From contig JAQGEQ010000171.1 in NCBI GenBank assembly GCA_034620365.1, positions 1 to 64,000 of the forward strand: a stretch of 64,000 nt of DNA. Reading direction: 5' to 3'. The notes under the pieces are model-generated. The model worked only from the letters and a program-made list of their open reading frames with translations. It was not told where the DNA came from and did no database searches. Of the stretch, positions 1 to 64,000 are shown one piece after another. Source of the DNA: Pegea sp. RAD2-039 (taxonomy: Eukaryota > Chordata > Thaliacea > Salpida > Salpidae). Position 1 is the first letter of the stretch. Every line of letters begins with the position of its first letter. A program made the translations under genes and the position numbers.

Positions 1-1087
1 ACATTATTATTTGTTGGGTATTAAGAAGGTATTTGAACTTTTATAAGCTTTAATAGTGATTTGCATAAATAATTCAATTATTACTTTTATAATAATAAGT
101 CTTATTATTATGATTTCTATCTTTTATTGAATAAGAATTTAAATAATAGAATTTGATGAATAATTTCCATCGGATGAAAAGTAAAACAATTTATGACAAT
201 AATGATGGCACAAAGTCTTTTTTTTTATAATATCAACTTCTAAGAAACTCTTTTGCTTTTCACGACAGATATTCTTATACCTGTAATGTTTTATAAATCA
301 AAATCTTTTGTTAGTAATAAAGATAAAACCAATATCAATTATAGAAATCATTTTATGTTTTTTTTGGCGTATCTGATCATTTCTGGTTGAAGGTTTCATT
401 TAACTTTCAAAGTATTATTAAGTTTAATAAATTTTTTAAGTTCAAGGAAGCTTGTTGGAAGTAATTTGTAGATCTGCTTTTTAAGCTTTAGCGCAATTAT
501 TGGTTTTCTGATTGTAAGGTTGTATATGTTATGTTTATATTTTATATAATCTTATTAATTGTATGATTCATTTGCTGTTGTTCTATAAGTGATTAGCCAG
601 CGAAACGTCTAGCTTAATCTTTAAACTTTATTTTTTAAGTTTATGGGATCTGTAATTTAAGCTTTAGATTAGTGTTAGGCTTTCTGATTGTTAAGTGCAT
701 TTTTTATCTTTTTGTTTACAACAGACTAAATAACTTTTTGATTCATTTATTGCTGTTGAAAATGTGTGTAGTTAGCTAAACTTGACTGCTATTGCTTTTA
801 GCTTATTATGTTTTAAATATATTCTTGTTTTAATATATAAAGTAAATATTATGTTTTTCTATAAGTATCTATCTAAAAGAATAGTTTTGTAGCTTAGAAA
901 AATTGTATATATATTAAAATGCTTATAATAAAAATATTGTGTTTCTTTCAAATCAATCTTGAGTTTCAATATTTTATTTAAAAAAAAATGAAAGCCAATA
1001 TTGAAAAAGATAAAAAAAAACCATTTAGTCTGCAAAGTTAGTTTAAACCTTAATTTTGGCATGAAGCAAGATACAAACTTGTTATAA
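1..1087. repeat. AT-rich histone-array spacer, outer part of left arm
   Basis: No gene is seen here. The stretch is matched almost base for base, inverted, by 21560-22646, and more loosely in direct orientation by about 11135-12240. It contains two degenerate tandem copies of a ~176 bp unit: AAGCTTTAG near 483 and 659, and GATTCATTT near 564 and 740. The last ~130 bases correspond to the start of the zinc-finger pseudogene better preserved at 12137, cut off at about 1088 by a LINE. Confidence 0.8.
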
Positions 1088-2636
1088 GATCATTATCACT
1101 ACATTTATCACTACTCTTTAACATCACTCTGAGGCGAGGAAGAGTTCCACAAACTTGGAAGTAAGCTATCATTACTCCAATTCAAAAAAAGGGTCATAGA
1201 AACACCGCACTTAATGACAGACCAGTTTCGCTGACTTCTGTTATCTGCAGAACTCAAGAGCATATCATTCACAATCATATGACCAGTCATTTGATGGAGC
1301 ACCATCTAATATATGATGTCCAGTATGGCTTTGTAAGCGGAGATCTTACCTGACTGAAGATCTAACTTTTCTTAATTAACTCACAGCCCATTATAAAATT
1401 ATTACTCCTTTTGACATCATATATCTCGATTTTGCTAAAGCGTTTGATGCTGTCCCACACAAAAAACTCATTACTGTAAAAAAAATTTAAAAATCAGCAG
1501 CTTTATCTTATAGTGGATTGAAGATTATTTATCAGGTATCTTTATCTACTCCTTGTCAAATCACTAGTGGTGTTCCTCAGGGTTCCGTTATGGGTCCATT
1601 TCTCCTTTTAATTTTCATTGAAGACCTCGTCAGAAAAATAGTATCAGTAGATGATGTCAGTGTTTTTTTTGTATGTAGATGAAATCAAGCTATTATCTTG
1701 CAATCCTTAAAAAACTTCAAACTGCACTACACACTGTAGAAAACTGGTCTATGAATTGGCAGCTCAGAATCCAGCCCACAAAGTCAAAGACCTTCGGTCC
1801 TAAGCCTTGGCATTACTCAATCATATGACTTTAAATGGCACAATTATGTTTCCAAAATCTTTGGAAAGTCAATCAACCTTGTCTACCTTATTATAGAGAC
1901 CTTTAATTCTAAGCATCCATGCTTTTTAATCAATCTCTTCAAATTGTACGTACATCCAATTCTTGAATACAATGTTAGTGCATGGATGCCATATCAAGTT
2001 AGTGATATCAAAAAAATCGAATCTGTTCAGGCCACATTTACAAGATTAGTATGTAGGAAACTTAATATTAAATATGATAATTATAAACATCGTCTCAGTT
2101 TCTTAACTTTAGAAACTTTGAAAGTTCGACGGATTAAATGGAACTTAATTCTTGTTTTTAAAATTATCCACAATTTAATTGACATTAAGTTTGATGATTC
2201 CTTTTCTATTTGTCCTTCCTTCAAGTTATATCAGTTCAGATGACACCCATTACACCTTAATAAGCCTATATCACCTAGTACATTGGTAAGAGCAAATTTT
2301 TTCTCATACCATGCAATTAATATATGGAATCAGCTGCCATCAGACATTGCCATGTCGAAGTCACTCGCATTGTTCAAGCAAAAGTTGAACCGTTATAATA
2401 TTGCCAACATTGTCATTTCTAAACTGTGAATTTTTTCTTTCGTAAATTATTAACATTCCATGTAATTGTTCACTGTTATATGCTTTGAGTGATATCGAAA
2501 TACCATGTGTTACATCTTTTACTTTCTATATTTTTGGCTAAATAGATGTTATTTGTGAGAATGTGTGTTAGCAAGAGGTGCTCTTTTCAGGTACCCCCCT
2601 TCGCATTTATTGGAAAAAATAAATAAATAAAACTTG
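1088..2636 (+). mobile_element. 5'-truncated CR1/Jockey-like LINE, degraded RT
   Basis: Plus-strand remnant of a non-LTR retrotransposon. Translated fragments show reverse-transcriptase blocks (FDAVPHKKL-like, TSGVPQGSV, a degenerate YVDEIKLLS in place of YADD) and the C-terminal region typical of CR1/Jockey elements (ILEYNVSAWMPYQ, then FKIIHNLID). Several frameshifts and stops break the frame, so it is dead. The 3' end is an AAAT-repeat tail at 2617-2636. The inverted partner is at 20011-21559. Clade assignment is by motif reading only. Confidence 0.85.
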
Positions 2637-3652
2637 ATTAAAAAATGTTTTTATTCAAACAAATAACTTTGAAAAAGCAAAACTATCAACTTAATTTAGT
2701 TTTATCTATATAAATAGTATATGCAATACCGTAAAAGTAATACCATTGACTAGTAAGTACCACAATTGAATAAAACTGAAGTTGTAAAGTCAATCAAACG
2801 AGTTTTTATCAGTAAGTTTGTGGTTTATGTCTTGACCACAATCATGCTACAATGTTATGTTTCCAGTTGCTACCACAAAACAAGCAACACTCGTCGTTGC
2901 TCTTGTTATTTCAATAAGTTTGAATAGAGATATATTTTTTTGCAAAAGGTAGTCAATTTTTATTACAAGTGTTCCATATATGTTTATTTAGATTATTTAA
3001 AGCATTTACACAGAATATTAACGTTAGACATTATAAATCTTTTGAATAATAAACCATTAAAATTAAAGAATGAACAAACTATAATTTTTAAAACTCATAA
3101 TTTAAATAAGTCAAATCTAGAGATTATTGAATTAGCAAACAAGATTTAAAATTGCATTTTGAGTTATGACGTCATAATACGAAATTTTTGAAAAATATCT
3201 TAATAATAGATCTTAACTAATTTTCCTCAGTACTACTTCACTTATAATAATAAGGAATGCTTCGACCGAGAACGACTATGCTGGATGTGCTATAAGTGAT
3301 GATTGTAAAGAGGCAGTGAAAAGCTATTTATAGTGATATCTTCTCAAGCTGTCATTGTAGCTATACTTACAGGATAATTAAATTAAAGATGTAATTTTTC
3401 TCAAAATGTAAATAATGTTTTGCTAGAAATGTACAAAAACATAAATTCACATCTAATTTATACTTCAAAAATAATTGTTAAGCCATTAGAAATTATTTCA
3501 TTTGTTGACTTGGTGGTGCTAAAAATCATAAATACATACTTTCAACTATTAATACTTAACTACTTTTGTACGTATAGACACTTAATTACAGTATAGTTTT
3601 ATGAAATACTGTAATTATTAAAGATAAACCAAAGCAGCTAGCACATTTTAGT
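2637..3652. repeat. Conserved spacer downstream of H2A
   Basis: Gene-free spacer repeated at 18995-20010 (inverted) and 28485-29509 (direct). It carries a perfect CRE palindrome at 3164-3177 and, about 80 bases on, the GC-richer motif GCTTCGACCGAGAAC at 3259-3273. An inverted pair CACTTATA/TATAAGTG brackets that motif. A 69-codon open frame at 2940-3149 is shared by the three copies but starts at TTG, so it is not called as a gene. Confidence 0.7.
3164..3177. promoter_or_regulatory. Perfect CRE palindrome TTATGACGTCATAA
   Basis: A 14 bp perfect palindrome with a full CRE core (TGACGTCA), the type of site bound by CREB/ATF bZIP factors. It recurs at 19469-19482, 29021-29034 and 32452-32465. 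No histone start codon lies within about 500 bases, so its target is unknown. Confidence 0.55.
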
Positions 3653-3668
3653 GGTCCTAAAAAGGACC
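3653..3668 (-). terminator. Histone mRNA 3' stem-loop (H2A)
   Basis: Read on the minus strand this is a 6 bp stem GGTCCT/AGGACC with loop TTTT, 16 bases past the H2A stop. It matches the consensus 3'-processing hairpin of replication-dependent histone mRNAs. Confidence 0.95.
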
Positions 3669-3684
3669 TAAGATTAAATCTTAT

Positions 3685-4059
3685 TTACTCTTTCTTAGAT
3701 GTTTTCTTGGGTAAGAGAACAGATTGAATATTTGGTAGAACGCCACCTTGAGCAATAGTTACACCACCAAGTAACTTGTTCAATTCCTCGTCATTACGAA
3801 TAGCCAATTGTAAGTGACGAGGAATGATTCTACTCTTCTTGTTGTCACGAGCAGCATTGCCAGCTAATTCTAATACTTCAGCACTAAGATATTCCAACAC
3901 TGCAGCCAAATACACAGGCGCTCCTGAACCAACTCGACTGGCATAATTGCCATTTCTCAATAGTCGATGAACACGACCAACTGGAAATTGAAGTCCGGCT
4001 CGAGAAGAACGAGTCTTCGATTTGGTCTTAGTAATAGCACCTTTACCTTTGGCTGACAT
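3685..4059 (-). CDS. H2A: Histone H2A (left arm, intact)
   Basis: Intronless 124-residue core histone H2A, partner of H2B in the nucleosome. The N-terminal tail begins [19 protein letters not shown]. The histone fold follows, with the conserved [12 protein letters not shown] and [18 protein letters not shown] blocks and the docking-domain sequence [15 protein letters not shown]. The C-terminus KKTSKKE has no SQ motif, so it is a canonical replication-type H2A rather than H2A.X. It is divergently paired with H2B (ATGs 175 bases apart) across a shared promoter containing GACGTCATCGACA at 4138-4150, and it ends at a histone stem-loop. The right-arm copy carries a frameshift, so this is the functional member of that pair. 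Confidence 0.97.
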
Positions 4060-4137
4060 CTTAGAAATAGGAAATATTATAAATAATAAATCACAATAAG
4101 CGATAACATAAGGTTTTTGAGTATAATCTATTTTGCA

Positions 4138-4150
4138 GACGTCATCGACA
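4138..4150. promoter_or_regulatory. Shared H2A/H2B promoter element GACGTCATCGACA
   Basis: Lies between the divergent H2A and H2B start codons. The same 13-mer occurs before H3 (6606-6618) and in the other copies of the array. The core GACGTCA is a CRE/ATF-like site; its role as a histone-array element is inferred from recurrence. Confidence 0.7.
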
Positions 4151-4190
4151 TGATTAATAATTAATATTGCTTATTTACATAATATTAAGG

Positions 4191-4198
4191 TATATATA
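4191..4198 (+). promoter_or_regulatory. H2B TATA box
   Basis: TATATATA 37 bases before the H2B ATG and about 40 bases after the CRE-like element. It is conserved at 18450-18457 and 30048-30055 in front of the other divergent H2B copies. Confidence 0.65.
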
Positions 4199-4234
4199 CT
4201 TATAATTTTATAACATTTGATTTAGACACCTACG

Positions 4235-4594
4235 ATGGCAGGATCCAAAGCGTCTACTAAAATCGTCAAAGCTCCTAAATCGGTCGAAAAAGCCAAAAAG
4301 CGACGTCATCGTCGTAAAGAAAGCTTTGGCATTTATGTTTACAAAGTTCTGAAACAAGTTCATCCTGATACCGGTATCTCTAGCAAGGCAATGAGCATCA
4401 TGAACTCGTTTGTGAATGACATCTTTGAGCAAATTGCTTCTGAATCTGCTCGACTTGCTCATTACAACAAACGATCTACTATCAGCAGTCGAGAAATTCA
4501 AACAGCTGTTCGCTTACTTTTGCCTGGTGAATTAGCAAAGCATGCAGTTTCTGAAGGCACTAAGGCAGTCACTAAGTATACTAGTTCAAAATAG
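4235..4594 (+). CDS. H2B: Histone H2B (left arm, intact)
   Basis: Intronless 119-residue H2B. A basic tail ([19 protein letters not shown], then [12 protein letters not shown]) leads into the fold block [20 protein letters not shown], then [12 protein letters not shown] and [37 protein letters not shown]. The C-terminal helix has the AVTKYTSSK motif that holds the conserved ubiquitinated lysine of the family. It is the only gene of this quintet on the plus strand, divergent from H2A and convergent with H4. A stem-loop follows at 4610-4625. Confidence 0.97.
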
Positions 4595-4609
4595 ATATTT
4601 CATATCTTA

Positions 4610-4625
4610 GGTCCTTTTTAGGACC
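4610..4625 (+). terminator. Histone mRNA 3' stem-loop (H2B)
   Basis: GGTCCT-TTTT-AGGACC hairpin 15 bases after the H2B stop codon. Confidence 0.95.
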
Positions 4626-5305
4626 ACTTATTTCAAATGAAATTAAAATAGTTTCATGCGACGGGTCTAGTTATCAGCTTTTAATTTAACTGTGTAGAAA
4701 AGATTAGTCTTGAAAACGAAAGTTTATGATGTTTTCAATATAAAATAAATTCAGAAATAATAAAACTCTGACTTTAATATGCAATTTGGAAGATATTTTA
4801 AGATGTGAAAGTAAAAATGCATTTTTATTCTTGCGTAAACACCTTACAGATTTAATTTATTGAAATTCTGAGCTTTAGTCATCATATTTTGTTGACATTA
4901 TCGATGTTTTATTTTGAAAAATTTTATTTTTACCAAAATGATTCTTGCCTTTTTCTTTAGACTAATTATAAGTTTTATATTATTTAGAATCTTATGAAAG
5001 TTTTGGAATGAGAAAAATGAAAATCTCGTGAGATATACTTATAACTTAAAAAATCCATACTAAAGTTTTATTATCATATGGATAAAATGGAACAGAAATA
5101 CCAAATACTTAACATCATTATCTTCAGTTTCAAGAACTAAAGTTATACTATAAAATAATTAGTATTGAAATTTTTCATTTTCTTCCAGCAGTCCTTAAAA
5201 ACAATGTGCATAATAGACTTCAACTAATTCTGCACTAAAGTGCCAATTGAATATCTCTTAGTACAACTGTCACAACCTTTCAAATGCTCAGTTTAAAAAC
5301 TCAGT
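4626..5305. other. Spacer between convergent H2B and H4
   Basis: AT-rich gene-free spacer separating two convergent stem-loops. It is mirrored at 17339-18022. A shorter, diverged version lies at 30482-31007. No promoter-like or coding signal is seen. Confidence 0.7.
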
Positions 5306-5321
5306 GGTCCTAAAAAGGACC
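5306..5321 (-). terminator. Histone mRNA 3' stem-loop (H4)
   Basis: GGTCCT-TTTT-AGGACC on the minus strand, 14 bases after the H4 stop. Confidence 0.95.
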
Positions 5322-5335
5322 TTTGATAGAAATAT

Positions 5336-5659
<324 letters not shown>

Positions 5660-5690
5660 TCAAATAGAACAATGTTTACAACTATTTTTG

Positions 5691-5718
5691 TTTATATTAA
5701 TTAATGTTACAGACGTCA
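5691..5718 (-). promoter_or_regulatory. H4 promoter: TATA box plus GACGTCA element
   Basis: On the minus strand TGACGTC is followed by TATAAA ending 44 bases before the H4 ATG. The flank differs from the H2A/H3 version: GACGTCAGCGA in place of GACGTCATCGA. It is mirrored at 16926-16953. Confidence 0.65.
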
Positions 5719-6104
5719 GCGAGTGTGATTTAATTTATTAGCTAAATTATACAATTTTATCTAATTAACAGATTCAAACATTTTTCTTCATTTCATATAA
5801 ATAGCTAATAACTAAGCTTTAATTTGAATGGAATGCTGCTAGTTGTCTTATACTAGTTAGCACTACTTACAAACATTTTTAGATTTAGTTTATTTGTAGA
5901 CTGAAATAATAGCTTTTGATAAATAGTATTTAAAAACATACTTTTGACAGGTTAAAGAAATTTGCAACTAGTCATCCATTAAGAAACTTTTTACGATCAC
6001 TACATGTTAGCTTTAATACAATACTAATATAAATTCCTTAAAATTAAATTCCCATTCAAGGTTTCAGTTAAATTTAAACAATTTGCTTGTTGTCAGAAAT
6101 TGGT

Positions 6105-6120
6105 GGTCCTTAAAAGGACC
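6105..6120 (-). terminator. Histone mRNA 3' stem-loop (H3)
   Basis: GGTCCT-TTTA-AGGACC on the minus strand, just past the H3 stop. The H3 loop is TTTA, unlike the TTTT loop of H2A, H2B and H4. Confidence 0.95.
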
Positions 6121-6136
6121 TTGTGCATAAAACACA

Positions 6137-6556
<420 letters not shown>

Positions 6557-6605
6557 TTAACTAAGCATAAATATTGATTGTGTTTAACATTTAATTACAA
6601 TTACT

Positions 6606-6618
6606 GACGTCATCGACA
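6606..6618 (-). promoter_or_regulatory. H3 promoter element GACGTCATCGACA
   Basis: The same 13-mer as in the H2A/H2B promoter, read as TGTCGATGACGTC in the gene direction. It is also found at 16026-16038 and 32351-32363 before the other H3 genes. Confidence 0.7.
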
Positions 6619-7229
6619 GCGTTTAAAGTCACTTTTGTTTGATAAATATCTTAAATTCAAAAATAATTTTAACTGATGATTAAAAGTAACTGAAAATAGT
6701 TTTGAAGAGTAAGATTTACCCTGGTCAACACTAATAATTTCATACAAAACATCAACCATTAATTGCCATTAAGTATGCTAATCACTTGTGTAATGTTGAA
6801 TTGTCACACCCACAATCTGATTAATGAAAACACTTCTAGTTTGTCTGTTCTGCTGCATTAAGTTGCTGGCATACAGTGGAATCCTGCTGTATGGGCAACA
6901 GCTGGATCTCTATTACTGCTCTAGCATATGTGCATGACTGTTCTCGGCCGAAGCTGGCTAAAATGAATTTCTAATCACATTTACTTGTTAATTTTGTTTA
7001 AAACAAGAGCTATTAAGTTTGCGAGGAAAGCGCAAAGTTAACAAAAATTTAGAATTTGCAAAAAGGTCTGTTCTAAAATAATTCTTCTGTATTACTGACG
7101 TAATCGAAAAAGGAAATTATTCTTGTAGCTTAAGTTATACTCAGTCTGATACTGTCCGAACAATAACCTGAAAACTAACTTTGTTAATTGCTTGAACAGC
7201 GTTTGTTGAATTCTAGCTTTCATTTAGGT
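6619..7229. other. H3-H1 spacer with unassigned promoter-like modules
   Basis: Gene-free in any long frame. It contains a GC-richer block (about 6840-6960) with GCTTCGGCCGAGAAC on the minus strand (6940-6954) and the 15-mer CGATTACGTCAGTAA on the minus strand (7092-7106). Both are mirrored at 15690-15704 and 15538-15552. The 15-mer also occurs at 9058, 26118 and 27715. Confidence 0.5.
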
Positions 7230-7245
7230 GGTTCTGAAAAGAACC
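7230..7245 (-). terminator. Histone mRNA 3' stem-loop, H1 type
   Basis: GGTTCT-TTTC-AGAACC on the minus strand: a stem and loop different from those of the core histones but still fitting the GGYYCU/AGRRCC consensus. It is retained although the H1 gene has lost its 5' part. Confidence 0.9.
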
Positions 7246-7268
7246 GGCTTGAAACTAATATTAACAGC

Positions 7269-7556
7269 TTAAGCTTTTTTACCCACAGATTTATTTGAAG
7301 CTGACTTTTTAACACTACTCTTAGAATTACTTTTTTTTGCAGCAGACTTTTTAACAACTTTCTTTTTTACTGTTGTTTTATTTGCCAACTTTTTAGGTTT
7401 TGATGGCAACACTTTCTTCTTAGATGTCTTAGAAGCAGGCTTCTTAGCTGTTTTGACTTTTGAAGAAGCAACAGATTTCTTAGTTGATTTTTTTGCAACT
7501 AAAGTTGTTTTTTCAACCTTGCTTACAGATTTCTTTTCCACTTTAGCAAACGTAAA
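7269..7556 (-). pseudogene. H1: 5'-deleted histone H1 (tail only)
   Basis: Only the lysine-rich C-terminal tail of linker histone H1 remains (KKSVSKVEKTTLVAKKSTKK onward). Comparison with the intact right-arm copy at 14809-15375 shows a net deletion of about 384 bases that removes the promoter, ATG and winged-helix domain. The junction with upstream spacer lies at about 7553-7566 and includes a short filler sequence. The downstream stem-loop is intact. The remaining frame could start at an internal Met but lacks the nucleosome-binding globular domain, so it is treated as a pseudogene. Confidence 0.9.
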
Positions 7557-7559
7557 GAA

Positions 7560-8425
7560 CGTAAAAGTTCCAAAGTCAACAATTTTAATTAAATCTGTTC
7601 TTTAAATCAAGATAACTATGTATACAAAATTACTAAAATTCTTTTGTTTATAATTTTAGATTTTAAATAAGTAATTCACCATTTATCTACTTCATTCTTA
7701 TCCAGCTGTAGTGAATTTTTTACGTTATTTCTCACAAAATACCAGTGTATGAGATAACAGTTCTTATGATAGTATCATTCCATTTTTAACTGGCTTTTAT
7801 TTAACTAAAAGCTATTCTAACTTGCAATTACAGTCTTGATTTTTATTGAAGTGCATGCTAAAGGTTTTAATAACCGTAGTTTAAACTAGTTAATTTAAAC
7901 AATGGCAATTACTAATTAATTTTATGCAAGAATTTTAATTATAAAACTACAGATACGTAATTATGCATTTTTAATTTAGCTCAATAAACTTTTAAAAAGA
8001 CTTAGATTATGGACCCACTATTTATTTTTAATAATTGCTAGTTACTTATTGACTAATGAACTAGTAAAACTAACTTATTGACTAATCAACTCATAATCTT
8101 GATCTATTGACACGGTATCAATTTAATTTACACCAGGAAAGCCTTATTGCTAAAACTCTAGACATGCTAAAAATATCGAAGGTTCTATTATCTACATTAG
8201 ATTAGAAGAAATACACCAAGTAAACACAAGTTTAAACGTTTATATTCTATACATTCGCTATTAATTCATCGACTAATTCTTTTAATTTCTTTTCGAAAAC
8301 ACTCAGTTGTAACTTCTATTTTAGTTAAATTCCTTTCCTGGTTTCATCTCACCTGTAGTGATGTGAGCAAGAAAATTTATAAAATATTTGAAAACAACCA
8401 GATAAAGCAAATGGGGTTTCAACCA
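7560..8425. repeat. H1 upstream spacer, inner end of left arm
   Basis: Gene-free. It is the inverted counterpart of about 13835-14700. The last ~80 bases translate on the plus strand as SKKIYKIFENN-like sequence, which also occurs in the LINE ORF1-like remnant at 13663-13896 on the minus strand. The palindrome arms stop matching near 8425/13835. Confidence 0.7.
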
Positions 8426-8429
8426 TTGG

Positions 8430-8838
8430 TTATAAAAATGTTATTAAGTTGGTTGTTTAGTCATTTAGCTTTATTCTCTGGTTCCATAACCAGCTGGTCG
8501 CTGTCATTAAGCAAGGGAGGTCTCACCTCAAGCTTGTGATTTATAAAGCCAAAAAACGTTTTCTTGTTAGTTAAAGATAAAATTGCGCAATCTCTTCTTG
8601 AGTAGAAACTAGAATTAGATTTCTTGCAAACTATACAAAGATCTTTGTACAGATATTTGGTAGAATGGTCTGATTTAGTTAGTTTGTATATGAGGTTTTT
8701 CAAATGTTGTGAGTTCCTTAAATATTTGGACAGATAATATTTTGTCGACTCTATAAAAACGTATAAATTTCTCAATCGACTTATAAAAATTGTTAGTAAG
8801 CCGAGAGTAAAAAGTATTGATGTATGCAGAGAGTTATT
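8430..8838 (-). mobile_element. LINE fragment (region just before RT)
   Basis: Minus-strand translation gives a stretch ending in KKTFFGFINHKLEVRPP and DSDQLVMEPENKAK, closely matching the start of the LINE at 22650 (FINRKLKARS, then DNSDQLVMEPENKAELLNNQF). It is a short internal fragment. Unit 3 (near 26355) lacks it, so it inserted or recombined into the sequence AACTCTCTGCATAC. Confidence 0.75.
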
Positions 8839-8889
8839 ATACTTCATTTCCATCCAAATGTACGACTACTCATCGTAGTAAGATGCTTT

Positions 8890-9039
8890 TTACAGCAAAC
8901 CCCATACCATATACACAAAGTTCGTTGACAGGCTTTCCTTGAAAGAAAAAGGTGTAGTCTCTCTCTCTTTATGAGCCTTAGCCAGCAAGACGCGTCTCTT
9001 GAAGGCCGGTAAAACCAACTTATAGGCAAGAAAGCTCAT
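8890..9039 (-). CDS. Small spacer ORF (49 aa), unknown
   Basis: A 49-codon frame starting MSFLAYKLVLPAFKRR, with a basic amphipathic first half and a hydrophobic end (YMVWGLL). A second open copy lies at 26151-26300 and differs at about five residues. Nonsynonymous differences outnumber synonymous ones, so there is no sign of purifying selection. The 15-mer CGATTACGTCAGTAA (9058-9072 here) sits ~20 bases before the ATG in both copies. I do not recognise the product; it may be a relic rather than a gene. Confidence 0.3.
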   Translation of the reverse strand: MSFLAYKLVLPAFKRRVLLAKAHKERETTPFSFKESLSTNFVYMVWGLL

Positions 9040-9640
9040 TTTTGATAATGGCCGTTTTTACTGACGTAATCGTCCATAACGATGGTCATAGTACGGACGT
9101 TTCAACTTGCCAGTTTAACCATGAATATCACATTTCTAATTTTAGCCAGGAGCACTAGTTATACTCTGCTTGTCACTTATAACACTGCGAAACCCCAGGC
9201 ACGGTGTTTTATTTGTAAAAGCCGACATAGTTATTAAATACTTTTTTATAACACCTTAATTAAATGTTATTTTACTACCTGAAAAATCATTTGCAATAAA
9301 ATCAAAGTTTTTCAAATAATTCATAATTTTAAATTTTCATAGTTGTATTTGTTTGAAAACTTGATTAAAGACTAATATTATCAATTTGTTGATTTTTTGT
9401 TGATTTATCCAAGTATTCAAAAAAATCAGACGTTTTTACACTGCAATTTCAAAAACACCAAGTTACAAAATGCAATCAGTTTAATCAGCAAATATATAGA
9501 AAGTGATAATCAAGCAGATTAAAGGAAAAGTTGCTTTTAAATCTTTAATTTAAAGAACCTTGGCTATTTCGATGTTTAGTTCGGTTAGTGAAAGTTAATA
9601 TTCATAACTACTAATTATTAAAATAATTTTTATTATCCAG
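9040..9640. other. Spacer, inverted match to 25550-26150
   Basis: AT-rich, no long frame. It is the reverse complement of the sequence upstream of the H1 block in the third unit and contains the CRE-like 15-mer at 9058-9072. Confidence 0.7.
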
Positions 9641-10382
9641 AATCTTTGGAAAATCTATCAAGCTTGTCCACCTCATCATAAAGACTTTTAATTCTAAAGA
9701 TCCATGGTTTTTCGTCAACCTTTTCAAACTGTACATACGCCCTATTCTTGAATACAATATCAGTGCATGGATGCCATATCAAGTTGGTGATATCAGAAAA
9801 ATCGAATCTGTTCAGGCAACATTTACGAGATTGGTTTGCAGGAAACTTAATATCAAATACGGGAGTTATAACCATCGTCTCAGCTTCTTCAATCTAGATT
9901 CTTTGGAAATCCGAAGAATCAAATACGACCTTATTCTGATTTTTAAAATTATTCACAACCTAATTGATCTTCAGTTTGATGACTTTTTCTCCATTAGTCC
10001 CTCCCTCAAGTTATATCAACTTAGAAGACATAAATTACATCTTAATAAGCCCACTCCACCAGCTACGTTAACCAGATTAAGTTTTTTCTCATACCGCATA
10101 ATCAGTACATGGAACAATCTGCCATCAGAGATTGTCATGTCAAAATCACTTATGCTGTTCAAGAAAAAGCTGAATTGTTATAATATCGCCAACATTGCCA
10201 TTTCTAAACTGTGAATTTTTCTCTTTTACAATACTATGATTCTGTGCAGTTCTTCATTGTCATATGCTTTTTCGTTTACACGTCAAATAGATCTAATTTG
10301 TGAGAATGTGTGTTAGCGAGAGGTGCTCTTTTTAGGCACCCTCCTTCACATTTATTGTAATAAATAAATAAATAAATAAATT
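9641..10382 (+). mobile_element. 5'-truncated LINE with intact C-terminal ORF
   Basis: LINE 3' part with a 147-codon open frame at 9771-10214. It carries the family's complete C-terminal region (MPYQVGDIRKIESVQATFTR, FKIIHNLID, then STWNNLPSEIV). The other copies stop early after YQFR, so this one preserves more of the ancestral C-terminus. It ends in AATAAATAAATAAA. The uninterrupted target site survives, inverted, at 25545-25580, which dates the insertion after the spacer duplication. Confidence 0.9.
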
Positions 10383-11130
10383 ATCACTTATTTGTAACTT
10401 TATGGTATTTAATATTCTGTTATTAAATTAACATAAATTCATTTTTGGTGAACAATTTATGTTTTTAATAAAGGTTTCTTAACCTTTACAACAAAAAATG
10501 GAAAAAAGTTTTTCCATTATCTATTGAAGCTGTTTTTACAGTTTTAATTCCACGCATTCAATAGATAAGTAATTTGGTAATAGTTCTTTCAACTTTAATT
10601 TTAGTTAAAGTGTTATTTGTTAATTTTTTAAACTATTATTCAAATAATCATTGATTAATTAAAAATAGTAAAAATCCTGATTATAAAACTTTAACATATA
10701 GTTGAATCTGCCAATAACTAATGATTATATTTAATCTATAGTGAATGATTAATAGAATATAGGCATTATATCATGTTGTAAATAGTTTGCAATTTTCTGA
10801 TAAGTATAAAGTTTAATAAATTTGCAATAATATCTTTTGAATATTCCCATTAAAGATATAAAAGTGAAAAAAAAATCAGGAAAATAAATGATAAACTCTT
10901 TCAATTTTAAGAAAGTTTACTAAATTTGATGATAGTTTAAATGTACTTTATGTGAAGGGTATACAAATTTATTTTTGGTAGATCTAATTTCTATTTCTTT
11001 TGTTTCAAATTTATAACTAAATAAATTCATCGTTTGTGCATTATTAAAAAATTGTTTATAACTTCTTTGAAAATACTTTTCTGTAGAATTTATTGCTTTA
11101 TATATAATTCGAAAACCATTTATGATTTAT
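10383..11130. repeat. Spacer, inverted match to 24800-25545
   Basis: AT-rich gene-free sequence. Reverse-complement copy of 24800-25545, with scattered differences. Confidence 0.75.
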
Positions 11131-12136
11131 TTCACATTATTATTTGTTGGGTATTAAGAAGGTATTTGAACTTGTATAAGCTTTAATAGTGATTTGCATA
11201 AATAATTAAACTATTGCTCTTATAATAATAAGTCTTATTAGATAAGAATTTAAGTAATGGAATTTGAAAAATAATTTTCATCGGTCGAAAAATAAAACAT
11301 CTTATGGCAGTAATGATGACGCAAAATAATTTTACTAAAAATTTCAACTTCTAAAAATATTTTTTGCTTCCAACAACTGATATTCTAGCAGAAGTAACAT
11401 TTTCTAAATCAAAATCTTGATAACTTTTTTGCGTATAAAATGATTTCTGCTTCAAAATTTCATTTAACTTTCCATATATTAATAGGTTTGATAAATGTTT
11501 TAAGTTTAATAAAAGCTTAATGGAACATTTTCTTAGATCTGTTAATTAAGTTCTGCGCAATGTTAGGTTTTCTAATTGTAGAAACGTATATGTTATCTTT
11601 ATGTCTTTAACAAAGTTAAAACTGTATGATTCATTTGGTATTGTTAAATAAGTGTGTAGCCAGCTACACTTTTAGCTTAATGTTTAAACTTTAAGTTTTA
11701 AGTATATAGGATCTGTAATTTAAGCTCTAGCATAGTCTTAGGTTTTCTGATTGTAAGGTTGTATATGTTATCTTTTTGTTTATAACAGACTAAACAATTT
11801 TTTGAATATTTATTGCTGTTAAAAAAGTGTGTAGTTAGCTAAACTTTGCTGCTATTGCTTTTAGCTTGTTTTTTTTTTTAAGTATATTCTTGTTTTACTA
11901 TTTAAAGCAGCCATTATAATGAAGTTTTTCTATGAGTATCTTCCTAAAAGAATAATGTTTTAGTTTAAAAGTAATTTTATGTTCATGATAAAAATATTGT
12001 TTTCATATTAATTTTTAGAAAAACTGCATAATCTATTAGTTATAGACTATTATATTGTTATTTCATCATATTAAAAACCCAACATTTTAAATATTTTTTT
12101 ATAAAACTCTGATTTCTTTAAGATTAAAATAAAAAG
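11131..12136. repeat. Diverged direct copy of spacer 1-960
   Basis: Matches 1 to ~960 in the same orientation but with many substitutions and indels, clearly more than between the two palindrome arms, so this duplication is older. The junction at 11130/11135 preserves the empty target site of the LINE at 22650-24798. No gene is seen. Confidence 0.75.
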
Positions 12137-12604
12137 ATGACTGACTATATTGAAAAAGATCAGTACAATCAACTAGTATACGAGGCCAGTGCAAACCTTA
12201 ATTATGGCATGAAGCAAGATATAAACTTGTTTAAAGATCTGTCTAAATCTGGAGTTATTAAAGAAAATTATGAAATAAAGAAGCTTTATTGAAAAACGAA
12301 AACGATCAAATTCAAATAAAAACTTCTTTCCGTAGCTCTTTTAATCGTAAGGAAAAACATCAAAAAGGAAAACGTTTCAGTGTGAGGTTTGTCTGAAAAA
12401 GTTTAAAACCAAACAAGCATTAAACGTAAACATACTTGTGAGAAGTCTTTTCAATGAAAGTTTGTGATAAATGCTTTACATTCTCAAGTAATCTAACAAG
12501 ACATATCCGAAAACACACTGGTGAAAAGCGTTTTCAATGTGAAGTTTCTGGAAAAACCTTTTCATAATCTGGCAATCTGGTAGTTCACATGAGATCACAT
12601 ACTG
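12137..12604 (+). pseudogene. C2H2 zinc-finger protein pseudogene
   Basis: Starts MTDYIEKDQYNQLVYEASAN and runs 51 codons to a stop that one missing base would explain. In shifted frames it continues into C2H2 fingers: FQCEVCLKKFKTKQAL, then [22 protein letters not shown] with the TGEK linker, then a decayed finger (CEVSGKTFS, stop, SGNLVVHMRSHT) whose second cysteine is Ser. At least two frameshifts and an in-frame stop make it dead. The 3' end is cut by a LINE fragment at ~12602. A short relic of the same start lies at 960-1087 and its mirror. Confidence 0.8.
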
Positions 12605-13445
12605 ATATGGCATCCATACACTGACATTGTATTCAAGAATTGGACGTAAGTACAATTTGAAGAGATTAATAAAAAAGCCTGGGTCCTTAGAGTTAAAGAT
12701 ATTTATAATAAAGTATATAAGGTTGATTGATTTTTCAAAGATTTGGGAAACATAATTGTGCCATTTAAAGTCAGATGGTAGAGTAATGCCGAGTTCTAGA
12801 ACCGACGATATTCGTTGAGTAATAAATCCATTGATGGAGTATTGATTCAAGGAATTTGCAGCTGGTTTAAGGGAAAAAGTTATAAGTTCAGACTTTGTGG
12901 GATAAATTCTGAGCTGCCAATTCGTATATCAAATTCTACAGTGTGTAGTGCAGTTTGAAGTTTTGAAGGATTGTAAGATAATAGCTTGATGTCATTTGCA
13001 TAAACAAACACAATGAAATCATCTACTGCTACTAGTCCTCTGATGAAGTCTTCAATGAAATTTAAAAAGACTTTAAACGACTTTAAAACTGAACGAAACC
13101 CTGAATAACACCACTGATGACTAAAAGTATATAACATTGTTCATCACGAGTTTGTTTGGTTCTACCTGATAAGTAATCTTCAATCCACTTTAAGGTAGAG
13201 CTGTTGATTGTTAAATTTTGTAAAACAATAATGAGCTTGTTGTGTGGGACAGAAACAAACGCTTTAGTGAAACCGAGATATATGATGTCACAAGGAGTAA
13301 TAAGTTTGTAATTAGCTTTGAACTGATTAAGAAAAATGAGATGTTAGGTCAGGGAAGATCTCCATTTCACAAAGCCATGCTGGATATCAAATAATAAATG
13401 GTGCTTCATAAATTACCAGTCAAATTAGTCAAATGCCTAACAGTT
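12602..13445 (-). mobile_element. LINE RT fragment, minus strand
   Basis: Minus-strand reverse-transcriptase remnant. It shows YANDIKLLSYNPSKLQTALH (YADD changed to YAND), a downstream block with ITLPSDFKWHNYVSQIFEKS, and ends within ILEYNVSVWMPYQ, so it lacks the 3' end. Frameshifts separate the blocks. Confidence 0.85.
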
Positions 13446-13467
13446 TCGTTAGCTTAAACTTTTAACG

Positions 13468-13896
13468 TTAAAGTTTAATGGAGCTTGAATTCAATCCTAT
13501 TGTGAACGCATGTCGGAGCAAAGGACTCTTTTTGATGTGAGTGTCGGTGATCTTTTTGGCAAGAAGCTGTACCATGCTAGCATTTTTGTCGGTACCGGAA
13601 TCACCGACTACCAAGGCCCATGTGACATGTTTCTTTGTCGAGGCATCCATTAATTTCATCCATTAATTTAAAGAAACTAGAAGTTTTTTGTTGAACTTGG
13701 CAACATCGTTGCCAATTTCAAATTTAAATTTGGCCAATTCAGCAGATACAGATTTGCTGATGTCGGATAATAAGTTTTGATTAAAATTAGAGGAGGTATA
13801 TATTATGTCCATGGTTCCACATTTAATCAAGAACAATTTAAACCCCATTTGCTTCATCTGGTTGTTTTCAAATATTTTATAAATTTTCTTGCTCAC
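13468..13896 (-). mobile_element. Probable LINE ORF1-like remnant
   Basis: Two adjacent minus-strand open pieces (77 and 63 codons). The first contains SDISKSVSAELAKFKFEIGN, which looks like a coiled-coil; the second contains WALVVGDSGTDKNASMVQLL and ends in GLNSSSIKL. Position upstream of, and orientation with, the RT fragment suggest LINE ORF1. The family is not recognised with certainty. The inner palindrome boundary falls inside it. Confidence 0.45.
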
Positions 13897-14808
13897 ATCA
13901 CTACAGGTGAGATGAAACCAGGAAAGGAATTTAACTAAAATAGAAGTTACAACTGAGTGTTTTCGAAAAGAAATTAAAAGAATTAGTCGATGAATTAATA
14001 GCAGATGTATAGAATATAAAAGTTTAAACTTGTGTTTACTTGGTGTATTTCTTCTAATCTAATGTAGATAATAGAACCTTCGATATTTTTAGCATATCTA
14101 GAGTTTTAGCAATAAGGCTTTCCTGGTGTAAATTAAATTGATACCGTGTCAATAGATCAAGATTATGAGTTGATTAGTCAATAAGCTAGTTTTACTAGTT
14201 CATCAGTCAATAAGTAACTAGCAATTATTAAAAATAAATAGTGGGTCGATAATCTAAGTCTTTTTAAAAGTTTATTGAGCTAAATTAAAAATGCATAATT
14301 ACGTATCTGTAGTTTTATAATTAAAATTCTTGCATAAAATTAATTAGTAATTGCCATTGTTCAAATTAATTAATTAAAAATTCAATTATTGATACCTTTA
14401 GCATGCAACTTTAATAAAAATCAAGACTGTAATTGCAAGTTAGAATAGCTTTTAGTTAAATAAAAGCCAGTTAAAAATGGAATGATACTATCATAAGAAC
14501 TGTTATCTCATACACTAGTATTTTGTGAGAAATAACGTAAAAAATTCACTACAACTGGATAAGAATGAAGTAGATAAATGGTGAATTCCTTATTTAAAAT
14601 CTAAAGATATAAACAAAAGAATTTTAGTAATTTTGTATACATAGTTATTTTGATTTAAAGCACAGATTTAAATAAAATTGTTGACTTTGGAAATTTTACA
14701 TTTTACAAAAAATAATTTATGTCGCTCAGGTCCGTCCACTACAACTAGACTAAAATTTACATTCTGTGTTAGTCAATTGATTAGAATTAATCTAACTCAT
14801 AATTAGTC
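13897..14808. other. H1 upstream region (right arm)
   Basis: AT-rich spacer mirrored at about 7567-8360. The last 110 bases before the H1 ATG, including TTTATGTCGCTCAGGTCCG, are also kept in unit 3 (26888-26977). They are missing from the left arm because of the H1 deletion. No GACGTCA element is seen, unlike the core histone promoters. Confidence 0.6.
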
Positions 14809-15375
14809 ATGGTTGTCTCAGCTGCTTCTGGCGATACTGCTGCTTCTAAACGAACAAAAAATGTTAGAAAGAGACTGACAGATCATCCACCTTTCAAGCA
14901 AATGGTTCTGGCTTCTATTGCTGCATTAAAGCAACGAAAAGGAAGTTCCCGCCATGCTATTGCTAATTATATTAAAGAACATTATAAAGTCAAAGATAAC
15001 TTCGAATTGCATGTGAGAAAAGCTATACTAAAGGCAATTACGGATGGCGCTCTGATTCAAGCTAGTGGAATAGGAGCTTCTGGATCTTTTAAACTTGCTA
15101 AAGTGGAAAAGAAATCTGTAAGCAAGGTTGAAAAAACAACGTTAGTTGTAAAAAAATCAACTAAGAAATCTGTTGCTTCTTCAAAAGTCAAAACAGCTAA
15201 GAAGCCTGCTTCTAAGACATCTAAGAAGAAAGTGTTGCCATCGAAACCTAAAAAGTTGGCAAATAAAACAACAGTAAAAAAGAAAGTTGTTAAAAAGTCT
15301 GCTGCAAACAAAAGTAATTCTAAGAGTAGTGTTAAAAAGTCAGCTTCAAATAAATCTGTGGGTAAAAAAGCTTAA
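14809..15375 (+). CDS. H1: Linker histone H1 (right arm, intact)
   Basis: 188-residue intronless H1. A short N-terminal tail (MVVSAASGDTAASKRTKN) leads to the winged-helix globular domain at about residues 23-100: HPPFKQMVLASIAALKQRKG, SRHAIANYIKEHYKV, then GALIQASGIGASGSFKLAK. The C-terminal tail of some 85 residues is rich in K, S, A and V, as expected for the linker-DNA-binding tail. H1-type stem-loop at 15399-15414. First gene of the plus-oriented quintet. It differs from the unit 3 copy at a few tail residues. Confidence 0.96.
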   Translation: MVVSAASGDTAASKRTKNVRKRLTDHPPFKQMVLASIAALKQRKGSSRHAIANYIKEHYKVKDNFELHVRKAILKAITDGALIQASGIGASGSFKLAKVEKKSVSKVEKTTLVVKKSTKKSVASSKVKTAKKPASKTSKKKVLPSKPKKLANKTTVKKKVVKKSAANKSNSKSSVKKSASNKSVGKKA

Positions 15376-15398
15376 GCTGTTAATATTAGTTTCAAGCC

Positions 15399-15414
15399 GG
15401 TTCTTTTCAGAACC
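15399..15414 (+). terminator. Histone mRNA 3' stem-loop, H1 type
   Basis: GGTTCT-TTTC-AGAACC, 23 bases after the H1 stop. Confidence 0.95.
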
Positions 15415-16025
15415 ACCTAAATGAAAGCTAGAATTCAACAAACGCTGTTCAAGCAATTAACAAAGTTAGTTTTCAGGTTATTGTTCGGACAGTATCAGAC
15501 TGAGTATAACTTAAGCTACAAGAATAATTTCCTTTTTCGATTACGTCAGTAATACAGAAGAATTATTTTAGAACAGACCTTTTTGCAAATTCTAAATTTT
15601 TGTTAACTTTGCGCTTTCCTCGCAAACTTAATAGCTCTTGTTTTAAACAAAATTAACAAGTAAATGTGATTAGAAATTCATTTTAGCCAGCTTCGGCCGA
15701 GAACAGTCATGCACATATGCTAGAGCAGTAATAGAGATCCAGCTGTTGCCCATACAGCAGGATTCCACTGTATGCCAGCAACTTAATGCAGCAGAACAGA
15801 CAAACTAGAAGTGTTTTCATTAATCAGATTGTGGGTGTGACAATTCAACATTACACAAGTGATTAGCATACTTAATGGCAATTAATGGTTGATGTTTTGT
15901 ATGAAATTATTAGTGTTGACCAGGGTAAATCTTACTCTTCAAAACTATTTTCAGTTACTTTTAATCATCAGTTAAAATTATTTTTGAATTTAAGATATTT
16001 ATCAAACAAAAGTGACTTTAAACGC
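15415..16025. other. H1-H3 spacer with unassigned modules (right arm)
   Basis: Mirror of 6619-7229. It holds CGATTACGTCAGTAA at 15538-15552 and GCTTCGGCCGAGAAC at 15690-15704. The GC-richer block to about 15800 is conserved in shape but diverged in unit 3 (27840-27965). No coding frame is seen. Confidence 0.5.
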
Positions 16026-16038
16026 TGTCGATGACGTC
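16026..16038 (+). promoter_or_regulatory. H3 promoter element (right arm)
   Basis: TGTCGATGACGTC, 58 bases before the H3 ATG; mirror of 6606-6618. Confidence 0.7.
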
Positions 16039-16087
16039 AGTAATTGTAATTAAATGTTAAACACAATCAATATTTATGCTTAGTTAA

Positions 16088-16507
<420 letters not shown>

Positions 16508-16523
16508 TGTGTTTTATGCACAA

Positions 16524-16539
16524 GGTCCTTTTAAGGACC
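16524..16539 (+). terminator. Histone mRNA 3' stem-loop (H3)
   Basis: GGTCCT-TTTA-AGGACC after the H3 stop. Confidence 0.95.
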
Positions 16540-16925
16540 ACCAATTTCTGACAACAAGCAAATTGTTTAAATTTAACTGAAACCTTGAATGGGAATTTAA
16601 TTTTAAGGAATTTATATTAGTATTGTATTAAAGCTAACATGTAGTGATCGTAAAAAGTTTCTTAATGGATGACTAGTTGCAAATTTCTTTAACCTGTCAA
16701 AAGTATGTTTTTAAATACTATTTATCAAAAGCTATTATTTCAGTCTACAAATAAACTAAATCTAAAAATGTTTGTAAGTAGTGCTAACTAGTATAAGACA
16801 ACTAGCAGCATTCCATTCAAATTAAAGCTTAGTTATTAGCTATTTATATGAAATGAAGAAAAATGTTTGAATCTGTTAATTAGATAAAATTGTATAATTT
16901 AGCTAATAAATTAAATCACACTCGC

Positions 16926-16953
16926 TGACGTCTGTAACATTAATTAATATAAA
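16926..16953 (+). promoter_or_regulatory. H4 promoter: TGACGTC and TATAAA (right arm)
   Basis: TGACGTC at 16926-16932 and TATAAA at 16948-16953; the TATA starts 49 bases before the ATG. Confidence 0.65.
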
Positions 16954-16984
16954 CAAAAATAGTTGTAAACATTGTTCTATTTGA

Positions 16985-17308
<324 letters not shown>

Positions 17309-17322
17309 ATATTTCTATCAAA

Positions 17323-17338
17323 GGTCCTTTTTAGGACC
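17323..17338 (+). terminator. Histone mRNA 3' stem-loop (H4)
   Basis: GGTCCT-TTTT-AGGACC after the H4 stop. Confidence 0.95.
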
Positions 17339-18022
17339 ACTGAGTTTTTAAACTGAGCATTTGAAAGGTTGTGACAGTTGTACTAAGAGATATTCAATTG
17401 GCACTTTAGTGCAGAATTAGTTGAAGTCTATTATGCACATTGTTTTTAAGGACTGCTGGAAGAAAATGAAAAATTTCAATACTAATTATTTTATAGTATA
17501 ACTTTAGTTCTTGAAACTGAAGATAATGATGTTAAGTATTTGGTATTTCTGTTCCATTTTATCCATATGATAATAAAACTTTAGTATGGATTTTTTAAGT
17601 TATAAGTATATCTCACGAGATTTTCATTTTTCTCATTCCAAAACTTTCATAAGATTCTAAATAATATAAAACTTATAATTAGTCTAAAGAAAAAGGCAAG
17701 AATCATTTTGGTAAAAATAAAATTTTTCAAAATAAAACATCGATAATGTCAACAAAATATGATGACTAAAGCTCAGAATTTCAATAAATTAAATCTGTAA
17801 GGTGTTTACGCAAGAATAAAAATGCATTTTTACTTTCACATCTTAAAATAAATATCTTCCAAATTGCATATTAAAGTCAGAGTTTTATTATTTCTGAATT
17901 TATTTTATATTGAAAACATCATAAACTTTCGTTTTCAAGACTAATCTTTTCTACACAGTTAAATTAAAAGCTGATAACTAGACCCGTCGCATGAAACTAT
18001 TTTAATTTCATTTGAAATAAGT
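17339..18022. other. Spacer between convergent H4 and H2B (right arm)
   Basis: AT-rich and gene-free; mirror of 4626-5305. A net 4 bp of indels separates the two copies, the largest local length difference between the arms outside the H1 deletion. Confidence 0.65.
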
Positions 18023-18038
18023 GGTCCTAAAAAGGACC
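18023..18038 (-). terminator. Histone mRNA 3' stem-loop (H2B)
   Basis: Minus-strand GGTCCT-TTTT-AGGACC after H2B. Confidence 0.95.
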
Positions 18039-18053
18039 TAAGATATGAAATAT

Positions 18054-18413
18054 CTATTTTGAACTAGTATACTTAGTGACTGCCTTAGTGCCTTCAGAAA
18101 CTGCATGCTTTGCTAATTCACCAGGCAAAAGTAAGCGAACAGCTGTTTGAATTTCTCGACTGCTGATAGTAGATCGTTTGTTGTAATGAGCAAGTCGAGC
18201 AGATTCAGAAGCAATTTGCTCAAAGATGTCATTCACAAACGAGTTCATGATGCTCATTGCCTTGCTAGAGATACCGGTATCAGGATGAACTTGTTTCAGA
18301 ACTTTGTAAACATAAATGCCAAAGCTTTCTTTACGACGATGACGTCGCTTTTTGGCTTTTTCGACCGATATAGGAGCTTTGACGATTTTAGTAGATGCTT
18401 TGGATCCTGCCAT
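18054..18413 (-). CDS. H2B: Histone H2B (right arm), K15I variant
   Basis: 119-codon H2B identical to the left-arm copy except that KAPKSVEK in the tail reads KAPISVEK, a lysine-to-isoleucine change at codon 15. The other three H2B genes in the window keep lysine. The fold and C-terminal helix are unchanged. Divergent from H2A across a promoter with the 13-mer (18498-18510) and TATATATA (18450-18457). Confidence 0.96.
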
Positions 18414-18449
18414 CGTAGGTGTCTAAATCAAATGTTATAAAATTATAAG

Positions 18450-18510
18450 TATATATACCTTAATATTATGTAAATAAGCAATATTAATTATTAATCATGT
18501 CGATGACGTC
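18450..18510 (-). promoter_or_regulatory. H2B/H2A divergent promoter (right arm)
   Basis: H2B TATA box at 18450-18457 and TGTCGATGACGTC at 18498-18510, between the H2B and H2A start codons. Confidence 0.65.
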
Positions 18511-18588
18511 TGCAAAATAGATTATACTCAAAAACCTTATGTTATCGCTTATTGTGATTTATTATTTATAATATTTCCTATTTCTAAG

Positions 18589-18962
18589 ATGTCAGCCAAA
18601 GGTAAGGTGCTATTACTAAGACCAAATCGAAGACTCGTTCTTCTCGAGCCGGACTTCAATTTCCAGTTGGTCGTGTTCATCGACTATTGAGAAATGGCAA
18701 TTATGCCAGTCGAGTTGGTTCAGGAGCGCCTGTGTATTTGGCTGCAGTGTTGGAATATCTTAGTGCTGAAGTATTAGAATTAGCTGGCAATGCTGCTCGT
18801 GACAACAAGAAGAGTAGAATCATTCCTCGTCACTTACAATTGGCTATTCGTAATGACGAGGAATTGAACAAGTTACTTGGTGGTGTAACTATTGCTCAAG
18901 GTGGCGTTCTACCAAATATTCAATCTGTTCTCTTACCCAAGAAAACATCTAAGAAAGAGTAA
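18589..18962 (+). pseudogene. H2A: Histone H2A with 1-base frameshift (right arm)
   Basis: Otherwise matches the intact left-arm H2A, but one A is missing at about 18605 (GGTAAGGTGC for GGTAAAGGTGC). Translation from the normal ATG leaves the H2A frame after six residues and ends after about 33 codons. The remaining frame is open from an internal Met at 18687, inside the histone fold, which would not give a working H2A. It is either a recent null allele or a homopolymer indel in the assembly. Promoter and stem-loop (18979-18994) are intact. Confidence 0.9.
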
Positions 18963-18978
18963 ATAAGATTTAATCTTA

Positions 18979-18994
18979 GGTCCTTTTTAGGACC
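18979..18994 (+). terminator. Histone mRNA 3' stem-loop (H2A)
   Basis: GGTCCT-TTTT-AGGACC after the H2A stop. Confidence 0.95.
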
Positions 18995-20010
18995 ACTAAA
19001 ATGTGCTAGCTGCTTTGGTTTATCTTTAATAATTACCACTAGTTTCATAAAACTATACTGTAATTAAGTGTCTATAGGTACAAAAGTAGTTAAGTATTAA
19101 TAGTTGAAAGTATGTATTTATGATTTTTAGCACCAAGTCTACAAATGAAATAATTTCTAATGGCTTAACAATTATTTTTGAAGTACAAATTAGATGTGAA
19201 TTTATGTTTTTGTACATTTCTAGCAAAAAATTATTTACATTTTGAGAAAAATTACATCTTTAATTTAATTATCCTGTAAGTATAGCTACAATGACAGCTT
19301 GAGAAGATATCACTCTAAATAGCTTTTCACTGTCTCTTTGCAATCATCACTTATAGCACATCCAGCATAGTCGTTCTCGGTCGAAGCATTCCTTATTATT
19401 ATAAGTGAAGTAGTACTGAGGAAAATTAGTTAAGATCTATTATTAAGATATTTTTCAAAAATTCCTTATTATGACGTCATAACTCAAAATGCAATTTTAA
19501 ATCTTGTTTGCTAATTCAATAATCTCTAGATTTGACTTATTTAAATTATGAGTTTTAAAAATTATAGTTTGTTCATTCTTTAATTTTAATGGTTTATTAT
19601 TCAAAAGATTTATAATGTCTAACGTTAATATTCTGTGTAAATGCTTTAAATAATCTAAATAAACATATATGGAACACTTGTAATAAAAATTGACTACCTT
19701 TTGCAAAAAAATATATCTCTATTCAAACTTATTGAAATAACAAGAGCAACGACGAGTGTTGCTTGTTTTGTGGTAGCAACTGGAAACATAACATTGTAGC
19801 ATGATTGTGGTCAAGACATAAACCACAAACTTACTGATAAAAACTCGTTTGATTGACTTTACAACTTCAGTTTTATTCAATTGTGGTACTTACTAGTCAA
19901 TGGTATTACTTTTACGGTATTGCATATACTATTTATATAGATAAAACTAAATTAAGTTGATAGTTTTGCTTTTTCAAAGTTATTTGTTTGAATAAAAACA
20001 TTTTTTAATC
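18995..20010. repeat. Conserved spacer downstream of H2A (right arm)
   Basis: Mirror of 2637-3652, with the CRE palindrome at 19469-19482 and GTTCTCGGTCGAAGC at 19373-19387. No gene is called. Confidence 0.7.
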
Positions 20011-21559
20011 AAGTTTTATTTATTTATTTTTTCCAATAAATGCGAAGGGGGGTACCTGAAAAGAGCACCTCTTGCTAACACACATTCTCACAAATAACAT
20101 CTATTTAGCCAAAAATATAGAAAGTAAAAGATGTAACACATGGTATTTCGATATCACTCAAAGCATATAACAGTGAACAATTACATGGAATGTTAATAAT
20201 TTACGAAAGAAAAAATTCACAGTTTAGAAATGACAATGTTGGCAATATTATAACGGTTCAACTTTTGCTTGAACAATGCGAGTGACTTCGACATGGCAAT
20301 GTCTGATGGCAGCTGATTCCATATATTAATTGCATGGTATGAGAAAAAATTTGCTCTTACCAATGTACTAGGTGATATAGGCTTATTAAGGTGTAATGGG
20401 TGTCATCTGAACTGATATAACTTGAAGGAAGGACAAATAGAAAAGGAATCATCAAACTTAATGTCAATTAAATTGTGGATAATTTTAAAAACAAGAATTA
20501 AGTTCCATTTAATCCGTCGAACTTTCAAAGTTTCTAAAGTTAAGAAACTGAGACGATGTTTATAATTATCATATTTAATATTAAGTTTCCTACATACTAA
20601 TCTTGTAAATGTGGCCTGAACAGATTCGATTTTTTTGATATCACTAACTTGATATGGCATCCATGCACTAACATTGTATTCAAGAATTGGATGTACGTAC
20701 AATTTGAAGAGATTGATTAAAAAGCATGGATGCTTAGAATTAAAGGTCTCTATAATAAGGTAGACAAGGTTGATTGACTTTCCAAAGATTTTGGAAACAT
20801 AATTGTGCCATTTAAAGTCATATGATTGAGTAATGCCAAGGCTTAGGACCGAAGGTCTTTGACTTTGTGGGCTGGATTCTGAGCTGCCAATTCATAGACC
20901 AGTTTTCTACAGTGTGTAGTGCAGTTTGAAGTTTTTTAAGGATTGCAAGATAATAGCTTGATTTCATCTACATACAAAAAAAACACTGACATCATCTACT
21001 GATACTATTTTTCTGACGAGGTCTTCAATGAAAATTAAAAGGAGAAATGGACCCATAACGGAACCCTGAGGAACACCACTAGTGATTTGACAAGGAGTAG
21101 ATAAAGATACCTGATAAATAATCTTCAATCCACTATAAGATAAAGCTGCTGATTTTTAAATTTTTTTTACAGTAATGAGTTTTTTGTGTGGGACAGCATC
21201 AAACGCTTTAGCAAAATCGAGATATATGATGTCAAAAGGAGTAATAATTTTATAATGGGCTGTGAGTTAATTAAGAAAAGTTAGATCTTCAGTCAGGTAA
21301 GATCTCCGCTTACAAAGCCATACTGGACATCATATATTAGATGGTGCTCCATCAAATGACTGGTCATATGATTGTGAATGATATGCTCTTGAGTTCTGCA
21401 GATAACAGAAGTCAGCGAAACTGGTCTGTCATTAAGTGCGGTGTTTCTATGACCCTTTTTTTGAATTGGAGTAATGATAGCTTACTTCCAAGTTTGTGGA
21501 ACTCTTCCTCGCCTCAGAGTGATGTTAAAGAGTAGTGATAAATGTAGTGATAATGATCT
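20011..21559 (-). mobile_element. 5'-truncated LINE, mirror of 1088-2636
   Basis: Same dead element as in the left arm with the same lesions, so it was inserted before the inverted duplication, or was copied by gene conversion between arms. Confidence 0.85.
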
Positions 21560-22649
21560 TATAACAAGTTTGTATCTTGCTTCATGCCAAAATTAAGGTT
21601 TAAACTAACTTTGCAGACTAAATGGTTTTTTTTTATCTTTTTCAATATTGGCTTTCATTTTTTTTTAAATAAAATATTGAAACTCAAGATTGATTTGAAA
21701 GAAACACAATATTTTTATTATAAGCATTTTAATATATATACAATTTTTCTAAGCTACAAAACTATTCTTTTAGATAGATACTTATAGAAAAACATAATAT
21801 TTACTTTATATATTAAAACAAGAATATATTTAAAACATAATAAGCTAAAAGCAATAGCAGTCAAGTTTAGCTAACTACACACATTTTCAACAGCAATAAA
21901 TGAATCAAAAAGTTATTTAGTCTGTTGTAAACAAAAAGATAAAAAATGCACTTAACAATCAGAAAGCCTAACACTAATCTAAAGCTTAAATTACAGATCC
22001 CATAAACTTAAAAAATAAAGTTTAAAGATTAAGCTAGACGTTTCGCTGGCTAATCACTTATAGAACAACAGCAAATGAATCATACAATTAATAAGATTAT
22101 ATAAAATATAAACATAACATATACAACCTTACAATCAGAAAACCAATAATTGCGCTAAAGCTTAAAAAGCAGATCTACAAATTCCTTCCAACAAGCTTCC
22201 TTGAACTTAAAAAATTTATTAAACTTAATAATACTTTGAAAGTTAAATGAAACCTTCAACCAGAAATGATCAGATACGCCAAAAAAAACATAAAATGATT
22301 TCTATAATTGATATTGGTTTTATCTTTATTACTAACAAAAGATTTTGATTTATAAAACATTACAGGTATAAGAATATCTGTCGTGAAAAGCAAAAGAGTT
22401 TCTTAGAAGTTGATATTATAAAAAAAAAGACTTTGTGCCATCATTATTGTCATAAATTGTTTTACTTTTCATCCGATGGAAATTATTCATCAAATTCTAT
22501 TATTTAAATTCTTATTCAATAAAAGATAGAAATCATAATAATAAGACTTATTATTATAAAAGTAATAATTGAATTATTTATGCAAATCACTATTAAAGCT
22601 TATAAAAGTTCAAATACCTTCTTAATACCCAACAAATAATAATGTGAAA
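21560..22649. repeat. Spacer, outer end of right arm
   Basis: Mirror of 1-1087. The arm match runs to the window edge at base 1, so the outer limit of the palindrome cannot be judged on the left. On the right the spacer passes into a LINE at ~22650. Confidence 0.75.
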
Positions 22650-24798
22650 TATAATTTTTTTGTTTTCATAAATCGCAAGCTTAAGGCGAGATCTCAAATA
22701 CCTCCCCTAATTGATAACAGCGACCAGCTTGTGATGGAACCAGAAAATAAAGCTGAGTTGCTAAACAATCAATTTAATAGCGTTTTTATAACCGATGATG
22801 GCAATACTCCTTCTCTCTCTTACTCTGACATTCTTACAAACGTCTCTGAGATGGTAGATCTTGACATTTATTTATTTATTTATTTATATATATAAATGCG
22901 AAGGAGGGTGCCTAAAGAGAGCACATCTCACTAACACACATTCTCACGAGTTTTTTATGGTTTTTCTCAGGAGTTTTATATGTCTCCACCTGGGGTCGAA
23001 CCCGGTACTTCCTAGCTAGAAGGTAGGTGTAGTAACCGCTTCGCTACTAAGCAGGACGACATAACGGTCAATATGATATCTAAGTCAATTTCTTCTTTAA
23101 AATCATCAATTTCCAACACCCCAAAGCAGATCCCAGCTTTGTTTTTAAGAAAAACTACTTCATCTTTATCACTAACTTTATTGCTTTTCTTTAACATGAC
23201 TCTGAGGCGAGGAAGTGTTCCATAAATTTGGAAGAAAGCTATTATTACTCCAATTCATAAAAAGGATCCCAGAAACATTGCACTAAACTACAGACCAGTT
23301 TCACTGACTTCAGTTATCTGCAGAACTCAAGGGCATATCATTCACAATCATATGACCAGTCATTTGATGGAGCACCATCTGATATCCGATGTCTAACATG
23401 GCTTTGTGAAACGGAGATCTTCCCTGACTCAACATCTCACTTTTCTTAATGAGCTCACAGGCCATTATGAAAGTAACACTCCCTGTGACATCATATATCT
23501 CGATTTTGCTAAAGTGTTTGATTCTGTACAACACACTAAGCTCGTTACTGTATTGAAAAACTTAAAAATCAACAGCTTTATTTTACAGTGGATTGAAGAT
23601 TACCTATCAGGTAGAACCCAACAAACTCGTGTAAAAAGATCTTTATCTACTTCTAGTCAAATCACCAGTGGTGTTCCTCAGGGTTCTGTTCTGGGTCCCC
23701 TTCTCTTTCTAATTTTCATCGAAGACCTCATCAGAAAATTAGTAGCAGTAGATGATGTCAGAGTGTTAATGTATGCAGATGATATCAAGCTATTATCTTG
23801 TAATCCTTCTTAACTTCAACCTGCACTGCACACTGTAGAAGACTGGTCTGCGAATTGGCAGCTCAGAATTCAGCCCACAAGGTCTGTACTTATAACTTTT
23901 TCTCGTAAACCAGCTGTAAATTGCTTGAACCAATACTCCACCAATAGATTTATTATTCAACGATTATCTTCGGTCCTAGACCTTGGCATTACTCTATCAT
24001 CTGACTTTAAATGGCGCAATTATGTTTCTAAAATCTTTGGAAAATCAATCAACCTTGTCTTCCTTATTATAAAGACCTTTAATTCTAAGAACCCATGCTT
24101 TTTTATCAATCTTTTCAAATTGTACGTACGCTCAATTCTTGAATACAATGTCAGTGCATGGATGCCATATCAAGTTAGTGATATCAAAAAAATCGAATCT
24201 GTTCAGGCCACATTTACAAGATTAGTATGTAGGAAACTTAATATTAAATATGATAGTTATAAATATCGTCTCAGTCTCTTCAATTTAGATACTTTGGAAA
24301 TCCTACGAACTAAATACAAATTAATTCTTATTTTTAAAATTATCCACAATTTAATTGACATTAAGTTTGATGATTTCTTTTCTATTTGTCCTTCCTTCAA
24401 GTTATATCAGTTCAGATGACACCCATTACACCTTAATAAGCCTATATCACCTAGTACATTGGTCAGAGCAAATTTTTTCTCATATCGTACAATTAATACA
24501 TGGAATCAGCAGCCATCAGACATTGCCATGTCGAAGTCACTCGCATTGTTCAAGCAGAAGTTGAACCGTTATAATATTGCCAACATTGTCATTTCTAAAC
24601 TGTGATTTTTTTTTCTTTCTTATATTATTAACATTCCATGTAATTGTTCACTGTTATATGCTTTGAGTGGTATCGAAATACCATGTGTTACATCTTTTAC
24701 TTTCTATATTTTTGGCTAAATAGATGTTATTTGTGAGAATGTTTGTTAGCAAGAGGTGCTCTTTTCAGGTACCTCCTTCGCATTTATTGAAATAAATA
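22650..24798 (+). mobile_element. Longest LINE copy (CR1/Jockey-like), SINE inserted
   Basis: About 2.1 kb, 5'-truncated, lacking endonuclease. In order: FINRKLKARS and DNSDQLVMEPENKAELLNNQF; a nested SINE; TPIHKKDPRNIALNYRPVSL; LDFAKVFDSVQHTKL; SGRTQQTRVKRSL; TSGVPQGSVLGPLLFLIFIE; the intact catalytic YADDIKLLS; a premature stop after SCNPS; then the C-terminal ILEYNVSAWMPYQ region. The 3' end has an AAAT-repeat tail. The empty target site is preserved inverted at 11105-11140. Immobile itself, but it keeps the best RT core of the family in the window. Confidence 0.92.
22868..23057 (-). mobile_element. tRNA-derived SINE with LINE tail
   Basis: On the minus strand the element opens with a tRNA-like head (5' end GTCCTGC at 23057). 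It has an A-box-like TAGTAGCGAAGCGG and a B box GGTTCGACCCC (22992-23002), the internal RNA polymerase III promoter. A short body follows, then ~85 bases matching the LINE 3' end (GTGAGAATGTGTGTTAG to TTCGCATTTAT) and an AAAT-type tail. Flanking GACAT repeats at 22863-22867 and 23058-23062 look like the target-site duplication. It splits the host LINE. Mobilisation by that LINE is inferred from the shared tail. Confidence 0.88.
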
Positions 24799-26117
24799 AA
24801 TAAATCATAAATGGTTTTTGAATTATATATAAAGCAATAAATTCTACAGAAAAGTATTTTCAAAGAAGCTACAAACAATTTTTAATAATGCACAAAAGAT
24901 GAACTTATTTAGTTATAAATTTGAAACAAAAGAAATAGAAATTAGATCTACCAAAAATAAATTTGTATACCCTTCAAATGAAGTACATTTAAACTATCAT
25001 CAAATTTAGTAAACTGAAAACTTTCTGAAAATTGAAAGAGTTTATCATTTATTTTCCTGAATTTTTTTTCACTTTTATTTCTTTAATGGGAATATTCAAA
25101 AGATATTATTGCAAATTTATTAAACTTTATACTTATCAGAAAATTGCAAACTATTTACAATATGATATAATGCCTATATTCTATTAATCATTCACTATAG
25201 ATTAAATATAATCATTAGTTATTGGCAGATTCAACTATATGTTAAAGTTTTATAATCAGGATTTTTACTATTTTTAATTAATCAATGATTATTTGAACAA
25301 TAGTTAAAAAAAAATTAACAAATAACACTTTAACTAAAATTAAAGTTGAAAGAACTATTGCCAAATTACTTATTTATTGAATGCGTGGAATTAAAACTGT
25401 AAAAACAGCTTCAATAGATAATGAAAAAACTTTTTTCCATTTTTTGTTGTAAAGGATAAGAAACCTTTATTAAAAACATAAATTGTTCACCAAAAATGAA
25501 TTTATGTTAATTTAATAACAGAATATTAAATACCATAAAGTTACAAACCAGTGACAATAAAAATTATTTTAATAATTAGTAGTTATGAATATTAACTTTC
25601 ACTAACCGAACTAAACATCGAAATAGCCAAGGTTCTTTAAATTAAAGATTTAAAAGCAACTTTTCCTTTAATCTGTTTGATTATCATTTTCTATATATTT
25701 GCTGATTAAACTATTTGCATTTTGTAACTTGGTGTTTTTGAAATTGCAGTGTAAAAACGTCTGATTTTTTTGAATACTTGGATAAATCAACAAAAAATCA
25801 ACAAATTGATAATATTAGTCTTTAATCAAGTTTTCAAACAAATACAACTATGAAAATTTAAAATTATGAATTATTTGAAAAACTTTGATTTTATTGCAAA
25901 TGATTTTTCAGGTAGTAAAATAACATTTAATTAAGGTGTTATAAAAAATTATTTAATAACTATGTCGGCTTTTACAAATAAAACACCGTGCCTGGGGTTT
26001 CGCAGTGTTATAAGTGACAAGCAGAGTATAACTAGTGCTCCTGGCTAAAATTAGAAATGTGATACTCATGGTTAAACTGACAAGTTGGAACGTCAGTACT
26101 ATGACCATCGTTATGGA
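24799..26117. other. Spacer upstream of third histone block
   Basis: AT-rich; inverted match to 9040-9640 and 10383-11130 without the LINE found between them there. No gene recognised. Confidence 0.7.
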
Positions 26118-26132
26118 CGATTACGTCAGTAA
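26118..26132 (+). promoter_or_regulatory. CRE-like 15-mer CGATTACGTCAGTAA
   Basis: Identical 15-mer also at 9058-9072 (-), 7092-7106 (-), 15538-15552 (+) and 27715-27729 (+). Here it precedes a small ORF by 18 bases. Confidence 0.45.
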
Positions 26133-26150
26133 AAACGGCCATTATCAAAA

Positions 26151-26300
26151 ATGAGCTTTCTTGCCTATAAGTTGGTTTTACCGGCCTTCAAGAGACGCAT
26201 CTTGCTGGCCAAGGCTCCTAAAGAGAGAAAGACTACACCTTTTTCTTTCAAAGAAAGCCTGTCAACGAACTTTTTTTATATGGTATGGGTTTTGCTGTAA
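26151..26300 (+). CDS. Small spacer ORF (49 aa), unknown
   Basis: Second copy of the ORF at 8890-9039: starts MSFLAYKLVLPAFKRR and ends with NFFYMVWVLL. No homologue is recognised. The frame is kept open in both copies. The spacing from the CRE-like 15-mer resembles a promoter, but no stem-loop or clear poly(A) signal was identified after it. Could equally be chance. Confidence 0.3.
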   Translation: MSFLAYKLVLPAFKRRILLAKAPKERKTTPFSFKESLSTNFFYMVWVLL

Positions 26301-26977
26301 AAAACATCTTACTACGATGAGTAGTCGTAAGCTTGGATGGAAATGAAGTATAATAACTCTCCGCATACACACCATAGGATGCACACAAGCACAGTCAGCA
26401 TTTCGAGACGTTTTCGTTTTGTCGAAATAAATTCTAGCAGGCAAGGCCTTCTTGAGGTTTTTCACTCGCAAAAGAACCAGGTAGTGACAGTTTACCACCT
26501 GATTTAACATAGTAGTTCGTAACGTTTTTCAAAAAAAAATTGGTAGTTTTAGTCGATGAATCAATAGCGGATGTATAGAATAGAAACTTTTAGAGTTATT
26601 AATTGCAAGTAAGAATAGCTTTTAATTAAATAATATCCAGTTAAAAATGGAATGATACTATCATAAGAACTGTTATCTCATTCACTAGTATTTTGTGAGA
26701 AATAACGTATAAAAATTCACTACAACTGCATAAGAAGGAAGTAGATAGATGCTGCATTCTTATTTAAAATCTAAAATTATAAACAAAAAAATTTGAGTAA
26801 TTTCTTATACATAATTATTTTGATTTAAAGCACAGATTTAATTAAAATTGTTGACTTTCGAAATTTTACATTTTACAAAAAATAATTTATGTCGCTCAGG
26901 TCCGTCCATTACAAGTATACAAAAATTACATTCTTTGTTAGTCAATTGATTAGAATTAATCTAACTCATAATTAGTC
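26301..26977. other. H1 upstream spacer (third block)
   Basis: No gene seen. The last ~400 bases match the H1 upstream region at 14430-14808. Bases about 26355-26550 are unique in the window and stand where the LINE fragment 8430-8838 lies in the left spacer. Confidence 0.6.
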
Positions 26978-27544
26978 ATGGTTGTCTCAGCTGCTTCTGG
27001 CGATACTGCTGCTTCTAAACGAACAAAAAATGTTAAAAAGAGACTGACAGATCATCCACCTTTCAAGCAAATGGTTCTGGCTTCTATTGCTGCATTAAAG
27101 CAACGTAAAGGAAGTTCCCGCCATGCTATTGCTAATTATATTAAAGAACATTATAAAGTCAAAGATAACTTCGAATTGCATGTGAGAAAAGCTATACTAA
27201 AGGCAATTACGGATGGCGCTCTGATTCAAGCTAGTGGAATAGGAGCTTCTGGATCTTTTAAACTTGCTAAAGTGGAAAAGAAATCTGTAAGCAAGGTTGA
27301 AAAAACAACTTTAGTTGCAAAAAAATCAACTAAGAATTCTGTTGCTTCTTCAAAAGTCAAAACAGCTAAGAAGCCTGCTTCTAAGACATCTAAGAAGAAA
27401 GTGTTGCCATCAAAACCTAAAAAGTTGGCAAATAAAACAATAGATAAAAAGAAAGTTGTTAAAAAGTCTGCTGCAAAAAAAAGTAATTCTAAGAGTAGTG
27501 TTAAAAAGTCTGCTTCAAATAAATCTGTGGGTAAAAAAGCTTAA
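26978..27544 (+). CDS. H1: Linker histone H1 (third block, intact)
   Basis: 188-residue H1, same globular domain as the right-arm copy apart from R20K in the N-terminal tail (NVKKRL). Tail changes include TTLVAKKSTKNS and TIDKKK for TTLVVKKSTKKS and TVKKK. The H1-type stem-loop is at 27568-27583. It is followed by the usual H1-H3 spacer, but H3 and H4 are absent: the spacer stops at ~28165 in a LINE remnant and the array then runs in the opposite orientation. Confidence 0.96.
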   Translation: MVVSAASGDTAASKRTKNVKKRLTDHPPFKQMVLASIAALKQRKGSSRHAIANYIKEHYKVKDNFELHVRKAILKAITDGALIQASGIGASGSFKLAKVEKKSVSKVEKTTLVAKKSTKNSVASSKVKTAKKPASKTSKKKVLPSKPKKLANKTIDKKKVVKKSAAKKSNSKSSVKKSASNKSVGKKA

Positions 27545-27567
27545 GCTGTTAATATTAGTTTCAAGCC

Positions 27568-27583
27568 GGTTCTTTTCAGAACC
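27568..27583 (+). terminator. Histone mRNA 3' stem-loop, H1 type
   Basis: GGTTCT-TTTC-AGAACC after the H1 stop. Confidence 0.95.
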
Positions 27584-28165
27584 ACCTAAATGAAAGATAC
27601 ATTGCAATAAGCGCTGTTCAAGCCATTAATAAAGTCGAAAAGTTAGTTTTCAGGTTATTGTTCGGACAGTATCAGACTGAGTATAACTTAAGCTGCAAGA
27701 ATAATTTCTTCCTTCGATTACGTCAGTAATACAGAAGAATTATTTTAGAACAGACCTTTTTGCAAATTCTAAATTTTGTTAACTTTGTGCTTTCCTCGCA
27801 AACTTAATAGCTCTTATTTTAAAACAAAATTAACAAGTATGATTAGGAATTATTTTCGGCCTAGAAAGGTCATGCTCACATGCTAGAGCAGTAATAAAGA
27901 GATCCAGCTGTTGCCCATACAGCAGGATTCCACTCTACGCCATCAACGTAATGCAGCAGAACAGACAAACTAGAAGTGTTTTCATTAATCAGATTGTGGG
28001 TGTGATAATTCAACATTACACAAGTGATTAGCATACTTAATGGCAATTAATGGTTGATGCTTTGTATGAAATTATTAGTGTTGACCAGGGTAAATCTTAC
28101 TCTTCAAAACTATTGTCAGTTACTTTTAATCATCAGTTAAAATTATTTTTAATTTAAGTTATTTA
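27584..28165. other. Truncated H1-H3 spacer
   Basis: Matches 15415-16010 with more divergence and ends just before the position of the H3 promoter element. CGATTACGTCAGTAA at 27715-27729 is kept exactly, whereas the GCTTCGGCCGAGAAC block is decayed. Confidence 0.65.
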
Positions 28166-28385
28166 TCAAACAAAAGAATTTTTCCGTTTTTTTAAATATT
28201 TCTATAATTCTATGTAATTGTTTACTGTTATATGATTTGAGGACTACTGAAATGCCATGTATGACATCTTTGTCTTCCTATATTTCTAACTTAATAGATG
28301 TTATTTGTGAGAATGTTTGTGAGCGAGAGGTACTCTCTTCAGGCACCCTCCTTCGCATATATTGTAATAAATAAATAAATAAATT
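28166..28385 (+). mobile_element. LINE 3' end at an array breakpoint
   Basis: About 220 bases of LINE 3' untranslated region (TGTAATTGTTTACTGTTATATG to TTCGCATATATTG) with AATAAATAAATAAA tail. It lies where the plus-oriented H1 half-unit gives way to a minus-oriented H2A/H2B/H4/H3 piece. Confidence 0.85.
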
Positions 28386-29509
28386 TGGCTCGACAATTTC
28401 GTATTTGCTTCTTTGTTACATTTTTAGTTCGTACCTTAGGAATACAGACTTACGTAAATACGGACGTGCAAAGAGAGTTGGAATGTTAACTTGATTTAAA
28501 AATGTTTTTATTCAAACAAATAACTTTGAAAAAGCAAAACTATCAACTTAATTTAGTTTTATCTATATAAATAGTATATGCAATACCGTAAAAGTAATAC
28601 CATTGACTAGTAAGTACCACAATTGAATAAAACTGAAGTTGTAAAGTCAATCAAACGAGTTTTTATCAGTAAGTTTGTGGTTTATGTCTTGACCACAATC
28701 ATGTTACAATGTTATGTTTCCAGTTACTACCACAAAACAAGCAACACTCGTCGTTGCTCTTGTTATTTCAATAAGTTTGAATAGAGATATATTTTTTTGC
28801 AAAAGGTAGTCAATTTTTATTACAAGTGTTCCATATATGTTTATTTAGATTATTTAAAGCATTTACACAGAATATTAACGTTAGATATTATAAATCTTTT
28901 GAATAATAAACCATTAAAATTAAAGAATGAACAAACTATAATTTTTAAAACTCATAATTTAAATAAGTCAAATCTAGAGATTATTGAATTAGCAAACAAG
29001 ATTTAAAATTGCATTTTGAGTTATGACGTCATAATAAGGAATTTTTGAAAAGTATCTTCATAATAGATCTTAACTAATTTTCCTCAGTACTACTTCACTT
29101 ATAGAAATAAGGAATGCTTCGACCGAGAACGACTATGCTGGATGTGCTATAAGTGATGATTGCAAAGAGACAGTGAAAAGCTATTTAGAGTGATATCTTC
29201 TCAAGCTGTCATTGTAGCTATACTTACAGGATAATTAAATTAAAGATGTAATTTTTCTCAAAATGTAAATAATTTTTTGCTAGAAATGTACAAAAACATA
29301 AATTCACATCTAATTTGTACTTCAAAAATAATTGTTAAGCCATTAGAAATTATTTCATTTGTAGACTTGGTGGTGCTAAAAATCATAAATACATACTTTC
29401 AACTATTAATACTTAACTACTTTTGTACGTATAGACACTTAATTACAGTATAGTTCTATGAAATCCTGTAATTATTAAAGATAAACCAAAGCACCTAGCA
29501 CATTTTAGT
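28386..29509. repeat. Spacer downstream of H2A (third block)
   Basis: The first ~100 bases are unique in the window. From about 28485 it is a direct copy of 2628-3652, with the CRE palindrome at 29021-29034 and GCTTCGACCGAGAAC at 29116-29130 unchanged. Confidence 0.7.
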
Positions 29510-29525
29510 GGTCCTAAAAAGGACC
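29510..29525 (-). terminator. Histone mRNA 3' stem-loop (H2A)
   Basis: Minus-strand GGTCCT-TTTT-AGGACC after H2A. Confidence 0.95.
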
Positions 29526-29541
29526 TAAGATTAAATCTTAT

Positions 29542-29916
29542 TTACTCTTTCTTAGATGTTTTCTTGGGTAAGAGAACAGATTGAATATTTGGTAGAACGC
29601 CACCTTGAGCAATAGTTACACCACCAAGTAACTTGTTCAATTCCTCGTCATTACGAATAGCCAGTTGTAAGTGACGAGGAATGATTCTACTCTTCTTGTT
29701 GTCACGAGCAGCATTGCCAGCTAATTCTAATACTTCAGCACTAAGATATTCCAACACTGCAGCCAAATACACAGGCGCTCCTGAACCAACTCGACTGGCA
29801 TAATTGCCATTTCTTAATAGTCGATGAACACGACCAACTGGAAATTGAAGTCCAGCTCGAGAAGATCGAGTCTTTGATTTGGTCTTAGTAATACCACCTT
29901 TACCTTTGGATGACAT
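29542..29916 (-). CDS. H2A: Histone H2A (third block, intact)
   Basis: 124-residue H2A. The tail differs slightly from the left-arm copy: [14 protein letters not shown] for [14 protein letters not shown]; the histone fold is the same. An in-frame ATG nine codons upstream (MFIIFPISK) exists, but the start at 29916 fits all other H2A copies and the family. Divergent from H2B, sharing a promoter with GACGTCATCGACA at 29995-30007. Confidence 0.97.
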
Positions 29917-29994
29917 CTTAGAAATAGGAAATATTATAAACAATAAATCACAATAAAGCCTAATATGTTACTTTTAAATATAAACTAATTTGCG

Positions 29995-30055
29995 GACGTC
30001 ATCGACATTTATACGAATTATTATTGCTTATTTACATAATATTAAGGTATATATA
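29995..30055. promoter_or_regulatory. H2A/H2B divergent promoter (third block)
   Basis: GACGTCATCGACA at 29995-30007 and H2B TATATATA at 30048-30055. Both are conserved although the sequence around them has diverged from the other copies. Confidence 0.7.
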
Positions 30056-30090
30056 CTTATAGTTTATAACATTTGATTTAGACACCTAAG

Positions 30091-30450
30091 ATGGCAGGAT
30101 CCAAAGCATCTACTAAAATCGTCAAAGCTCCTAAATCGGTCGAAAAAGCCAAAAAGCGACGTCATCGTCGAAAAGAAAGCTTTGGCATTTATGTTTACAA
30201 AGTTCTGAAACAAGTTCATCCTGATACCGGTATCTCTAGCAAGGCAATGAACATCATGAACTCGTTTGTGAATGACATTTTTGAGCAAATTGCTTCTGAA
30301 TCTGCTCGACTTGCTCATTACAACAAACGATCTACTATCAGCAGTCGAGAAATTCAAACAGCTGTTCGCTTACTTTTGCCTGGTGAATTAGCAAAGCATG
30401 CAGTTTCTGAAGGCACTAAGGCAGTCACTAAGTATACTAGTTCAAAATAG
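30091..30450 (+). CDS. H2B: Histone H2B (third block, first copy)
   Basis: 119-residue H2B with KAPKSVEK in the tail and AMNIMNSF where the arm copies have AMSIMNSF. The S-to-N difference is shared with the second copy in this block at 32739. Stem-loop at 30466-30481. Confidence 0.97.
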
Positions 30451-30465
30451 ATATTTCATATCTTA

Positions 30466-30481
30466 GGTCCTTTTTAGGACC
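30466..30481 (+). terminator. Histone mRNA 3' stem-loop (H2B)
   Basis: GGTCCT-TTTT-AGGACC after H2B. Confidence 0.95.
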
Positions 30482-30810
30482 ACTTATTTCAAGTGAAATT
30501 AAAAAAAAACTATTTCTAGTCTGCTGCAATTTACAAATTATTGTTGATTAGATTCAACTTAAGTGTTTGTAAATCATTTAGTGAACAATTAACGGTTGGA
30601 AAAAATTTATTCCTCAATAAAGAAATATTATCTTCACATTAATTTTCTCATATACTTTTAACTTAAGAACTCCATACTAAAGTTTTAATTTCATATGGTT
30701 AAAATGGAACAAAAACACCAAATACTTAACATCATTATCTTCAGTTTCAAGAATTAAAGTTATATTATAAAATAATTAGTATTCATCTTCCAGCAGTCCT
30801 TAAAAACAAT

Positions 30811-30985
30811 GTGCTAAATACAACTCATCTAATTCTCCACTAAAGCGCCAATAGAATACCTCTTAGTACAACTGTCACACCTTGCACAAACCTTCAATGT
30901 GCTAAATACAACTCATCTAATTCTCCACTAAAGCGCCAATAGAATACCTCTTAGTACAACTGTCACACCTTGCACAAACCTTCAA
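30811..30985. repeat. 88 bp tandem duplication
   Basis: Two essentially identical copies (30811-30898 and 30899-30985), starting GTGCTAAATACAACTC, in the spacer just beyond the H4 pseudogene 3' end. The matching spacer in the arms (near 5205-5290) has a single copy. Confidence 0.9.
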
Positions 30986-31007
30986 ATGCTCAGTTTAAAA
31001 ACTCAGT

Positions 31008-31023
31008 GGTCCTAAAAAGGACC
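31008..31023 (-). terminator. Histone stem-loop of the H4 pseudogene
   Basis: GGTCCT-TTTT-AGGACC is still perfect although the gene before it is broken. Confidence 0.9.
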
Positions 31024-31037
31024 TTTGATAGAAATAT

Positions 31038-31260
31038 TTATCCACCAAATCCATACAAAGTTTTACCTTGTCGTTTTAATGCGTATATTACATCAAGGGC
31101 AGTGACCGTCTTTCGCTTGGCATGCTCAGTATACGTCACGGCATCACGTATAACACTAAACCTTTTAGTACACCTGCGCTTCGTAAACGTCTCGCTTCAC
31201 CTTGGAATAGCAGTGATACCTTGGATACGCCTTTAACCTCAAAGTACCGAATAGTCTTTA
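31038..31260 (-). pseudogene. H4: Histone H4 pseudogene
   Basis: The C-terminal ~38 codons ([20 protein letters not shown] to the stop) are intact, with the same L84, I87 and K95 as the live genes. Upstream the gene is shredded by several small deletions, leaving short recognisable scraps of the VLKVF, TRG and RRLARR coding regions; the N-terminus is gone. The promoter CRE has mutated from GACGTCA to GACTTCA (31293-31299). No long frame remains. Confidence 0.88.
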
Positions 31261-31332
31261 ACGCTATTTTTGTATTATTATTTGAAGTTTCAGACTTCAG
31301 CGGGTTAATTTGAATAGAATACTGCTAGTTGT

Positions 31333-31420
31333 CAATTTATTTATTTATTACAATAAATGTGAAGGAGGGTGCTTAAAGAGAGCACCTCTCGCTAACACAC
31401 ATTCTCACAAATTAGATCGA
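31333..31420 (-). mobile_element. LINE/SINE 3' tail fragment
   Basis: A short minus-strand copy of the common LINE/SINE 3' end (GTGAGAATGTGTGTTAG to CACATTTATTG) with an AAAT-type tail, inserted in the spacer upstream of the H4 pseudogene. Too short to say whether its source was LINE or SINE. Confidence 0.8.
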
Positions 31421-31848
31421 ACTTTAATTTAATTAATTAAAGTTTGTTATTTTTTGATATAAAGGTTTATAAGGTAATTTTAAAGTCGAAATGTTTATAT
31501 TTCCTAAAAAAGCAAAACTTATGTTTTAAACTACTTTCAAAATGCTTATAACAGCACTCATTCCAAATTAAAATCATGTTTAACTTATACCAGTTAGTAC
31601 TAATTACAAACTTTATTAGAATTAATTTATTTGTAGACTGAAAAAATAGTCATTGATAAATAGTATTAAACAATAGTATTTGAAAACATACTTTTGACAA
31701 GTTAAAAATATTTGTAGATAGTCATCCATTAAGAAACTTTTTACGATCACTACATGTTAGCTTTAATACATTACTATTATAATTTCCTTAAAATTAAATT
31801 CGAAGCTTCAGTGAACTTTAAACATTTTACTTGACATCAGAAATTGGT
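31421..31848. other. H4-H3 spacer (third block)
   Basis: AT-rich, partly matching 5800-6104. No gene seen. Confidence 0.6.
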
Positions 31849-31864
31849 GGTCCTTAAAAGGACC
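31849..31864 (-). terminator. Histone mRNA 3' stem-loop (H3)
   Basis: Minus-strand GGTCCT-TTTA-AGGACC after H3. Confidence 0.95.
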
Positions 31865-31880
31865 TTGTGCATAAAACACA

Positions 31881-32300
<420 letters not shown>

Positions 32301-32350
32301 CTAGCCAATGATTTGAATGAGTCTTCACTCGATACTAATTTTTGATTACA

Positions 32351-32363
32351 GACGTCATCGACA
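32351..32363 (-). promoter_or_regulatory. H3 promoter element (third block)
   Basis: GACGTCATCGACA, conserved at the same distance as before the other H3 genes although the flanks have diverged. Confidence 0.7.
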
Positions 32364-32707
32364 GATAATAACTAAATAACGGGACAAGCTAAATAAATCA
32401 AGTCTGCAGGCTATTAAAGTAGCAAACAGCATTCAGAAATGTGTTTTTCTCTTATGACGTCATAATAGGAAATTAAAAAATAGGACGTTTGATGACAAAT
32501 ATCTTCACAATTCAGAAGTATCTACACTTACAATATTATTATTTTTCTTTTCGATTGATTCTTGTATTTAAGAGATTACAGACACTCACTATCAAATCTA
32601 AATCTCTGTAAAATAATTTAATAATTACACTTACATATTTATTGAGCATTAGATTTCTTCCGACCCGTAGCTTTGAATTAGTTTTTCTAAGTTTAATTTG
32701 AATAAGT
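32364..32707. other. Rearranged spacer with CRE palindrome
   Basis: Gene-free. It contains TTATGACGTCATAA at 32452-32465 in a short stretch related to 3150-3210, but the GCTTCGACCGAGAAC motif that follows elsewhere is missing. Marks the second orientation switch of the third block. Confidence 0.6.
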
Positions 32708-32723
32708 GGTCCTAAAAAGGACC
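32708..32723 (-). terminator. Histone mRNA 3' stem-loop (H2B)
   Basis: Minus-strand GGTCCT-TTTT-AGGACC after the second H2B of this block. Confidence 0.95.
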
Positions 32724-32738
32724 TAAGATATGAAATAT

Positions 32739-33098
32739 CTATTTTGAACTAGTATACTTAGTGACTGCTTTAGTGCCTTCAGAAACTGCATGCTTTGCTA
32801 ATTCACCAGGCAAAAGTAAGCGAACAGCTGTTTGAATTTCTCGACTGCTGATAGTAGATCGTTTGTTGTAATGAGCAAGTCGAGCAGATTCAGAAGCAAT
32901 TTGCTCAAAGATGTCATTCACAAACGAGTTCATGATGTTCATGGCCTTGCTAGAGATACCGGTATCAGGATGAACTTGTTTCAGAACTTTGTAAACATAA
33001 ATGCCGAAGCTCTCTTTACGACGATGACGTCGCTTTTTGGCTTTTTCGACCGATTTAGGAGCCTTGACGACTTTAGTAGATGCTTTAGATCCTGCCAT
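32739..33098 (-). CDS. H2B: Histone H2B (third block, second copy)
   Basis: 119-residue H2B differing from the other third-block copy by I10V in the tail (TKVVKAPKS). The start is the ATG at 33098, giving MAGSKAST; an upstream in-frame GTG would add two residues but is not used in the other copies. The expected divergent partner is the decayed H2A at 33288. The shared CRE-like site has degenerated to GTCGATGAGGTC (33192-33204), yet this coding region is intact. Confidence 0.95.
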
Positions 33099-33287
33099 TG
33101 TCACGGTACAACAGAGAAATGAAGAATTGTGATTATTTTTGCTTATATATAAACAACTTTATGCAAATAAGTTATTACAAAGTGAATATCAAGTCGATGA
33201 GGTCTGTAAATGATAAATCGAGTAAAGGTATTTTTGTTTGCTGTGAAGCTATTATGATATTTCATCGTACTATTAATTAATTGAGAT

Positions 33288-33547
33288 GTCATACAAAGAT
33301 AACGGTGATTTGAAATCAAATCTTTCATCTCGAGCCGGACTTTTTCCAGTTGGGTGTGTCCATCGACTTTTGAGAAATGGTAATTACGCAAATAAAGTTG
33401 CTTCAGGAGCACTTGTGTATTTGGCCGCGGTGTTGGAATATTTAAGCGCATAAATTTTAGTACTTGCCGGAAATGTTGTTTATAACCACGAAAAGAATAG
33501 AATCGTTCTTCGTCAATGTGTCGAGCTAATTGAATATCTGTCGGCAT
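33288..33547 (+). pseudogene. H2A: Decayed H2A fused to antisense H3 3' end
   Basis: Plus-strand translation is H2A-like from [20 protein letters not shown] through [20 protein letters not shown] and [13 protein letters not shown] to a stop, then ILVLAGNVVYNHEKNRIVLRQ. The basic tail is largely lost and residues of the fold are changed. From about 33515 the sequence instead matches the minus strand of an H3 gene (MPTDIQLARHIDEER for [16 protein letters not shown]). A recombination joined H2A sense to H3 antisense sequence. Dead as a gene. Confidence 0.88.
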
Positions 33548-33550
33548 AAT

Positions 33551-36500
33551 TTAATCAAGTTTAGATAAATAGATTAAGTAAAAAAATTTCTAAATTTTCA
33601 GTTCGATTTATCTTTCAATTATAAGTTAAGAACGATTTAGTGAGAATTGCTGCTGCTGGTTAACCCTACGGAATGTTTTTATCAATACTTTAACGGACTG
33701 TTTGTTGCGATTTCATCTGAACTATTTGCTTAAAGTACTTCAGTAACTCGTCTACGTTTGGCCAACTCCTCAGACTTTGATCTCATCAATTCAATCAGAT
33801 TCATCGGCTTCCAACTTGATGCAGCAGTCCAATGGAGTTCACTGATTAGGAATTAACATTATAAGTAGCTAATAGTTAATGATATTTAAGATTTGTTCAG
33901 AAGTTTTGCTTCTGAAACTTAATCTATTGTTTGTATAATCAAATAGCAGTCTATAAATAAATTTTAGTAATAAGAAAATGTTGTATAAAATAGATTAGAA
34001 AGTTTTATTTGTCACCTAAACACTTTAAATAAAATTTAGTTTATGATAAAGTTGCTAATGGTTTTCAAAATTGAGTTTTATAAAGCTTATAAAAACAATT
34101 ATTAGTTTTATCATAATCTTTATCGCAAAGATATTAGCTTAGTAGTTTTCATAAAAGTAATCATCAGGAGATTTTCAGATAAAGTGAAAAGTTCCAATTA
34201 ATAAAACGAAGTAGGTTGAATATGAAGGTGTTATATAGAGTTTTATTTTAAATGTATAAACAATAAAATATTTATATTGGATACTACTTATGTGAGATAC
34301 AAAGATTTATTTAAGTTACAGAGATACTAACTTATTTATTTGGTTTTTGAGTTTCAAGAGAACTTATCTATTAGCAAAGCAGCGATCTTTTAATCAGCTT
34401 CTTGTTTGTATATCTTTAATTTGCAAGCTACAAAACTTATCAGCTGAGTTTTTTCTACAGCGATTAGAAAAACAAAGTTGTTTTAATTTCAACATTTTTG
34501 GGTTTTAAGTAAACAAATTAAGGTTTTATTTTAAATCAGTAAATTGGTCATATGTACATATTATCCATACTTATATCTTTTCTAATTTACTAAAATGCTG
34601 GCACACAATATTTAATTGATTGGATCTGCTTAATTAAAAGTAACATTTGATTTGATTCAGTTTAACAAAACTTATCTTCTCCATTAAATAAATATTTTTA
34701 ATATATTTTCATCAAGATCTGACTTTAAATAAATCTTTGCAGATAGTTAAATAATTATGAGCTGAGAGTATCACTTAGTAGTTATTTTTTAGTTGAATAT
34801 AATTTTTATTATTAAGTTTAGATCGATAAAATTGAAATGATTAAATTGAAGTTTAAGTAAGTAATGACTTATTGTAAACAAAAATGAAAGATTATTAAAC
34901 AGCTAACAAATGCGAAAAACATATTTGCTGATCTTTTTATATTTTGCAACAAATTAACAATCTTCTAAATAATGATAAACATTCAACAAAACATCATAAA
35001 TATAATCTATCTGTTTCTGCATCTGAAAACATATACTGAACTGGATTTAAAGCTCAAAAGACTTTTTTGCTTTCGAAACTATCAACTCTCGAAGACAAAC
35101 AGATGAAAGTATAAAGTAATTTTTCATTATTGATTTTATTTTCCCTCGAATAAATTATCGAACAGTCTGAAGCTGTTTGAAATTTTTTTTTGATTTATCT
35201 GATATTTTCGTCAGCTGAACAGTCGTCAATATGACCCATCAAATAAAGGCAATCAGCAGTTTCTTAAAATATATTGATAATAATGTTACCAAAGATAATT
35301 TTAAAAGTCTAGATTGTCTAAAAAAGGAAGTCTAAATTATAAACAAATTAAATAAGATTTGATAGTCGAGTTAATAACTTCAAAAATATCTTTCTTTTAA
35401 AAGTTTTCAGAATCTCACATCACGTGATGCAAGGTTCTGAGTTACAACTAGAGTCAAGCATCTTTTATTGAAAATGACGGTATATTTGTTCTATAAGCAA
35501 AATACATATCAATAAATGAAAAAAAACTCAATTTGTGGTTCAAATTTATTTCTACCGATTGATTTAATTATCTGATAATATTTATTATTTACTACTTCGT
35601 AATAAATGTTAATTTCCTGATGGTATACACTAATAAGTCCATTAATTGAATGGAAGTTTGGAAATACCTTGCAGAAGAACCTGATTAATCAGAAAAATCA
35701 AAATAGGAGATAACTTGGAAATGAGTACATAGAAATAAATAAAGATTTTTAAAAAGCTTGGTATATTGTCAGCTAACATATATTACGTTTATTGCTTTTT
35801 TCACTTTTGATTATTCTATTTTTCTCAATTGTATTGTTAAACTTAATCAAAATATTTTAATCAATTAAATGTTTAACTTGGTTACAGATTGTTATGATGC
35901 CAAATAAACATAAAAACCTAATATTTTATTATTAAAACTTATTATAGATAAGATAATGTTGCTAATGTATGAGTAGTACAAATCAAATGGAATTATAGTC
36001 AAGATCTACTTGATTCTGCAATACCAACAGTTTATTTGATCTTATTTTTTTCACTTAACATATTGAAGACTTGTAAATTTGATGGTTAAACACTTATTAT
36101 CTAAATAATTATAATGTTTTGAAGTTAGCTTAGTATTAAAAAAAGATTGTTTATCTTTGAAAATTATCAATTTGACATGTAAAAAAGACTTAACAAAGTC
36201 CAGATAAAGTCAGTTAACTTAACTCAAGTTAAAATTTGACTCCTTTTATCAATCAAACACTTAAATGTCTATTTAAAAATGTCATAATGTAATCCTAATA
36301 AATAATCATTACTTTTAAGTTTACATAAGTAGCTAACTTGACTTTAAGACTGTATATGAGGATATCTTGAACTTCTTAGAGTTGAAAGAACAAATATTAG
36401 AATCAAGAAGACAATTTGATCAACAACCAATCATTAAAATCTGATTATAAATAATTTTCTTAGAAATCAACTTTATTCGATTTATTGTAGACTTCAAACT

Positions 36501-37691
36501 CATATGTGATTCTGAATAAAGTAGAAATTAAAATATTTAAAAGTTTATATATAAATTATTTAGCAAAATAAATTATTGAATAGATTATTTAGTCAAATAT
36601 TAATAATTATTGTGACAAATAATATATATAAATAATTTTTAATTAAAGGATAAAAATAATAAAGTTTTTTATCGATAAACAGTTTATCATCAATATACAA
36701 AAAGTTTATCTTTCTTTCAAAAGTTTGATTTTTTATATTTTTTATCTACTTTCTTCTGAATTTCATGAAAATGTTTTAGAATTGTGAACAACATTTTGTA
36801 AATATGAATAAAATCTGTTTTTCGATTTAAGTAAATATTAGCTGAATAACTGGCTAGTAACAAACGACTATAAAATTTCAGTGGAAATCGTTTAACACAA
36901 ACAAAGTTTTTAGATAATATCTCATGAAGTTTGCATAAATCATCTAAGCTTGAAAATAATTTGCAAAAAAATTATTCGTTTCAAATTCACTTGGTATTTG
37001 ACGAGAAAAACTAATTCTGCTGCTACTAATTTCAACAAATGTTTTTTGTGATGTATATAAGTTTATTTAAGTTTAGAGATCACTCTATTATACAAAATCT
37101 GCAGCATAATTTCGAAGCTTATTATCATAATTTCAAATTCCTGTCACATCTTAAAGATTTATATGCGAAGAATTAAAAGGAAAAAGTTTACAGAGAAAAA
37201 TCAGACTTACAAGAAGAGAGGCACCTTAAGAACTGTTCGAAGTGATTCCATCAAAACAGAAACAAAACATTAGACGACAGATGGTGATTAGACGAGAAGT
37301 TCTTCATCAACTTGTTACACTCAAGAACAAGTTGCAAGTCACTTAGGGTGATAAAACTTCCGAAGAAGAACACCAGGCGATGAACAAATCGGTTAATTAC
37401 AAATAAGCAAGTGAAAATAAGTTGTGAGGTGTTAGAAAAGCAAAGTTGGTTAAAATAGAGCATGATTTAGTTCGAATGTTGACTACAAAAATCGATTTCA
37501 TAAAATTTGTTGGTTAAAAGTTTACTGATGAGTTTTCCCTCCACACTGAGGTTGTTAAAAAATAAGCTAGTACAAAACAAGGGTGAAAAAGTGAATCTGT
37601 TGATGTGACTGAATAGGTTAGAATTGGTATTTTTGGTAGATAATAAACTAAAATAAAGTTGGGCAGATGTCCATAAAGTTGTCTAGCACGG
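33551..37691. other. AT-rich intergenic region
   Basis: About 4.1 kb between the histone array and ZO-1. No histone, LINE, tRNA or other gene was recognised and no long frame is present. The last ~0.5 kb (37200-37690) is less AT-rich and may include the ZO-1 3' untranslated region. Confidence 0.6.
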
Positions 37692-40600
37692 TTAAAAGTG
37701 GTCAATGAGGACCGAGACACTGTTACTGCTCATGTCCATATTGCCTTCGCTGGGTTCGGCTGTATAATAAAAAATAAAAATGATGAAAATGATGAAGTAA
37801 ACTTGTATCAAGTGATTTGAAGCAGCAACAAACAGTCGGGGATGGTTTGGAACCACAACAACCATTTGGAGATGGTTCGGAACCACAAAAACCATTCGGG
37901 GATGGTTTGGAACCACAATAAACATTCGGGGATGGTTCGGAACCACAACAAACATTTGGGGATGGTTTGGAACTACAACAACCATTTGGGGATGGTTTGG
38001 AACCACAATAACCATTTGGGGGTGGTTTGGAACCACAACAAACATTTGGGGATGGTTTGGAACTACAACAACCATTTGGGGATGGTTTGGAACCACAATA
38101 ACCATTTGGGGGTGGTTTGGAACCACAACAACCATTCGGGGATGGTTCGGAACCACAACCATTCGGGGATGGTTTGGAACTACAACAACCATTTGGGGGT
38201 GGTTTGGAACCACAACAAACATTCGGGGATGGTTTGGAACCACAACCATTTGGGGGTGGTTTGGAACCACAACAACCATTTGGGGGTGGTTTGGAACCAC
38301 AACAACCATTCGGGGATGGTTCGGAACCACAACCATTCGGGGATGGTTTGGAACTACAACAACCATTTGGGGGTGGTTTGGAACCACAACAAACATTCGG
38401 GGATGGTTTGGAACCACAACAACCATTTGGGGGTGGTTTGGAACCACAACAACCATTTGGGGGTGGTTTGGAACCACAACAAACATTCGGGGGTGGTTTG
38501 GAACTACAACAACCATTTGGGGATGGTTTGGAACCACAATAAACATTCGGGGATGGTTTGGAACCACAACAACCATTCGGGGATGGTTCGGAACCACAAC
38601 CATTCGGGGATGGTTTGGAACTACAACAACCATTTGGGGGTGGTTTGGAACCACAATAAACATTCGGGGGTGGTTTGGAACTACAACAACCATTTGGGGA
38701 TGGTTTGGAACCACAATAAACATTCGGGGATGGTTTGGAACCACAACAACCATTCGGGGATGGTTCGGAACCACAACCATTCGGGGATGGTTTGGAACTA
38801 CAACAACCATTTGGGGGTGGTTTGGAACCACAATAAACATTCGGGGGTGGTTTGGAACTACAACAACCATTTGGGGATGGTTTGGAACCACAATAAACAT
38901 TCGGGGATGGTTTGGAACCACAACAACCATTCGGGGATGGTTTGGAACCACAACAAACATTATTATAACAAAACCAGCCTTCACGCGTTAGTGACGCACA
39001 ATGTGGGAGTCGAAGCTCAACGGGATGTTCAAACTGCAATCCGTGTGGTCCACACATGACAAGAGGTGACAGTAAGGTCTCTCCTGTTAATAAATAGACC
39101 AGTAAGTGACCATAAGTACATGATAAACCTTACAAACCTTTCTCGCGGTCCAGAGGTGGAATAGCTGTGTTGTCACGACACACTTTGAAGTAAATAGATT
39201 GTCGGATTCCTGGTCGGATCGCGCCTTTTGGGATTACTATAGAAACGCCGGTTTCCACGGAGCTCAATACTCCTCCATTGCTATCGAACACACCACTAGC
39301 GGTCGCTACAATCTGTGCGTCGTCAGCGTCTACGTCTTCATCGGGAGGCGGACTAGAAGAGAAGATGAGCAAATTGCGAATATGCAAATGAAGCAAATAT
39401 TACTTGACGGGTGGAGTCGGGTGCTCCAGCTTCTTCGGTTTTGCATTATCGTAAGTATCTACACCGCTGTCGTACATCTGGTCCTTGGACGCATTTGGGG
39501 CACGATTAACTGGAGGAAAGGACGGCTTGCTATATGGTCTCGGGTTGAAAGCAGCTGCACCACTGTGGAGAACAAGTTTCAGTTGATGAGAGAAGAAGTG
39601 ATTGCAGCAAATGATTGCAGCAAGCAGTTTGCAGCAGCTCACCTTGATTGTTTCATCTGATTCATATATCCTCTGTAGTTGTCTTGCATAAATTTGGATT
39701 TGACCGGTGGTGGATTGGAACCATTTGTTGGTTTATAACCGATAGGTGCACGCGAAGCGCTGTTAATATTTAGTAAACAATTCAGCGGTAGTAAGCTTGA
39801 AACGATTGCTACAAATTTGCTAATTAGGCGGAAATAGAAGCGAATTGAAGAAAAGCATCAATCTGAAAATCGAATGGAAGAAACGGTTACTTACAAGTTA
39901 GTTGGTTTTGGCGCCGGTTTCGCAGCTGAGCTGCCAGCAAAACGATTATATTGATTATGTGGTTTTGCAGAGGCAAACCTAAAAGAAACATTTGAAACTT
40001 CAGCCGGTTGTCATGGTAACATTTTTGGCGATAAAAAGTGAAGTTGTAACAAGTTGGTCACCTATTAGTGGTTGATGATGCAGCTGGTGGTCGATTGTTG
40101 GTCGGTCGTGGCTTGTAAGGATCCGACGAGATGAACTCATCAATCTCAGCTCCGTAATCTCGTGCAGAAGGCGATCTATAAATGAAATAGTAGTGAGTGG
40201 ACATTAGGACAAGTTGATGGACTCACTGGTCATGGACAGGTGGTTCAACTGATGATGATGGTAAAGGTGCATTGAATTTTGGTCTGAAAATTTGAAAGTT
40301 TAAATTTGAAAAACCAGTGAAGTGAGTTAGTAGCGAAATAGCAATTTAGTGAAAAGAGTGGTTGCGGACCTGGTTTTGTCCACTTGGGCATATACAACTT
40401 CGGGCTGCATTTGTGGCACTTTTGAGTACGCGCTATTTCTGAGAAAAAAATCAAAAAATAAAGAAATCGAGCAATCAAGCAAGCAAGTCAATATCGTCAC
40501 CGGCAACCAAGCAAGCAAGTAGACCAAACTCAGCGAGCTTTCAATTCGTTGTCAGGTTTGCACAACACTCAGTTTAGTTAGGATGAATACAAGACACACA

Positions 40601-43600
40601 AATAGTTATTATAGATGAACACCGTGAAGTGACCACGTGATCAACACAACGAAAGTTGTCAAAGACGCTGAATTACCAGCAGCAGTAGCAGTAGCAAGTG
40701 CATGCAACATGGACAATTGCAAACAGGTTGCTGTACTTGTGTATACCTGTTGAAAGGTTTTGCTGTGAAAGTTGTTACTTCTGGAATGGTTCGAGTACCG
40801 GTAGCGAGACCGGTAGTGGCAGGTCTTTGATGCATGTAAACACTGTTGAGTTACAACAGTTTAAAAATCATCAATTTCATTTGCTTTGTGACAAATAAAA
40901 TGATCTTCATCTAACTGAAGATATAAAATGATCTTCATCTAACTGAAGATATAAAATGATCTTCATCTAACTGAAGATATAAAATGATCTTCATCTGACT
41001 GAAGATATAAAATGATCTTCATCTGACTGAAGATATGAAATGATCTTCATCTAACTGAAGATATAAAATGATCTTCATCTAACTGAAGATATAAAATGAT
41101 CTTCATCTGACTGAAGATATAAAATGATCTTCATCTAACTGAAGATATAAAATGATCTTCATCTGACTGAAGATATGAAATGATCTTCATCTAACTGAAG
41201 ATATAAAATGATCTTCATCTGACTGAAGATATAAAATGATCTTCATCTAACTGAAGATATAAAATGATCTTCATCTGACTGAAGATATAAAATGATCTTC
41301 ATCTGACTGAAGATATAAAATGATCTTCATCTAACTGAAGCAGACAGACTGGCTGGTTATCAATGTTACAGCTCTAAGCGATTACACAAATGAAGCGGCA
41401 AGAGACTGGCTAGTAGTAAGTGTGAGATTGTCACAAACCTGTTAGCTGCTGGTTTGTTAACTGGTTGTTCCTGTGGTTTGTTAACTGGTTGCTCTGGTGG
41501 TCTACTAACTGGTTGCTCTGGTGGTCTGATAATTGGTTGAGCAGGTTCTACAGGAGAGGTCCGGCTTGCTGGTGGCGATTCAGTAGTTTTGTTCAAAGTC
41601 TTTATATGACTTCTTCACAAAAGATGAACAAAATGACGACACCACATCACATGCAAGTTGTTGATTAAGATGAAGACATACTTGAGGAAAGATTGTGGAT
41701 CAAATCGACCCGGAGGTATCTCTTGGTTGCCTCGAATCTTATGTCGACCGCGTCCATAATCGGAATATGGTTTGGGCATGATGATGGGTGGTTGGGTTGA
41801 AGGTTGTGGGACTTCTTCTTCAACTGAACTCTCTGAGCTGGACACAGGAGCTGGTGGTTTCTACAACGTCATCAGCTGGTTGTTGTCATGGCAACACGAC
41901 ATGGTAACTACTGACCGCTTTGAAGGAACGTTTTTCGCGCGGAGGAGCTTCGGGAACTGGTGACTCGGAAGGAGGTTGTTGAGGTTCATCATCTACATCA
42001 GCATCCAGTTCATCAAAATCATCATCTTTGAATTGTGTCCCAGCATCTTCATCGCTTGATGATGACGATGATTCAGGAACTACTGGCGGCTCGCGCGTCT
42101 CTTTTTTGTCTACCTGTTACCAAGAAGATGTTGAAAAGCGACACTGTCGCTACTAAACAGTGCTTACTCTTGCTGGCTGTGTGACGTCATCTTCCGATCG
42201 AATCGTGGAGTTGAGAAAATCGGAACCAGCGGTAGTGACACTATAGTCGCTCGCGGGCGCCGATACGTAACTGAATTTATCATCATCATCGGGAATAATC
42301 GCTGAATCTCCTTCAATTTCTTCGCCACCTGGCAACTGAACAAACCGTTGAAGTAATATGCAAATGAGATCGCGATGTACTTACGCGATCTTCAGACACC
42401 CACACTGGCATACTCTGTTGATCTTTGATTGTCGAGTACAGGCGTCGATACCAATCGTCACTTCCAGCGGTCAACACGATTGTATCTGCAACCGAAAGTT
42501 GGTTACATCCGGGAAAGCGACAAGTGGAGTCAAACCGGTGAAGACGTAGTTGTAGCCGCGCTGCATCTTCTGTGCGCGATCATACAGCTTGCCCGGCTTC
42601 TTCTTCTTCTCGACGTCAGTACACGCGAGTCGACTTCGAAGCTCCTTGACAACTTGCTTCGAAGATGCTTCGAGAAAAACGACGATGGGGTAAAGCTGGG
42701 TGTAGTTGAGCTTTTCAACCGCTGCTGGCGTGATGTCCAGGATCGCGTGTTTGTCCTATGACGTCAGTGGTCAGTATATACACGACTTGTATCACCTGCT
42801 TGTCACCTTCTCGATGATATCTTTGATAGTATTGAGACGAATGATTCCTTTCCGGTTGGACTTCTGTCCGCTCACGATTCCTTCATTTCCTACACGATTA
42901 GTAGATTAGGGTGTGCTCGTGCATATGACGTCACCAGCACAATTGGCGCGCTTACCCGCAATTTCGTACAAGTCTGAGTGATCGCAAGCCAGGCGCTCGC
43001 GCGCAATATCCGCTAGTGGCCCGAAGATTACGACAGGTCGCTTAAATCCGGCTACAGACGAAAAGTGATGAAAAAATCAAATTAGAACGCGACTGAAAAG
43101 CAACCTTCGCGGAGCACAACGCGTTCATATGCGGGGAACATGCTGGAAGCTACCGATGGTGCGATATTTTCACTTTTCTGGTTCTTCATCATTCGTCGGC
43201 CAATACCACCGCGCGCGCGTTCACGTGATTGTGCCACTTTACGATCTTGAACCATCTTCAACTGTTCCGCTCTTTAATATCATCATCAGATGAAAATAAA
43301 GTTGAAAATAAATGAAATAAATTACCTGCTCCTATTTGGAATTACTCCTCGTTCTACATCCATGTTGTTACGCCCGATACGCGCACCAAGCCAGTATCCG
43401 ACCATTCCTTGGTAAAGTGTGTCACTGATTCGAAATGTGGAGCCTTGTTTGAAACTCATCTCGTGGTCGCCATCGCGTTCATATTTAAAGTGGGTTCGAA
43501 CGTAGAAGCTGTCTCCTGTGCCTCGTTCTAAAATCTTCTCATAAGCTACAAGAAGTGAAGTTGAAGGTCTGGGAGTGATTGAAGCAAGTTGGGGCACCTT

Positions 43601-46600
43601 TAGGTTGTGCTTTGGTGACGATGTGAACATATTCACCAGTTGGTAGGCCCATCAATGTCAATACTGCTTCTTCGCGAATAATATTTCGAAAATTGACCCC
43701 ATTTACCTAAAAGTTTCATCAAGTTGAAACAATAATAAGATCAAATGTCAGCTTACAGATAAGATCTGATCTCCCATCTTGAGACCTTGTTTAGCAGCTG
43801 GACTACTCTCTAGGACTGAAGCAACAAATATGCCGACATCGTTACCACCAGCCAACCGGATTCCAACATTCTTGCCTTTGGCGAATTGGATTTCACGAAC
43901 AGCACCCCTTCAAGAGAATATTCGAAATAGAAAAACTGGAAGCTTCTGATCAACGTTTCCTCTAACTGCATTGATGATGGATTCGAAAGAAACTGAGGAA
44001 CTTACGATGAGCTAGAAGCTGCATGTGATCTTACATCATCTTCATCTTCGTCTGGGGGGAGGGAGTACTCAGGTTGACCGCTTGGAGCTTTGTTACTTGA
44101 AGCGTCATCTTTCGAGCTGACAGATGAAGCTGTTTGTACAGCTGGTAGTACTTTCACGCCTGCATTCTTCTTTTCTCGTCTTGGAGCAACCGGTTGTTCA
44201 GGTTCCGGTATACTACTAGAACAAATTAAGACTATTAAAGAAAGTGGATGCCGATGTATAAGTTCGAGAGATATGAAAATCGATTTGAAGCAACAATAAG
44301 TTTATCAATGAGGACTTACTTGGATTTAACATCAATTTTGGAACCAAAAGCAGCAACATTATCATCTGTAAGAGATGAATTAGTGACCAGTAGATGATGA
44401 AACTGATGATTACCTTCATCACTGCTAGAGTCAGCAGTAGGTTTTGATGTAGATGTTTGCGGTTGAAGCTTGCTAGCAGGAATGGAAACAGTACCTCCAT
44501 CTTGCTTCTTCACCACCATTGTCACTTTATCTTTGCTTAAACCAATCGTTTGAATAGCTTCTTGGACAGTTTTATTATCCATGTTTCGACCATTTATCTG
44601 TTAAAGTAAGATGTGAGAAGTGACCGAAAACACATGAGAGAGAGGAAAAGGAGAAATCTTCTTCGATGTTTGTTTACTTTGATGATTTTCATTTAGTAAA
44701 TTGTAAACATCATCAATCAAATTTGAGATGATGAAGTTGTGTTGAAAAGCAAATATCTTAAGTAACTTTTCTCAATTACTTCACAAAAGTTTTAGAAAAA
44801 TAGTTGAAGGCAGAGAAAGTGTTGTAGTAGAGCAAGTGCTTGAGCAAACAACAACACTCACATACCATAAATACCGTGTCACCAGCAGATATCAACTTGC
44901 TTTTATCAGCAAGGCTCCCTGGCTGTATATCTTGTACAAATATGCGAGTCCCTAATTTCAAACCATATGAATCTGAAAAACAGAGAATTTTTGGGGGTAA
45001 GTAAAAAACAAGTTTAGTAATCGACCAATCAGATACTTACTGTTGTGTTTAGTTTTGTTCAGTACGATGGTTTGAGGTTCAAGGCTTTTGACAGGAAAAA
45101 CCATAAAATCATCATTAGGTGTGAATCCTTCTTTATCAGGTGATAGTGGTGAGGAGGGACGCTGGAAATGAATTTCAGTTGAGATGATGAAGATTGATTC
45201 ATGTGGAGGGATACAGAGAATATTTTTAGAAGTTTTATATTTGGAAAAAAATGTTGATCAAAATGAAGATTTGATGTAAAGATGACTGCTTTTGTGGTTA
45301 CAAGCTGATATTTGATGATAATTTCACATCATCATCATCCAATCACCGCCTACTGCTTTCAAGTGTTTTAAACAACAATTTAGCCGACGGATATTTTCAA
45401 TTTACTGCCACGAGTGTTCAGAAGCTTTAGTAGAGCGATAAAAAAGCCAACTAGCATCATACCAAGGATGAAAAACAAATTGAAAGATTCTAGAAGAAGA
45501 GAAACCTTTATTTCAAAAATATTTCAAAAATCTGATCAACAGTTAATCATTAATAATTTTTCAAATGAAGTTTGAAAAGTGGTGAAGCGATAAAATGTTC
45601 CGAACATAGCCGCTAGCTCAAAGTAGATAAAGTTGAATTAAGATAACAAATTGGAAGTCAGCTTCACTACTTCCTACAATTTCAAGATCTGATGAGCAAT
45701 CAACAACTCGTAGTTGTGTTTTTAAGAAGAACAACACAGGTGATTACAAAAAAAGAAAATTTTAAAGAAAATTTTACAAGGAGAGCGAGAAAGAGGTATA
45801 TAAGACTCGGTAAAGAACCTATAAAGCTTGTGAAGAAGTAAAATGATTATATCAGATGGTAGGAGATGCCAACAAATATTTTTAAAGTATCGTAAGAGAC
45901 GATGAAAAGAGAAGACAAAGAAACAAATAGAAAATGTATCAAAAAAGAAAAATTCAAAATTCAGCCAAGCTTATAAAGATTAAAGTCTGTGATTATCAAG
46001 ATAATTAAATAAATGTGATTAAATCTTGTGAAGATATTGATTAGAAAATAAATTTTAGGAACCACTTAAAGAGATTTCAGTGAAGAAAAATTCAAAGGAA
46101 ACAATTCCTTGAAGAATTCGTCAATTTCAACCTGAGTATGTTGATGTGTACTTTTTAGGCGTACACTTGTGTAGAAGTTGAAGCGTTCATCTATTTGTTG
46201 GAAGAAGAAGAAATGAATTTGCATCAACATATTGCTTGCTGCAGTTTCATCTCAACTAAGCTGCTTTCAAGCTAATCCAAAGTAATATCATATTTGCAAC
46301 TGGATTGTCGAGTTTTTCGAAGCTAGCTCGCTCGAAGCCTCTAACAACAAAGTTAGAAAAGCGAAGAATTTCTTCGAGAGGATGTTGTCATAGTTACAAA
46401 AAGAAGTGATCAGTACTGATTTGAAAGGATGCAAGTTGTGATGCGCAGTAGTAACAGGAAAGAACTGCGAATACAAAACGCGCCAATATTCGCTAATTTC
46501 GTTTTTATTCGTCACGCGTCAATAATTCGCAAATACAACTCGCGAATAGATTTCGAGGACTGCTAACAAACAAATGCTCACATCGAGCGCATATGACGTC

Positions 46601-48293
46601 ACTACTACAAAAATCAGTGAAAAGAAAGGAGGTCGAGTCTGGCGGCGCTAGAGTTGAGAAGTTAGCAATAAAAACAAAATCGACGAACCATGACTTGAAC
46701 TCGCGATGAAACGGGTGAAGGTGAATGTCTTGCTGGAAGACTCGCTTCACTGGAAGAGCGGCTCCATGATCTGTGAAGAAGAGATGAAGATATGCTGATG
46801 TCATGGGCTGGTTTCAAACCTTCGACTACGAGGTGGAGGCGAGTCGCGACGAGGACTTAGACTTTCACTGAAACAAATAACAGAAGCTGCTGATGGATTT
46901 GTTAGTTGGAAATATGGTGAAGGATGTTGCAGTGAAAGTTTAAACTTTGTCGAAAAGTTGGAAGGCATATGAACAGGATGTTGTTATTACATTCAAATAC
47001 AAGCAAATATCAGTTTCAATCAAGCTGAGATCTTTTTAATATCTAAAAGAAAATCATTTAAAAATTGATTTGGGTATCAGTCGTGATGAAAAACATTTCC
47101 AAGAAACAAAATGGAACCAACATTTTGTCCTCAGAGGCTTGTATCAACGCTTGACCTTTCCATTTGTGTCAAGGACTTAACAAGTCGTCCAACCATTTAA
47201 CATGCACGATATCATTAAAAATTTATTATTTTTAAAAGAAAAAGAGAATATTAGATGAGCATAGATAAAAAATATGTGTGAAAGATTTGAGAGGATATCT
47301 GGATGATAATTAGATAGATAAATCATAAGTGAAGCTAAAAGTGTAGGTTTGTACTTGTAGTGTACAGAAAGCTTAAATAAATAAAGTAACTACAACCCCC
47401 TCTAGTGGTATCTTTTCTCACATTTGTAAATAACTAAAACAAACTTGGAGTGAAAATATAAACAGAAAGTTGTTGGGAGAAAAAAGGTTACCTTCTAGTG
47501 CTTCGGCTCAAATCGCGACTTCGAGATCTTCTTCTTGGGGAACGATCTTCATTTCGACTTCGAGATCTTCTTCTTGGGGAGCGATCTTGATTTCTACTTC
47601 TTGATCTTCTTCTTGGGGAGCGATCGTGATTTCTACTCCTTGATCTTCTTCTTCGGGAAGTTTCGGTACTTGATCTTCTTCTTGGCGATCTATCTAAATC
47701 GCGACTTCTCGATCTTCTTCGAGGTGAATAATCCAAATCGCGACTTCTGGAGCGGTACCGACCACTTCGCGAAGCAGGAGAGTAGTTTCGACCGCGACTT
47801 CTTGACCTGTTATGATGCGAACGGGGCAGCGAGTCGAGATCACGACTTTTGGAGCGTCGTAAGGTTCCAGGAGGTGGAGTGTCGCGTTCGACGCGTACAA
47901 ACACCTTTCTTTTGATGGTCTGTGAAGAAAAGAGAAATGAGGTGGGCGAAAGCGCGCGCTTTATCATGTACCAGTTCAACGCGGTTGCCACAACTTTTCA
48001 ACTCGCGAACAGCTTGTCCTTGACCCATATTATAAGTAGGTTTGCCGTTGATGCGGATGATGATGTCGTTGACTCTGCAGAGGATCATACTTTGAAAATG
48101 TTTCAACATACTCAGTGACTCACTGAAGCCTGTTAACAGCAGGACCTACAGGAACCACATCTGAGATTACGATAGAATTCTCGCTGCTGTTGAATCCCGT
48201 ATTATCACGTGATCCACCTACAGCTATACCAAATCCAACCCCAGGCGCCTTGTCTAGGGCATAAGTATGTTCTTGCCAAATCATCTCTTCCAT
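37692..48293 (-). CDS. TJP1: ZO-1/TJP tight-junction scaffold (31 coding exons)
   Basis: MAGUK-family scaffold that links junction membrane proteins to actin. Coding exons in gene order (high to low): 48293-48124, 48074-47972, 47919-47492, 46867-46820, 46770-~46701, 45161-45041, 44972-44866, 44597-44414, 44365-44320, 44215-44006, 43907-43757, 43706-43598, 43545-43326, 43271-43105, 43051-42956, 42889-42807, 42755-42536, 42485-42385, 42335-42168, 42113-41916, 41860-41682, 41609-41439, 40438-40370, 40283-40227, 40175-40062, 39978-39895, 39759-39643, 39562-39404, 39352-39138, 39083-38970, 37759-37692. Phases agree throughout and the sum is ~4347 bases (~1448 aa). The exon 5 donor (46701 or 46689) and exon 22 acceptor are the least certain; the last donor (GTTATA) is weak. 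Start [18 protein letters not shown] aligns with vertebrate ZO-1. The protein ends SVLIDHF, as in vertebrate ZO-1. One gene stands for the three vertebrate TJP paralogues. Confidence 0.95.
37836..38962 (-). repeat. 30/27 bp minisatellite in last ZO-1 intron
   Basis: About 37 tandem copies of a 30 bp unit containing GGTTTGGAACCACAACAACC (plus strand), with several 27 bp variants that lack one GTT on the sense strand. It fills almost all of intron 37760-38969. Higher-order structure is visible: blocks of 5x30+27 = 177 bases repeat at 38585 and 38762. In the ZO-1 sense direction no unit contains a stop codon in any frame or an AG dinucleotide. Long frames across it on both strands are therefore a by-product of composition. 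Confidence 0.95.
38970..39352 (-). other. TJP1: ZO-1 ZU5 domain exons
   Basis: Exons 39352-39138 and 39083-38970: [79 protein letters not shown]. The last exon (37759-37692) adds [21 protein letters not shown] in pieces after the intron. ZU5 is diagnostic for ZO-1-type rather than ZO-2/ZO-3-type C-termini. Confidence 0.93.
40899..41340. repeat. 28 bp hairpin satellite in ZO-1 intron
   Basis: About 16 tandem copies of a 28 bp unit, ATCTTCATCTAACTGAAGAT plus ATAAAATG-type linker, in the 1 kb intron 40439-41438. Each unit is itself an inverted repeat (ATCTTCA/TGAAGAT around 6 bases). The main variants are TCTAAC/TCTGAC and ATATAAAA/ATATGAAA, which alternate irregularly. Confidence 0.95.
42385..43545 (-). 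other. TJP1: ZO-1 SH3-GUK module exons
   Basis: SH3 in exon 43545-43326 ([40 protein letters not shown]). The U5/hook exon 43271-43105 is rich in Arg/Lys and ends [14 protein letters not shown]. The guanylate-kinase-like domain covers 43051-42385 ([61 protein letters not shown]). As in other ZO proteins the GUK has no classical P-loop, so it is a binding module rather than a kinase. Confidence 0.93.
43598..43907 (-). other. TJP1: ZO-1 PDZ3 exons
   Basis: Two exons, residues ~497-582: [56 protein letters not shown] and [17 protein letters not shown]. The most conserved PDZ of the family. Confidence 0.95.
44414..45161 (-). other. TJP1: ZO-1 PDZ2 exons
   Basis: Three exons (45161-45041, 44972-44866, 44597-44414), residues ~290-385: [40 protein letters not shown], then [16 protein letters not shown]2 mediates ZO dimerisation and connexin binding in vertebrates. 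Confidence 0.9.
45162..46700 (-). other. Large ZO-1 intron (between linker and PDZ2 exons)
   Basis: About 1.5 kb without recognisable genes or repeats; purine-rich in places. The exact downstream exon boundary is uncertain by 12 bases. Confidence 0.7.
47492..47919 (-). other. TJP1: ZO-1 RS-rich linker exon
   Basis: A 428-base exon encoding [18 protein letters not shown] followed by ~120 residues dominated by arginine-serine repeats of the type [14 protein letters not shown]. An Arg/Ser-rich PDZ1-PDZ2 linker is also known in vertebrate ZO proteins, most strongly in ZO-2. The repeats are near-perfect at the DNA level (~30 base period), suggesting recent internal expansion. Confidence 0.9.
47972..48293 (-). 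other. TJP1: ZO-1 PDZ1 exons
   Basis: Residues ~10-92. Carboxylate-binding loop [10 protein letters not shown], then [25 protein letters not shown] and [14 protein letters not shown]. The first coding exon opens with AAATACAATG right after an acceptor AG, so at least one 5' untranslated exon lies upstream. The intron inside PDZ1 is only 49 bases (48075-48123). In vertebrates this PDZ binds claudin tails; that function is inferred here. Confidence 0.9.
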
Positions 48294-48859
48294 TGTATTT
48301 CTGAAAATTTTATTTAAATGAATATCAATAAGGAAGTTGGAGAGGCTTCAGGCAATGTTGTCAATATGATGAATGAAATGAAAATAAACTTGAAAAAGCT
48401 TTCAACATTTTCCTTTCACAGATAGAATCAAAATGTCATAAAGAATGACAAAGTGTGGTAAGTTGAAGCTATAAGGTTTCTATTTCAGATATACAATTTA
48501 ACTACTTCCTTAATAGCAAACAGGACAAGGTAATTAAATTTTCAATTTGTATTTAAAACTAATAAAAGCATAAAGATTCGACAAGTAATGGAAATCAGAT
48601 TTTTTATCATTGAAGTTAATTATCTGATTGAAATTTTGTTATTTGTTTCTTTATTTTGTAAGCAACATTTCATTTACATTGAAAATGTTCAAGCTTTTTG
48701 AAAACATAATTAATTTCAGCCAAGATATGTAATACTTGAAGCAAATTATAGCATGAAACAGATATTGTTGTTTAAGTACAAATATATCTATTAAAAGTTA
48801 ACATTATAAGTTTGATAACTTATATAAATAACTATTAGAAATACATTTTAAAAACTTAC

Positions 48860-48890
48860 CAATCTCCCAACTTAGTGGGCTGCTTCTTTT
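48860..48890 (-). other. TJP1: Possible ZO-1 5' untranslated exon end
   Basis: On the minus strand GGGAGATTG is followed by the strong donor GTAAGTTTTT at 48859, about 560 bases before the first coding exon acceptor at 48301-48302. It fits the end of a 5' leader exon; the exon start is not defined. Confidence 0.3.
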
Positions 48891-51800
48891 AAACAAATAA
48901 TAGAAACAAAATCAGTTTGATAAAAAGATTATCCTGAGCTAAAAATATTTATAGTTTTCATTATAAAGCTATATACAAAAAACTTTACATAAATAATTTA
49001 CTATTATTAACAATCTAATAAATAAACTTATACTTTCGATCTAAGAACATTTGGTCTAAATATTATAAATAAGAATAATAACTTAATAGATTGGTCTATA
49101 TAATCTTTATATTCTAAAATATCCCTTAAAATAAAAGTTTTCCTTCAACAACAATACATTTACATTAAATGAAATAATTATTATATATATTTCAGTAGTT
49201 TAAATTTTGAGTAAAATATAAATATTAGAAATACAATTATAATCTAAATTTTAACAATAAACGACCACACAAAATGCATATTGTAGATAGATTAATCTCA
49301 ATTTTTTTTGTTTTTAAGAAATAACTTTTACAAATCTAATGTTAGAAAAAAATTACATAATATTTGATTTTTTAGTAAAAACAAAAATTCTAAACACTCT
49401 GCTACAAGTCTATTTGTATTACATATTACTTTTAAATACATTTGCGTTAAATAATATTTGTTCAAGTTGAATGTTTGACCCTATTTATACCAACAACAAA
49501 AGATTGTCAAGTGAGTTTATAAAATCACCGAGATTTAAAGCTGAGAAAAAATAGATATTTTAAATATCAACTTAAGCCAAAGAGTTGACATTATTACACA
49601 TTAAATACTATATGTAGCAAACAAAACTTCACATTAACCAACATGATTTTAAACTTTGAAACAAATATTTCTGATTTTGAGAATAACAAAGAGGTACTAA
49701 AAAAATAAAAAAACATAATTACTGATATTCTTCAAAAAAATACTCAAAGTAAAACTGGATACTTTAATTAACTCAATTAATTAGGATAATTTCTCAATTT
49801 ATTTCAAAAATATTCAACACAAAAATTTGATTAACTTAATAATTATTTTAATGGAGAATACATTGACATAAAAAATCAATACTACATAGATATAACGAGC
49901 AAGTTATTTGTTAAATGTTAAAAAGTAAAATACATTTTACATAATCAAGCTTTGATTAAATTTAAATTTTTTTTAACATAACAATATAAAATATAATAAT
50001 AATGTCTTTCTCTTCATTATGAAATACCTGTAAATTTATAAAACAAACAAGTTTTTAATATGAAAGTTTATGCTTTCAATAGTTAAAGAAAAAAGGCATT
50101 TTATTTTAGCTGTAATTTCTTAAATCTTAAAATGTTTTTTGAAAAATAAAACTTAAATTCTTTTATTATCAATAATAAGACTTTTAACAATGAGGTTTAC
50201 AGTGTGAAAAAGTGTTAGAAAGAAAAAATTGTAATTTTATACTTAAAAGCAACTTGAAATAATATCAAGAGAAACTTTTCTTAATTCTCATGTAATTTTA
50301 AAGCATACTTATATTGCTTTATTAAAACAGAAAGCCAACAAAATCACTAAACAAATGCAAATAAATCTTAACTCTTATACAAATAAATCTAATAAAATCA
50401 ATTTTTAAAAAACTCAGTTTCACTTGATAAAATAAATTTGTAAAATTTAGAGCTTTGAAGTTTTCTCAAAAAAGATAAATAATATCAAAATTCAAACTCT
50501 TTTCTAAAGTGATTAATCACAAATAAATCTAGCCAAAGGATAAAAAAGATTAATTCAGATTTTATTTGTTTCAAAGCAAAACTATAAATTGTAACTACCA
50601 TAATAAGTATAAGTAGATTTAAACAGTCCAGTGTTGGGCGTGATTGGGAACATATAAAATTATTTATAACCAATGAAGCATGTCGATTATACCCAAAAAA
50701 GAGACTAATAAATTTAACAAATAAAGGCGCGTTAAAAACGCATCTACTTATTTAAATATTTAGATTAAGTCTAAAAGTGTATAATAATAAACAGTTGACT
50801 TTATAGCAAAGTTGAGGTAATGTTTTCAAAAACTATTAAATATTTTATCGTGGAAATTAGCAAGGTAAAATCTATTTAGCATCTAATTTATTTAGCCAAG
50901 CAATTATTGTTGTGTACAAATTCGTTTACTTCTTTTGGGTATTATAAGCTTACAAACTCTAAAAAAAATAAATTGAAAAAAAAACCGAATCTATGCATGC
51001 TTCTAAGGTAAGTAGGGATACAAATTATTTGATCAAGAAAAGTTAAACTTATTCGTATTTGACTTTACTGCAAAAAAATCTTTAAAAACTCATATAGACA
51101 ATTCAGATGAACAATTAGTCACAAGAATTTAATTTTCTTGCTTTTCAACAAAAAATAAATTCGAAGTTATGGCTGCAGGTAGATACATTTATTTATTATC
51201 ATACATTTAGTGTATACTTAAACGTAATAAAAATAATTTGAATATTTTGCATAAGAATTAAAAGATTAAAATTAACAAAGTGTAAAATATGAAAAAATAC
51301 TGATTAATAATTCTTAAAACGGATTTATTTAGAAAACTTATACAATATCTTGAAGCTGTTCGAAACTATTTTATTGTGAGGTAAGTTTTTAGCTTTGTTT
51401 ATGCTTTAAATAAAAACTTACTATAATCATTTCATCTACTAGTTGTTTTATTAAATTCATCATTTGGTTATCAGCATTATAATTCTAAAAAACATTTAAT
51501 CTATTTCAAACTAGTTTTTGATTAATGCACAAAGGTCACAGTCAAGGTGTTTATGATCCTTCATTTGACTACGCAAAATTAATGATGAGACTTAGAACTT
51601 CAGCTCAGCATTTACTTTTGGTTGATTCTGCAATAACTCCATGCTTATTAGAAAAAAAAGCTGGAACAAAACACAATTGTATAGTTTTTCAGAAACTATA
51701 TTTTTATATATATATTATATTTAAGTAACTTATTGTGAGAGTTTCAATATTTAGTTTAATAAAATTAAAAAGCCTAATAGATTATTTGTTTTTGTGTATT

Positions 51801-54800
51801 CAAAGGTAATTAACAGTATATTTGAAATAAAGTTGTGTTATACGAGCAAAAATTCAAAATGAAATGAGACACACTTGAGCAAGTAAAATAAAAGAAATAA
51901 ATGCGAAGAAGCAGATATCAAACTTGTTTAACCATAACTACCAAGTTTAAAAACATTCTTTTGATCTCTAAAACTAATTATCTATAGAACAATTATGTCT
52001 TTAAAAAGAACACTTTTTTGAATTTTACAATTTTCTAAAAAGAAGCTTACAAAAATAACAACAAAAAACGAAATAACTTCTATAATAAAGTTATAAAATA
52101 AAGCACTTAATGTCAGTTCTAGTTAATCAAAATTTATGATAGTTTTCTTTCATTTCTCTTTGATAATAATATGCTGTCATAATTAATTGTTTTTTCTGTT
52201 CCCAAAGAGGTTAGAAGAGAATAGTATTTTTTTTTGCAAAAATGAAGCTTTGTCAGTTGTGACTTGCTTGATATTTTAAATAATCTTCTTGAGAGAGTAA
52301 AAGTATTGGGAAGTCTGATGATTTCGAAATTACTTTATCAATATATTATTATGTAATTTTGAGCAAATAAAATTATTGAAGAAAAATGAGTTTGCCTTCA
52401 TAAACTAAATATAATTTCTGATTGAATGTTCTTATAATCTAGCTATCAAGCTAAAAAAGCAAAATAAACTGCACATTTTTGGCGATGTAGTTAAACTCAT
52501 CTCAGAATATATAAAATTGATTTAAGTTCTGATTGATCAAATTGTAAGCTCTGTAAACTACTGTAAGGAAATTAAACTAGAATTTCAAAAAATACATGAC
52601 GATTTTTGTTCAGAAAAATAAGAAAATACAAATAAACAAGCAGCATTTTAAAAGATTAATAGACAGATTTTCTATAACAGATTTTATAGCTGTATAAACT
52701 TACACAAAGATTTTCACAATTTGAATTAGTAAAATTTAATAAAACTACAACTAAAACATTGAACACCTTATATCACTTCATAGTTTTACTATTACACTTT
52801 TAAATAAGCAAATATTAGACTTTCAGACATTTGCTAATTTAATACTCTACTACCAAGAATATATCGCTGGTTTTAAACAAACAACTTTCAAAAACAATCT
52901 TATACTTTTTGAAAATTAGATATATTTGAAATATAAAACAGTAAACTAATTTACCGCTGACGTAAATGTGTTGAATGCAACTATAGTAGGAACGACTTAT
53001 ATTACGGAAATATTTATATTCATAACAACAATTGAGCTGAACATCCAATTTTAACTTTGAAAAAGGTTTACAATAAAGTGAAACAGTTATTGATGACTAT
53101 TTTTCATCTGCGCCAATTCACTCATTTTTTTTAGACAGTTACTAAACTCTTTAGAAAAAACATTCTAGTGAAACTTGATGAAATGAGCTGTTACTGAAAG
53201 CAATCAAGACGTGTAAAGTTAATAAATTGAATTTTTGATGAGTTTGTTGCTTCCTAACATATCATTAAACGAATAATATATGGGTAATTTAATAGATTTA
53301 TTTTTTTAGGAAAACTTACCACCCTAGAACTTATAAAGTATAAGTAATCGCAAATATGTGTAAATGGTTGCTTACAGGACTCAGCTAACTACAAACAATT
53401 TCAATTATAAGTTATTAGTAAATATAATGCGCCCACTTCTAATGTATTTCGATCTTTGACCTCGAGCAATTTGTAAACTTATATAGATAGTATTTTGCTT
53501 TATAATTAGTACTATTTGGACTTTGACCAATTACCTCTTTGAATTTACTTGTTAGATAAATTTTAATTCGATAAATCTGTAAGGCGCTTACCATTAACTG
53601 TTTCGGTCTATATTACGGTAAGATAAAAACCTTCTTTTTTAATAAGTGGAATCTTTTATTCTTTCTTCAACACTCTTAGGTAGAAAATTGAAGAAAATCT
53701 TTAAGAGAATTATAATTATAATCTAATAATGAAATTAGATTTATGTATAACAAGAGCATTAATATTTTAAAAGTTTTAAAGCGATTAATGTAATTACTAC
53801 ATGGCTGCTTAATATACTATTATAAAACAGATTAAATAAAAATAAAGAAGTTATTTAAACAAAATTCTACTTCTATATACTACAAATTTTTTAGGAGTAA
53901 CTTCTAAATGTCATTTAATAATTCTGTTGCAGTTATTATTATTGTAATTCTTTATTACCTATATAGCTGGTTTACCAATATTTTTAGTATAAAGGCGAAT
54001 TGGTAAAAGTGGAATTTTATTTCAGGTGCCAAGTGGCCAGTATCTGTTTGTAATCTTAAAATTTATGTTTGTCACCCTAAAATTGAATTAATTATTGAAA
54101 TTCGAAACCAAATCAACTTTTATAAACTTCTATAACATTGTTTTTCAATCAGTTCGTGAAATCTAGTTTTGTTGATGTAATAAACATTAATCGTCAAATC
54201 TTTCAAAATTGTATTTTGTTTATTTTTATGATTAGTAGTAAATGTTGATGAGTTTTTATTGTGAACTGTTGAGTAATGATTTTTTTTAGTGGCTCATTTT
54301 ATAATGAAAATTACCTGCTTATTTGTAACCAATTTAAAAAAATAGACTTACTGAAACATCATTGATGAAAATTTTTAAATTTTATCAATTATTTTAAATA
54401 AGTCGTCTTAAAATTGATATAATAAACCATTTACAATAATTTAAATATAAAATCTATTTAATTTATGGTTGATAATTTAAGTTATTCATAAATGAAAAAT
54501 TCTAACTTCTTTGTATAAACTTGAAGCATTCTTATTTGTTTATGATTTTTTTAAATCTGTTTTTATTTTGAACTTTTTATTTCAATAATCAAAATATTAA
54601 TTTTTTTATTAAACTGCTATGGTTACTTTAAATTTTATTTCTTTTAAGTATGGTTGTTAAATAGTAATCTTTTTATATTCTGTTTGATTACTTTTATTTA
54701 ATAATTTTAGATATATCATAAGCTATGTGTGAATATTTTTTGTATATAAAGTTTCTAACGTTATTAGATTTATAAAATAAAATTTTTGTTTAGATAATGT

Positions 54801-55329
54801 ATATAATTTATATCTTATCATCTTAAATGTTACATTTATTCTATTTTTATATCAGTAGTATAACTAATCAGCTGTAGATACTGATTTATATTTTTGTCAC
54901 TATGATTGTTCCTGAGTTATTGAGATTTATAAACTGTTTTACATAAATTTATTTTTATTAGGATTATTGTGTTTTAATCGATGTTTTCATTAATTAAATT
55001 GGATATTTTAAATTCATTTTTGTCTGCTTATACAGTTAAACTTTTACATTTGATTAAAAATATAATTTTAGTATTTAACTATCTTTCCATAAAAACTAAG
55101 ACTAAATGAAGTTTATTTTGTTAACAATATTTCATCTAAAAAGCAACATTAGAATATATAAATATATAAAGTAAAGCTGTTAAATGATATTTTTTAACTT
55201 ATAAAAAAGTATAAGTTTCTTTATATTATAATAGAATATATTTTGTATACATATATCAACTTTAAATGAATAAACAATTTGTGTTTAGAAGTCAAGTTTT
55301 GGTTGGGATATATTTATAAGTTTTTCAAA
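48891..55329. other. AT-rich intergenic region between ZO-1 and CLINT1
   Basis: About 6.4 kb separating two divergent genes. No coding gene recognised. An open 67-codon frame at 51525-51728 (starts MHKGHSQGVYDPSFDYAKLM) has no recognised homologue. The only repeated element noticed is the ~350 bp direct repeat at 51138-51490. Confidence 0.6.
51138..51490 (+). repeat. Direct repeat flanking CLINT1, copy 1
   Basis: Closely matches 62562-62960. Conserved parts include ATGGCTGCAGGTAG / ATGTCTGCAGGTAG and TTTTATTGTGAGGTAAGTTT, both resembling exon ends followed by splice donors. No protein family recognised. Confidence 0.8.
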
Positions 55330-58300
55330 ATGAATCTTTTACCAGTCTGGAGAATTCGGGAGGTAGCCGACAAAGTGTAAGTGGAAATGAATAAACTTTC
55401 TTTTCATAACTTCTTATTTTCTTCCATTTAGAACAAATGTGGTGATGAACTATTCAGATGTTGAAGCTCGTGTTCGGCAAGCTACTAATGATGATGCATG
55501 GGGACCTTCTGGTACCCTCATGCAAGAGTTAGCACGTGATACATTCATGTATGAATGCTTTCCTGAGGTTATGGGAATGTTGTGGAAGAGGATGCTTCAT
55601 GAAGGTCGTAAGAACTGGAGAAGGATTTATAAGGTAACAAAACAACTAGAGACTATCAGCTGGTTTCATCAATTGATATTTTCATAAAAAGTGTCAATCT
55701 GATATGGTTAGATATTATAGACAATCAAGAATTGTCTGCTGAATAAAATTTTTGAGAAATCGTAAATCTGTAAGAATTATGAAATGTATTTTTTAAATTG
55801 GTTTCTAAAAATATGATCATTTTCAACGTCGCCTGAAAAGTTGGTCGTTTTTAGGCTTTGTTGTTGCTGGCTTATTTGGTTCGCAACGGTTCAGAAAGAG
55901 TAGTGAATAGTACAAGGGAACATTTGTATGATCTTAAGTCTCTTCAAGATTATTCCTGCTACGGTGAGTTTTTTACATAATATAAAAAAAAGTAATTTGT
56001 ATTTTCACTTTTCTAAGATTTAAATAATTGAATGGATTTCAGTTGTGACTTTGATTTGCTTCAAATGTGATTGGATTTATTAAACGTTTTTTAATAAATT
56101 AAAATGACTTGTATCAACAGATGAACATGGAAAAGATCAAGGTGTCAATGTAAGAAACAAGGTTAAAGACATCATCTCCTTGGTTCAAGATTCAGATCGC
56201 CTTAGAGAAGAGCGAAAGAAGGCAAAAAAGTCACGTGATAAATATGTGGGCATGTCTTCTGATGATGTTAAATTTCACTCTCATCAATCAGGTAAAAAAG
56301 CAGTTTTAGTAACTTCTCTCAACTCCAATCTTTTGAAGTTTATAGATTTATTTTTTGCGGCTTAGATAATAGCTGTTTGATGAGATTTTGGTAGTTTTAG
56401 AAAACAAAAGCATGACTTGTTGCTTTAGATAGTCTCTTCATTACATACGTTCACTTTTTGATGTTGTATTATTATTTTATTTCATTCTAATTATTTAATT
56501 TCATAAAACTTCGTAAACGTCGATAAAAATGGATATAGTGATGATAAAATAAAAGAAAATCTTGCTGAGTAACAACTGAAACTCGTAGTAACTGTACAGT
56601 GTTGCTTTCACTAGGTCTATCACCACCACCTTCACCTGGCAGATTTGCTCCAAGTAAGTGGACTGTGCATGATGAAGATATTGTTCATCTGTGCCTTCAC
56701 ACTTGTCTTGCATTTCTGCTAATTTCATCTTAAATTTCTATTTTGTTGGCTTCGTAGAGACTTTATCTAAAAATAAAATTGTAGAATAGTAATTACTGTT
56801 GGTATTCACGAAATCATTTTGCAAGTTGCTATTGAAAAGTGTTTTTTGAAAATTTTCTTTAAATTTATTAAATACTTCCTGAACAGATATGAACATCTAC
56901 TGATATAGTTTGTTCAGCTTGCTTTACAATTTTGCAGTGATTTTGAATGTCGGTGTGTGAGGATGAATCATATTCAATAAAAGCAAATTTGTTATTTCAA
57001 ACCTACTTCTTCACATTTCTCTGTTTGTAAACTCTTAGTAATTGTTGAAATGTATCATTTAGGAAGAAACTATGATACATCATCCCGTTGGCGAGATGCA
57101 GAGGAAGATTATGATGATTATAGAGGTAGAAGACGCGGATCAAACGCATCTGGAGGAAAATATGAGAGGTGCTGTAGTTTGATGATTATATTTTGTTTTC
57201 TACTTTTTGATCTGAATGTTTACTTTATATGAATGAATTTATTCAGATAATTACATTTGTAATTAGATACTTGATGAGAAATAGAATTATTGTCTAAATA
57301 GTTTGTGAAGCTACACATTACAGATTGCGTCATGATAATTTACATATTCTTTATTCAAACCTGAAAATTACTTAAATTTTTTTAATTTATTTTACATTCT
57401 GTTTTTAGTGACGAATCAGAAAGAGAAGAGAAATATGAAAAAGCAAAAAGTTTTGATGGAAATAAGACAGAAATTAATTTGAAATCTGTAATCAAAAATA
57501 ATACAGGAAAATCTGAAGTGAAAGTATCAAGAAAGGTTTCATTTTTGTCTCATTAACTTCATATTCTTCAAAGTTCATTTTTTGTTTTCATTTCTTTTCT
57601 TCACTTTGCTCTCTGATTTGGTTGACAAATTTCATAAAAAAATGGTGTCAATGACGTGTCAACTTTGAGTAGTTAAGTGGAAATGGTTTAGCAGGAAACA
57701 ATTTGTTTCTATATGTTTATTACATCTCAAATACATTTCTATTTGATGTTAAAGATAATTTTAGTTGTATCATTCACTAACTGAATTTGTTTTCAAATCG
57801 ACAGGTAGATTTAGGAGCTGCTGCTCATTACACTGGTGATGTAGCCGGGCAGACTCCTGTTGTTTCTCTTCCAAGTCCACCAGCACAAGTAAGTTTTGAC
57901 TCACTAACAATTTCTATTCACAAGTATTTTAATGAGTTTATTTTCGACCTTTTAGACTCAGCCAACCAAATCCCAAGATCTACTTTTCGGCGATGTCTCA
58001 TCTCCTGATCTTCTGTTTGGTAAACACTTTTTTCGAAGTTAACTCCTTTAAATCTTAGATTATTTCTTCTGTTGATTGGTTTTGAAGAATATTTGTTGAA
58101 TGATCTTTTTGTCAGTTTGTTTTTACAACTAGTTGTGATGTAATATTTGACAAGGAAGTTGAATAATCGCCTCCACAATCATTTTTGTTTCAATTTTATT
58201 TTTATGTTTTTATAAACTAGTACTAATGTTGTAATACTACAGGTGAAGCTTCTGAACCAGCTCAATCTGCTCCAGATTCCACATTTGGTGACTTCGCATC

Positions 58301-60649
58301 TAATCAACAAAGTGAGTACTTGTACTCCAATAATTTGTCACGTGACCTAAATGAACAACACGTGACCTTGTTGAATAGCACGTGACCTAAATGAACAACA
58401 CGTGACCTTGTTGAATAGCACGTGACCTAATTGAACAACACGTGACCTTGTTGAATAGCACGTGACCTAAATGAATAGCACGTGACCTTGTTGAATAACA
58501 TGTGACTTAATTGATTAGCTCGTGTTTGAATTTGATTTCAAGGGGCTAGTGATTACATTGAAGTGTTTCAGCAACAAACCTTTTTTAAATTTTTATTGAT
58601 TTTTCAGCTTCTAATCAAGATGATTTTGCTGATTTCTCTTCTTTTCAATCACCAAATACTCAACAAACAACATCTTCAGCACTTCAACAACCAATTGCAG
58701 CTTCAACAACACAATCTCAACAACCACACTTTGACATTTTTGGATCACTGTCGTCAACTTCCAACTCTGTTGCACCTGCACCACCACAATCTCATCTGTC
58801 TCTTCTCGATGGTTTGATGCAACCATCTACCAACAACACTTTCCCCCAAATGCAACCATCTATCAACAACACTTTCTCCCAAATGCAACCATCTACCAAC
58901 AACACTTTCTCCCAAATGCAACCATCTACCAACAACACTTTCTCCCAAATGCAACCATCTACCAACAACACTTTCTCCCAAATGCAACCATCTACCAACA
59001 ACACTTTCTCCCAAATGCAACCATCTACCAACAACATTTTCCCCCAAATGCAACCATTACAAGTTGGAATGCAGAATCAAGCTCCAGTAATGCAAGCTGA
59101 TATGATGTCTCTACAAGGTGCTACAAGTGCTCCTGTTATGACGCCAAACTTTGGAATGTCAGCACAAACCATGATGCCAACATCCACTGCTGTCAACTCA
59201 TCTGGTAATCTATTGAATTTCATCTTTTATGATTGGTTTATTATTAACTTGCTTCTTACATTTGTCTATTAGCATTTACATTGAAACTCAGTTTCAAGAA
59301 CTTACAATTAGTAATAGGCTTAGAAGTTACTTAGCTGTTTGACTATCTAACTTTACGCTTAATTTAAATATCATTGATTTAGTTTGATAAAAATTCAATT
59401 GCATGAATTCATCTGTATAATGTTGTTGAAATTAAATGTTTATTGGATTTGACATATGCTTAACTCATCATTGCAGTTGCAGTAGATATTAGTTGTTGCT
59501 TGATATTTAATTTCAGCTTCTGTCATCTCTTTATCTACTACCAAACCAACCAAACCAGATACTACTACTGCAATATCCAAAGCAAATACTTGGTCTAATG
59601 TCAAAGGTGTTAATATCAGCTTAGATTTACTTGGAAAACCTGCACCCAAGCAAGTCAGGCCGACTATGAATCAGTTACAAGGTTAATTTTCAATTTTTTC
59701 AGATTTAATTGTGTTTTTATCATCTTGGATTTTGAAATTTTGCTTTATTTCTTAAACAATTTTCGAATATTTATTTACTTAGCATAAAGTTAACTAAACT
59801 TATTTCTTTCAATTCTTATATTTGTTATTATTTAATGGATGCAGCAAATATTGAAAGTTTGTAATTTGTTCATGTTTATGCAGAAAAATATTCCAACTTT
59901 ATTCATTGTAAGATCTAAACAAAAGTGACTAGTTTGTCTGATAATTCAATTTCTTCTACTTCCGTCAGAACTCAACAAACATTTTTACACAAAGTCGAGC
60001 TACTGGCCAAATTTCTAATTAAGTTTTTGTATTAGTCGCTTGAAGTAAAAACTTGTAATCATTTGGCATTTCAATCACAAAAACAAGTAGCAAAACATGT
60101 AACCACATTCACTTATGCTCGTGCTTGATCATGTTTAAGTTTTTGTTGTGTTGTTGATGTAAATGACAGATCAGTTGGTGTTAGAGTAGCTGGCTGCTTC
60201 TTCATTAGATATTTCATCAGCCTCATCATTCAATGATTAACAAAATGATCTTCATCTGATTTTTGATGACTCTCAGGTGGTCAGTCCTTCCCGGCTGCTA
60301 TGGCTGCTATGAATCTCAATTCAGGACATTCATCAATGATGCAAGCCTCTCAGATGACTCTACAAGGCATGCCAAACTCTCAAGTCCACCCAAGAACAAT
60401 GATGCCTCAAAATGGTGAGATTCCTTCAAACAATCTGATCAAAAATGTTTAAAAAATGAAATCGATAAATTCGTATTTTTTTGAGATTCCAACCAATTGG
60501 ATCATTTGTAGTGAAATAATGTTCATATTATTACAGGAATTCAAAATAATTTAGGAATGCAGCAAACCTCAAATATGGCAGCTGGGTTTCCTCCTCAAAA
60601 TTATGGAATGATGCAGCAACAGAATCAACATTTTAATATGATGAAATAA
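55330..60649 (+). CDS. CLINT1: Clathrin interactor 1 / epsinR (13 coding exons)
   Basis: Endosome/trans-Golgi clathrin adaptor with an ENTH domain that binds phosphoinositide and SNARE cargo. Coding exons: 55330-55376, 55432-55633, 55855-55963, 56121-56291, 57063-57168, 57409-57535, 57805-57888, 57956-58019, 58243-58311, 58608-59204, 59517-59681, 60277-60414, 60537-60649; total 1992 bases, 663 aa, all phases consistent. ENTH, residues ~10-150: TNVVMNYSDVEARVRQATND, DDAWGPSGTLMQELARDTFM, KNWRRIYKALLLLAYLVRNG, DEHGKDQGVNVRNKVKDIIS. The marker VDLGAAAHYTGD and the late TWSNVKGVNISLDLLGK block identify epsinR rather than epsin 1-3. The tail carries FGDF and DDFADF gamma-ear-type motifs and no ubiquitin-interacting motifs. 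Human CLINT1 is 625 residues; the extra length is mostly the MQPSTNNTFSQ repeat. Confidence 0.96.
58319..58520. repeat. 20 bp E-box minisatellite in CLINT1 intron 9
   Basis: Eight exact CACGTGACC motifs at 58339, 58359, 58379, 58399, 58419, 58439, 58459 and 58479, with a degenerate ninth at 58499 (CATGTGAC). Units alternate between CACGTGACCTAAATGAACAA and CACGTGACCTTGTTGAATAG types, so the true unit is 40 bp. The first copy reads GTCACGTGAC, the palindromic core of the CLEAR/E-box motif. Confidence 0.95.
58817..59047 (+). repeat. In-frame 33 bp coding minisatellite (CLINT1 exon 10)
   Basis: Seven full copies of a 33 bp unit encoding MQPSTNNTFSQ (first copy FPQ, second SINNT), followed by a partial copy. 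The unit keeps frame and adds 77 residues of Q/N/S/T-rich disordered tail. Near-identical codons show the expansion is recent. Confidence 0.95.
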
Positions 60650-60865
60650 ACTGATAACAGTTTTTCCTCTTTCCTCTGCCTTTGTTCTGCTTCTTCTTGT
60701 TATTGTATGATTTGTATTTTTCAATTCGGTTAAGGTACATTTTGTTTTGGTATCTAACTTTTATAATCAATTATTGGATAGAATTAATCTTTAGTTTGTA
60801 CGCATGTAGTTTCATTTAAATGCTTAAAGTAACCCCAATTTTCTGTTTTCAAAAAGTTAATTAGA

Positions 60866-60871
60866 AATAAA
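60866..60871 (+). terminator. CLINT1: CLINT1 poly(A) signal candidate
   Basis: AATAAA about 217 bases after the CLINT1 stop codon, the first clean hexamer downstream. Confidence 0.5.
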
Positions 60872-63800
60872 GCTTCGAATTGCTAGTGTAAAATATCGTT
60901 ATTTATTCTACTTATATAATTTTCATTTTTTATTTAAATTGTAATTTTTAATAAATATAATCCTATTTAATTTGATCAAAATGCTTTTTAGATATTATCT
61001 ATTTATTATATTTTTGGTTTTAAATTCGTTAATTTCACGATTGTATATTATCACAAATTTTTGGCTTTATATAACTTGCTGGGTGATGCTATAATTATAT
61101 TTGAATGTGACTTTCTAATCTCTTGTAGAGAAGTCAGTATTGAATTGTAATATTCTGTAATTCTGTAGAAGTCAATTTTATAAATCTCAAACTTTTATCG
61201 CGTATTTCAGATTTTTTCTCATTGTTAGTTTTCTAGCAACTCTTCCTGTTTCCACTTCTTTTTCTATTTAATTTTTCTTTCTGTTTTACGTATTTAGTTG
61301 AATTAATCAATTCTATCTTCAAACTGATGATAAAATTAGAATATCATCAATTTAAAAAGCTAAATCCTCGAATGGAGGTCCACTTGTTCTTATATATGGC
61401 GTCTTTTAACTGATTTTCAGTAAATTTTGTGTAAGTTCTTACACAAGCAGCCAGCTCTGCTCACAACTCGTAATTTTGTTACAAAATAATTATTCTCTGT
61501 TCTTTTGGTTTCTATTTTTTAGTGGTAGCAAATTTAGATCTAACATTTACTTGTACATATTTTCTTTATCATTTATATAACTGTTCTTTATCGAATAAAT
61601 CTTTTAATAAATCGACCAGGTATTCGCTTTCGAATAAATAAAATATTCTCTAAGTTCATGCAAATCATCCAACATTTTTGTTTAATTTCTTTTATTCTGA
61701 ATTCTTGTTTCTCATTATTCAAAATTTACTTATTACGGATGATAACATAGTGATAAATGAAAACTTGTCTTCCACGGTAGCTTCTCTTTTATTACAATTA
61801 AAATTTATCTATCAACTTTTGCTATATATTAAAGTGCTTTCATGAGAAGAATAGGAATACCAGATAAATTCTGATACTTTAGTTGAGTAAAGTCACAAAT
61901 TAAATGGAGTCTAGTAACTTTTTTTTTATAATCTGTTAAGTATCTGCTCAGTACCATTAAAATCTCAAAAATTTCTAAAAAGCTTTATAAATAATTGATA
62001 AATTTGATTCAGCCATTTAGTTCAGAGATAATTAGCTCATAAAACCTTTTATTTCATTTCAGAATTCCCTTCTATATAAATGATTTGATCATACATATTA
62101 CAGATAAGAAATTTACAGCAATCTGATCTGATTCATGCTTTTCAAGAGTATAATCGCATTATTTGGTTTCTTACAGCATTTTTTAAATCATTTCAAACTT
62201 AAAGATCTAAAAGCTTTGTAAGTTGCAGTATGAGTTGACAACTTTTATACAATATATCTCTTCTTTAAAAACATGGCTTCATTAGAATCACAAATTATCT
62301 TTTAAAAGTTGAGATAAATTATAAAGTTTTAGTTTTTAGGTTTTTCTGTCATACTTAAAAAAAGACTTCAAAAAAGATGTTGACTTTTTTTCTCAAATAA
62401 ATTATTTGTTTAGTGATGTATCTCTTACTCGATCTTCATTTGTACAATTAGCTACAAAGCAAGACATTAAATTTAAGATTTTTATGGGGCAACATGAAGA
62501 TAATTAACTATTATCTTGTTGGGTCTTTTGATTTTTCATATCAAAAAGTAATTTTCCAATATGGCAGCTTTCTTGCTTTCCAACAAAAAATTAATTCAAA
62601 GTTATGTCTGCAGGTAGTTATGGTGCATTTATTTATAATATAATTATAATTATAATATAATATATATAATATAATTTATAGTATATTTAGTGTATACTTA
62701 AACGTAATAAAAATAATTCAAATATTTTGCATAAGGATTAAAAGATTAAAATTAAAAAAGTGTAAAATATGAAAACATACTGTCTAATAATTCTTAAAAC
62801 GGATTTATTTAGAAAACTTATACAATATTCTGAAGTTTTACGAAGCTATTTTATTGTGAGGTAAGTTTTTAGCTTTGTTTATGCTTTACATAAAAAATTT
62901 CATTGTCATTTCATCGACTAATTGTTTTATTAAATTCATCATTTGGTTATCAGCATTTTTTCAAAACTCATAAAATGTTACAACCAATTCTAGAAAAAAA
63001 TTGACTTACAACAAATCTTATTGAAGAGAAGGAGACGCACAACTGAATGTGGTTACTACAGAGTAGTTTTGTGTTCTCCAGTAATCAAATCTCTAATGTC
63101 AAGAATAATATTAAGACTTTTTATACTTATCACAAAAGAGTCAACTTTAGTAGCAACTTTTTCAGCTTGGTTTGCTAAAAGTAGTATTTTTTTAGGTAAT
63201 TTCATCTGGTCATAGTTTCTTTAACTAAATCCTTAAAATTGATGTATGATTTTAATAAACTGTTCTTTAGAAGTCAAATCATTTCATGTGATATTGTTTC
63301 TTTTATAAAGTTTTGATCGATTTATGAGCTTAGAAGACTTTATCAATAAAATATCATTAAACAGACCCTGTGTTAGATAATTGACATTATAAAAATTGCT
63401 CTAATAATGCTTATTTTGATGTTAGATGATATTTTCTTAGAAAGTCGTTTCTGGAATATTTTAAGACAATATTTTTCTAAATAGTTTTTCTGTTTATTTA
63501 AATTATTTCTTTATAAACTGGAATTTTACTTCAATAACTTTTTATCTTACTATTAAATGTGTTACAGAATCTTAAATTTGAAGATTTCTTTACTATTAAA
63601 AGCTTTCTAGCTTAAAGAGATATAGTTGATGGTTTTCAAAAACTTTTATAGCTTATACTCTTTATGAAGTATCTAATATTTTATATTCATATTTTTAACA
63701 GCTTTTAAAGTAATGTAAAAACTTGAGAAAATAAATAATTCCATCTCCAATTTCAATAAATCATATTCGATATGCTTTGACTTTATAAGATGTTTTAACA

Positions 63801-64000
63801 AACAATAGTCCCAAGAATTCTTTTTTAACTCAAATCAACCAATTTAAAAACATTTTCAGATGATATGTCCAAAAGAATTTGTCAATGTTCAACCATTGAC
63901 GATAATTCAATATTTATGTAATTTTTAAGAATGTTTCTACAATTTTTCAATAGCTTAAATCAATTTTAAAGTAAAACAAAATTTTTTTTAATCAAAGTAT
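60872..64000. other. AT-rich region downstream of CLINT1
   Basis: No gene recognised. It contains the second ~350-400 bp direct repeat (62562-62960) and a 64-codon frame at 63021-63215 that resembles nothing known to me. Confidence 0.55.
62562..62960 (+). repeat. Direct repeat flanking CLINT1, copy 2
   Basis: Same orientation as 51138-51490. The two copies differ by scattered substitutions and by an AT-rich insertion of ~40 bases near 62640-62680. Confidence 0.8.

What the first reader, a model, noticed from the sequence alone, without database searches (positions are those of the whole stretch)
37760..38969. Last ZO-1 intron is a sense-strand stop-free and AG-free minisatellite
About 37 units of 30 or 27 bp fill the intron. 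In the sense direction all three frames are open: one runs from exon 30 for over 400 codons to a stop at 37723, another runs into the true terminal SVLIDHF. No unit contains AG, so expansion creates no cryptic acceptor. Lengths are always multiples of three. Retention would add hundreds of residues of [14 protein letters not shown] repeats and replace the conserved C-terminus. The donor (GTTATA) is weak, so retention or alternative use is plausible.
Basis: partly seen in the sequence, partly recalled or inferred. Interest (0 to 1): 0.75.

Follow-up and report, generated by a model that had tools for sequence, protein, structure and literature searches.

The report
Repeat array at ZO-1's last intron
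A 30-letter DNA repeat has expanded at the last splice junction of the tight-junction gene ZO-1 in an unnamed animal, and because its copies are multiples of three letters the protein's conserved end survives whichever in-phase splice site in the array is used; it is probably an ordinary repeat expansion, with an unsettled possibility that it feeds variable repeats into the protein.

Summary
The array is real: 38 units (32 spacings of 30 bp, 5 of 27) on the minus strand, between ZO-1's ZU5 exon and the exon encoding SVSVLIDHF. Two headline claims fail. It is not AG-free: 9 of 38 units end in TTGTAG. Not all three sense frames are open: one has nine in-array TAG stops. Two open frames and 3n spacing are unremarkable: 36% of non-coding 30-mers from the sampled DNA, taken as circular units, have two or more open frames. 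The weak donor is confirmed more strongly than claimed: TTT|GTTATA scores below all 36 introns I curated (8 checked by alignment or profile, the rest by eye) and in the lowest 15% of sampled GTs. That undermines the assumed 1,210-bp intron itself. Of 146 GTs across the exon end and array, 131 share the phase that keeps the true C-terminus, so the array may act as a string of interchangeable 5' splice sites feeding one good acceptor, as reported for human IFI6. Without RNA data, intronic, partly exonic and wholly exonic models remain open. At least three other introns in the sampled DNA hold arrays. Interest is modest.

The parts
38970..39083 (-). ZO-1 exon preceding the array (end of ZU5 domain, ...[15 protein letters not shown])
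   Evidence: splice model; Pfam ZU5 match ends at the W of GWF; read on into the array, only its first 36 residues (to that W) match ZU5, profile positions 54-89 of 97
   Evidence: donor scores below all 36 curated donors
37826..38961 (-). minisatellite: 38 units of 30/27 bp, 177-bp higher-order repeat
   Evidence: the 38 hits listed for a 23-base unit pattern (up to 3 mismatches) in the 105.7-Mb assembly all lie here
38481..38942 (-). most homogenised part: exact 177-bp periodicity (285-base exact run at lag 177)
37853..38948 (-). span of 55 in-array phase-1 GTs whose donor score is at least that of the lowest curated donor (58 in the scanned stretch, the other three being 38999 and 38984 in exon 30 and 37802 beyond the array)
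   Evidence: products of donors 38927, 38102, 38012, 37892 and 37862 all end SVSVLIDHF
37973..38863 (-). span of the nine TTGTAG sites (potential acceptors in phase with the terminal exon; TAG stops in frame 1)
37760..37829 (-). alternative short intron (70 bp, 26% GC), donor TTT|GTTGCT, same acceptor and phase
   Evidence: chosen by a crude gene finder; GC; hexamer GTTGCT is the donor of the 53-bp ZO-1 intron 43104-43052; but in its 9-base context it too scores below all 36 donors
37692..37759 (-). terminal exon, ...[21 protein letters not shown] stop

Best explanation
A minisatellite has expanded locally, by repeated duplication including a recent 177-bp block, at the last exon-intron junction of ZO-1. 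Its units are multiples of three and nearly all its GTs lie in one phase (131 of 146 in the scanned stretch, codons of the form NGT). Joining any of those GTs that lie beyond the GWF codons to the one good acceptor at 37760 therefore should yield a ZO-1 that keeps its conserved end SVSVLIDHF. The first possible donor is very poor, so I think it most likely that at least some mature transcripts use 5' splice sites inside the array and carry a variable number of [14 protein letters not shown] units within the ZU5 region, as the IFI6 minisatellite is reported to do for its transcript. Shown: the array, its phase lock, the donor ranking, and that five such isoforms read through to the true end. 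Inferred: that in-array donors are used.
For: In-array phase-1 GTs such as ATG|GTTGTT and ATG|GTTATT score 2.58 and 5.19, and 58 of 131 phase-1 GTs in the scanned stretch reach the lowest curated donor. Spliced products from donors 38927, 38102, 38012, 37892 and 37862 all end SVSVLIDHF. The acceptor is strong (9.42; range -4.0 to 10.8). Curated introns are short (median 66.5 bp, longest 596, n=36), so 1,210 bp would be exceptional. Array GC is 0.474, against 0.51 in two neighbouring exons and 0.32-0.33 in two neighbouring introns. Its unit scores as coding-like (78th percentile of coding 30-mers; 0.8% of non-coding 30-mers score as high). Precedent: a passage in PMC4526556 says IFI6 isoforms use repeat units as splice donors.
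Against: The coding-like score is not frame-specific: all three sense frames, and one antisense frame more so, score well, so it may be only base composition. In-array donors are ordinary GTs: none of the 131 reaches the median curated donor, while 57% of random GTs reach the lowest curated score and 34% reach 2.58. All 13 phase-0 GTs of the stretch reach the lowest curated score and the best donors of all, AAT|GTTTGT and ACT|GTTTGT, are phase 0; the one translated (37833) loses the C-terminus. At least three other introns contain arrays: ZO-1 41438-40843, a myosin-head gene in L050, and an epsin-like gene at 58312-58607. By my reading of the units, only 2 of 9 variant types are synonymous in the exon frame, so there is no sign of purifying selection. 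28 of the 36 introns were curated by eye, which may favour consensus-like donors. No RNA evidence was available.
Confidence: 0.42

Rival explanations
1. The array is wholly intronic and inert: the 1,210-bp intron is removed constitutively from the weak donor at 38969, and the 3n length and open frames are by-products of the unit's sequence.
For: Restores a ZU5 tail of near-human length. Pfam ZU5 match ends one residue before the junction. At least three other introns of the sampled DNA carry arrays, one of them with a higher-order repeat too (period 32, higher-order 93). Open frames are expected by chance.
Against: Donor below all 36 curated donors and in the lowest 15% of sampled GTs. Length twice that of the longest curated intron (596). 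GC of the interval 0.46 against 0.25 for non-coding DNA. The three arrays I place in introns have periods 28, 32 and 40, none a multiple of three, while the three I read as coding have 39, 24 and 33; the arrays in L037, L038 and L040 were left out of this comparison because their placement was not determined.
Confidence: 0.35
2. The array is essentially all coding: exon 30 continues to a donor near its 3' end (37829, 37853, 37862 or 37892) and the last intron is 70-133 bp, so ZO-1 carries some 360-380 residues of repeat at the end of ZU5 in every transcript.
For: Exon frame open through all 38 units. Crude gene finder chose 37829. Intron length then typical. GC and 3n period like coding arrays.
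Against: 37829 scores below all curated donors. It would put a Cys-rich insert of hundreds of residues into a small domain whose end is conserved. The gene finder over-predicted introns badly (172 in that chain) and went on to splice out the true C-terminus and stop, so its choice is weak evidence.
Confidence: 0.12
3. Regulated intron retention: unspliced messages add about 414 codons and end at 37723 instead of in SVLIDHF.
For: Exon frame open to 37723; weak donor; the new stop lies in the last exon, 31 bases before the normal one.
Against: No positive evidence; it destroys a C-terminus identical to human ZO-1 over its last eight residues (VSVLIDHF); partial splicing at in-array sites avoids that.
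Confidence: 0.06

Closest known systems
[quoted passage not shown] seen here only through a passage and reference in PMC4526556 and a passage and reference in PMC3618361)
   Same: Tandem repeat whose units are reported to serve as alternative 5' splice sites
   Different: Different gene, unit and organism; here donor use is predicted, not shown; here units preserve the reading frame into a conserved C-terminus
ABCA7 intronic VNTR that affects splicing (PMC5954066, seen as title and start of abstract in a search listing)
   Same: Minisatellite suspected of acting on splicing of its own transcript
   Different: Any influence here would come through splice sites in the units themselves; no population or expression data here
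C. [quoted passage not shown]
   Same: Invertebrate minisatellite in introns with possible splicing role
   Different: CeRep25B is a dispersed palindromic 24-mer; this unit was found at one locus only, and its folding energy is not unusual

Membership tests
ZO-1 / TJP scaffold (MAGUK with ZU5) | ZU5 domain at the C-terminus | tested here: met
   Pfam ZU5 E=1.4e-31; human ZO-1 structures 2kxs/2kxr best PDB matches, E=8.1e-49 and 1.4e-46
ZO-1 / TJP scaffold (MAGUK with ZU5) | PDZ and SH3-guanylate-kinase modules | tested here: met
   first PDZ E=1.5e-14, Guanylate_kin E=7.1e-11, SH3_2 E=4.9e-5; human ZO-1 3shw E=2e-94; other PDZ domains seen by eye only
IFI6-type splice-donor minisatellite | repeat units carry GT dinucleotides in the splicing phase of the junction | tested here: met
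   131 of 146 GTs between 39010 and 37801 are phase 1
IFI6-type splice-donor minisatellite | unit donors resemble real donors of the organism | tested here: inconclusive
   58 of 131 reach the lowest of 36 curated donors, none reaches the median; 57% of random GTs also reach the lowest
IFI6-type splice-donor minisatellite | units used as donors in mRNA | not testable with these tools
   no transcript data
inert intronic minisatellite | whole array lies between a functional donor and acceptor | tested here: inconclusive
   acceptor strong, donor weaker than all 36 curated donors

The most novel reading that the evidence does not exclude
A self-similar, phase-locked ladder of 5' splice sites lets a tight-junction scaffold vary the length of an insert in its ZU5 domain. 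Each unit would be both coding repeat and donor, and nine units also carry an in-phase acceptor (TTGTAG), so copy-number change between individuals would change the isoform spectrum without losing the conserved C-terminus. The insert falls between the conserved GW and the conserved end; ZO-1's ZU5 is described as lacking two strands relative to its homologues (PMC6928914, passage), but that these map to this spot was not tested.
Probability: 0.2. Interest if true: 0.6.

Novelty: new member of a known kind. Interest (0 to 1): 0.33.

Why it matters
If units are spliced in, this is a case of a repeat array that can change copy number freely because 3n units keep its in-phase donors in phase: a concrete route by which a minisatellite at an exon edge becomes tolerated protein variation. 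If the array is inert, it is a caution that open frames and 3n spacing in a tandem repeat carry little information, and that an automatic gene caller may count such an intron as coding.

Tried and rejected
Hairpin or compaction role: the unit contains inverted repeats (AACCAT/ATGGTT), but arrays built from its consensus fold no better than arrays of dinucleotide-shuffled units (z=0.12; a variant unit z=-1.1). In one search the last two bases of the unit from contig C1 were assumed, so that row is approximate.

Dispersed repeat family: the unit pattern's 38 listed hits are all at this locus, and the DNA search, which skips common words, returns only itself. The arm pattern ACAACCA-N4-20-TGGTTGT gives 46 hits per strand against 23 for its reversed control, 20 of the 46 in two arrays. 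No family was established.

Coding signal by codon usage: not frame-specific. Crude Viterbi gene finder: over-predicts (80 chains of 300 bases or more and 3,745 introns under 200 bp in its last round) and spliced out the true ZO-1 end; used only as a pointer. A stricter composition screen gave 21 candidate introns in the sample, five of them on the gene's strand in the window, too few to use.

Other junctions: GC-AG donor at 38978 and GT donors at 38999 and 38984 keep the phase but would remove the GW that the Pfam ZU5 match includes, so they are disfavoured.

Organism: not identified. The nematode SL1 sequence (one mismatch allowed) and a rotifer leader (two allowed), both recalled, were not found. 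SL2 and COX1 models found nothing, the SL2 control being uninformative. Literature for an exonised minisatellite with intron retention: none listed under that one search. A search on stop-free introns failed on its arguments and was not repeated. No scan of the viral, metagenome or prokaryote collections for relatives was run.

Full report
WHAT IS THERE. The window is the first 64 kb of contig C5 of an unnamed 105.7-Mb eukaryote assembly. On its minus strand lies a ZO-1 gene: a PDZ domain, SH3 and guanylate kinase (best match among solved structures human ZO-1) and a C-terminal ZU5 domain. Between the exon ending in GWF (39083-38970) and the terminal exon (37759-37692) lie 1,210 bases, almost filled by a tandem array at 38961-37826.

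THE ARRAY. It has 38 units; the 37 start-to-start spacings are 30 bp (32) or 27 bp (5). A 177-bp higher-order unit is visible to TRF, and a 285-base exact run at lag 177 from 38942 means a 462-base stretch of perfect 177-bp periodicity, a sign of recent duplication. The 38 genome-wide hits listed for the unit pattern, with up to three mismatches, all lie here.

Nine of 38 units end in TTGTAG, so the array is not AG-free, and in one sense frame these are nine TAG stops. Two frames are open. That is not surprising: of 18,645 non-coding 30-mers of the sampled DNA taken as circular units, 36% have two or three open frames and 21% lack AG. Among the eight arrays, a 10-bp array (L037) and a 33-bp array (58817-59057) have three open frames and no AG on one strand. 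The interval is 3n+1 long, so retention leaves the true frame.

IS IT AN INTRON? I curated 36 introns: 12 of ZO-1 and 13 of a myosin-head gene, ten of an epsin-like gene and one more of ZO-1 added. Eight are covered by an alignment or profile match; 28 rest on my eye, which may favour consensus-like donors. Median length is 66.5, the longest 596. Leave-one-out donor scores range from 0.9 to 10.7. The weak-donor claim therefore holds, and more strongly than stated.

THE PHASE LOCK. Because units are 3n and most of their GTs sit in NGT codons of the exon frame, 131 of 146 GTs from 39010 to 37801 are in phase 1, the phase that joins correctly to the acceptor at 37760; 58 of these reach the lowest curated donor, none the median. 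Five such in-array donors were spliced in silico and all products end SVSVLIDHF. The nine TTGTAG sites, scoring 5.13 within the acceptor range, also lead in frame to SVLIDHF when joined to exon 30. All 13 phase-0 GTs reach the lowest curated donor too, and they include the best donors by score, AAT|GTTTGT and ACT|GTTTGT; the one translated (37833) loses the C-terminus. The phase-1 in-array donors are ordinary by genomic standards: 57% of random GTs reach 0.9 and 34% reach 2.58.

EVIDENCE EACH WAY. For at least part of the array being exonic: donor ranking; GC 0.474 against 0.51 in two neighbouring exons and 0.32-0.33 in two introns; a unit that only 0.8% of non-coding 30-mers match in coding score (but in every sense frame alike); and a 3n period. 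The three arrays that I read as coding have periods 39, 24 and 33, the three that I place in introns 28, 40 and 32; arrays in L037, L038 and L040 were left out because their placement was not determined. For a wholly intronic array: the spliced tail has 31 residues after LPHC against 30 in human; the Pfam ZU5 match runs to the W just before the junction; at least three other introns hold arrays; and by my reading only two of nine variant types in the units are synonymous in the exon frame. The translated array has no match among solved structures in the exon frame or in the second open frame.

MECHANISM. Most likely the array grew by repeated duplication at or beside the junction, and its 3n units made growth harmless to the C-terminus. 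I give 0.42 to some in-array donor use, 0.35 to a wholly intronic array, 0.12 to a wholly coding one and 0.06 to regulated retention. A folding role was tested and dropped.

KNOWN RELATIVES. The nearest precedent is the IFI6 minisatellite whose repeat units are reported to serve as splice donors (passage in PMC4526556; the original 1995 paper is not held). An intronic VNTR affecting ABCA7 splicing (PMC5954066, listing only) and the C. elegans CeRep25B minisatellite (PMC4039745, abstract and one section) are broader parallels. ZO-1's ZU5 is described as lacking two strands relative to its homologues (PMC6928914, passages).

VERDICT. A real, long array at a conserved junction, partly mis-described, with an open splicing question that one RT-PCR would answer. 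Minisatellites recur in the sampled DNA of this genome, and the striking properties claimed are mostly consequences of repeating one 30-bp unit.

Noticed in passing
window 40895-41340 (minus-strand ZO-1 intron 41438-40843): A second ZO-1 intron array, 28 bp x 16 at 96% match, unit with inverted repeat ATCTTCA/TGAAGAT.
   Followed up: partly
L050 2211-2494: A 541-bp intron of a myosin-head gene carries a 32-bp array with a 93-bp higher-order period (29-bp variants by eye), analogous in build to the ZO-1 array.
   Followed up: partly
window 58312-58607 and 58817-59057: Epsin-like gene (ENTH sequence recognised by eye) with a 40-bp array in an intron and a 33-bp array read as coding (MQPSTNNTFSQ) a little downstream.
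   Followed up: partly
window 47516-47659 and 41446-41539: Arrays read as coding in ZO-1 itself: 39-bp units encoding [13 protein letters not shown] repeats (SR-protein-like) and 24-bp units encoding PPEQPVNK repeats.
   Followed up: no
window 3685-6556, 16088-18959, 29542-33158: Histone genes in repeated clusters (H3, H4, H2A, H2B read by eye), one with an Rfam histone 3' stem-loop at 31869-31824.
   Followed up: no
L038 1308-4555: 3.2-kb array of a 14-bp unit GTTAGAAACTGGTT; ACAACCAG/CTGGTTGT is about 37-fold over expectation in the sampled DNA and occurs in 11 of the 20 sampled sequences.
   Followed up: no
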